DNA of 43,623 bases from an uncultured Prochlorococcus sp. (GTDB taxonomy: Bacteria; Cyanobacteriota; Cyanobacteriia; PCC-6307; Cyanobiaceae). Positions 1 to 43,623 of this stretch are shown here, piece after piece. The notes beneath the pieces are model-generated. The model saw only the letters and a program-made list of their open reading frames with translations, had not been told where the DNA came from and ran no database searches. The stretch is taken from positions 1-43,623 of the forward strand of contig CACLGU010000008.1 in NCBI GenBank assembly GCA_902606505.1, read 5' to 3'. Each line of letters begins with the position of its first letter. Position 1 is the first letter of the stretch. The translations under genes were made by a program, and so were the position numbers.

Positions 1-991
1 ATTGAGTTGGATTCACTTTGCCTGGCATGATAGAACTTCCAGGTTCATTTTGAGGAATAATTAGTTCATATATTCCTGATCTTGGACCAGAAGATAGAAT
101 TTTTATATCATTAGAAATTTTAAATAATGCACCTGCTAATATTTTTATCTGACTCATTACTTGAGCAAGACGATCATGCGAGGCCATGATAGAAAAATTA
201 TTTTTTGATTTATAGAACATTAGATTAGTATCATCGGAAATTGTTTTTATAGACTCTTCACAAAATCCTTTTGGACAATTAATCCCTGTACCAACTGCAG
301 TTCCTCCTAAAGGTAAGAAATACAATTCATTCAGACTCATAATAATTGCATTCTCAGCATCTTTAAGTTGCTCTGACCATCCTGATATTTCTTGCCCAAA
401 AGTAAGGGGAACTGCATCTTGAAAATGGGTTCTTCCTATCTTTATAAGGTCTTTCCATTCTTCACTTTTTTTATCAAGGATCTTGGTAAGTTCTCTGATC
501 GTTGGAACTAAATTTTTGATTATTTCATTAACAACAGATATTTGAATAGCAGCAGGAAAAGTGTCATTAGTTGACTGGGATTTATTTACATCATCATTCG
601 GATGAATTGGTTGATGACTACCAAGCTCTGAATTAGTTTTTAATGCTGCAATATTTGAAATTACCTCATTAATGTTCATATTTGTTTGCGTGCCACTACC
701 TGTTTGCCAAACCTTTAAGGGAAACTGTGAATCGTGAAGCCCATCAAGTATTTCCGAACATGCCTCTACAATTAAGTCTTTTTTCCTTTTGTCTATTAAA
801 CCTAAATTGAAATTCGCAATTGAAGCAGCTTTTTTTATGAGGGTGAGTGAATAAATTAACTCAATTGGAATTAATTCTTCTCCAATAGAAAAATTTATTA
901 TCGATCTTTGTGTTTGAGCACCCCACAAAGCTTGTATAGGGACTTGTATCGTTCCCATACTATCTTTTTCAATCCTAAAGTTTTTTGTCAT
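1..991 (-). CDS. fumC: Fumarate hydratase class II, 3' part beyond window
   Basis: Not in the ORF track because it runs off the left edge. The minus strand from the ATG at 991 reads MTKNFRIEKDSMGTIQVP, continues through GSGTQTNMNINEVISN, GRTHFQDAVPLTFGQE and LPLGGTAVGTGINCP, and reaches the fumarase/aspartase signature GSSIMPGKVNPTQ at the edge. About 330 of the roughly 460 residues usual for class II fumarase are present. The enzyme interconverts fumarate and malate in the cytoplasm. The related superfamily member purB lies 48 bp upstream on the same strand, so the two are probably cotranscribed. Argininosuccinate lyase and aspartase are related, but the motif set fits fumarase best. Confidence 0.95.
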   Translation of the reverse strand, partial: MTKNFRIEKDSMGTIQVPIQALWGAQTQRSIINFSIGEELIPIELIYSLTLIKKAASIANFNLGLIDKRKKDLIVEACSEILDGLHDSQFPLKVWQTGSGTQTNMNINEVISNIAALKTNSELGSHQPIHPNDDVNKSQSTNDTFPAAIQISVVNEIIKNLVPTIRELTKILDKKSEEWKDLIKIGRTHFQDAVPLTFGQEISGWSEQLKDAENAIIMSLNELYFLPLGGTAVGTGINCPKGFCEESIKTISDDTNLMFYKSKNNFSIMASHDRLAQVMSQIKILAGALFKISNDIKILSSGPRSGIYELIIPQNEPGSSIMPGKVNPTQ

Positions 992-1039
992 TATTCCTCT
1001 GAAAACACTGGTTTAACTTAGATAAGGTTTTCAGTAATC

Positions 1040-2335
1040 CTAGATACCTAACTTCTCCCATATTACACTTAAATTGTTGAGATGAATTGAAGGATTAAAA
1101 CATTCCTCTAAGTCACTTTGATCAATAAAATCCATTATTTCATTATCTCTCTCTATATTTTGTTTGAAATTCCCATTCTGAGTATTCCAGGCTTGATGCG
1201 CATTTTTTTGTACTAGTCTATAAGCTTTTTCTCTAGACAAGCCCTTCTCTACAAGCAAAAGTAAAACTTTCTGACTAAAGATTACACCACCATATATATT
1301 TAAATTTTTTAGCATATTTTTTGGATAGACTTCTAAATTGCTCACTACATCTTGCATTTCCCTGAGCATAAAATGCAAGCAGATTGATACGTCAGGTAGC
1401 ATGATACGTTCATTTGAACTATGGCTTATATCTCTTTCATGCCAAAGTGGAACATTTTCAAGTGCTGTTAAAACGTAACTCCTCAAAATTCTTGCTAAAC
1501 CGCTTACTCTTTCACTTCGAATAGGATTTCTTTTATGAGGCATGGCAGAACTTCCTTTTTGCCCTTTTGTAAAGCCCTCCTCAACTTCTAAAACATCAGT
1601 TCTCTGTAAATTTCTTATTTCAGTTGCGAATCTATCTAAAGAAGCGCCAACTAATGCAATAGTTTGAACATATTCTGCATGCCTATCTCTTGATATGACC
1701 TGCGTACTTGCTGTATCTGGTTTTAAGCCGAGTAAATCACAAGTTATTTGTTCTACTTTGGGATTCGTATTAGCGTAAGTTCCCATTGCACCACTTATTT
1801 GTCCAATAGCTACAGATTCTTTAAGTGTTAACAATCTTTTTTTGTTCCTTATTATTTCTGCTAACCATCCAGCAAGTTTAAAACCGAAGGAAATTGGCTC
1901 CCCATGAATTGCATGAGATCTGCCAATCATTAAGGTATTTTTATGCTTCCTTGCTAATAATCTGACTTCATTTTCTAGGTTCTCAATTTCTTTTAATAAC
2001 AATTCGCAAGAATCTTTTAACTGAAGAGATAAGCCAGTATCAAGTACATCACTACTGGTCATACCAACATGTATATATCTTCCAGAATCTCCTACAAATT
2101 CATTAACGCTTGTAAGAAATGCTATGACATCATGTTTAACTTCTTTCTCAATTTGTGTAATTCTAGATTCATCAAACTTTGCATTTGAACGTATCTCTTT
2201 CATGGCATTCTCAGGAATTTTCCCCAGGGAAAAATTTGCTTCACATGCAGCTATTTCAACCTTAAGCCAACTCTGGAATTTTGCGCTATCAGTCCAGATT
2301 TTACCCATTTCGGGTAATGTGTAACGCTCGATCAC
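1040..2335 (-). CDS. purB: Adenylosuccinate lyase
   Basis: A 431-aa protein of normal length for the family. Seen in the sequence are the superfamily motifs VGMTSSDVLDT (about residue 90), GRSHAIHGEPISFGFKL (about 140, with the catalytic-region His) and the signature loop GSSAMPHKRNP (about 263), which carries the catalytic Ser. The enzyme acts twice in purine synthesis, releasing fumarate from SAICAR and from adenylosuccinate. Its product is the substrate of fumC, which lies just downstream on the same strand. The start MIERYTLPEMGKIW is the typical N-terminus. Track ORFs on the plus strand inside it are shadows. Confidence 0.97.
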   Translation of the reverse strand: MIERYTLPEMGKIWTDSAKFQSWLKVEIAACEANFSLGKIPENAMKEIRSNAKFDESRITQIEKEVKHDVIAFLTSVNEFVGDSGRYIHVGMTSSDVLDTGLSLQLKDSCELLLKEIENLENEVRLLARKHKNTLMIGRSHAIHGEPISFGFKLAGWLAEIIRNKKRLLTLKESVAIGQISGAMGTYANTNPKVEQITCDLLGLKPDTASTQVISRDRHAEYVQTIALVGASLDRFATEIRNLQRTDVLEVEEGFTKGQKGSSAMPHKRNPIRSERVSGLARILRSYVLTALENVPLWHERDISHSSNERIMLPDVSICLHFMLREMQDVVSNLEVYPKNMLKNLNIYGGVIFSQKVLLLLVEKGLSREKAYRLVQKNAHQAWNTQNGNFKQNIERDNEIMDFIDQSDLEECFNPSIHLNNLSVIWEKLGI

Positions 2336-2400
2336 AATTTTTATTAATTATCAATTTAAACTTTATAACCAAAATCGAATTATTGCTTTATACCTTAAAG

Positions 2401-2478
2401 ATGTACTTGCCATTGAAGATATTTGCCTGGCTATTATTTTCTTATGTAACATTTTTCTGGCTAATTAAGAAAGTTTAA
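2401..2478 (+). CDS. Possible 25-aa single-span membrane protein
   Basis: The spacer between purB and the TlyA gene (about 290 bp) holds one short frame worth noting: MYLPLKIFAWLLFSYVTFFW followed by LIKKV. It is one hydrophobic span with a positive C-terminus, the shape of many small cyanobacterial membrane subunits. The track ORF starting at 2281 extends it upstream antisense to purB, which is unlikely. I do not recognise it as any known Psb, Psa or Pet peptide, and no ribosome site is evident. In DNA this AT-rich a frame like this can arise by chance, so the call is weak. Confidence 0.28.
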   Translation: MYLPLKIFAWLLFSYVTFFWLIKKV

Positions 2479-2625
2479 ATATAAAAATATTTGCATTTTT
2501 TCCTTTATTCCTTTCGTTAATAATGGGAAATTTTTTATTTCTTATTTAAAATTGGAAGGTATTAAAGAATTTGGATCTTAATCTTGTAGAAGTTCATTAT
2601 TCAGTCTTTTTTTATTGATTAATAG

Positions 2626-3438
2626 ATGATTAAAAAAAGTAGATTAGACCTTTATCTTCTTAAAAGTGGTTTATGTGAAACTCGTCAAAAAGCCCAAGGT
2701 TTAATTCTTGCGGGCAAGGTTAGAGATATCAATGGAAAAGTATGGGATAAACCTGGACAACAAGTATTAATTGGATCTGAATTTTTTATTGATTCTGAAC
2801 CTATGTTTGTATCAAGGGGCGGCGAAAAATTATTGGAGGCATTTAATAAACTTGAAATTAAAGTAAAAGAAAAAATATGTATTGACGCAGGAATCTCTAC
2901 TGGGGGATTTACTGATTGCTTATTGCAACAAGGAGCAAAGTTAGTTTATGGGATAGATGTTGGTTATGGGCAGACTGCATGGAAGATTAGAAATAATCCA
3001 AAAGTTATACTTTTTGAACGAACTAATATTCGAAATTTAAAACCTAATGATCTTTTATCTAGAGGTAATGAGTTACCAAATTTTGTGGTGGCTGATTTGT
3101 CTTTTATTTCATTAAAGTTAGTTTTTAAATCTATTGGTAATTTATTAGAAGGTGATTGTATTGAGGGAATATTTTTGATTAAACCTCAATTTGAGGTAGG
3201 TAAAGATAAAGTCAGTAAAGGCGGTGTTGTTCGCAATCCTAGATTCCATATTGAGGCTGTAGAGTCTGTTATTTATGCTGCTAAGAATTTCCAATGGAAT
3301 ATAAAGAATTTGATAGCTTCTCCTCTAGTAGGTCCTGCTGGAAATCATGAATATCTAGCTTGGATGTCCTTAAAAAGTGAATCAAATCCAAGCATAGATA
3401 GTGAATATATACAAAATTTAGTAAAAGAAACTCTTTAA
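2626..3438 (+). CDS. tlyA: TlyA family rRNA 2'-O-methyltransferase (hemolysin A family)
   Basis: A 270-aa protein. An N-terminal S4 RNA-binding domain (SRLDLYLLKSGLCETRQKAQ, about residues 4-60) is followed by an FtsJ/RrmJ-type methyltransferase domain: VSRGGEKLLEAF, the SAM-binding motif DAGISTGGFTDCLLQQGA (about 92-109) and FLIKPQFEVGK. In this family the protein 2'-O-methylates 16S and/or 23S rRNA; the name hemolysin is historical. Length and domain order match TlyA. It converges on glnB with one base between stops. The substrate nucleotides are inferred from the family. Confidence 0.9.
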   Translation: MIKKSRLDLYLLKSGLCETRQKAQGLILAGKVRDINGKVWDKPGQQVLIGSEFFIDSEPMFVSRGGEKLLEAFNKLEIKVKEKICIDAGISTGGFTDCLLQQGAKLVYGIDVGYGQTAWKIRNNPKVILFERTNIRNLKPNDLLSRGNELPNFVVADLSFISLKLVFKSIGNLLEGDCIEGIFLIKPQFEVGKDKVSKGGVVRNPRFHIEAVESVIYAAKNFQWNIKNLIASPLVGPAGNHEYLAWMSLKSESNPSIDSEYIQNLVKETL

Positions 3439-3439
3439 A

Positions 3440-3802
<363 letters not shown>

Positions 3803-4048
3803 TTAATTGTTTTTTGGGAAAACATCCAACATTGAAATATCAGAAAAACATTCAACATTAAGGCCTGCATTCTCGGCGTCTTCAATTAATAGTTGGGAAT
3901 TTTCTTCAGAAATTATTACTGTACTATTTGACAATGCTTCCCACTGATCATTCTCAAAGTGCGTTTGAAGCCATAACATTCCAATTGCTGTTTTTGGTTG
4001 CAGGGATTTATTTAAGTTGTTATCGATAGTTATCAAACAAATGTCCAT
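3803..4048 (-). CDS. Conserved hypothetical 81-aa protein upstream of glnB
   Basis: I do not recognise this protein. It is a soluble, acidic 81-aa product (MDICLITIDNNLNKSLQPKT...). The C-terminal half contains VIISEENSQLLIEDAENAGL, which looks like alternating strand and helix. It begins with a clean ATG and is followed after 24 bp by glnB on the same strand. The NtcA-like site at 4101-4114 sits about 53 bp before its start, so it may be the first gene of a nitrogen-controlled unit. No catalytic motif or membrane segment is visible. Confidence 0.75.
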   Translation of the reverse strand: MDICLITIDNNLNKSLQPKTAIGMLWLQTHFENDQWEALSNSTVIISEENSQLLIEDAENAGLNVECFSDISMLDVFPKNN

Positions 4049-4100
4049 TAATTTTTCATTGAACTAAACACATATAACCCTTTTGGTAGACATAATGAAT

Positions 4101-4114
4101 GTTACTGTTGTTAC
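4101..4114 (-). promoter_or_regulatory. NtcA-like site ahead of the 81-aa gene and glnB
   Basis: On the minus strand this reads GTAACAACAGTAAC, i.e. GTA-N8-AAC against the NtcA consensus GTA-N8-TAC (5 of 6 fixed bases). About 24 bp further towards the genes is TATATG, a plausible -10 box, close to the 22-23 bp spacing of NtcA-activated promoters. It points to the 81-aa gene and glnB. The site is short, so chance remains possible. Confidence 0.5.
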
Positions 4115-4238
4115 AAAAATAAGATTTAACAGCTTTTGACTTAGTCAATTGTAATACTTAGATTTGTTGATACTTTTGCGAATTTTTATCTTTATATATA
4201 GTTTTTATATAGGTTTAGTAAAAAAGTTCTACTAAAAA

Positions 4239-4649
4239 ATGAGTACAGCTAAATTAGAAGATTCAACTCAAAGACCGTTATATGGTGAAAGAATTATTGA
4301 AGAATCAAAAATAATTTGTTTCGATAATCCAAACAAGAAAAGAATTTATGAAATTTCTATTCAGTTACCTGAATTTACATGTAAGTGCCCCTTTTCTGGT
4401 TATCCAGATTTTGCAAAGTTAAATATTATTTATCAACCTAATTTGAAAGTCTATGAGTTGAAGTCTTTAAAGCTTTATATTAATAATTTTAGAGATATAA
4501 AAATATCACATGAGGAAGTAGTGAATAGAATTATGGATGATTTAGTGAATGAAGGTTCACCTCACTGGATACATTTAAACGCTGCATTTAACCCTAGAGG
4601 GAATGTTTCTATGCAGTTAGATATTTTTAGTGGGCAGAAAAGAAATTAA
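4239..4649 (+). CDS. queF: NADPH-dependent 7-cyano-7-deazaguanine reductase (preQ0 reductase)
   Basis: A 136-aa protein of the short, unimodular QueF type, a tunnelling-fold enzyme that reduces preQ0 to preQ1 for tRNA queuosine. Seen: [20 protein letters not shown] with the catalytic Cys and the nearby Asp of the PDF motif, the substrate-binding [14 protein letters not shown], and the late [16 protein letters not shown]. Preceded by a 190-bp divergent spacer. Its last 4 bp overlap the stop of ccs1 on the other strand. Confidence 0.93.
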
Positions 4650-5932
4650 AATTTTTTTATTTCTTCTGATAATTTAGAAAATTCTTTTTTAAAACCAACT
4701 AGATTTTTATTACTAATGCCTCCAATAGATAATTTTTGTGATTCTTTATTTACTAGAATCCATAATTGGTTAGTTGGTATAAGACTTATTATTGTTCCAA
4801 AAATTATTAAGGTAAAAGAAAAGTAAATAAATGGTATAGACGGATCATTTTTAATTATTAAACCACTGCTGGGAATTATTTTTTTCAGAGATACTTTTGA
4901 AGAATTAACTTCTAAAGGATTGTCATTGATATAGAGATTATTCCCGGAAAAATTTTCTATATTCGAAATTTTAAGTGGACCATTTTCATTATCTATTGTC
5001 AAGAGGAAATTTTTTTTAGTCTCCGATCCTAATTCAACTAAAACTCCCCAAACTTGATTACCGATTTCGGGAATCTCCTTTAATTGTAATTGATAAAGGA
5101 TATTATCTATTTCTAAAACAACATTTGATATTGCCCAATCTGCTTGATAAATAGTTAATCCTTTAAACCTGATAGGGTGATTAACTTTGGTTGTTTTTAT
5201 TTCATTTAAATTTAGATCTTCAGAAGAAAAATTTAATTTTGAAATAAACTGTTTGGGTATACCATCACTTTCTCGTTCTATAGAAAAATCGACTAACTTT
5301 ATATTGGCTTTTGAGTTTGTGCTCTCATTGACAAGATCCAAAGTTTCTCCAGGCAGTAAATATTGTTCTTTTGATTGACTTGTAAAACTTCCATATGCTG
5401 AACCTATAAGTAAGACTATTAATCCAATATGTACAACTAAAGGACCGATTTTTCCAATTAAACCTCTTCTTGCAGAAATATGACTTTTAAATTTGTATGT
5501 TTTCCATCCTCTTTTTTTAAGTAATAAATCTACTTTTGATATTTGTTCTCCATCTTCCTTGATTGGATGACTTGAAGTTAGTTGCAGTTTGCTAAATTTT
5601 TTTTCGCTCTTATATTCGATCCATTTTAATGAAGCTTTTAATGAAGGGATTTGCCTCCTGAAACTACAAGCTGCTAGAGAAATGCAAAGAAGAATTAATG
5701 TAAATACAAACCAAAAGCTTGTATATATATGATCCAATTGAAGTTTCAAGACTTTTTCTCCATCTAAAAAGCCCAAAATAGGAGAACTATCGAAATTATC
5801 AATATAAAATGTATTACTACTACCTTGAGGTATAAAAGTACCTATGCCGCTTGTAATAGCTATGAAGATTATTAGTGATATGGCGAATCTTAAACTTGAT
5901 ATTTTTAATATTAGATTCTTAAAAATAATCAT
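4646..5932 (-). CDS. ccs1: Cytochrome c biogenesis protein Ccs1 (ResB family)
   Basis: A 428-aa membrane protein of the system II heme-attachment machinery, which with CcsA delivers heme to apocytochromes c on the lumenal side of the thylakoid. Seen: an N-terminal span with GTFIPQG (about residue 31), a second span near 72, the span [18 protein letters not shown] with its conserved His (about 170), a large lumenal domain containing [17 protein letters not shown], and a last span near 365-385. It abuts ccdA with no gap and is surely its operon partner. Confidence 0.93.
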
Positions 5933-6589
5933 TTAAATCCAATTTGATAATAAATTCAACAACCCTAGGGAAACTAAAAATATGCCACTTATAGTCGGAA
6001 TTATTTGACTAAATTTTCTAAGCGCTAAAAATTGTTTTAAGTTTTCTGCAGTAGCTCCTGCAATGATTAATGGGGTTACTTGTCCTATCCCAAAGAAAAA
6101 TAAAAAAATAATAGATATTGTTGGATTTTTAGCTTGCGATACCCAAGCAAGAAGAGTTGCTAAGACTGGTGTAATGCAAGGTGAAGAAGCAAGTCCAAAA
6201 GTAGTCCCTATTGCAAAAGGTGCTATAAATGTTGGTATTTTTTCTTCAATTATTTTCATATCAGGCCCATTCGGGAACTGAAACTTTAGAATACCCAGTA
6301 AATTTAAACCCATTATTATTGCTATCAAGGCAACGATCGAAGTGTAAAAAGATGGGATTTGCCCATATATCCTACCTAAGAATCCACTGGCAGCACCAAG
6401 CGCGACGAGTGAAAAAACGACTCCTCCTGAAAAACTAATAAGTTTAAATTTATTTTTTTCTGTTCCTCCTATATAAGCAAATGTGATTGGTAGTAATGAT
6501 AATGAGCATGGGCCAAGACTTGTTAAAAGTCCTGCGCTGAAAACCAAAAATATAGTAAATGGTCCGGGATTATTAAGGCTATTCTGCAT
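5933..6589 (-). CDS. ccdA: Cytochrome c biogenesis / thiol transport protein CcdA
   Basis: A 218-aa protein with about six membrane spans, the usual CcdA size. It passes reducing equivalents across the thylakoid or plasma membrane to keep apocytochrome heme-binding cysteines reduced. The two redox cysteines are visible in SLGPCSLSLLP (about residue 28) and ASSPCITPVLATLL (about 137). It is directly upstream of ccs1, giving a two-gene cytochrome c maturation unit. ftsW lies 85 bp upstream on the same strand. Confidence 0.94.
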   Translation of the reverse strand: MQNSLNNPGPFTIFLVFSAGLLTSLGPCSLSLLPITFAYIGGTEKNKFKLISFSGGVVFSLVALGAASGFLGRIYGQIPSFYTSIVALIAIIMGLNLLGILKFQFPNGPDMKIIEEKIPTFIAPFAIGTTFGLASSPCITPVLATLLAWVSQAKNPTISIIFLFFFGIGQVTPLIIAGATAENLKQFLALRKFSQIIPTISGIFLVSLGLLNLLSNWI

Positions 6590-6674
6590 GAGCAGATTAC
6601 CCTTTTGAGATAATTCTGAAATAACTAAATTAAATGATTCGATAGCTTGACTAATTAAATACTATAAATTCTAA

Positions 6675-7910
6675 CTAATTAAGCGTCTTTCGTGTACTAA
6701 TCATACCTATGAAGCCTGTAGATTCTAATGAACATCTCAGTAACATCCCTGCAATGAAAAATGATGCGATTAATGAATTCCCACCATAACTAATGAAAGG
6801 TAGTGGTAAGCCAGTAGTAGGCATAGAGCCTGTTGCTACAGCGATATGCATTATTGATTGACCTGTCAACAACACACCACATCCAATAGAAACTAATTTT
6901 GTATAGTTGTTCCTGCACTTTAGAGCAATTCTTACAGTTATATAAGAGAAAATTGCTAGAAAACCTAGGAATAAAGTACACCCTAACAAACCAAATTCTT
7001 CAGCAAAAATGGCAAAAATAAAATCTGTGTACATAAAAGGTAGGTACTGTAATTTTTGTATAGACAAGCCAAAACCTTGACCGAATAAACCACCTGAACC
7101 TATAGCTAATAAACTTTGAATCAATTGAAATCCACTTTCCTGTTGATCTTTCCAAGGATTAATAAATGAAGTAACTCTAAGTTTTTGATATTCGTTATTG
7201 AGGATACTAATACATCCAGTAATAAATCCTAATGAGGCAAATGAGCATAGAGAACTTAGTTTTACACCTCCACATAAACCCATTACCCAAAAAAGAATTC
7301 CAGTTAATGATGCAGTACTTAAATTAGGCTGCTTTAGTATTAATAAAATTAATAATCCAAAAGAGAATATTGAAATTAATTTTTTATCATTCTTAATTAG
7401 ATTCCAATGAGCGAAAAGGTTAGAAGCTTCTAGAATTAGAAAAGGCTTAATTAATTCAGATGGTTGTAGACGTAAATTTCCTAGTACTAGCCATCTTGAA
7501 GATCCGTTAACTGTAATTCCAGTAATATTGGTTAGTAATATTAGAAAGAATAAAATAAAAAAAATAATTCTTGAAAACTTTAAAAGATTTCTAATGTTTG
7601 TATTCAGAACAAAATAAAATATACCTATTCCCGGAATTGTCCAAATAATTTGTTTTTTTAAGAAGTAAGCCCAATTTCCCATTTCCCTACTGGCTACCCA
7701 CCAACTTGATGATCCAAGAATGCATAGTCCTAGTATTGACCAAATTCCAATGAGAATAACGAGAATTTTTGCCTCATAAGGCCATATCGTCCAAGGTAAG
7801 GGAAATATAGACTCTGTTAAATTGATTAGATTTTTTTTGTGATATGAACTAAAGGCTTTTTTTCTTTTAGAAATTCTTTTATATTTTATTTTTTCTTGAC
7901 TTATCTCCAA
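6675..7910 (-). CDS. ftsW: Cell division protein FtsW (SEDS glycosyltransferase)
   Basis: A 411-aa SEDS family protein with about ten membrane spans. FtsW polymerises lipid II at the division septum together with its cognate penicillin-binding protein. Seen: GSSRWLVLGNLRLQPSELIK (about residue 140), QKLQYLPFMYTDFIFAIFAEEFG (about 285) and the C-terminal GLPLPFISYGGNS (about 370). The N-terminal 35 residues are Lys-rich and cytoplasmic. RodA is the alternative; FtsW is favoured but the two are hard to separate by eye. Confidence 0.88.
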   Translation of the reverse strand: MEISQEKIKYKRISKRKKAFSSYHKKNLINLTESIFPLPWTIWPYEAKILVILIGIWSILGLCILGSSSWWVASREMGNWAYFLKKQIIWTIPGIGIFYFVLNTNIRNLLKFSRIIFFILFFLILLTNITGITVNGSSRWLVLGNLRLQPSELIKPFLILEASNLFAHWNLIKNDKKLISIFSFGLLILLILKQPNLSTASLTGILFWVMGLCGGVKLSSLCSFASLGFITGCISILNNEYQKLRVTSFINPWKDQQESGFQLIQSLLAIGSGGLFGQGFGLSIQKLQYLPFMYTDFIFAIFAEEFGLLGCTLFLGFLAIFSYITVRIALKCRNNYTKLVSIGCGVLLTGQSIMHIAVATGSMPTTGLPLPFISYGGNSLIASFFIAGMLLRCSLESTGFIGMISTRKTLN

Positions 7911-8108
7911 TTTTTTAGATGTATATGTTCTATTGAGACGTTTAATTGTGATTTTGCCAAGTCTTTTATTAAAGTTTTAAAGTGTTAAAGCGATTAAGAA
8001 AGATGATTTTTCATAAATTTTATTTTTGAAGAATAAAGTAAAAATGACCTACAGATTAATCATAAATCTTAAGAATTAATTTTTTACAAAAAAAAACTAG
8101 CAAAAAGG

Positions 8109-8144
8109 TCACTCTCCGTGATAGATTCCGTGAGTTTATATACT
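8109..8144 (+). promoter_or_regulatory. Probable promoter region of the ATP synthase operon
   Basis: The 265-bp divergent spacer between ftsW and atp1 contains TCACTCTCCGTGA (a short inverted repeat), a direct repeat of TCCGTGA at 8115 and 8127 (12-bp period), then TATACT at 8139 as a plausible -10 box about 32 bp before the atp1 ATG. An AGAGGGG stretch just before atp1 can act as a ribosome site. The repeats sit where an activator or the -35 box would be. The reading is by eye. Confidence 0.4.
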
Positions 8145-8175
8145 TACATAAAACCATTCAGAGGGGTTTCTAACT

Positions 8176-8652
8176 ATGTTCACATCAGTGGACTCAAATA
8201 GAAAAAAACTTGAGCATCCTTCTAATGAGAATGTTCAATTTTCTCAACCCCTAGATAATTCAATCATTCAAGAAAGTAAAACTGGCATTGCCTATCAAAT
8301 CGATAGTTTTCTTTCTCAAAATGATGAATACACAAAATTACAATTAACAATTTTTGGGATGACTTTTATTGTTTCTATTCTTTTAGCATCAATAACTGGA
8401 ATTTTTCTCGGATTTACCTTTGGTTTTAGTATTTTAATAGGTGCAATTGCCGGTATTTTTTACCTACGTTTACTTGCTAAAAGTATTGGAAAACTTGGTA
8501 CCGAATCATCAGGTGTATCAAAATTGCAACTATTAGTTCCAGTTTGTCTCTTTATTTTTGCGAGCAAGCTAGGATCTTTGGATATTTTTCCTGCAATGAT
8601 AGGTTTTTTTATTTATAAACCTTCACTCATTTTTTATTTTTCACGTTCTTAA
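8176..8652 (+). CDS. atp1: ATP synthase protein I (Atp1/AtpI assembly factor)
   Basis: A 158-aa protein. After a polar N-terminus of about 55 residues come four hydrophobic segments (roughly 57-77, 79-101, 115-131 and 138-155). This small membrane protein leads the atp operon in cyanobacteria and helps assemble the c ring in other bacteria. Sequence conservation is low, so the call rests mainly on position, size and topology. The a subunit follows after 21 bp. Confidence 0.8.
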   Translation: MFTSVDSNRKKLEHPSNENVQFSQPLDNSIIQESKTGIAYQIDSFLSQNDEYTKLQLTIFGMTFIVSILLASITGIFLGFTFGFSILIGAIAGIFYLRLLAKSIGKLGTESSGVSKLQLLVPVCLFIFASKLGSLDIFPAMIGFFIYKPSLIFYFSRS

Positions 8653-8673
8653 GTAAATTTTTATTCTAATCAA

Positions 8674-9399
8674 ATGTTCTTTAATTCCTTGCTATCAAAT
8701 TTTGCAGCATTAGAAGTTGGTCAACATCTTTATTGGCAAATTGGAAATATCAGACTTCATGGGCAGGTATTTTTGACATCTTGGATTTTATTAGGGGCAT
8801 TATTAGTTTTTATTTCTTTAGGAACTAAAAAAATGGAAAATGATCCTAAAGGCCTCCAAAACTTGCTTGAGTTTCTCTGGGATTATATAAGAGATCTTGC
8901 GAGGACTCAGATAGGTGAAAAAGTTTATAGAGATTGGATGCCATTTATAGGTACTTTATTTTTATTTGTATTTGTTAGTAATTGGGGAGGAGCTTTAATT
9001 CCTTGGAGATTGATTAAGTTACCAAGTGGAGAGTTGGGAGCCCCAACTGCAGATATCAATACAACAATAGCATTGGCTTTATTGGTTTCACTTTCTTATT
9101 TCTATGCCGGTTTAAGCAATAAAGGTTGGAGATACTTCGAATATTATGTTCACCCAACTCCGATTATGCTTCCTTTCAAAATTTTAGAGGACTTTACTAA
9201 ACCTTTATCACTCTCTTTCAGGCTATTTGGAAATATTTTGGCTGATGAACTTGTTGTTGGCGTTCTAGTCTTCTTAGTTCCACTAATTCTCCCAATACCT
9301 GTTATGTTCCTAGGATTATTTACTAGTGCAATTCAGGCATTGATTTTCGCAACTTTAGCGGCCTACTACATTGGAGAAGCTGTTGAAGAACATCATTAG
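8674..9399 (+). CDS. atpB: ATP synthase F0 subunit a
   Basis: A 241-aa membrane subunit that forms the proton half-channels against the c ring. Seen: [41 protein letters not shown] with the essential Arg, [19 protein letters not shown], and the final [21 protein letters not shown]. Length is normal for cyanobacteria, where the gene is often called atpI. Second gene of the operon; 165 bp with a strong hairpin separate it from subunit c. Confidence 0.97.
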
Positions 9400-9466
9400 C
9401 TGTCTTCCAATACATGCAGACGTTTTTACAAAAGGTCTGTAATCTGGCAAAATATTTAATCGCGTA

Positions 9467-9485
9467 GGTCTGAAAATATCAGACC
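9467..9485 (+). other. Strong stem-loop between the genes for subunits a and c
   Basis: GGTCTGA-AAATA-TCAGACC: a perfect 7-bp stem with a 5-nt loop in the 165-bp gap before the subunit c gene. No T-run follows, so it is not a typical terminator. A 5' stabilising or processing hairpin that raises the yield of the multi-copy c subunit is a reasonable inference. Confidence 0.55.
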
Positions 9486-9546
9486 CATTCTTAAACGAAA
9501 GGATGTCCAAGCGTGTATGACAAAAAAGATTTATCACAAGTATTAA

Positions 9547-9810
<264 letters not shown>

Positions 9811-9878
9811 AAGTTAATATTGCTTCTACTCATTATTAGCAATATTTAAATTTAATTTTTTAACCTCAACTGAATCAT

Positions 9879-10340
9879 ATGTTGGCCTTTAATGTTTTTG
9901 GTGCTACAGAAGGTGGATTATTTGATATAAATGCCACTTTGCCACTTATGGCGATACAAGTAGTTGCTCTCACTTACATATTAAATTCTCTCTTTTTTAA
10001 GCCTGTTGGCAATGTTGTTGAAAAAAGAGAAAAGTTTGTAAGTAATAATATTATTGAGGCTAAAAATAAACTTTCAGAGGTTAAAAAATTAGAAGCTGAT
10101 TTAATGACTCAGCTTCAAAGTGCTCGTTCAGAAGCTCAAAGAATTGTGGGCGAAGCGGAGAATGAGTCTGACAAGCTTTATAAAGAAGCATTAGAACTTG
10201 CCAACAATGAAGCAAATGCTTCAAAAGAAAAAGCAAGACTAGAAATTGAAAGTCAGACATCTGCTGCTCGTGATCAACTTTCTAAACAGGCTGATGATTT
10301 AAGCGAACTTATTGTTAATAGACTGATTCTAGAAAAATGA
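9879..10340 (+). CDS. atpG: ATP synthase F0 subunit b' (second b-type subunit)
   Basis: A 153-aa peripheral stalk subunit: one N-terminal span ([20 protein letters not shown]) followed by a long charged coiled coil rich in Glu, Lys and Ala. Photosynthetic bacteria have two different b-type subunits that heterodimerise; this one precedes b, as in cyanobacteria. It overlaps the next gene by 4 bp (ATGA), so translation is probably coupled. Also named atpF2; atpG here follows cyanobacterial usage. Confidence 0.95.
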
Positions 10341-10849
10341 ATTTAACTCTCTTAGCTACAGAAGGTTTTGGATTGAATTTCGATTTATTCGAAACTAATA
10401 TCCTTAATTGGGCTGTAGTGGTTTTTGGCCTTTATAAATTTTTGCCTAGTTTCCTAGGTAAAATGCTTCAAAAAAGAAGAGAAGGGATTCTTCTTGAATT
10501 AAAAGATGCTGAAGATCGACTTCTCAATGCAACTCAAGCTTTAGAGAAGGCAAAGAAAGACTTATCTTTAGCAGAAGAAAAAGCTTCTCAAATAAAAGCA
10601 GATTCTCTCAAAAGATCTGAATCAATCAGAATGGAAAGTGAGAAAAAAGCAATCGAAGAGATGGCACGAATTAAACAAAGTGCAATTTCTGATGAGAGCT
10701 CTGAAGCATCCAGAGCAATTTCTCAACTTCGAAAAGAAGCTGTTGAATTAGCAATTAAAAAAGCTTTAGATTCTCTACCAAATAGACTTGATAAAACAAC
10801 ACAAGAAAATTTGGTTACTCAATCAATTAATAATATTGAGGTGAACTAA
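10337..10849 (+). CDS. atpF: ATP synthase F0 subunit b
   Basis: A 170-aa subunit with one span near residues 22-42 ([20 protein letters not shown]), then a coiled coil from [16 protein letters not shown] onward. It pairs with b' to hold the F1 head against rotation. A short pre-membrane N-terminus (about 20 residues) is typical of the cyanobacterial b subunit. The ATG overlaps the b' stop, and its own stop overlaps the delta start (TAATG). Confidence 0.95.
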
Positions 10850-11391
10850 TGCCACTTTTAAATTCAGTTACTACACCATATGCAGAGGCATTACTTCAAG
10901 TTGTGAATGAAAATTCGCAAACTGAAGAGATTGTTTCTGAGGTTAAACAACTTTTAGAATTATTAAATGATTCTCCTGAATTGGAGAAGGCATTTTCCTC
11001 TCCTGTTTTAGAGACAGATGCTAAGAAGAAAATCATTATTGAAATTTTTTCAAATAAGGTAAATTCTTCTTTACTGAATTTCTTGAAATTATTGGCCGAT
11101 AGGCAAAGAATTGGAATTATTACTTCTATTCTTGAAAGGTTTTTAGAAATTTATCGAGAAAATAGTAATATTGCTTTGGCAACCGTTACTTCAGCAGTCG
11201 AGCTTACAGATGAACAGAAAGGTTTAATTACCCAAAAGATCATCAATATAGCAGGAACTGAAAAATTAGAACTTGTAACTAAAATTGACCCATCTCTTAT
11301 TGGTGGTTTCGTCGCCAGTGTAGGATCGAAAGTAATTGATGCTTCCCTTGCTTCACAAATTAGAAAACTTGGTTTGTCACTTTCCAAGTAA
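10849..11391 (+). CDS. atpH: ATP synthase F1 subunit delta
   Basis: A 180-aa soluble subunit of normal length (OSCP type). Seen: TTPYAEALLQVVNENSQTEE at the N-terminus and the conserved C-terminal DPSLIGGFVASVGSKVIDAS. It joins the peripheral stalk to the top of F1. It starts on the last base of the b stop codon. Called atpD in cyanobacterial naming. Confidence 0.95.
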   Translation: MPLLNSVTTPYAEALLQVVNENSQTEEIVSEVKQLLELLNDSPELEKAFSSPVLETDAKKKIIIEIFSNKVNSSLLNFLKLLADRQRIGIITSILERFLEIYRENSNIALATVTSAVELTDEQKGLITQKIINIAGTEKLELVTKIDPSLIGGFVASVGSKVIDASLASQIRKLGLSLSK

Positions 11392-11409
11392 CTTTTAAAT
11401 CAACCTTAA

Positions 11410-12939
<1,530 letters not shown>

Positions 12940-12958
12940 ATTTATTTAAGGAAATATC

Positions 12959-13909
12959 ATGGCAAATCTTAAAGAAATTAGAGATCGAATAGTTTCTGTT
13001 AAAAATACACGAAAAATAACAGAAGCCATGAGATTAGTTGCAGCTGCAAAAGTTAGGAGGGCACAAGATCAAGTTCTTAAGAGTAGGCCTTTTGCAGATA
13101 AACTTGCTAGGGTTTTAGAAAATATTCAGTCTAGAGTTCAGTTTGAAGCTGTAGATTCTCCTCTTCTATCAAAAAGAGATGTAAAAACAATTTCTTTAGT
13201 ATGCATAACTGCTGATAGAGGATTATGTGGAGGATACAATACCAACATAATCAAGAAGGTGGAAATTAGGTATGCAGAGCTGATTAAACAAGGTTATGCA
13301 CCAAATTTGATCTTAGTTGGTAAAAAGGCAATAGGTTATTTCCAAAATAGGAAAGATAGATACACAATTAAAAGTACATTTAAAGAGCTGGAACAGGTAC
13401 CAACTGCAACAGATTCTGATGGTATAACTAGCGAAGTCTTAGCTGAATTTCTTTCAGAAAATTCTGATAGAGTGGAAATTATTTATACGAAATTCATCAC
13501 TTTAGTTAGTTGCGCCCCTGTCGTTCAAACACTATTGCCACTTGACCCTCAAGGAATCGCCGAGGAAAACGATGAAATTTTTAGGTTGACTACAAAAGAT
13601 AGTAAGTTACTTGTTGAAAAATCAAATACTGAAAAAAGTGATTCAGAGAAGTTGCCATCAGATATTGTTTTTGAACAAAGTCCTGATCAACTATTAGATT
13701 CTTTATTACCATTATATTTACAGAATCAGGTACTAAGAGCTCTTCAAGAGTCGGCAGCTTCAGAACTCGCTTGCAGGATGACTGCTATGAATAATGCGAG
13801 TGATAATGCTAAAGAATTAGCAAGTACTTTGAATCTAACCTACAACAAAGCCAGACAAGCAGCTATTACTCAAGAAATATTAGAAGTTGTAGGAGGATCA
13901 GCAGTTTAG
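12959..13909 (+). CDS. atpC: ATP synthase F1 subunit gamma
   Basis: A 316-aa central-stalk subunit. N-terminal [20 protein letters not shown] and C-terminal [29 protein letters not shown] are the family signatures. The middle (about residues 195-240, with the acidic, Lys-rich run [13 protein letters not shown]-like) corresponds to the insertion seen in cyanobacterial and chloroplast gamma subunits; no regulatory Cys pair is visible in it. Last ATPase gene of the operon. atpG in E. coli naming. Confidence 0.96.
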
Positions 13910-13925
13910 CGATAAGATTTAGGAT

Positions 13926-14252
13926 ATGCCTGAATACAATATCAAAGTTCAATTTGAGCAAAAGACTTTTAGTTTTTTATGTTCTGAAGATCAAGATATT
14001 ATTTCAGCGGCAAAAATGAATGGAATAGACTTACCAAGTAGTTGTTGTTCAGGAGTTTGTACAGATTGTGCATCCATGATATTGGAAGGATCTGTAGATC
14101 AAGAAGATGCTATGGGGTTAAATGATGATTTGAGGGAAAAGGGCTTTGCACTTTTGTGTGTGGCATATCCCAAGTCAAATTTGAATATCGTTATTGGTAA
14201 AGAAGTCGAAGATGATTTATATAATGATCAATTTGGTAAATATCAAAAATGA
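13926..14252 (+). CDS. petF: Plant-type [2Fe-2S] ferredoxin
   Basis: A 108-aa ferredoxin. The cluster ligands are visible as C-X4-C-X2-C in SSCCSGVCTDCASM (about residues 38-50) and a fourth Cys in FALLCVAYP about 30 residues later. Family role: soluble one-electron carrier. The C-terminal tail (EVEDDLYNDQFGKYQK) is acidic. It starts 16 bp after the gamma gene and overlaps the next gene by 4 bp, so it belongs to the atp transcript or directly follows it. Which partner enzyme it serves is not shown by sequence; petF is used as the family symbol only. Confidence 0.88.
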   Translation: MPEYNIKVQFEQKTFSFLCSEDQDIISAAKMNGIDLPSSCCSGVCTDCASMILEGSVDQEDAMGLNDDLREKGFALLCVAYPKSNLNIVIGKEVEDDLYNDQFGKYQK

Positions 14253-14440
14253 AATTAAGTTCAGTTGATTATTATTTAGATTGGCCAGTTTCAATAAAAT
14301 TAAAATATTTAAGAGAATTCATCATTGCAAATTTAGAAAAAAAAGGTGATTTAATTCGATGGTCAATTGTTGATATTCAAAATTCTATTGACTCTTTTGG
14401 GACAAAAAAACTTAAAATTAAAGCTGTCATAGCTAATTAA
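14249..14440 (+). CDS. Conserved hypothetical 63-aa protein after ferredoxin
   Basis: I do not recognise a family. The 63-aa product (MKLSSVDYYLDWPVSIKLKY...) has a helical N-terminal half and a basic C-terminus (GTKKLKIKAVIAN). The overlap ATGA with the ferredoxin stop indicates coupled translation, which is the main support for its being real. It is followed 27 bp later by the DUF3326 gene. No membrane segment or metal motif is visible. Confidence 0.7.
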   Translation: MKLSSVDYYLDWPVSIKLKYLREFIIANLEKKGDLIRWSIVDIQNSIDSFGTKKLKIKAVIAN

Positions 14441-14467
14441 AAAATATAAATTTAAATATTTTAAATA

Positions 14468-15526
14468 ATGGAAAATTCACCAACAATATTCATTGTTCCA
14501 ACTGGTATTGGTTGTGAAGTAGGAGGTTTTGCTGGGGATGCACTTCCTACCGCAAAATTATTAGCATCGGCAAGTGGATGTTTAATTACTCATCCAAATG
14601 TTATGAATGGCGGTACTCTTTCTGAAAAAGATAAAAATATTTTTTATGTTGAAGGTTATAGTTTAGACCGACTTGCTAAAGGAGAAATAGCTTTAAAAAG
14701 TGTAAAGCAGCAGAAAATTGGGATAATTTTTGATTCAGCCATTGAAAAAGAAATATTAGTAAGACATTTACAAGTTGCTGATGCATGTGTCTCTACTTTA
14801 GGGATTAATGTTCATTCTTATGTGATTACAAAAAAGCCTTTAAACATAGTTATTGATTCTGATTCTTCAAACATCAGTGGTGGCACATTTGAAAATCCTG
14901 AGATTCTAATTGATGCTGGAAAATGTTTAATAGAAAAAGGAGTTACGGCAATAGCAATTGTGGCAAAATTTCCAGATAATCCAAATTCTTTAGAAACAAA
15001 TATCTATCGCGAGGGGAAAGGGATTGATCCTATTTCTGGAGTCGAAGCAGTAATAAGTCATTTAATTAGCAAATTTTTAAAAGTTCCCTGTGCTCACGCA
15101 CCTGCTTTAAATCCAATTGAATTGAATGAAAATTTAGATCCTCGTGCAGCTGCAGAAGAAATAGGATACACCTTTTTACCATCAGTACTGATTGGGTTAA
15201 GCAATGCACCTGACATTGTTGAATTGCCTGCTAAAAATGAATTAATCTCACTACACCCTGATCAGATTGAATCTATTGTTGTTCCTAATGGGGCACTAGG
15301 TGGAGAAGCAGTACTAGCAGGGCTTGAAAAAGGTTTAAATATTATCTCTGTAAAAAATCAAAACACATTAAAAGTGACAAATGAGTTTTATGATTATCCC
15401 AATCTTTTTGAAGTCGATAATTATTTAGAGGCTGCAGGCATAATTCTTGCTATCAAAAAAGGCATCAACCTCAAGTCAATTAAAAGGCCTATAAAAAAAA
15501 TCCAAAAATGTACTTTTAGCGATTAA
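14468..15526 (+). CDS. DUF3326 family protein
   Basis: A 352-aa soluble protein. The N-terminus FIVPTGIGCEVGGFAGDALP and the stretch LLASASGCLITHPNVMNGGT are what I associate with the cyanobacterial DUF3326 family, whose function is unknown to me. Later segments include GIDPISGVEAVISHLISK, CAHAPALNP and VPNGALGGEAVLAGLEKG; the conserved Gly, His and Cys residues suggest an enzyme. Third of a ferredoxin / 63-aa / DUF3326 string. It overlaps the stop of nadE by 4 bp, tail to tail. Confidence 0.82.
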   Translation: MENSPTIFIVPTGIGCEVGGFAGDALPTAKLLASASGCLITHPNVMNGGTLSEKDKNIFYVEGYSLDRLAKGEIALKSVKQQKIGIIFDSAIEKEILVRHLQVADACVSTLGINVHSYVITKKPLNIVIDSDSSNISGGTFENPEILIDAGKCLIEKGVTAIAIVAKFPDNPNSLETNIYREGKGIDPISGVEAVISHLISKFLKVPCAHAPALNPIELNENLDPRAAAEEIGYTFLPSVLIGLSNAPDIVELPAKNELISLHPDQIESIVVPNGALGGEAVLAGLEKGLNIISVKNQNTLKVTNEFYDYPNLFEVDNYLEAAGIILAIKKGINLKSIKRPIKKIQKCTFSD

Positions 15527-17220
15527 TAAGATATTGCTATTGGAACTCTCCAGTCACTTCCTAATGATTGACTGCTTATTTTTAGAATTGGAGGAGCCTG
15601 TTTCCTTTTAAATTCTGCTTTTTTCATAAGTGAAATTATTTTTAAAATTAATTCTTTTTTATAACCATCTTCTTCAAGTTGTTTTAAATCTTTTTTCTCT
15701 TCAATAATTCCTTTAAGAATATTATCTAGGATGGAATAAGGTGGGAGAGAATCAGTATCTAATTGATTAGGCCCTAATTCAGCACTTGGAGCTTTTTTAC
15801 GTATATTTTCTCCAATTATATCTACATTCATTTCTAACATATATGATTTTCTGTGATTAATTGAATCTTTACTATCAAGCCAATTGCATAATTTAAAAAC
15901 ATTACTCTTATATAAATCCCCTATTACAGATAATCCTCCATTCATATCACCATAAAGTGTGCAATATCCTACGGCTAGTTCCGATTTATTACCTGTTGAA
16001 AGTAATAAATGCTTTTCTTGATTTGCTAAAGCCATCAGAAGCGTTCCTCTTATCCTTGACTGAATATTTTGATTTGTTATTTCAGCCATCTCGAAATCTA
16101 TGTTTTTTATGAAAGACTCTTCAAAAGAGGTCATCAAGTTTTCAATTGGGATGCTGTTGAAATTTATATTTAACCTTCTAGCTAAATCTTTTGCATCACT
16201 CTTTGAATGAGATGAGCTCCATTTAGACGGCATTGAGACGCAATAAATATTATCACTTCCAAGTGCAGCAGTTGCAATTGCTGAAACAAGTGCTGAATCA
16301 ATGCCACCGCTCAATCCAATTAAAGCTGTTTTAAATCCACATTTTTTTGCATAATCTTTAACACCAAGGACTAATGCATCAAAAATTGAGGACATCTCGG
16401 AGTTTTTAAATTTATTTTTTTCAGGTCTTGTTTGATCAATTTCCCAACTGGAGAGCTCTTCTGAAAAGGATTTAAGCTGCTTTATTTTTGATCCATTCTT
16501 ATCAAGGATAAAACTACTTCCATCAAAAATTAAATTATCATTTGCCCCAATCTGGTTTACATAAATCAGAGGTACTTGAAGATATTGTGCAGCAAAACTG
16601 GACACTTTTGATCTTAGCTCTAACTTTCTGAAAGTATATGGGGAGGCTGATAAATTTATTAAAATATTAACTTTTTTTTTCTTTAAATCAAGAATAGGAT
16701 TTTTTTTATGAATTCCTCTGCCTTCTATATCTTTGTTGACCCATAAATCCTCACATATAGTAAAGCCAAGTCGCCAAGTTTTATTTTTAATTTTTTTTTC
16801 TAATACGGAAACTTTTTCTTCTGATCTAAAGTATCTTTTCTCATCAAATACTTCGTAAGTAGGAAGAATAATTTTACGAGCAATTATTTTCCATTCACCG
16901 CCCTCAAGCAAAGCAATAGAGTTATAAAGGTTTGGAAAAAAAGAATCATTTATTATCTCAGCTATCCCTACTGTGATACTTAAGTTTCTATATTTTTTAT
17001 TTATATCTAAGGCTAATTGATCAATTATTTGATATTGATTTTTTATTAAATTTTTTTTAAAAAGTAAGTCATTTGCAGGATATCCCCATAATGACAATTC
17101 TGGAGTAAGAACAAAATCAGCAGAAATTGAGCAAGCTTTCGAAGCAATATATAGTATTTTTTTTGCATTGCCCTCTAAATCTCCAACTACTGGATTTATT
17201 TGAGCAAGTAAAAACTTCAT
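15523..17220 (-). CDS. nadE: Glutamine-dependent NAD+ synthetase
   Basis: A 565-aa two-domain enzyme. The N-terminal nitrilase-type glutaminase domain shows the triad regions TPELSLWGYPANDL (Glu), KIILPTYEVFDEKRYF (Lys) and FTICEDLWVN (Cys). The C-terminal synthetase domain has the PP-loop GLSGGIDSALVSAIA (about residue 292) and STGNKSELAVGYCTLYGDMN. It amidates deamido-NAD+ using ammonia from glutamine, the last step of NAD synthesis. nadD lies just upstream, overlapping by 4 bp: consecutive steps of one pathway in one operon. Confidence 0.96.
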   Translation of the reverse strand: MKFLLAQINPVVGDLEGNAKKILYIASKACSISADFVLTPELSLWGYPANDLLFKKNLIKNQYQIIDQLALDINKKYRNLSITVGIAEIINDSFFPNLYNSIALLEGGEWKIIARKIILPTYEVFDEKRYFRSEEKVSVLEKKIKNKTWRLGFTICEDLWVNKDIEGRGIHKKNPILDLKKKKVNILINLSASPYTFRKLELRSKVSSFAAQYLQVPLIYVNQIGANDNLIFDGSSFILDKNGSKIKQLKSFSEELSSWEIDQTRPEKNKFKNSEMSSIFDALVLGVKDYAKKCGFKTALIGLSGGIDSALVSAIATAALGSDNIYCVSMPSKWSSSHSKSDAKDLARRLNINFNSIPIENLMTSFEESFIKNIDFEMAEITNQNIQSRIRGTLLMALANQEKHLLLSTGNKSELAVGYCTLYGDMNGGLSVIGDLYKSNVFKLCNWLDSKDSINHRKSYMLEMNVDIIGENIRKKAPSAELGPNQLDTDSLPPYSILDNILKGIIEEKKDLKQLEEDGYKKELILKIISLMKKAEFKRKQAPPILKISSQSLGSDWRVPIAISY

Positions 17221-17795
17221 TCAACTAATTTAGTAGATTCATATAAATTATTCTTCTTAACTATATCTATTAATGACGTTGGTAAATTAGAACAATTAAA
17301 ATTTAATCTAAAATTAGAACTTGAAGTTTCTGGGATTTTGATGGTTGAAATCTTAAATTTCACTTTGTAAGTCTCTAACATTTTAAGAGTATTTGATTCA
17401 ACAGGATATCCCTCTCTTAAAATTATATAAAAACTTACCTCCAAAATAATCTTGTCAAAATTTTTCCAGTAGAAAATATCTTTAATTAAATCACTCCCAA
17501 TAACAAAATCTAAATTATTAAATTCATAAATTTCTTTGCATTTTTTAATTGAATCTACTGCCCATTGGCTACTAACACTTTGATTAAATAAAATTTTAGG
17601 ATTATCTAAATCTTCAATAAGAGTTTTTAATAAATAGCTACGAATTGATATATCCTCTATGTGCTTTTTTGTGGGGTTATTGCTCACATAGCTAATAGTA
17701 AAAGCATAAATTTTTGATAATTCTTCAAGTATTTTTTTATGTCCAATGGTAGGTGGATCTGCACTAGTACCAAATAATGCAATGCTTTTTCCCAT
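17217..17795 (-). CDS. nadD: Nicotinate-nucleotide adenylyltransferase
   Basis: A 192-aa nucleotidyltransferase-fold protein. ALFGTSADPPTIGHKKIL at the N-terminus is the family's GTFDPxHxGH motif with Thr in place of the first His. The late SSSNFRLNF corresponds to the ISSTxIR motif in a divergent form. It makes deamido-NAD+ from nicotinate mononucleotide, which the adjacent nadE amidates. Divergence of both motifs leaves some room for another cytidylyltransferase-like activity, but context strongly supports NadD. Confidence 0.88.
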   Translation of the reverse strand: MGKSIALFGTSADPPTIGHKKILEELSKIYAFTISYVSNNPTKKHIEDISIRSYLLKTLIEDLDNPKILFNQSVSSQWAVDSIKKCKEIYEFNNLDFVIGSDLIKDIFYWKNFDKIILEVSFYIILREGYPVESNTLKMLETYKVKFKISTIKIPETSSSNFRLNFNCSNLPTSLIDIVKKNNLYESTKLVE

Positions 17796-17803
17796 TTTAA
17801 GCT

Positions 17804-19045
17804 TTAAGGTAGAAAACTAATAAAGTTATTATTTAAATTTCTTTTTGTTAAATAAATATTTAAATGTTTAAAAATCTCTGGTTCATTAAAAATAATATTT
17901 TTTAGTATTATGTAAGGCTCTATAAACGAAGCTTTGCTTTTTTTAAATATCTCTTTGGCTGCTAATTTCCCAAGATTTTTTGTAGAATAAACTGCTATTG
18001 CTGCCTGAATAATTGCTATGGGCCCATAGGGTAATAATGATAGCCCGTTAGTGAAAGGTGCTGTAAGTAAAATTACTTTCCTAACAAGATTAAAAGATGT
18101 ATTTACTCCGACTTGAGTGAAGCCCAAAAATAAATTATTAATTGATATATTTTTGAATATTTTCCTAGTAGATTCACCCTTTAAATTTAAGCCGTAAATA
18201 TTACTTAATTCGCTAATCAATGCAGTATCTAGTGCAAGACTACCAGCAATATCGAAAAGAATAAAAGGATTAAGAGCTACCGTTGATGCCTTGATTGTCG
18301 AAAATTTACCAATAGTTGATTGCGCTAATTTCTGCCTTTTTTTCAATCTTTGCTCTTTTATCTGCAGAAACAATTTGTCAGCTGATTGAAGAGAATTTAG
18401 TGTTAAAAATATCTCACCATGTTGATTTATTATCTTTGTCATGTAATTTTTCAGATTGTTTTCATAATTAATAATTATGGGAATATTTAAATCTTTTGGA
18501 AGCTTAAACTTTATACTTTCTATTATTTGTTTTAATTCAACTTTATTGAAAAGATCGATTTTATTTAAAGTTACAACAATTTTTTTTCCATCTTTAATCA
18601 AGGAGTTGATTTCGCTTAATTCATTTCTATTTAAATCTCCTGAGACTATAAATAAAATAATATCTGAGTGATTTATACACGAGTAAACTTTATCTGGGAA
18701 TTCAATATCGCAGAAATCAAATCCTGGAGAATCTAGCAACTCTATACTTTTGAGTGTTTGATCTTTAATATTCCATTCTTTAGCTTGTATTTCTCTTGTG
18801 GTCCCATTTATTATATCCGTTTTGAATATATCTTCTTTTAATAAAGAATTTAAAACAGAGGATTTTCCCACGCCCGATTTACCATATGCGCCAATTCTTA
18901 TTTTTTTTTCTTTTAGCCTAAAAAGTTGTTGATTAAAGGAAATTATGTCTCTATTAAAAAAACTTTTTTCATAGTTGGTAAGATCAATAGTCTCCCACCA
19001 ATTTTGCAAAAGTAAATAATTTTTATGAATTTTCAATTCTTTCAT
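17804..19045 (-). CDS. Era-like GTPase with hydrophobic C-terminal region
   Basis: A 413-aa protein. The N-terminal half is a TRAFAC-type G domain: GAYGKSGVGKSSVLNSLL (P-loop, about residue 53), GTTREI (G2), ELLDSPGFD (G3) and VVTLNKIDLF (G4). The C-terminal half has hydrophobic helices (around 255-280 and 325-355) as in cyanobacterial GTPases with a DUF697-like membrane-associated region. Substrate and role are unknown. It sits 8 bp before nadD and 3 bp after the DUF21 gene, so it is part of that four-gene unit. Confidence 0.78.
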   Translation of the reverse strand: MKELKIHKNYLLLQNWWETIDLTNYEKSFFNRDIISFNQQLFRLKEKKIRIGAYGKSGVGKSSVLNSLLKEDIFKTDIINGTTREIQAKEWNIKDQTLKSIELLDSPGFDFCDIEFPDKVYSCINHSDIILFIVSGDLNRNELSEINSLIKDGKKIVVTLNKIDLFNKVELKQIIESIKFKLPKDLNIPIIINYENNLKNYMTKIINQHGEIFLTLNSLQSADKLFLQIKEQRLKKRQKLAQSTIGKFSTIKASTVALNPFILFDIAGSLALDTALISELSNIYGLNLKGESTRKIFKNISINNLFLGFTQVGVNTSFNLVRKVILLTAPFTNGLSLLPYGPIAIIQAAIAVYSTKNLGKLAAKEIFKKSKASFIEPYIILKNIIFNEPEIFKHLNIYLTKRNLNNNFISFLP

Positions 19046-19048
19046 AAT

Positions 19049-20026
19049 TTATTTTTTCCACCAGCCAGCTAATACAGACAACACAGCTTCTGCACCAATA
19101 ATTCCCACGAATCCTCCAAATTCATCTACTACTACTTTCACTCCTTTATGATTCTTGTCAAATCTTGTTAATAATTGATCTGCCTTAATCATTTCGGGAA
19201 TGTAGTCTACAGGTTCGCAGATTTCTGATAATAATTTTTTATTTTCCCCATTAATTAATTCTGCTAACATTTTTTCACGTTCAACTACTCCTTGTATTTT
19301 GTCAACTTTATCTCCTAAAACGACCCACCATGTAGAGTTGTCAGACATTATAAGTTTTGAAATTTCATCAAGATTAGAAGAGCCATCAAGACACGGCGCT
19401 GATACCCTAGGTATCATTAAGTCTTTCGCTTTTAAGTCATTTAATTGAAAAACCTTAAATATCATTGCCGCTTCATCAGCCTCTATTAAACCTTTTTGAC
19501 TCCCAATTTTTGCCATTTGTCTAATTTCCTCTTCATCAGTTGAAATTTCATTTTCTGCAGTAATAACAGGAAATATTTGTTCGATTAATATTAAGAATGG
19601 CTTCATTAAGATATTTAATATTCTCAAGATAGGAACTGATAATAATGCTATTTGAACTGAAAATCTTGTACCAAGAGCTTTCGGAAGAACTTCTCCTACT
19701 AAAACAACTAAAATATAAAAAACAATTGAAAATAAGGTTAAGCCGTAACTGCTATTAATTACTAATGCTCCGTATACCCCTAAAATAAGACTCCCAATGA
19801 TGTTAAATCCGTTATTAGTAATAGTAATTACAGTTAGTGTCCTTCCAAGGTGTTTTCTAAGTTTAAGTAGTTGATTTGCAGAACTTTTTGGCTTTTGTTT
19901 TGAGGCTAATTCTAAAATTCTTATTGAATTCACAGCTAAAAAAGCTGCCTCTACTCCCGAACAACATGCAGACCCAATTAAAATTATCAAAATGAGGAAT
20001 ATTAAACCGTAAACACTTGGTTCCAT
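19049..20026 (-). CDS. CNNM/HlyC-type membrane protein (DUF21 plus CBS)
   Basis: A 325-aa protein. The N-terminal DUF21 transmembrane domain (spans near 7-30, 60-85, 90-110 and 125-145; GSACCSGVEAAFLAVNSIRI, VGEVLPKALGTRFS) is followed by a pair of CBS motifs (LMIPRVSAPCLDGSSNLDEI, GVKVVVDEFGGFVGIIGAE). The family is linked to Mg2+/Co2+ transport or efflux; hemolysin is a legacy name. The C-terminal CorC_HlyC domain found in longer relatives is missing, so this is the short form. First gene of the operon leading to nadE. Confidence 0.85.
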   Translation of the reverse strand: MEPSVYGLIFLILIILIGSACCSGVEAAFLAVNSIRILELASKQKPKSSANQLLKLRKHLGRTLTVITITNNGFNIIGSLILGVYGALVINSSYGLTLFSIVFYILVVLVGEVLPKALGTRFSVQIALLSVPILRILNILMKPFLILIEQIFPVITAENEISTDEEEIRQMAKIGSQKGLIEADEAAMIFKVFQLNDLKAKDLMIPRVSAPCLDGSSNLDEISKLIMSDNSTWWVVLGDKVDKIQGVVEREKMLAELINGENKKLLSEICEPVDYIPEMIKADQLLTRFDKNHKGVKVVVDEFGGFVGIIGAEAVLSVLAGWWKK

Positions 20027-20100
20027 TAAAATAGGTAAGTTACTAATTCTGTTTTAATTCATTCTTCCATTTTTTTTTAAAACACGCCAATACACTATTT

Positions 20101-21426
20101 ATGTCTAAACCTGACAATAAAATTTTTGAAGAAAGAAGAGAAATTTTCCTAAATAAATTAAAAGGAAAAGCTGCTATTATTCCTGGAGCTAATCTCGTAA
20201 AGCACCATTCTGATTGTGAATATCCTTTTAGACAAGATAGTAATTTTTGGTATTTGACCGGTTTCGATGAGCCAGATGCAATCGCTCTTTTTTTATCTCA
20301 TAAGCCAAAAGGAGAGAGGTTTATTATGTTTGTTGCTCCAAAAGATGTTATTAGTGAGGTTTGGCATGGCTTTAGATGGGGTTTACAAGGCGCTGAAAAA
20401 GAATTTAAGGCAGATAAGGCCCACTCCATAACCGAATTGAAAGATTTACTCCCTGGCTACATTAAAGGATCTGATGAACTGGTTTTTTCTATTGGTAAGC
20501 ATCCATCAATTGAAAAAATAATACTGGAAATTTTTTCAAAACAACTTGAAAATCGCTCAAGATTAGGTATTGGTGGAAATTCTATAAAATCTCCAGAAAT
20601 TTACTTAAATGAGATGAGATTAATTAAAAGTGAATTTGAAATTAAGAGAATGAGAGAGGCTATACAAATTTCAGCAGAAGCTCATGAACTAGTTAGAGAA
20701 TCTATCTCATCGAAAAAAAATGAAAGACAAATTCAGGGTCTTCTGGAGGGATTCTTTTTGGAAAAAGGTGCAAGAGGTCCTGCTTATAACTCTATTGTTG
20801 CTTCAGGAGATAATGCATGTATTTTGCATTACACTTCAAATAACTCACCTTTAAAGAAGGAAGACTTATTGTTGGTTGATGCAGGCTGTTCATTAACTGA
20901 TTATTACAACGGAGATATTACAAGAACTATTCCAATAGGGGGGAAATTTTCTCAAGAGCAAAAAATTATCTATGAAATTGTATTGAGTGCTCAGAAAAAT
21001 GCAATTAAGAGTGCTGTAACTGGATCGAATTCTAGTACTGTTCATAATGTCGCTTTAACAATTTTGATAGAGGGATTAAAAGAAATTGGTCTATTGGAGG
21101 GCGATACTGAGGAGATAATTGAGAATCAATCCTATAAACATCTTTATATGCATAGAACTGGACATTGGCTCGGCTTAGATGTTCATGATGTTGGAGCATA
21201 CAGAATGGGAGACTATGAAGTGCCATTACAGAATGGAATGATACTTACTGTAGAGCCCGGGATTTATATAAGTGATAGGATCCCAGTCCCTGAGGGACAA
21301 CCCCTCATTGACGAGAAATGGAAAGGCATAGGGATAAGAATAGAAGATGATGTTCTAGTCAAAGATAAAAATCCAGAAGTTTTAAGTATTTCTGCACTAA
21401 AAGAAATTTCTGATTTAGAGTTTTAA
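20101..21426 (+). CDS. pepP: Xaa-Pro aminopeptidase (aminopeptidase P)
   Basis: A 441-aa metallopeptidase of the M24B family. N-terminal creatinase-like domain (RREIFLNKLKGKAAIIPGAN, RQDSNFWYLTGFDEPDA). The catalytic pita-bread domain shows the dinuclear metal ligands in LLVDAGCSLTDYYNGDITRT (two Asp), HRTGHWLGLDVHDVG (His), VEPGIYIS (Glu) and GIRIEDDVLV (Glu). It removes N-terminal residues preceding proline. Divergent from the DUF21 operon with a 74-bp spacer. Confidence 0.95.
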   Translation: MSKPDNKIFEERREIFLNKLKGKAAIIPGANLVKHHSDCEYPFRQDSNFWYLTGFDEPDAIALFLSHKPKGERFIMFVAPKDVISEVWHGFRWGLQGAEKEFKADKAHSITELKDLLPGYIKGSDELVFSIGKHPSIEKIILEIFSKQLENRSRLGIGGNSIKSPEIYLNEMRLIKSEFEIKRMREAIQISAEAHELVRESISSKKNERQIQGLLEGFFLEKGARGPAYNSIVASGDNACILHYTSNNSPLKKEDLLLVDAGCSLTDYYNGDITRTIPIGGKFSQEQKIIYEIVLSAQKNAIKSAVTGSNSSTVHNVALTILIEGLKEIGLLEGDTEEIIENQSYKHLYMHRTGHWLGLDVHDVGAYRMGDYEVPLQNGMILTVEPGIYISDRIPVPEGQPLIDEKWKGIGIRIEDDVLVKDKNPEVLSISALKEISDLEF

Positions 21427-21480
21427 AATTTGACTTATCTAGATAATAGATTTATTTTTTATTAAGTTTAAAATACAAAA

Positions 21481-21639
21481 ATGAATAAGTCCGATTCATA
21501 TGATTTGAAACTCTCTCAAGCAAGAGGCTTAGCTAGTCAGCTTGGCATGTTCGCAGAAGAAAACGATATTCCTAAAGATCTTTGGGATTCATTGGAAGCT
21601 ACTATTTATGACTTTTATGAAGTATCTCATAATAGATAA
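21481..21639 (+). CDS. Small conserved 52-aa protein
   Basis: Too short for the ORF track. From the ATG at 21481 the frame reads MNKSDSYDLKLSQARGLASQ and ends EATIYDFYEVSHNR. The composition is balanced and helical, and it uses full-length codons without runs, which suggests a real gene. It lies 54 bp after pepP and 107 bp before the PSRP-3 gene on the same strand. No known domain recognised. Confidence 0.65.
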   Translation: MNKSDSYDLKLSQARGLASQLGMFAEENDIPKDLWDSLEATIYDFYEVSHNR

Positions 21640-21746
21640 AAATCCTCATTAGAATACATCAATAACTAAAATCAAGAGATTTTGAATAAATTAATCAAAA
21701 TGTGACCATAAACTGATAAATTATTTATTAAACACAAATTAAGTGA

Positions 21747-22223
21747 ATGACCTCATCAGATAAGTTGAATCAAGATTCAACAGAAAAAAAGGAAAAAAAC
21801 AGTGAGGCCACAAAGTCTAAAAATTCTTCTCCCAATTCAGGAATGATGGGTGCCACAGCTGTATTAGCAGCTGCCACAATTGATGAAGATGGAGTACCCA
21901 CTGGTTATACCCCTAAACCTGATGAAGGAAGGTTCATAATTAAAGTATTGTGGTTACCTGATAATGTTGCTTTAGCAGTCGATCAAATAGTAGGGGGAGG
22001 CCCAAGCCCTCTTACTGCTTATTATTTTTGGCCAAGAGATGATGCTTGGGAAAAATTAAAAAGTGAACTAGAGAATAAAGGTTGGATTACAGATAATGAA
22101 AGAGTAGAAATATTGAATAAAGCTACTGAAGTGATAAATTACTGGCAAGAAGAAGGTAAAACAAAAAAATTAGAAGAAGCCAAATTAAAATTTCCCGAAG
22201 TAACTTTTTGCGGAACTGCTTAG
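21747..22223 (+). CDS. 30S ribosomal protein PSRP-3 / Ycf65
   Basis: A 158-aa protein. Residues from about 62 on ([53 protein letters not shown]) match the Ycf65 family, a ribosomal protein specific to cyanobacteria and plastids that sits on the small subunit. The first 55 residues are a low-complexity Lys/Ser/Asn tail that may be disordered. The start at the first ATG could be downstream ([14 protein letters not shown]) if the tail is not translated. It converges on the epsilon gene with a 3-bp gap. Confidence 0.85.
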
Positions 22224-22226
22224 ATA

Positions 22227-22631
22227 TTAGTTCTTTGCAGCTTGAATCTTAGCCTCAGCCTTCGAAATCTCTTTCAAGGCTTTGATTTTCTCTGGATTTT
22301 TTTCATTTTCAGAAAATTTACTAATTGCTAACTTTGCTTCTTTAAGATCTTGCTCAGCATTTTGAACATTAATCTCAGAACCAATTTCAGCATTATTTAC
22401 TAAAACTATGACTTCATCAGATTCGATCTCAGCGAAGCCTCCCATTAGAGCTATTGATTTCCACTGGGAATTCATTCTTAGCCTTAAAACACCAATATCT
22501 ATTGCTGTAACTAAAGAAATGTGTCCTGGTAGTATACCAATTTGACCAGTAGTACTTGGAAGAATCACTTCTTCAGCTTCGCCTTGATAAACATTTTTAT
22601 TAGGAGCTAAAACTTTTAGAGAAATTGCCAT
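22227..22631 (-). CDS. atpC: ATP synthase F1 subunit epsilon
   Basis: A 134-aa subunit: N-terminal beta-sandwich ([41 protein letters not shown]) and a C-terminal helical hairpin ending [18 protein letters not shown]. Epsilon links gamma to the c ring and inhibits ATP hydrolysis. It follows beta after 40 bp, the separate beta-epsilon pair of cyanobacteria. Called atpE in plastid naming; the symbol given follows E. coli usage. Confidence 0.95.
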
Positions 22632-22671
22632 TTATTTAAGATTATTTAAGGTTAAATATATATATAAATAT

Positions 22672-24135
<1,464 letters not shown>

Positions 24136-24218
24136 TTATTGATTGGTGATGAATAGCTGATATTAAACAGCTCATAATCCGAAAATACTACCACCTCAAG
24201 GGTCGATTCGTTAAATGG

Positions 24219-24234
24219 GTTCGGCCACCCGCAC
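24219..24234 (+). promoter_or_regulatory. K-box-like element upstream of groES
   Basis: GTTCGGCCACCCGCAC fits the cyanobacterial K-box pattern GTTCGG-NNAN-CCNNAC at every fixed base, 118 bp before the groES ATG. K-boxes mark groE promoters in cyanobacteria lacking HrcA control and mediate light/heat response. No CIRCE palindrome is seen here. A small inverted repeat GACGC-AAA-GCGTC lies nearer the start. Confidence 0.6.
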
Positions 24235-24351
24235 AGTTTTACTATGGTTTAATTGCCTCTCTGCAGATTATGTTGTTGATGATACGGACGGAGACTTTCT
24301 CTTTCCATTTTTATGACGCAAAGCGTCTCATTCATGATCCTCCATTAATCT

Positions 24352-24663
24352 ATGGCAGCTGTTTCACTTACAGTCTCTACAGTAAAACCACTGGGAGATA
24401 GAATATTTATTAAAGTTTCCGCATCTGAGGAAAAAACTGCTGGGGGCATCCTTTTGCCTGATTCAGCTAAAGAAAAACCACAGGTTGGAGAGGTTGCTCA
24501 GGTTGGTCCTGGCAAACTTAATGACGATGGTTCTCGACAAACTCCAGAAGTGAGTATTGGCGATAAAGTTTTGTACAGCAAATATGCTGGCACAGACATT
24601 AAATTGGGAGGAGATGAATATGTCTTACTCTCAGAGAAGGATATTTTAGCTGTAGTAAGCTAA
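24352..24663 (+). CDS. groES: Co-chaperonin GroES
   Basis: A 103-aa protein: [20 protein letters not shown], the mobile loop [18 protein letters not shown], and the closing [13 protein letters not shown]. It caps the GroEL cylinder during folding. Preceded by a 219-bp spacer with a K-box and followed 50 bp later by groEL, the standard groESL operon. Confidence 0.97.
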
Positions 24664-24686
24664 AGTATTATTTCAAAAATTATTAA

Positions 24687-26351
<1,665 letters not shown>

Positions 26352-26380
26352 TTAAACAATAGTTTTTTAATTAATTTTTT

Positions 26381-26413
26381 AAAAGGGATCATTCAAAAAT
26401 GGTCCTTTTTTTT
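26381..26413 (+). terminator. Rho-independent terminator after groEL
   Basis: AAAAGGGATCA, a loop, TGGTCCTTTT and a run of nine T: a stem with one bulge followed by a U-tract, 30 bp after the groEL stop. It may work on both strands, as secG ends 8 bp further on the minus strand. Confidence 0.8.
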
Positions 26414-26420
26414 TCAACTT

Positions 26421-26648
26421 TTACGAAATCCAACCAGCGCTAAGAATAATTGAGAGAGATAAAAATATCACTAAAAAAGTCCAAGTTATTTTGTTTAGAG
26501 AGGCCTCTGCACTACTTGCGCTGTTGAACATAGAACTTCCACTTGCAGCTATTCCTCCCATTCCATCGCCTTTGGGACTATGAAGTAAAACTAAGAGAAT
26601 GAGAAGAACTCCAGATAAAACCCATATCCAACTAATAATTTCAATCAT
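26421..26648 (-). CDS. secG: Preprotein translocase subunit SecG
   Basis: A 75-aa membrane protein with two spans (about 5-25 and 53-73) separated by the conserved loop LVLLHSPKGDGMGGIAASGS. SecG assists SecYE in protein export. Lies 22 bp downstream of gpmI on the minus strand, an arrangement also known from other bacteria. Confidence 0.93.
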   Translation of the reverse strand: MIEIISWIWVLSGVLLILLVLLHSPKGDGMGGIAASGSSMFNSASSAEASLNKITWTFLVIFLSLSIILSAGWIS

Positions 26649-26670
26649 TGCTTAAAAACTTTTATTAACT

Positions 26671-28293
26671 CTAAACATGTTGAACAACCTTATTATAACC
26701 TTTTAATTCAATTTCTTGAATAAGTGATTTGCCTGTCATTTCTCTTGGTATTGGGAGATTTAATAATTGCAATAAAGTGGGAGCAATATCTGCTAAGCCG
26801 GCATTATCTCTTAAATTAATTTCATTTCCCATATTTGGTATTTTTCTTTTTTCACCCTCAATCAAAATTAGTGGAACTTTATTTGTTGTATGTGCTGTCC
26901 ATGGTTCTCCTTCAGCTCCTTTCATTACTTCTGCATTACCATGATCGGCTGTAATAAGAATGCTTCCACCCATTTCTCCAGTAGCATTAACTATTTGACC
27001 TACGCATTTATCTACTTTTTCTATAGCTTTAACTGTTGCATCCATGTTGCCTGTATGACCAACCATATCAGGATTGGCAAAATTAATTACAACAAAAGCA
27101 TAATTCCCACTTTTAATTGCTTTAGAGCAACTAATAGTTAATTCCTCCGCAGACATTTCGGGTTCCATATCATAAGTTGCAACTCTTGGAGATGGAATCA
27201 AATGTCTTTCTTCTCCAGGTAAAGGAATTTCAACTCCTCCATTGAAAAAGTATGTTACGTGAGGATATTTTTCAGTTTCCGCTGTTCTGTATTGTTTAAG
27301 TCCGTTTTCTGATACTATTTGGCCTATAAATTTATCAAGTGATTCAGGGGGAAATGCAACTTTAACGGGAAAGTTTGGATCATATTGAGTAAAAGTTACA
27401 AAATCTAGATTTGGATAATTTTTTCTTTCAAAGTCTGAGAATTTCTTGCTTGAAAGGGATTTGACTATTTGTCTTGCTCTGTCTGGACGAAAGTTAAAGA
27501 AAATCAAACTATCACCATCTTTAAGATAGTTTTTAGACATTCGTATGGGCTCTATAAATTCATCGGTTATGTTTTTGGCATAACTTTTTTTTATGTAATC
27601 TAGAGGAGAAATTCTTGATATTGGAATATCTGGATCAGTTAAATTAGAATATGCTTTTTGTGTCCTATCCCATAATAGATTTCTATCCATTATCCAGTAT
27701 CTCCCACAAATGGAAGCAATTTCGCCTGTATTAAATTTTTTTATACATGATTCTATTTGATTTAGATATTTAGAAGCACTTTTTGCAGGAGTATCTCTGC
27801 CATCGGTAATAATATGAATAGCAACTTTTTTGATTTCATTATCAGATGCCCATTTTATTAAACCTAATAAATGGTCGATATGACTATGAACTCCTCCATC
27901 CGAACATAAACCCGTGATATGCAAAGTAGAATTATTTTTCTTTAATGAATCAGCCATCTCTTTTAACTCATTTACCAAGCCTAATTTATTATTTTTTACG
28001 ATATTTGAGATCCTTACAAGTTCTTGTTGTATGATTCTTCCCGAACCAATGGTAAGGTGCCCTACCTCTGAATTGCCCATTTGACCATTAGGGAGGCCTA
28101 CATCAGATCCACTAGCACTTATTAGGGTGTGGGGATAAGCGTGCCACAATGAATCCATAATTGGGGTTCTGGCACTATTTATAGCATTATCTGATTTTTC
28201 TTTTCGATATCCCCATCCATCTAATATTGCGAGAACTACAGGGCTCTGAGGAACACTTAATCTTTTGATATTTTTGCTGCTAATTTTTGACAT
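26671..28293 (-). CDS. gpmI: 2,3-bisphosphoglycerate-independent phosphoglycerate mutase
   Basis: A 540-aa enzyme of the alkaline phosphatase fold that interconverts 3- and 2-phosphoglycerate. Seen: [14 protein letters not shown] (first metal Asp), [16 protein letters not shown] with the phosphorylated Ser, [31 protein letters not shown] and [13 protein letters not shown]. Length is normal. It heads a unit with secG. The divergent spacer to pyrR is 137 bp. Confidence 0.96.
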
Positions 28294-28430
28294 ACTTAGA
28301 TCAAATTCATTTTTAACTGATCCAACCCTAAATTTAGCTTCAAACGTTACTCTTTAACAATTTATATTTAACATAGTTAGCTTTTGCTAATTTATGAAAA
28401 TAGTAGACGACTTTTATTTATTGATAAATC

Positions 28431-28967
28431 ATGTCCAAGAAAACAAAAAAGATCGTAATACTTAATGAAGTTGAGCTTAGAAAAACTATTTCGCGTTTAA
28501 CTTCTGAAATTATTGAAAAAGTCAAAAAACTGGATAACCTTCTATTGGTTGGTATTCCGACTAGAGGAATTGAGCTGACCGAAGTACTAGAAAAGGAATT
28601 ATTTTGTCGGACAGGTTTAAGAGTTAAAAAAGGAACAATTGATCCAACTTTTTATAGAGATGATCAAAATAGAGTTGGGACACGCATAATACAAGCTACA
28701 GATATTCCAACTCCAATTGAGAAACAAGAAATTCTTTTAATAGATGATGTAATTTACACAGGTAGAACAATTAGAGCTGCAATGGATGCTTTATATTCAT
28801 GGGGTAGACCCCAAAGAGTGATGTTATTAGTAATGGTAGATAGAGGTCATAGAGAATTGCCTATTCAACCAGATTTTTGTGGTAAAAAAGTGCCAACTAG
28901 TAAAATTGAAAGTATTAGTTTACGTTTAAAAAATGTTGATAATGAAGAAGGAGTTTTTCTTGAATAG
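28431..28967 (+). CDS. pyrR: PyrR-type pyrimidine regulator / uracil phosphoribosyltransferase
   Basis: A 178-aa phosphoribosyltransferase. Seen: NLLLVGIPTRGIELTEVLE and the PRPP-binding loop ILLIDDVIYTGRTIRAAMDA, then RPQRVMLLVMVDRGHRELPI, all typical of PyrR. In Bacillus PyrR binds pyr mRNA; no pyr gene or attenuator lies nearby here, so in this organism UPRTase activity or a stand-alone role is possible. Stop is 7 bp from the end of the convergent Hsp70-like gene. Confidence 0.93.
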   Translation: MSKKTKKIVILNEVELRKTISRLTSEIIEKVKKLDNLLLVGIPTRGIELTEVLEKELFCRTGLRVKKGTIDPTFYRDDQNRVGTRIIQATDIPTPIEKQEILLIDDVIYTGRTIRAAMDALYSWGRPQRVMLLVMVDRGHRELPIQPDFCGKKVPTSKIESISLRLKNVDNEEGVFLE

Positions 28968-28974
28968 CTTGCTT

Positions 28975-30543
28975 TCAGAAAATATTTCCCAAATTATACT
29001 CTCCTAAAAATTCATCTTTCATATCAAAACACTTTACAAATAAATCAGCACTTTTCGTAATTTTAAAAAAAAGTTTTAAGTTGTCTTCTCCAAGATTAGA
29101 TTCATTTTCTAATGCTATTTTGAGTGGGGTTTTTTCCCATTTTATAATTTCTTCTTCATTTTGAACCTCAGATAATTTTGGGAATCCATTTTCGAAAATA
29201 ACATCATATGATCTTTCTTTTTGTGTCTCTCCAATTATTATTTCAAATATTTTTTGGTTATGATTACTGGCTTGAAGGATTAGTTTAAATGGATTTTCTG
29301 TTGGCCATGTTTGACCTCTACAAAATATAGGATGCCAAAAGTGTTTTTGTTCTCTCTTATTAAATAATCTTATAGATAATCCTTTGTTTAATATGTCTTT
29401 AATTTTTACACCCGGGGTCATTGCTAAAGCTCCCAAAGCTATTGATTCGATAGGGGGAGGCGACTTTATTTGAATCTTTGAATTTTTTTTTGTTATCCAT
29501 TCTTTAATCAATGGTATTTGAGTTCCACCACCAACCAAAACAATTGAATTTAAGTCATCAAACGTGCAAAATTTTCCTCTTGCTTGATTTAATAAATCTT
29601 TTAGTAAAGAATTAAGGTGATTCAGCAGATTATTTTCAATTAGTATTTTCTCAAATATTTCCTTACTTAGGTAAAATTCTTTTTCTTGATTTTGTTCAGT
29701 ACATAATTTGATTGGATATTTATTTTCATATTTGATTGTAGATGAACTGAGCTTACATTTTATTTCTTCTGCCTTTAAAAGATTAGTAACGTAATTATTA
29801 CCAGGAATAAAATAATCAACTATCCATTGATCAAAATCTTTTCCTCCAATTTTTGAGCCTGTTTTCCCAATTATTTCTGCACACCTTATTTTTTGTTTTG
29901 AAATTGAGCTTACATTATTACCTTTAAATTTTAATAGTTCAGCTATTGGTCCAGATTTTCCTTCTCCCCCCTCTATTTTGACTATATTCATATCGACTGT
30001 ACTTCCTCCAATATCTAATGTCATGATTTTCGAGCCAAATGGTATCTTTATTCCTAAACTTGCAGCAGTAGGCTCATCAACTAGGGCTATTTCATCTACG
30101 GATATTTCTTCGCAAAGGTTAACTAACCATTTTCTATAACCCTTATATGTATCTATTGGAGCAGTTAAAACAAGTCTTTTGATTTCATATTTGTGAGGAA
30201 TGTTTGCCCACAAAATTTGAAAAAATTTTTCGCCACATTCATTTGGGCTTAAAATATTTTTTTGGTTAATTTTTTCAATAGAATTTCCAATTAATCTTTT
30301 AAAATTTGAATGAAAAAACAAATCAGAATTTGAGTTATCTCTCATTTTTAGAGCACTAAGACCAATTTTAGGAATCTTAGTAGGTTCCTCGAACCAAACG
30401 GCTGTAGGAATAACTCCTGGAGATGATGTAATGTTCGGTATTTCAACTAAAATAGAATTAATATCTTTTTGATCTTGAAAAGCTATTACAGTATTTGTGT
30501 TGCCTAAATCAATAGCAAGTGTTCCAGATAAATTTTCTTCCAT
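28975..30543 (-). CDS. Hsp70/DnaK-like ATPase, divergent
   Basis: A 522-aa protein of the actin/Hsp70 ATPase fold. Seen: LAIDLGNTNTVIAFQD (phosphate 1), LVDEPTAASLGI, MTLDIGGSTVDMNIVKI (phosphate 2) and IVLVGGGTQIPLIKEWI (adenosine). The C-terminal part after about residue 390 is shorter and less recognisable than the DnaK substrate domain. It is probably a paralogue with a specialised role, not the housekeeping DnaK. It diverges from rpoZ with a 98-bp spacer. Confidence 0.82.
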   Translation of the reverse strand: MEENLSGTLAIDLGNTNTVIAFQDQKDINSILVEIPNITSSPGVIPTAVWFEEPTKIPKIGLSALKMRDNSNSDLFFHSNFKRLIGNSIEKINQKNILSPNECGEKFFQILWANIPHKYEIKRLVLTAPIDTYKGYRKWLVNLCEEISVDEIALVDEPTAASLGIKIPFGSKIMTLDIGGSTVDMNIVKIEGGEGKSGPIAELLKFKGNNVSSISKQKIRCAEIIGKTGSKIGGKDFDQWIVDYFIPGNNYVTNLLKAEEIKCKLSSSTIKYENKYPIKLCTEQNQEKEFYLSKEIFEKILIENNLLNHLNSLLKDLLNQARGKFCTFDDLNSIVLVGGGTQIPLIKEWITKKNSKIQIKSPPPIESIALGALAMTPGVKIKDILNKGLSIRLFNKREQKHFWHPIFCRGQTWPTENPFKLILQASNHNQKIFEIIIGETQKERSYDVIFENGFPKLSEVQNEEEIIKWEKTPLKIALENESNLGEDNLKLFFKITKSADLFVKCFDMKDEFLGEYNLGNIF

Positions 30544-30641
30544 GTGAAATTGTTAGAATCAATTAAGTTCTTTTTGTAATTTATGTTTTGAAACGGTCTA
30601 ATAAACTGTAAAATATATTTTATAGTAAAAAAATTTTTTTA

Positions 30642-30878
30642 ATGAAAATATCAAACAATGCAGGAATCGATTCTAATGATCTTGCGAAAAGAGGTGAAAG
30701 CTTAATAAGAAAATCAACTAATAGATATTTAACCACTGTGAAGATTGCTTTCAGAGCTAAACAAAGAAGATTTGATGATTTTGATGGATTGTTAGAGGAA
30801 TCAACAATTAAACCTGTCCAAAGGTCAATTATTGAATTAAGCGATGAACAAGACCAACCAGATTTACTTCCAGGTTGA
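30642..30878 (+). CDS. rpoZ: DNA-directed RNA polymerase subunit omega
   Basis: A 78-aa protein. [20 protein letters not shown], the conserved [16 protein letters not shown] and [20 protein letters not shown] match cyanobacterial omega subunits. Omega stabilises the beta' subunit. Its TGA overlaps the TTG proposed as start of the following gene. The antisense 91-aa track ORF is a shadow. Confidence 0.88.
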
Positions 30879-31252
30879 TTTTGGTAAGAGACCAAAAAGG
30901 ATGGGGATTACTTAGAGATTTTAAAAAAGGCAAATTTTGCTTTTTGATTAGTGTTGATAATTGGTCAATCGAGTTACAAAAAAGTGAATTCTTTTCTCTC
31001 TACCTTCTACTATTAAAAATTAATGAACAACTATTAGTTATCAAGGATGAACTAATGGATGAGGAATCTATTACTTTAGAAATAGAAAAACTACCTTGGT
31101 ATATTTGCTTAAAGGGGAAAAAAGATGAATGGAGTTTAAGATTTGTTTTTGAAAGTCAAGACCAAACTAGATCCTTCGAAATGTATTGGCCAATACCAAT
31201 TGCACAAAATTTATTTTATGAAATAAAAAACATGTGGGAATCAATGGATTAA
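30875..31252 (+). CDS. DUF1818 family protein
   Basis: A 125-aa cyanobacterial protein of unknown function. [36 protein letters not shown], and the Trp-rich end [20 protein letters not shown] fit the DUF1818 family as I know it. The start is TTG overlapping the rpoZ stop (TTGA); a second TTG two codons later is possible. Coupled translation with rpoZ is likely. Confidence 0.8.
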
Positions 31253-31564
31253 AAAATAAATAAAATTGGAAATTTTAGGAAATATTTCCCCCTCCAAAAA
31301 AAAATTTTTCACAATTTTTCCACAACTTTTTAGGAAAAATATCTGTGGATTTTAAGGTATGTGGAAAACTTCTTATTTTATATAAATCTTTATATTTCGG
31401 CAAGATTTATTTTTACAAAATTAATTTCCATGACTCCCCTTTTTATGACTGGATTCTCATTTTTCTATGACCTGAGACTGCTTCTAAATAATAATTGTTG
31501 ACGATTTAGTGATTTTGGAGAAAACTAAATTTTGTAGATTTAATTTTCAACAAATTTTTTCAAT
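31253..31564 (+). other. 312-bp gene-free spacer with clustered DnaA boxes
   Basis: Two perfect cyanobacterial DnaA boxes TTTTCCACA lie in inverted orientation, at 31316-31324 (plus) and 31360-31368 (minus, TGTGGAAAA). A box fitting TTWTNCACA, TTTTTCACA, is at 31305-31313, and a two-mismatch box TGTGGATTT at 31344-31352. A perfect 12-bp palindrome GGAAATATTTCC is at 31278-31289. The remainder (31369-31564) is very AT-rich without a convincing ORF and should hold the promoter of the DUF2811 gene. Confidence 0.6.
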
Positions 31565-31816
31565 ATGCAAGAGTTAAATTATCAGGAAAATTCAAAAGTT
31601 TTACGTTATAAAGACGATGTAATAAGCTTTAAATGTGAACTTCAAGAAAATCTTCAAAAGGCTTTGCAAGAATTTGTTGAAGAGCATCCTAACTGGGATC
31701 AATACAGGATACTACAAGCTGCTATTGCAGGATTTTTGATGCAAAAAGGATTCCAAAATAGGAATTTAACGAGACTCTATATTGGCAATATGTTTTCAAT
31801 GAATTTTAAGGAGTAA
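31565..31816 (+). CDS. DUF2811 family protein
   Basis: An 83-aa protein. LQENLQKALQEFVEEHPNWD followed by QYRILQAAIAGFLMQKG and RLYIGNMF are the pattern of the cyanobacterial DUF2811 family, of unknown function. Helical and soluble. It follows the DnaA-box spacer and ends 9 bp from the convergent EVE gene. Confidence 0.8.
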   Translation: MQELNYQENSKVLRYKDDVISFKCELQENLQKALQEFVEEHPNWDQYRILQAAIAGFLMQKGFQNRNLTRLYIGNMFSMNFKE

Positions 31817-31825
31817 AAATTTTTT

Positions 31826-32284
31826 TTATAGTTTTTCTATTAGTATTTTTGCTACATCACCTTTGACAGGTAATATAGACAACCTATTTCCTTTTTTTAC
31901 AACTAATAACTCATCCTCATTAAATAAAATCTTTAGTTCAGATAAACTTAAAATTTTATCGAACTTGGATTTATATTTCACTTTTACACAATCCCATCTT
32001 GGATTATCAGGTTTCGATTTTGGATCAAAATATTTTGAATCTTTATCAAATTGCGTAGGATCAACAATATTTAAATCTATTACCTCCATAAGTCCTACAA
32101 TACCTGGAGGTTTACAGTTCGAATGATAGAAAAAAACCTTATCTCCTTTATTCATTTTTCTCATAAAATTTCGAGCCTGATAATTTCTTATGCCGTCCCA
32201 TAAAGTTACCCCGTCATTTTTTAAAGTATCTATGCTGTAAGCATCGGGCTCACTTTTCATAAGCCAGTAGTTTATTTCAGTCAT
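31826..32284 (-). CDS. EVE domain-containing protein
   Basis: A 152-aa single-domain protein. INYWLMKSEPDAYSIDTLKN at the N-terminus, LWDGIRNYQARNFMRKMNKG and KVFFYHSNCKPPGIVGLMEV are the core of the EVE fold, a PUA-like domain thought to bind modified bases in nucleic acids. Length is normal. Fragments of its first codons occur twice more in the window (34862-34906 and 38512-38553), both on the minus strand. The 250-bp 5' flank holds a TGTGTGAAC tandem repeat. Confidence 0.9.
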   Translation of the reverse strand: MTEINYWLMKSEPDAYSIDTLKNDGVTLWDGIRNYQARNFMRKMNKGDKVFFYHSNCKPPGIVGLMEVIDLNIVDPTQFDKDSKYFDPKSKPDNPRWDCVKVKYKSKFDKILSLSELKILFNEDELLVVKKGNRLSILPVKGDVAKILIEKL

Positions 32285-32310
32285 ATCAATAATTTAGAAG
32301 AAAATTACAA

Positions 32311-32330
32311 TGTGTGAACGGTGTGTGAAC
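32311..32330. repeat. Tandem TGTGTGAAC repeat upstream of the EVE gene
   Basis: TGTGTGAAC-GG-TGTGTGAAC: two 9-bp copies with an 11-bp period, about one helical turn, 27 bp upstream of the EVE start. This geometry suits two protein subunits on one DNA face, as in Pho-type boxes, but the bases do not fit the cyanobacterial Pho consensus. Confidence 0.45.
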
Positions 32331-32534
32331 AGAATACTAAAAACGTTCAAATCTAGGTTAATTATCCATCAAATTATCTATTTAGGAAAGTGATGGTTGG
32401 TATGGAGTAATTAATTCTCTAAATATTAATGTTTTTATCACTTAAATCAAAAAATAAATATTTAAAATCGAAAACAGAAATGATTTTCATTTTCATATTG
32501 GTGTAAATTTTATACATTAGGTAGTATTTTTTTT

Positions 32535-33317
32535 ATGAGTCAAGTCTGTTTAATATCTGGTTCGCCAGGATGCGGTAAGACAAATTGGATACTAAATACT
32601 TTTAAGAATTATTCTGGTAATTGTGGTTACTTACGTCTAGGAGGATATTCCGAAATTAATTTAGAGCAAGCAATAAATTCAAAAATTGATTTTGCTTTTT
32701 TGAAAGATCAAATTCCTAACTTATTAGACTTATCTATTTCAAACTCAATATCAGAGAAAGATAAAGAAAACATTTTAATTATTATTGAATTTCCACAATT
32801 TTTTACACCTAAATCTCAGGGTATTAATGGAGTTGATCTGAGAATTATTAATGAACTTGAAAAATATAATCTCCAGCCAAATAGATATCTTCATTTTGGT
32901 AGAGATCCAGAATTATCAATTAAAGATACTTTAGATTTTAGAGAAATTGAATCAATAAGCCTTGATCTTAAAAAGCATATTTGGGATCCTGCAAGCTTGA
33001 ATACTTTTTGGTTTGAATTAGTTAATGGTGCTTATGGGGATGTATATAGAGCAAAAGCATTAATGAACTTACCTGATGGGCGTTACATCTTGTTTAATTG
33101 GATAGTCAGTCAGCAAGGATCTCAATATCAAACATTAAACCAAGTTGCCCCTCTTAATGGAAGACCAGAAAGATGTTCTGAAATTGTTATACAAGGGAAA
33201 AATTTAAACTTCGAGTCAATAAAAGCAACGATTCATAATTGCCTTCTTAATGATGCTGTACTAGATCATCATCAAACTTCACTTAGAAATTCACAATTAC
33301 AAACTGCTCGCCGTTAA
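32535..33317 (+). CDS. CobW/G3E-like P-loop protein
   Basis: A 260-aa protein. CLISGSPGCGKTNWILNTFK is a P-loop; IIIEFPQFF may be the Walker B strand. The end (FWFELVNGAYGDVYRAKALM, NLPDGRYILFNWIVSQ) resembles the C-terminal domain of CobW-type metallochaperones. The Cys-X-Cys-Cys metal motif of G3E GTPases and a clear NKxD are not visible, so nucleotide and metal are uncertain. First of a plus-strand trio with two phosphoesterase-fold proteins, 7 bp before the next gene. Confidence 0.7.
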   Translation: MSQVCLISGSPGCGKTNWILNTFKNYSGNCGYLRLGGYSEINLEQAINSKIDFAFLKDQIPNLLDLSISNSISEKDKENILIIIEFPQFFTPKSQGINGVDLRIINELEKYNLQPNRYLHFGRDPELSIKDTLDFREIESISLDLKKHIWDPASLNTFWFELVNGAYGDVYRAKALMNLPDGRYILFNWIVSQQGSQYQTLNQVAPLNGRPERCSEIVIQGKNLNFESIKATIHNCLLNDAVLDHHQTSLRNSQLQTARR

Positions 33318-33324
33318 CTTAAAA

Positions 33325-34140
33325 ATGAATCAAGCTGTCATCTCTTGTTTACATGCAAATCTACCTGCAGTAGAGGCTGTCTTAAAAGATATTGAACTCC
33401 AAGGAATTACAAATATTACCTGTCTTGGAGATCTAGTGGGTTATGGTCCTCAACCTAATGAGGTTATTGAGTTAATAAGAGATAAAGAAATTCCTACTTG
33501 TCAGGGATGTTGGGACGAAGACGTTGTTGATGGATTAGATGCTTGCGATTGTAGTTATCCTTCTCAGCTTGCTGAAAAAAGAGGTCATTTTGCTCATCAA
33601 TGGACTACAGATAAATTAACTACAGAAAATAAGGATTATCTAGCTAATCTACCCTACTCAATACGTAAAGATAAGTGTCTTTTTGTTCATGGTAGTCCTA
33701 ATAGTCAACATGAATATCTTCTACCCGATATGGATGCATTCGCAGCTCTTGAGAGAGTTGAAAATGCCAGAGCAGAGATTCTATTTTGTGGTCATACTCA
33801 CCAACCTTATATTCGCGAATTAGCAGATGGTTCAATTGCTGTAAAGATCAAAAATGCTGTTCCCAAAGATACTCAAGAAAAAGAAATTCAATTGCCGATG
33901 CGAAGAATAGTAAATGCAGGTTCAGTTGGAGAGCCAAGACATGGAGGAACTAAAGCTACTTATGTTGTTTATAACGATGTCACTAATGAAGTAAAAATTA
34001 GAGAAGTGGAATATGATATTGAACTTACTTGTAAAGCAATAATAGATGCCGGTCTTCCTCCGATTTTTGCATGGCGTTTAAAAAATGGATTCGAATTTGC
34101 AGAACAAGCTGAAGATGCATCTCATGTTTGTGAAAGATGA
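33325..34140 (+). CDS. Metallophosphoesterase family protein with variant motif I
   Basis: A 271-aa calcineurin-like phosphoesterase. Seen: CLGDLVGYGPQPNEVI (motif GDxVxxG), LFVHGSPNSQHEY and CGHTHQPYIREL (GHxH). Motif I reads VISCLHANL, so Cys replaces the metal-binding Asp of DxH, and the usual GN(H/W)D reads GCWDED. I recall SC(I/L)H variants in related bacterial proteins, so this may be a natural subfamily. The middle has clustered Cys (CQGCWDEDVVDGLDACDC). Overlaps the next gene by 4 bp. Confidence 0.85.
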   Translation: MNQAVISCLHANLPAVEAVLKDIELQGITNITCLGDLVGYGPQPNEVIELIRDKEIPTCQGCWDEDVVDGLDACDCSYPSQLAEKRGHFAHQWTTDKLTTENKDYLANLPYSIRKDKCLFVHGSPNSQHEYLLPDMDAFAALERVENARAEILFCGHTHQPYIRELADGSIAVKIKNAVPKDTQEKEIQLPMRRIVNAGSVGEPRHGGTKATYVVYNDVTNEVKIREVEYDIELTCKAIIDAGLPPIFAWRLKNGFEFAEQAEDASHVCER

Positions 34141-34856
34141 TAGAACGCTGGGCACTCGTAAGTGGTCTTAAAGGGGATCTAGATACTTATGAACTTATTC
34201 AAAAAGATTTAAAAAAAACTCCTGGTAATATAACTCTTTTTGTTTTGGGGGATATGATAGGTCCTGAAAAAAACTGTAATAGGCTTCTCCATAGGTTAAT
34301 TAATCCAAAAAGTAATGATTTACAACCATGGTGCATATATGGTTGGTGGGAAGAACAAATCCTCTTGGAAAGTGGTTACCGTGGTGATCAAAGAGCTGAA
34401 GCTTTGAGAATAAATAAGGGTGAAGAAGTAGTTAAGTCTCTTACGAATGCTGTAGACAAATCATTTCTTGATTGGATAGCAGCACTTCAATTTGGATTTG
34501 TTGAACTTGATTGTGGTTTGATTCACGGAAGCTCAAAAGATGTTGGCGAAAATTTAACACTAGATACGCCGCCACTGACACTCCTTGATAGACTTACACG
34601 TCTTCAGGTAAACAGATTATTTACTGCAAGAAGTAAACAACAGTTTCACTTGGAATTGACAGAGGGGATTGTTAATTCTGAAGTAGAAGATTTAAATGGA
34701 AATCGTAAGAAAGAGCAGAAAGTTCCTCAAAAAGCTGTTATTGGTATTGGGGCAGGAAAAAATTATACTCTTTATGATGTCGGGACTGATAATACTCAAT
34801 TCGTACAAGCAGGATATAAAACAGAAAAAAGAATTAAGGGATTTGGAAGGCTTTAG
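34137..34856 (+). CDS. Degenerate metallophosphoesterase-fold protein
   Basis: A 239-aa protein. WALVSGLKGDLDTYELIQKD, FVLGDMIGPEKNCNRLLHRL, CIYGWWEEQ and ELDCGLIHGSSKDV line up with motifs I, II, III and IV of the preceding phosphoesterase, but the motif I DxH is absent, GNxD is GWWE, and the final GHxH is missing. It is probably a non-catalytic partner of the upstream protein (ATGA overlap). Its last 20 codons are duplicated as a relic at 38085-38140. Confidence 0.7.
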   Translation: MIERWALVSGLKGDLDTYELIQKDLKKTPGNITLFVLGDMIGPEKNCNRLLHRLINPKSNDLQPWCIYGWWEEQILLESGYRGDQRAEALRINKGEEVVKSLTNAVDKSFLDWIAALQFGFVELDCGLIHGSSKDVGENLTLDTPPLTLLDRLTRLQVNRLFTARSKQQFHLELTEGIVNSEVEDLNGNRKKEQKVPQKAVIGIGAGKNYTLYDVGTDNTQFVQAGYKTEKRIKGFGRL

Positions 34857-34861
34857 TTTTT

Positions 34862-34906
34862 AGCATCAAGTACCCACTTCATTAGCCAGTAATTAATTTT
34901 AGTCAT
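34862..34906 (-). pseudogene. Relic of the EVE gene 5' end (copy 1)
   Basis: Read on the minus strand from 34906: MTKINYWLMKWVLDA, against MTEINYWLMKSEPDA of the intact EVE gene at 32284. About 15 codons remain before the frame hits the tail of the phosphoesterase-like gene and a stop. Too short for a working domain. Confidence 0.75.
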
Positions 34907-35122
34907 AGTCTATAATTTGCAGGAAATAGTGCTGCTGGTATGGTGCTGTTATGGCATTTTGTTAATTTTTGCGTAATTCAGCCAAATTCAAAGCATTTTA
35001 TTTAGTTTATCGAACAATATTAGTCGAAGAAAGTTCAAATTTATAAAAGTGTTAGCGGGTATGTGGGGTCCGCATGATGATTTTATATCGTTAAATATGA
35101 CTTTAAAATTTCTGTTGAAATT

Positions 35123-35272
35123 TTACGGATATAACTTTTTAATAGCTTCTTTTTGTTCTTGCTTTTTTATTTCTTTAGCATCTAAAACAGGGCAAGAGTT
35201 TTGATTTAGTGATGTGAGGAAAGTGCTTTTGTTGAATAGTTTGAACAGTAGTGGGAGTAGTAAGCGTTTCAA
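35123..35272 (-). CDS. Duplicated 49-aa small protein, copy 1 (TTG start)
   Basis: Absent from the ORF track. From TTG at 35272: LKRLLLPLLFKLFNKSTFLT..., ending KKQEQKEAIKKLYP. The second copy at 38770-38919 has an ATG and the same length; the C-terminal 20 residues are nearly identical while the N-terminal part diverges mostly at the amino-acid level but stays hydrophobic/basic. The stop of the upstream 86-aa gene lies 1-2 bp before the start, so translation may be coupled. A short amphipathic or membrane-anchored N-terminus plus a single Cys (QNSCPV). Function unknown. Confidence 0.65.
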   Translation of the reverse strand: MKRLLLPLLFKLFNKSTFLTSLNQNSCPVLDAKEIKKQEQKEAIKKLYP

Positions 35273-35273
35273 T

Positions 35274-35534
35274 TTATTTAACTGGAGTTAGTGAATAACA
35301 AATGTCTTTATAACCATTTTCTTTATCCCACTCTTTCATCTCTGGAGTACTAGTAGCCGCAGCAAATCCCTCTAAATCCTTGACTTTAAGAATTAAGTGA
35401 CTTTTATGTTCATTTACCTTGATGAGTTCATATTCTTCGACATATTTATGTCCCTCCTCTTCGTGGAAATCAGCTACAAATTTATCGAAATCTTCAAAAG
35501 AACAATCAAAAGTAGAAATTATTAAGGTATTCAT
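35274..35534 (-). CDS. Hypothetical 86-aa protein, possibly DUF3764-like
   Basis: An 86-aa acidic protein. The layout (TLIISTFDCSFEDFDKFVAD, a charged central helix, then SHLILKVKDLEGFAAATSTP and a final YSLTPVK strand) suggests a small ferredoxin-like (dimeric alpha-beta barrel) fold; resemblance to the marine cyanobacterial DUF3764 family is tentative. The start ATG follows a hairpin and T-run directly, an unusual leader repeated at 36742. The 49-aa gene follows at once. Confidence 0.7.
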   Translation of the reverse strand: MNTLIISTFDCSFEDFDKFVADFHEEEGHKYVEEYELIKVNEHKSHLILKVKDLEGFAAATSTPEMKEWDKENGYKDICYSLTPVK

Positions 35535-35557
35535 AAAAAAGAGGGTTTTGTCCCTCT
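35535..35557 (-). terminator. Hairpin plus T-run abutting the 86-aa gene start
   Basis: On the minus strand AGAGGG-ACAAAA-CCCTCT-TTTTT, then ATG at once. It would end transcripts of the 37-aa gene (stop 24 bp before it). Because it directly adjoins the ATG it could also act as an attenuator or occlude initiation of the 86-aa gene. A near copy lies at 36745-36768. Confidence 0.7.
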
Positions 35558-35560
35558 ATG

Positions 35561-35580
35561 TTAGATTGACTGTCAATCAA
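35561..35580. repeat. TTAGATYGACTGTCAATCAA motif, first copy
   Basis: TTAGATTGACTGTCAATCAA next to the hairpin. The motif recurs at 36772-36791 (TTAGATCGACTGTCAATCAA) beside the matching hairpin, and in part at 35779-35791 (TTAGATCGACTGT). It contains an ATTGAC/GTCAAT inverted repeat and may be an operator or a recombination footprint. Confidence 0.6.
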
Positions 35581-35694
35581 TTAATAATTAATTATTTTTC
35601 TATTTTCATCTCTTTTATTTATTCTTAACCCAATGAACAGCATCCAAATAATTGCAAAGACTATTGGTAAGAAAACGATAGCAAGTTTAATCAT
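35581..35694 (-). CDS. 37-aa single-span membrane protein
   Basis: Too short for the track. From ATG at 35694: MIKLAIVFLPIVFAIIWMLF, then a basic tail GLRINKRDENRKIINY. One span with a Trp near its end recalls PsbY-type peptides, but the tail differs and I do not assign it. Followed 24 bp later by a terminator hairpin. It diverges from the hli genes. Confidence 0.55.
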   Translation of the reverse strand: MIKLAIVFLPIVFAIIWMLFIGLRINKRDENRKIINY

Positions 35695-35922
35695 TTTAAA
35701 ATAGTATTATTTCAAAAATAATAACCCTTAAATAAATAATAAAATATAGGTACTTTATCTAAGAAAGTAGAGTCGAGGTTAGATCGACTGTAAATTGAAG
35801 TCTTATAAAACTACTTGACCAAAACCTTTAAAAATATTTTCGTGCAAATTCATAATAAAATACATTTATGTGACAGTTACGTATAGATTTAATATAAAAA
35901 TAAAAATATGCGACTGATTTCT

Positions 35923-35950
35923 TTACATTAGTTAATACTTGTGTTATATT
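35923..35950 (+). promoter_or_regulatory. Likely promoter of the hli genes
   Basis: TTACAT, 16 bp, TATATT, ending 25 bp before the first hli ATG. The 281-bp spacer 35695-35975 otherwise holds AT-rich DNA and one partial copy of the TTAGATYGACTGT motif at 35779. Called by eye. Confidence 0.45.
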
Positions 35951-35975
35951 AGTTTACATAATCATTCTTTTAATT

Positions 35976-36083
35976 ATGACACCTGAAGCAGAAAGATTTA
36001 ACGGTTGGGCGGCGATGCTCGGTTTCGTAGCAGCTGTTGGCGCATACGTAACAACTGGCCAAATTATTCCTGGTTGGTTCTAA
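35976..36083 (+). CDS. hli: High-light-inducible protein, 35 aa
   Basis: Not in the track. MTPEAERFNGWAAMLGFVAA continues to end TTGQIIPGWF. It is one chlorophyll-binding helix of the Hlip/LHC family, which protects photosystems under excess light. The family motif ExxNGRxAMxG is present as ERFNGWAAMLG, with Trp in the Arg position. The TGQIIPG ending is the form I associate with multicopy and cyanophage-type hli genes. The stop shares its last base with the next hli ATG (TAATG). Confidence 0.93.
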   Translation: MTPEAERFNGWAAMLGFVAAVGAYVTTGQIIPGWF

Positions 36084-36223
36084 TGGCAAATTCAAAAACA
36101 AAAGCAATCGAAAAGGAAAAAGTTGTTGCAGAGACACTTAATGGCAGGTTTGCAATGCTTGGGTTAGTAGCTGCTATTGGCGCATATCTAACTACTGGAC
36201 AAATCATTCCTGGTTTCGTTTAA
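36083..36223 (+). CDS. hli: High-light-inducible protein, 46 aa
   Basis: The track starts this frame at 36005, which would run through the previous hli gene in another frame; the ATG at 36083 overlapping the upstream stop is the right start. MANSKTKAIEKEKVVAETLN precedes the helix ETLNGRFAMLGLVAA and the end TTGQIIPGFV. The full ExxNGRxAMxG motif is kept. Its single helix would pair with another Hlip to bind chlorophyll and carotenoid in the thylakoid. Translational coupling to the 35-aa hli suggests a matched pair. Confidence 0.95.
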   Translation: MANSKTKAIEKEKVVAETLNGRFAMLGLVAAIGAYLTTGQIIPGFV

Positions 36224-36253
36224 GAAACAATTCAAAAATTACTTAATCAAATA

Positions 36254-36382
36254 ATGGAAAACTCAAAACCAACTTATTGGCAAAATGCCGAGAGAACCAA
36301 TGGAAGAATGGCAATGATGGGTTTATTCGCATTGGTTGTAAACTACGGTCTTTTTGGCTGGATCATCCCAGGTATTTTTTAA
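36254..36382 (+). CDS. hli: High-light-inducible protein, 42 aa
   Basis: Not in the track. MENSKPTYWQNAERTNGRMA continues MMGLFALVVNYGLFGWIIPGIF. The motif ERTNGRMAMMG is intact. The ending GWIIPGIF differs from the TGQIIPG type of its two neighbours, so it comes from a different hli subtype. It lies 30 bp after the second hli and its stop is one base before the next small ATG. Confidence 0.94.
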   Translation: MENSKPTYWQNAERTNGRMAMMGLFALVVNYGLFGWIIPGIF

Positions 36383-36383
36383 A

Positions 36384-36473
36384 ATGAATATAGACATTTT
36401 CTTAATATCTTTCTTTACATATCTATTAGTGCCAGTGCTAATGATAGCTAAAGGAAAAAAAGTAACTAATTAA
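36384..36473 (+). CDS. 29-aa single-span membrane peptide in the hli operon
   Basis: From ATG at 36384: MNIDIFLISFFTYLLVPVLM, then IAKGKKVTN. One span and a basic end. Starts one base after the third hli stop and is followed 4 bp later by another gene, so it fits a compact operon. Not recognised as any named photosystem subunit. Confidence 0.55.
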   Translation: MNIDIFLISFFTYLLVPVLMIAKGKKVTN

Positions 36474-36477
36474 ACAA

Positions 36478-36657
36478 ATGAATTTAGGTATTCTTTTTAT
36501 CCTAGTTAATGCAACTGGATCAATAACTTTATCCGAATTGGATTGGATTGCAGATCATCAATCAGAATTTTCAAGGTTAGATATGGCACTAGTTTTAAAG
36601 ATTGGTCGACTTATGGATGAAGGGATAATAGAACTTGATTGTAAATTGCCAGCATAA
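36478..36657 (+). CDS. 59-aa hypothetical protein closing the hli operon
   Basis: Not in the track. MNLGILFILVNATGSITLSE starts a hydrophobic N-terminus; the rest (LDWIADHQSEFSRLDMALVL...IELDCKLPA) looks like a small winged-helix-like soluble fold. A strong terminator follows after 25 bp, which supports this as the last gene of the hli unit. Function unknown. Confidence 0.65.
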   Translation: MNLGILFILVNATGSITLSELDWIADHQSEFSRLDMALVLKIGRLMDEGIIELDCKLPA

Positions 36658-36682
36658 ATATTAAAAATTAAATCGTCATGAG

Positions 36683-36716
36683 AGCTTGCTTTTAGGGATA
36701 TAAGCAAGCTTTTTTT
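36683..36716 (+). terminator. Strong Rho-independent terminator of the hli operon
   Basis: AGCTTGCTT-TTAGGGATAT-AAGCAAGCT followed by TTTTTTT: a perfect 9-bp stem, the best terminator in the window. Confidence 0.92.
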
Positions 36717-36726
36717 GTTTTCTATC

Positions 36727-36744
36727 TGTGATGAGTGTGTTCAT
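36727..36744 (-). pseudogene. Possible truncated relic of the 86-aa gene start
   Basis: On the minus strand ATG at 36744 reads MNTLIT, as the 86-aa protein starts MNTLII, and is preceded by the same hairpin, T-run and TTAGATYGACTGTCAATCAA motif. After six codons similarity stops and the frame runs into the hli terminator (22 codons in all). Shortness makes the call tentative; the shared leader is the stronger evidence. Confidence 0.4.
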
Positions 36745-36768
36745 AAAAAAAGGAGCTACTGCCCCCTT
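36745..36768 (-). terminator. Second hairpin plus T-run abutting an ATG
   Basis: Minus strand AAGGGG-CAGTAG(loop)-CTCCTT-TTTTT then ATG. Same geometry and flanking motif as the element at 35535-35557, with different stem bases (including compensating pairs). It would terminate the small 36804 gene. Confidence 0.6.
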
Positions 36769-36771
36769 ATT

Positions 36772-36791
36772 TTAGATCGACTGTCAATCAA
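36772..36791. repeat. TTAGATYGACTGTCAATCAA motif, second copy
   Basis: TTAGATCGACTGTCAATCAA; differs from the copy at 35561 by one base, and both keep the same distance to a terminator hairpin and ATG. Confidence 0.6.
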
Positions 36792-36803
36792 TAACAGGCT
36801 ACA

Positions 36804-36899
36804 TTATTTCGCAGCTATCGAATTTATTTTTAACTTTGCTGTCTTATGTAATAGTCCAACAGCTTCTTTTCTTCCAGAAGCTTGTTGAGCCTGATGCAT
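36804..36899 (-). CDS. Small 31-aa ORF, possibly missing its start
   Basis: Minus frame MHQAQQASGRKEAVGLLHKT, ending KINSIAAK. The helical Lys/Ala-rich pattern continues upstream (EKKIVKKYAEL) for 12 codons to an ATA at 36935, just after an in-frame stop, with no ATG. Either the inner ATG at 36899 is used or the start codon has been lost, making it a pseudogene. A terminator hairpin follows. Confidence 0.4.
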   Translation of the reverse strand: MHQAQQASGRKEAVGLLHKTAKLKINSIAAK

Positions 36900-36935
36900 T
36901 AATTCAGCATATTTTTTTACGATTTTCTTTTCTAT

Positions 36936-37200
36936 GGTTTAAATTAAATGAAGACCGTTTTTGAATCTCACAACTAGTGAATCACAACTTGAAGTAGATA
37001 AGGAATCAACGGTAAAACCTCAGAGTCAACAAATTGGAACGGGTTAACTCGTGTGTTAGATATATAATCAATTAGCTAAATACTTGTTGGTATCTAAGAT
37101 TACATTGTTTTCAAATCCTGATAACTTGTATACTCAATATAAAGCTTAAAATTAAGAATTTATAATAGCTTGACTAACTTGATTAAGTAAATTTAGAAAA
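36936..37200. other. Gene-free 265-bp spacer
   Basis: AT-rich DNA between the 31-aa ORF and the IscA-like gene. I see no ORF, tRNA or terminator. It must hold the promoter of the plus-strand gene at 37201. Confidence 0.5.
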
Positions 37201-37533
37201 TTGAGTTCCTTAATTATCACAAAGGCTGCTTCAAATGAACTGTTAAGGCAATCTATATATCGTGGTACACCTGGAAAAATATTTTTATATTTGCAACACG
37301 ATAATCTTGATGTTGGATGGATGTTTTTAAGAGTAAATGTTTGGAAAGAATCAGGAATTCCTATTGCTAGAACTGATGGCTTAACTATTTACGCCCTAGA
37401 TTCTCAAAAAAGTTTATTAGATGAACTTACTCTTGACCATTATCAAGATTTAACTGGAGGAGGATTTTTAATAAGTACTCCAAAAGGTGCTACAAAAAGT
37501 TCATGTGGCTCAGGTTTTAAATTTATAAAATAG
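37201..37533 (+). CDS. HesB/IscA-like fold protein lacking most cluster cysteines
   Basis: A 110-aa protein starting with TTG. TKAASNELLRQSIYRGTPGK, LLDELTLDHYQDLTGGGFLI and the end KGATKSSCGSGFKFIK follow the A-type Fe-S carrier pattern, whose C-terminus is normally CGCGxSF. Here only one Cys of the three conserved ones remains (SSCGSGF). A classical Fe-S carrier role is therefore doubtful; it may bind a cluster as a dimer with other ligands or have a new role. Confidence 0.6.
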   Translation: MSSLIITKAASNELLRQSIYRGTPGKIFLYLQHDNLDVGWMFLRVNVWKESGIPIARTDGLTIYALDSQKSLLDELTLDHYQDLTGGGFLISTPKGATKSSCGSGFKFIK

Positions 37534-37574
37534 CAGTTGCAATTTTAATAGGGTGCAAGTATAAAGTTTTTAAT

Positions 37575-37760
37575 TTATTCCCAAGTTTTCATATCAGAGA
37601 AGTCGCTCGCTATTGCATGTAGCATCCCTCCTACAAATGATCTAGGACAACCAAGTTTGTTAACTAAAACTTCTGATTGTTTTTTGATATCTTCCCATGT
37701 AGGTCTGATATCCTCATTTATTTGTTTAATGCTAGGTTTAAATTCTTCTGAATTATTCAT
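37575..37760 (-). CDS. Conserved hypothetical protein, 61 aa
   Basis: The track begins at a TTG (37790, 71 aa); the ATG at 37760 giving MNNSEEFKPSIKQINEDIRP is the more likely start. The rest reads TWEDIKKQSEVLVNKLGCPR and ends SDFSDMKTWE. Soluble, helical, one Cys, conserved-looking Trp residues. Not recognised. It converges with the IscA-like gene. Confidence 0.6.
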   Translation of the reverse strand: MNNSEEFKPSIKQINEDIRPTWEDIKKQSEVLVNKLGCPRSFVGGMLHAIASDFSDMKTWE

Positions 37761-37838
37761 ATTTAAAGGTATTAACTTATTAAAATTCAAAAGTTAGTAA
37801 AGAAAATCTCATTTATTTAAATAAATATTCAATAAAAA

Positions 37839-37994
37839 TTATAAAATAAATTCTTTAGAAATTATTCTAAGCTGATTCAAATTCAGATTATTTAAATAAT
37901 TATTTGCAATCAATTTTTCCTCATTAATTTCGAGATCTTTAATCTCAGAAATAATGCTATTAGATATTAAATCAATTAAATGTTCTTTATCCAT
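37839..37994 (-). CDS. 51-aa hypothetical protein
   Basis: Not in the track. From ATG at 37994: MDKEHLIDLISNSIISEIKD, ending NQLRIISKEFIL. Leu/Ile/Asn-rich and predicted all helical, acidic in the middle. Lies 78 bp upstream of the 61-aa gene on the same strand. AT-rich codon composition lowers certainty. Confidence 0.5.
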   Translation of the reverse strand: MDKEHLIDLISNSIISEIKDLEINEEKLIANNYLNNLNLNQLRIISKEFIL

Positions 37995-38084
37995 GACTTA
38001 TATATAAACCCAAAACAAACATTAATTATTAAAAGTCTTCAACTCAACATATAAGTAAAAATACTCAGGTAAATAGAAAACTCA

Positions 38085-38140
38085 TCGTACAAGCAGGATA
38101 TAAATCAGAAAAAAGAATTAAGGGATTTGGAATTCTTTAG
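38085..38140 (+). pseudogene. Relic: 3' end of the degenerate phosphoesterase gene
   Basis: TCGTACAAGCAGGATATAAA... matches 34801-34856 at nearly every base, through the TAG stop and into TTTTTAGC. Translated it is VQAGYKSEKRIKGFGIL against VQAGYKTEKRIKGFGRL. There is no gene body upstream. This marks the left end of repeat copy 2. Confidence 0.88.
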
Positions 38141-38204
38141 TTTTTAGCTATTGAATCAAGTTCCCTAAACTTGTTATGAATATATTTTATCGGTATAAGT
38201 GGTC

Positions 38205-38294
38205 TAAGGACTTGTCCTATTTGTAAGGACTTGAGCCTAGCGGTTTCAAGGTTAACTCCGCACTCCTGCACACGAGTACAAAAACCTTTTTTAT
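38205..38294 (+). ncRNA. Candidate small RNA within repeat copy 2
   Basis: A promoter-like TTGTTA (38171), 17 bp, TATAAG (38194) precedes about 90 nt with no ORF. The stretch can form GTCCT-ATTTGTA-AGGAC and then a terminator-like AAGGTT...AACCTT followed by six T, with an inner ACTC/GAGT hairpin. The loop contains ACTCCTGCACAC, close to the Yfr1 core ACTCCTCACAC but with one extra G. Prediction only. Confidence 0.5.
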
Positions 38295-38416
38295 TAATGA
38301 AGATTACTTCCAAGACACTTAGCTTGCTGCTTAATGTAGTTTTTGTGCTTTGTGTCTTTGTTATTTAAAGGCTATTCATCAAAAGAGATTAATAGTTTCC
38401 GGGTTTTATTACTTCG

Positions 38417-38444
38417 AACCGAACTCAATATCGGTTAGTTTTTT
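38417..38444 (+). terminator. Hairpin terminator downstream of the candidate sRNA
   Basis: AACCGA-ACTCAATA-TCGGTT then AGTTTTTTAG: perfect 6-bp stem with a T-run. No gene upstream except the candidate sRNA, whose read-through it could stop. Confidence 0.55.
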
Positions 38445-38453
38445 AGTCTGTGA

Positions 38454-38475
38454 AAGTTTGAGTAAAGTTTGAGTA
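38454..38475. repeat. Tandem AAGTTTGAGTA x2
   Basis: Two perfect, adjacent 11-bp units in the extra DNA (about 38147-38511) that splits repeat copy 2. This DNA otherwise holds only the candidate sRNA and a terminator. Confidence 0.7.
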
Positions 38476-38511
38476 AAAAATTACGAGTCCTTGAGATCCC
38501 AGGTATCGCTA

Positions 38512-38553
38512 GTCGCGCTCACTTTTCATTAGCCAATAGTTAGGATTAGTCAT
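38512..38553 (-). pseudogene. Relic of the EVE gene 5' end (copy 2)
   Basis: Minus strand from 38553: MTNPNYWLMKSERD then TAG, against MTEINYWLMKSEPD of the intact gene. It keeps AAAAGTGAGC of the parent where copy 1 has diverged, so neither relic derives simply from the other. Confidence 0.78.
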
Positions 38554-38919
38554 AGTCTTATATTTCGAGGGAATAGTGATGCTGGTATGGTGCTGGGATG
38601 GCATTTTGTTAATTTTTTCGTAATTCAGCCAAATTCAAATCATTTTATTTAGTTTATCGAAGATATCTGATCGAAGAAAGTTCACATTTATAAATGTGTT
38701 GGTGGGTATGTAGGGTTCACATGATGGTTTCATATCGTTAGATGTGACTTTAAAATTTCTGTTGAAATTTTACGGATATAACTTTCTAATAGCTTCTTTT
38801 TGTTCTTGCTTTTTTATATCCTTAGCATCATAAACTGGGCAATTATTCTGTTCAAGAGATGAGAAAAAAGTTCTCCTTTTAAAAGCTTTAAATATAGGAG
38901 TAAGTAAGAAACGTTTCAT
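38521..38919. repeat. Long direct repeat, copy 2 (main part)
   Basis: Matches 34875-35272: EVE relic, noncoding block (38554-38769, with GCATTTTGTTAATTTTT, AATTCAGCCAAATTCAAA and TTTCTGTTGAAATTTTACGG shared) and the 49-aa gene. Few gaps are needed; divergence is highest in the 5' part of the 49-aa gene. Confidence 0.9.
38770..38919 (-). CDS. Duplicated 49-aa small protein, copy 2
   Basis: Not in the track. From ATG at 38919: MKRFLLTPIFKAFKRRTFFS, ending KKQEQKEAIRKLYP. Same length as copy 1 with no frameshift; both keep the MKR(F/L)LL start, a single Cys (NNCPV/NSCPV) and the charged C-terminus. It lies 39 bp after the last gene of the nitrilase cluster on the same strand. A short basic hydrophobic N-terminus could be a membrane anchor. 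Function unknown. Confidence 0.72.
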   Translation of the reverse strand: MKRFLLTPIFKAFKRRTFFSSLEQNNCPVYDAKDIKKQEQKEAIRKLYP

Positions 38920-38958
38920 TTAGTCTTTTATTTTTAAGTAGGGTTAATTCTTAATAGC

Positions 38959-39234
38959 TTATTCCTTTGATATTAAAATAAGTTGGTCAGGATCATAATT
39001 AGAAATCCAACTTAGTATTTTTTCTTCCTCTTCTAAAGTTCTAGTGCATGCAAAACCATATTTAGCTCTTACTTTTTCGGAAGCCTTATGCAAAGCTTGA
39101 ATAGCAAGAGACTTAAAATCTGAAATCTTTAAAGAATCTCCAGGTTTTAAATATTCAAGAATTACCGTAGAGGGAGAATATAGAGATTTTTTTTTACCAT
39201 CTGGTAAATTTAATTGAAAATTAATTTCAGGCAT
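38959..39234 (-). CDS. MSMEG_0570 family nitrogen starvation response protein
   Basis: A 91-aa protein. MPEINFQLNLPDGKKKSLYS, VILEYLKPGDSLKISDF and KASEKVRAKYGFACTRTLEE match the small MSMEG_0570 family found in nitrilase (Nit1C) clusters. Its biochemical role is unknown. It is the last recognised cluster gene, followed by the 49-aa gene. Confidence 0.88.
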   Translation of the reverse strand: MPEINFQLNLPDGKKKSLYSPSTVILEYLKPGDSLKISDFKSLAIQALHKASEKVRAKYGFACTRTLEEEEKILSWISNYDPDQLILISKE

Positions 39235-39292
39235 TTTTTTAGTATCCTTTGTTTTTTATGTAAAAATTTTAATTGATTGGAGCATTATTGAT

Positions 39293-40270
39293 TTAATTTA
39301 CATGAGTAAATCCAGTGAGAGGAGTATCCTCTTCCCAAAGTAATTCTGCTCCATTTGAATTTTTGATATAAACACTGCTATTACCATTTTCAAAGTTGCC
39401 GACATGACAGCAAATAAGCTCATCATATGGTCTTAAAGCATCCTTTAAAAAATTAGCTTTATCTGGTTTGATAGCACAAAGAAAACCATAGCTTGGGAAA
39501 CATGTAAGCCAGTCAAATTCTGGTATTCCTTTAGGGCGTTCAATTTTCTCAATATCAATTACAATTTTTTTCCCAGCAGATTCAGCAAACATAACTGCAG
39601 TGCCTGTGATACCTCCCATGCTAATGTCTTTGGCTGCGTGAATAATATTTTTTTTTGCAAGAAAGGGTATCAATGAAAAATGTTTTTTAAGTAAAGTTGC
39701 CGAGGCTTTTGTAGCCGCATCCCAGAACGGATAATCTTTAAAAAAATATCCATCTTTATTCGCTATTATCCATAATTCATCTCCAGAATCTGCGAACCTT
39801 GAAGAAAGAATAGGACCTTCTATAAGTCCAAGAATTGATACAGATAAAGCAAAATATGGACTTTTTTGATTTGAGTGACCACCTACCATTGGGACATTAA
39901 ATTTTTCACAGGCAAAACTCATACCAGAAAGAATTTTATTGTGTTTTTCTAAATCATTTTCACTCCAAATACTATTTACTAAAGCGATTGGCTTCCCTCC
40001 CATTGCAGTGATGTCACTGATATTAACTAATACGCTGCTCCAACCTGCGAACCACGGTTCCCTTTCTACTAAGATTGGACTAATTCCTTCACTCGCCATT
40101 AATAACAAGCCTGATTGTTGTGGAATTACTGCTGCATCATCTCCAAGCATTGCAGATTTACCAAGTTCGCTGAACGGGCTATGTGAGAAAGTTTTTGCAG
40201 CACTTTGAATATCTTTTTTAGATTCAATACCACTATGTGTTTGCAATTTTTTGATAAGTTTATCTAACAT
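39293..40270 (-). CDS. AIR synthase-like protein (Sll0787 family)
   Basis: A 325-aa protein of the PurM/SelD/HypE/ThiL fold. MLGDDAAVIPQQSGLLLMAS (metal/ATP Asp pair), GWSSVLVNISDITAMGGKPI and VGGHSNQKSPYFALSVSILG show the ATP-binding N-terminal domain; AAKDISMGGITGTAVMFAES lies in the C-terminal domain. It is a cluster-specific paralogue and not purM itself. ATP-dependent activation of a small molecule is inferred. 9 bp after the GNAT gene. Confidence 0.87.
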   Translation of the reverse strand: MLDKLIKKLQTHSGIESKKDIQSAAKTFSHSPFSELGKSAMLGDDAAVIPQQSGLLLMASEGISPILVEREPWFAGWSSVLVNISDITAMGGKPIALVNSIWSENDLEKHNKILSGMSFACEKFNVPMVGGHSNQKSPYFALSVSILGLIEGPILSSRFADSGDELWIIANKDGYFFKDYPFWDAATKASATLLKKHFSLIPFLAKKNIIHAAKDISMGGITGTAVMFAESAGKKIVIDIEKIERPKGIPEFDWLTCFPSYGFLCAIKPDKANFLKDALRPYDELICCHVGNFENGNSSVYIKNSNGAELLWEEDTPLTGFTHVN

Positions 40271-40279
40271 TTTATGTGG

Positions 40280-40918
40280 TCACTTTTTCACTAAATACCA
40301 GCCTGGTCTGCTTAATTTTGAAGACTTGTAATAATTTAAGTCAGCTTCCATTAGGTGATGTTTTATTCCCTTGATTTCTATTTGTTTAATTGATTTCCAT
40401 TTGAGGCGTCTAAAAAAACTCACATTTTGGATCTGAACGGTTGCTAAAAATTGATCACAACCCCATCCATTTGCTGTAGTTACTGCTTTCCAGATCAATC
40501 CTTTTCCTATTTGATTGAATTTACGGAAAACAGGATCAACACCTAGTCTCCCCCCATACCATTGTCTTTTTTCTGTTTCGTAAATTCTCACTACGCCAAC
40601 GACTCTCTCTTTAGTGCCATATCCAGAATTCAATGAAACTATTGGGTATGCATCTTGATCAATTTCATCAATGTCAGATTCAGCAAAAATATTCTGTTCT
40701 TCGCAAAATATTCTCTTTCGTAATTCCCAGTAATCTTTGATAAGGGGAGAATCATCTTCAAGCAAATGAAACGAAAAGTTTTCTGAATTTGAACTTGGAG
40801 ATATCATAAAATCTTCTTCTTCAATTCCAATGCCTGATCTTACGGAGGGTGTGAAATAGTAAGGCGCAGAGCTAAAGCTTCTGCCGATATCCTCACTTGA
40901 GGGGTCAATAAAAAACAT
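40280..40918 (-). CDS. GNAT N-acetyltransferase (MSMEG_0567/Sll0786 family)
   Basis: A 212-aa protein. After a variable N-terminus of about 50 residues comes a GNAT domain: DYWELRKRIFCEEQNIFAES, VVGVVRIYETEKRQWYGG, RLGVDPVFRKFNQIGKGLIW (acetyl-CoA loop) and FLATVQIQNVSFFRRLKWKS. In some relatives it is fused to the AIR synthase-like domain that is a separate adjacent gene here. Substrate unknown. 5 bp after the radical SAM gene. Confidence 0.88.
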   Translation of the reverse strand: MFFIDPSSEDIGRSFSSAPYYFTPSVRSGIGIEEEDFMISPSSNSENFSFHLLEDDSPLIKDYWELRKRIFCEEQNIFAESDIDEIDQDAYPIVSLNSGYGTKERVVGVVRIYETEKRQWYGGRLGVDPVFRKFNQIGKGLIWKAVTTANGWGCDQFLATVQIQNVSFFRRLKWKSIKQIEIKGIKHHLMEADLNYYKSSKLSRPGWYLVKK

Positions 40919-40923
40919 AATAT

Positions 40924-42012
40924 TTAACTCTCAAATAGTGATAAAGCTGAGCAGGCACCGCATTTGGCACAACCAGCGGACATTTCATCAGATTTTATGT
41001 TGCCTTCATTTAGTAATTGCGAGACTGATTGATAAATGTCAATCATGAAATCAGTGCTTGGGGAGGGGTGATGTTCCAGAGGCGTTCCTGCTATTGGCAC
41101 AAATGGAACTATGAAAGGATAAACTCCTATAGATATCAATTTTTTACTGCAATTTATTAGGGATTCTTTGCTATCCCCTAGTCCAGCTAATAAATATGTA
41201 GAAACTTCTCCTCTGCCGAACACTGAGACACTTTCTTCGAAAGCTTTATAGTATCTTTCAAGAGAAATTTCAGATTTGCCTGGAAGAATTTTTTTTCTTA
41301 TCTTCTCCTCCACAACCTCTAAATGCATACCTAAACTATCAACGCCTGAGTCTTTCATTTTTCTAAACCAAATTGGATTATCAGGCGGTTCGCATTGACC
41401 TTGGATTGGAATATCAACTTTAGCCTTAACAGCCTTTGCTGCTTCTGCCATTATTCTTGCTCCCCTATCACTACTGTTTGGGGTCCCTGTTGTCATTACT
41501 AATTGCTTTATTCCATCAAGTCTTACAGCTGCTTCTGCAACTTCAGCTATTTGATCTGGAGTTTTTCTTACGATGGTTTGTTCGTTTTCCAAAGATTGCT
41601 CTATTGCACAAAACTGGCAAGATTCTTCTCTATGTTTGAAACGAATACATTTTTGAAGAATAGTTGTTGCTAATACATCCTTGCTATGAAGAAGAGCAAT
41701 CGACTTATAAGGTATACCATCTTTTGTTTTTAAAGAATAAAAACTTGGTTCTTTTGTGGTCGATAATTCCTTGATATTTGAATCTTCACTATTTTGGAGA
41801 ATAAATTGTCCGTCAGGCTCCTCTGAAAGTTGATAATTAGATTTTTTAGATACGTGATTATAAACTGGAACCATTACAGTCTTCCCTTTAATTGTTAAAG
41901 CTCTATGATCTGATGGACCAGCGCCTCCTTTTCTACCCCTGTTGCCCTTTTTAGGCGTGGAACTTATCCCATTAACTTGTAACTCAGTAATAATTTTGCC
42001 TAGTTCAGACAT
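40924..42012 (-). CDS. Radical SAM protein (MSMEG_0568/Sll0785 family)
   Basis: A 362-aa protein. Cluster ligands appear in KCIRFKHREESCQFCAIEQS, i.e. C-X9-C-X2-C in place of C-X3-C-X2-C, followed by QLVMTTGTPNSSDRGARIM and a biotin synthase-like barrel with GMHLEVVEEKIRKKILPG and STYLLAGLGDSKESL. The C-terminus SAGCAKCGACSALSLFES has a further C-X2-C-X2-C that could bind a second Fe-S cluster. The first 40 residues are basic. Overlaps the nitrilase gene by 8 bp. Confidence 0.9.
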   Translation of the reverse strand: MSELGKIITELQVNGISSTPKKGNRGRKGGAGPSDHRALTIKGKTVMVPVYNHVSKKSNYQLSEEPDGQFILQNSEDSNIKELSTTKEPSFYSLKTKDGIPYKSIALLHSKDVLATTILQKCIRFKHREESCQFCAIEQSLENEQTIVRKTPDQIAEVAEAAVRLDGIKQLVMTTGTPNSSDRGARIMAEAAKAVKAKVDIPIQGQCEPPDNPIWFRKMKDSGVDSLGMHLEVVEEKIRKKILPGKSEISLERYYKAFEESVSVFGRGEVSTYLLAGLGDSKESLINCSKKLISIGVYPFIVPFVPIAGTPLEHHPSPSTDFMIDIYQSVSQLLNEGNIKSDEMSAGCAKCGACSALSLFES

Positions 42013-42997
42013 GATTGATTTCCTCTAAATAGTCTTTTGTAGTTAGATCTTTTGGTATGAAATCTTTTCCATTTGATATCTCAAATACCTTGTTGGGGGA
42101 TGTATTTAGTTTTAGAGAAAGAAGATCTGGACGACTGTAGTGACCAACACTATCCATCATTCTTTTCCTTTTTGTAATAAGCGATAAATTAATTTCTGCT
42201 ATGGCTAATCCTTCTCCTTCATCAAGTGGTCCTGCCAAATACTTACCTTCTGGACTGATAATTGCTGTGTGACATCCTCCCTGAAATGCTTTATGAAGAT
42301 TGGTTTCGGACGTTATTTTTTTATAATCTTCTGGATCTAGCCAACCTGTTGAGCAAATGACAAAACAGCCTGCTTCTAAAGCGTGATGTCTCATTGTGAC
42401 TGCAGTTTGCTCGGTAAATATTGGACCAACTAATGAACCTGGAAATTGAGCACAATGTATTTGTTCCCCTTTAGCCATAAGGGCAAATCTAGCTAAAGGG
42501 TTATAGTGCTCCCAACAAGCCAAAGATCCTATCTTGCCAAGTTGAGTATCTACAACTTCTAAACCAGAACCATCTCCTTGACCCCAAATCATTCTTTCGT
42601 GAAAAGTAGGAGTTATTTTTCTTCTTTTTAGAACAATTTCACCTTTTTCGTTGAAAAGAATTTGAGTATTGTACAAACTTCCACCATCAAGTTCATTAAC
42701 TCCTAAAAGAACTTGGATGTTATATTTTTTAGCTGATTTCCCAACTATTTCTGTAACTGGACCCGGGACTTCTACTGCTTGCTCATATAGCTTCATATGA
42801 GATTTACCCATGAGAACTGGCGGCTCAACAAATGAAAAATATGGGTAGTAAGGAAGGAATGTTTCGGGAAAGACTATCAATTTTACATTTTTTGTAGCTG
42901 CTTCTTGAATCTTTAAAAGGACTTTATTCAATGATTCATTTAAGTCAAAGAGTACAGGTCTAACTTGAGCAGCAGCTACTTTAAATGTTTTAGTCAT
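42005..42997 (-). CDS. Nitrilase, Nit1C cluster type
   Basis: A 330-aa carbon-nitrogen hydrolase. The catalytic Glu-Lys-Cys triad is visible in LIVFPETFLPYYPYFSFV, LKRRKITPTFHERMIWGQ and GSLACWEHYNPLARFALM. The full-length nitrilase pattern, including CWEHYNPL, distinguishes it from amidases. It hydrolyses a nitrile to the acid (or amide), but the natural substrate is not known from sequence. Second gene of the cluster, 18 bp after the Sll0783 family gene. Confidence 0.94.
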   Translation of the reverse strand: MTKTFKVAAAQVRPVLFDLNESLNKVLLKIQEAATKNVKLIVFPETFLPYYPYFSFVEPPVLMGKSHMKLYEQAVEVPGPVTEIVGKSAKKYNIQVLLGVNELDGGSLYNTQILFNEKGEIVLKRRKITPTFHERMIWGQGDGSGLEVVDTQLGKIGSLACWEHYNPLARFALMAKGEQIHCAQFPGSLVGPIFTEQTAVTMRHHALEAGCFVICSTGWLDPEDYKKITSETNLHKAFQGGCHTAIISPEGKYLAGPLDEGEGLAIAEINLSLITKRKRMMDSVGHYSRPDLLSLKLNTSPNKVFEISNGKDFIPKDLTTKDYLEEINHV

Positions 42998-43015
42998 TTT
43001 CTTAGAGCTTATGTC

Positions 43016-43498
43016 TTACAGAGTCCAAGTATCCAAAATAAATGCTCCTTCTTTGCGATGCATTAACACGATATCGAGAACATCTAAAGGACTTATTGGT
43101 TTTATCCCTGGAGTAAGAGCTCCTTCCCCATGCCCGTACAAAGCTTGTAACGCAAATCGACAAGCATAAACCTTACCGCCTTGACCCATAAATTTTTCTA
43201 AGCGAGCATTAAAATTTAAATGACCATCAAATGCTGCATCTCCAAGCTTTGGAAAGCCTCTTTGTAGTCCTAGAGTTACTCCTGGACCATATAGCAATAT
43301 TGAAGTTTCAAAACCCTTATTTATAAGACGACTAGCTTGTAAAAGATTAACAAGACCAATAGACCCCTCAAAAGCAACAGTATGAAAAGTTAGTAAGGCT
43401 TTCTCACTTGGTTCGGCTTTAACATCTGGGAATACTTTTTCTTCATAATCAACTAAGAATTCTCCAGGCTGATTAGCGGGACGAGTTACAGATGGCAT
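43016..43498 (-). CDS. MSMEG_0572/Sll0783 family nitrogen starvation response protein
   Basis: A 160-aa protein. [60 protein letters not shown] and the late Cys in [18 protein letters not shown] suggest a DsrE-like fold. The Synechocystis homologue is induced by nitrogen starvation and needed for PHB accumulation. It leads the cluster; an NtcA-like site lies 55 bp upstream. Confidence 0.9.
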
Positions 43499-43552
43499 GA
43501 AATTTTTTTAAAAAACTTTTGATATTTTCTGATTTGATTTCCCAAAAAGAAT

Positions 43553-43566
43553 GTAACCGATATCAC
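43553..43566 (-). promoter_or_regulatory. NtcA-like site ahead of the nitrilase cluster
   Basis: Minus strand GTGATATCGGTTAC: GTG-N8-TAC against GTA-N8-TAC (5 of 6). It is 55 bp before the first gene. The -10 box at the expected spacing is weak (AATATC, a few bases further than usual). Confidence 0.42.
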
Positions 43567-43623
43567 TAAATTGATTAACTTAAGATTTCAGATCAAAAAA
43601 ACTTTTTAGTGAGTTTTATAACA

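Follow-up and report, generated by a model that had tools for sequence, protein, structure and literature searches.

A stretch of about 0.35 kb in an uncultured Prochlorococcus genome, present in the second of two repeat copies, raises the question of what kind of transcript it encodes. The sequence-only reading had seen here a distinct small RNA (sRNA) with a Yfr1-like core, a promoter, two hairpins and a U-tract terminator. We analysed the whole DNA stretch to which it belongs (43,623 nt, here called the window) together with homologous loci of the genus. Comparison of both repeat copies bore out that the insertion is limited to copy 2, and the promoter TTGTTA-N17-TATAAG was found in the window sequence as described. 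The features of the region are, by window position:

38149-38524, plus strand: stretch unique to repeat copy 2 (copy 1 lies at 34801-35177)
38171-38199, plus strand: promoter, with TTGTTA at 38171-38176, a 17-nt spacer and TATAAG at 38194-38199; start expected at about 38206
38206-38296, plus strand: conserved leader RNA of about 91 nt with a predicted start site, marked by covariance matches and a low p-distance
38215-38229, plus strand: 5' hairpin P1 (TCCTA/AAGGA), 94% of alignment cells paired
38240-38261, plus strand: possible stem A, GCGG (38240-38243) with CCGC (38258-38261)
38248-38288, plus strand: stem B with U-run, the 'terminator' of the sequence-only reading, AAGGTT (38248-38253) with AACCTT (38283-38288)
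38262-38277, plus strand: hairpin C, ACTC (38262-38265) with GAGT (38274-38277), its loop holding the anti-Yfr2 core
38263-38274, plus strand: anti-Yfr2 core CUCCUGCACACG, forming 12 bp with 5'-CGUGUGUAGGAG of the genome's own Yfr2-family RNA
38297-38368, plus strand: 23-codon ORF, MKITSKTLSLLLNVVFVLCVFVI and stop, a predicted single-span membrane peptide, intact in 82 of 96 homologues
38382-38450, minus strand: remnant of an integrase 3' end, convergent, 78% identity over 23 residues
38417-38436: terminator-like hairpin within the integrase remnant, tail AGTTTTTTAG, listed by the terminator scan

Both repeat copies end with paralogous 49-aa ORFs on the minus strand (35123-35272, beginning MKRLLLPLLFKLF, and 38770-38919, beginning MKRFLLTPIFKAF); the second gave no match in Pfam.

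A DNA search for close relatives covered 266 genomes of the genus (HL-type Prochlorococcus), from which 97 loci were collected and compared. The covariance-model search that had been suggested as a check was run with a model built from 45 distinct leaders and returned 98 matches in 95 of these 266 genomes. Such recurrence among genus genomes far exceeds chance. The distribution was patchy, with the element present in 37 of 87 near-complete genus genomes, and when 300 genomes sampled from the family were searched, the covariance model matched none outside the genus. An intact copy was found in MIT9312 (taken as genome G019), at about 1408734-1408906 on the minus strand, and a decayed copy without the ORF in MIT9515 (taken as G023); in MED4 (taken as G033, in keeping with where Yfr1-motif RNAs have been published to lie, PMC2518516) the model detected no homologue. 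Phage and plasmid collections contained no match to the element. Nine pattern matches in viral contigs were discarded as chance, their common part being a 17-base pattern alone, and among the matches listed this pattern also occurred in many bacteria outside Prochlorococcus, again attributable to chance. A literature search, with the 2014 primary transcriptome of MED4 and MIT9313 outside its scope, found no paper describing the element.

The flanks of the element fell into several, mutually unrelated types across the loci. Mean pairwise distances were 0.427 upstream and 0.344 downstream of the element, 0.159 in the ORF, 0.113 in the 5' hairpin part and 0.082 in the 57-nt 3' part of the leader. 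As the leader is conserved more strongly than the ORF, the RNA itself is under selection. In two genomes (G009 and G002) two direct copies of the element lie 11-13 kb apart (L105:2557-2720 and 14024-14127; L106:2759-2901 and 15730-15886); in the second copy of G009 the similarity ends right after the ATG, as if an insertion or recombination had cut there.

The promoter was conserved as well. Of 96 homologues, 92 had the TATAA box, and the majority had a TTGTNN -35 element at exactly 17 nt spacing. In each of the four copies lacking TATAA the core and the ORF were decayed or altered; copies without the promoter had a damaged core, and their ORF was lost or altered.

The fold required more caution. 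Two hairpins and a terminator had been proposed from the single sequence, but its 93 nt folded no better than shuffled versions (z 0.11). Conservation of structure was evident from the relatives, in which the hairpins were kept paired across the 45 distinct leaders. Hairpin C was paired in 97.8% of cells over 45 sequences, with exchanges between A-U, G-U and G-C, and in P1 three pairs were changed on both sides in the same set. Stem B was paired in 100% of cells and almost invariant, with a compensatory change in locus L101 (AAGTTT with AAACTT). Stem A, paired in 98.9% of cells, was likewise almost invariant, without compensatory change; as it crosses stem B, it would possibly imply a pseudoknot or else a fold alternative to stem B. 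In the competing hairpin TTGARCC/GGTTTCAA 96% of cells were paired, and the variable G/A position showed pair-keeping changes only. Tested against column shuffles, the whole structure was reached by 3-8 of 500 depending on the measure, a test weakened by the kinship of the sequences. P1 was lost in five loci (L073, L077, L084, L088 and L093) via a short deletion between AAGGACTTG repeats, and in all five the 3' leader and the ORF were intact.

Downstream of the U-run, the ATG of the ORF follows after 3-8 nt in nearly all homologues, and the length is fixed at 23 codons. The intact ORFs comprised 49 distinct sequences encoding 40 distinct peptides that fit the pattern M(K/Q/R)I(T/S)SKTLSLLLNVVFVLCVFVI, with a mean hydropathy of 3.0 over residues 8-23. 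Across the 49 distinct ORFs pN/pS was 0.35, and changes at codon positions 1, 2 and 3 numbered 145, 51 and 191. This substitution pattern indicates that 38297-38368 is a gene under purifying selection. No family in Pfam, NCBIfam or PHROGs matched the peptide, and no Shine-Dalgarno sequence was found upstream of its ATG. The element also contributes a conserved gene for a peptide that matches none of the families searched.

These data bear directly on the idea of a free-standing sRNA, about 85-90 nt long and acting in trans, whose end would be at AACCUUUUUU, the ORF being a separate feature further downstream. Such an RNA would agree with the promoter and the Yfr10-like presentation of the core in a loop, with the stronger conservation of the leader than of the ORF, and with the few homologues that keep the core next to a broken ORF (among them L014, L069 and L096). 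It would also account for AAAACCTTTT, which is invariant in the 45 distinct sequences and has no Shine-Dalgarno role to explain it. However, an ORF of fixed length under purifying selection starts 3-8 nt after the U-run, a gap too small for a promoter of its own. The supposed terminator is a weak 6-bp helix, AAGGUU/AACCUU, with two G-C pairs; the terminator scan listed neither this helix nor a G+C-rich terminator hairpin closing the leader. Hence we regard a free sRNA as quite unlikely. Because the U-run helix is weak and a conserved ORF follows directly, the RNA is best read as the leader, about 91 nt long, of an mRNA for a tiny membrane peptide. 'Distinct sRNA' is therefore probably not the right description of the element: what stands is a structured, promoter-driven RNA with a core of the Yfr1/Yfr10 type that is distinct from both Yfr1 and Yfr10. 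An RNA ending at 38292 is not supported, as the conserved unit runs on into the 23-codon gene.

A dual-function RNA with an attenuator would reconcile both products. Transcripts stopping at the U-run helix of stem B would yield a short anti-Yfr2 RNA and read-through the peptide mRNA, and the balance between the two would be shifted by the binding of Yfr2 or by competing folds, either TTGARCC/GGTTTCAA or stem A. The near invariance of stem B with its U-run and the pairing of the competing hairpin, with pair-keeping changes at its variable position, are in line with this; on the other hand, stem B is thermodynamically weak and the competing structures lack decisive compensatory changes. We consider an attenuator unlikely, though a better candidate than the free sRNA.

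Returning to the leader of a peptide mRNA, the loop sequence provides the link to other RNAs. The loop ACTCCTGCACAC was confirmed and lies at 38262-38273 on top of ACTC/GAGT. To describe it as a Yfr1 core plus one G is correct to the letter, yet it misleads: in the homologues the additional base is A or G, and with it the loop matches Yfr2 exactly. In its majority form the loop reads CUCCUACACAC and is perfectly complementary to the 5' motif GUGUGUAGGAG of Yfr2. The reverse complement of the majority core CTCCTACACAC is GTGTGTAGGAG, which Yfr2-family RNAs carry as their 5' motif (PMC2518516). The Yfr2-family RNA of the same genome (Rfam RF01701) is encoded on another contig, at C27:9369-9436 on the minus strand. 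The G of the leader forms a G-U pair with it, the only one in the 12-bp duplex. This duplex had a predicted energy of -23.0 kcal/mol, which none of 5000 shuffles reached and which was unique among 4354 real sequence windows of the 43-kb stretch, the next best being -18.5.

Among 57 distinct ORF-bearing copies the core occurred as CTCCTACACAC (26), CTCCTGCACAC (15), CTCCTACGCAC (6), CTCCTACACAT (6) and four singletons. All 11 of 11 pairs with Yfr2 were kept in 56 of the 57 (55 by script, plus L072, in which a duplication of CTCCT also holds the full match). Most of this variation consists of transitions, so that the fit of the pairing is moderate evidence only. With the core fixed, extra pairing of the GCGGTTTCAAGGTTAACTCCGC part with the conserved loop of Yfr2 was not significant, a fraction of 0.37-0.50 of the shuffles being as good. 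Exact matches to GTGTGTAGGAG inspected in nine genomes were Yfr2-family genes or the complement of the leader (G043:1451979); membership in the Yfr2 family was checked directly for MED4 and for the window's own genome. Yfr2-family RNAs were found in 84 of the 87 near-complete genus genomes, including genomes without the peptide unit. The published MED4 sRNA Yfr15 (G033 654301-654562, complement; L120) runs antisense to Yfr3 and for that reason also contains CTCCTACACAC; it is thereby a further RNA fully complementary to the Yfr2 motif.

Taken together, comparison of the sequences shows a promoter, a structured leader, selection on coding, and a complementarity to Yfr2 that has been maintained. 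With a probability of about 0.58 the element of HL Prochlorococcus is a unit of a promoter, a leader that would bind Yfr2 as target or sponge, and a 23-codon gene for a membrane-type peptide. We infer its transcription and translation, binding in the cell, the direction of the effect and the function of the peptide from the same sequences. In the proposed mechanism, the element's own promoter would drive a structured leader of about 91 nt followed by the gene for the hydrophobic peptide. Within the leader a short hairpin would carry the core CUCCU(A/G)CACAC in its loop, and this loop would form 11-12 bp with the 5' motif of Yfr2, a chromosomally encoded sRNA that contacts Yfr1 and Yfr10 by the same motif. 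Several points count against this reading: the Shine-Dalgarno sequence is missing, Yfr2 also occurs in genomes without the unit, and the single sequence folds unremarkably. Moreover, with the core 23-34 nt before the peptide ATG, pairing with Yfr2 would not directly cover the start codon; instead, Yfr2 might set the amount of peptide through a change in RNA folding right before the start codon, or in the stability of the RNA. The leader transcript would in turn titrate some Yfr2, and a two-way effect seems the most likely consequence. More tentatively, the element may be a bifunctional transcript associated with a mobile element, its leader a dedicated sponge or sensor for Yfr2 while the same RNA encodes the 23-residue membrane peptide; if so, peptide production would be wired into the central sRNA network of the host.

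A full-length integrase gene converging on the peptide gene was found in three genomes (L208, L200 and L238). The one at L208:1717-3285 encodes 522 aa and matched the PHROG 1 integrase (E 3e-14); with Pfam Phage_integrase it scored below the cut-off. In most other loci the integrase is a remnant, its 3' end shortly past the stop of the peptide gene. Since this 3' end alone is left in most genomes, the peptide unit, as judged from the loci compared, outlives the integrase. The link to the hli/nitrilase region that had been suggested proved weak: of six long loci from other genomes, four had an hli-like gene no more than about 4 kb away, and none had a nitrilase gene.

Alternatively, the conserved stretch could mainly be the end by which an integrase-bearing element attaches, retained because recombination takes place there, with the RNA features being secondary. 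The position of the integrase 3' end or remnant in most loci would fit, as would the direct copies 11-13 kb apart in G009 and G002, but an att site leaves the codon-pattern selection, the conservation of the promoter and the pair-keeping changes in the hairpins unexplained, and we hold this to be very improbable.

Mobile-gene neighbours, a very small hydrophobic peptide (23 aa, hydropathy 3.0 over residues 8-23) and an RNA complement in the leader would likewise be expected of a type I toxin-antitoxin system with the peptide as membrane toxin and the chromosomal Yfr2 RNAs as RNA antitoxin acting via the leader. Antitoxin RNAs of this class are, however, normally encoded at the locus itself, neither Pfam nor NCBIfam yielded a family for the peptide, and the units are often lost or decayed, Yfr2-bearing strains included. 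Such a system is improbable here, only somewhat less so than an attachment end. In type I toxin mRNAs such as ibs and shoB a leader likewise precedes a very small hydrophobic peptide and an RNA complement exists; the complement of the present leader differs in being a core sRNA encoded elsewhere, and toxicity of the peptide is only hypothetical. The class is mentioned in PMC5126843.

Regarding known RNAs, Rfam searches at the candidate locus with E up to 10 returned chance matches only, and no tRNA or tmRNA was found there. The ATPC RNA motif (RF01067) was detected elsewhere in the window (9425-9515, plus strand, 97.8 bits). Yfr20 (RF02367) resembles the leader as an 89-nt island sRNA near hli genes; its sequence differs, and identity was rejected because the local score against MED4 Yfr20 equalled that of shuffles. 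A probable Yfr20 homologue is a separate RNA upstream of the leader at 36590-36716 (plus strand), lying downstream of hli genes with some overlap with the end of a 59-aa ORF; it scored 27.8 bits with RF02367, below the cut-off of 44, and its local alignment with MED4 Yfr20 was far above shuffles.

Regulators are scarce in Prochlorococcus. Few sRNA networks have been studied in this genus, and that of Yfr2, Yfr1 and Yfr10 is one of them. Yfr2 pulls down 5' UTRs and binds Yfr1 and Yfr10 through its 5' motif (PMC6778093, PMC2518516), and it increases in high light and under nitrogen limitation (PMC6778093). If our main reading is true, a third RNA, strain-variable and integrase-linked, would be a better fit to Yfr2 than either Yfr1 or Yfr10, and the flexible genome would feed the Yfr2 network. 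Yfr2 itself (Cyano-1, RF01701) carries the exact complement GUGUGUAGGAG and is the proposed partner strand, not a relative of the leader. With Yfr1 (RF01116) the leader has ACUCCU...CACAC in common, but in Yfr1, an RNA of about 54-59 nt, the core ACUCCUCACAC is unpaired and flanked by two stem-loops, whereas the leader core sits in a loop. The candidate is not Yfr1: its loop reads ACUCCUGCACAC instead of ACUCCUCACAC, with A or G inserted in the homologues, RF01116 gave no match at E up to 10, and the genome has a separate true Yfr1 (58 bits with RF01116).

The leader also resembles Yfr10 (RF02362), Yfr12 and Yfr18 of Prochlorococcus, which likewise present a CUCCU-CACAC-type core, complementary to the Yfr2 5' motif, in a hairpin loop; in the leader, hairpin C places the core in the same way. 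RF02362 detected Yfr10 in MED4 and in the window's own genome and gave no match at the candidate with E up to 10, and the element model R1 did not detect Yfr10, Yfr12 or Yfr18 of MED4. In HL strains Yfr10 is encoded upstream of a Yfr2 homologue (PMC6778093); in contrast, the leader is not adjacent to a Yfr2 gene, the only exact motif match of its genome lying on contig C27 and the window being contig C8. Unlike Yfr10, the leader is followed by a peptide gene and has no evident similarity to Yfr10 outside the core. Finally, Yfr1 and Yfr10 pair with the Yfr2 5' motif only through a bulge and a mismatch, whereas the extra A or G of the leader core would allow pairing with Yfr2 without a bulge.
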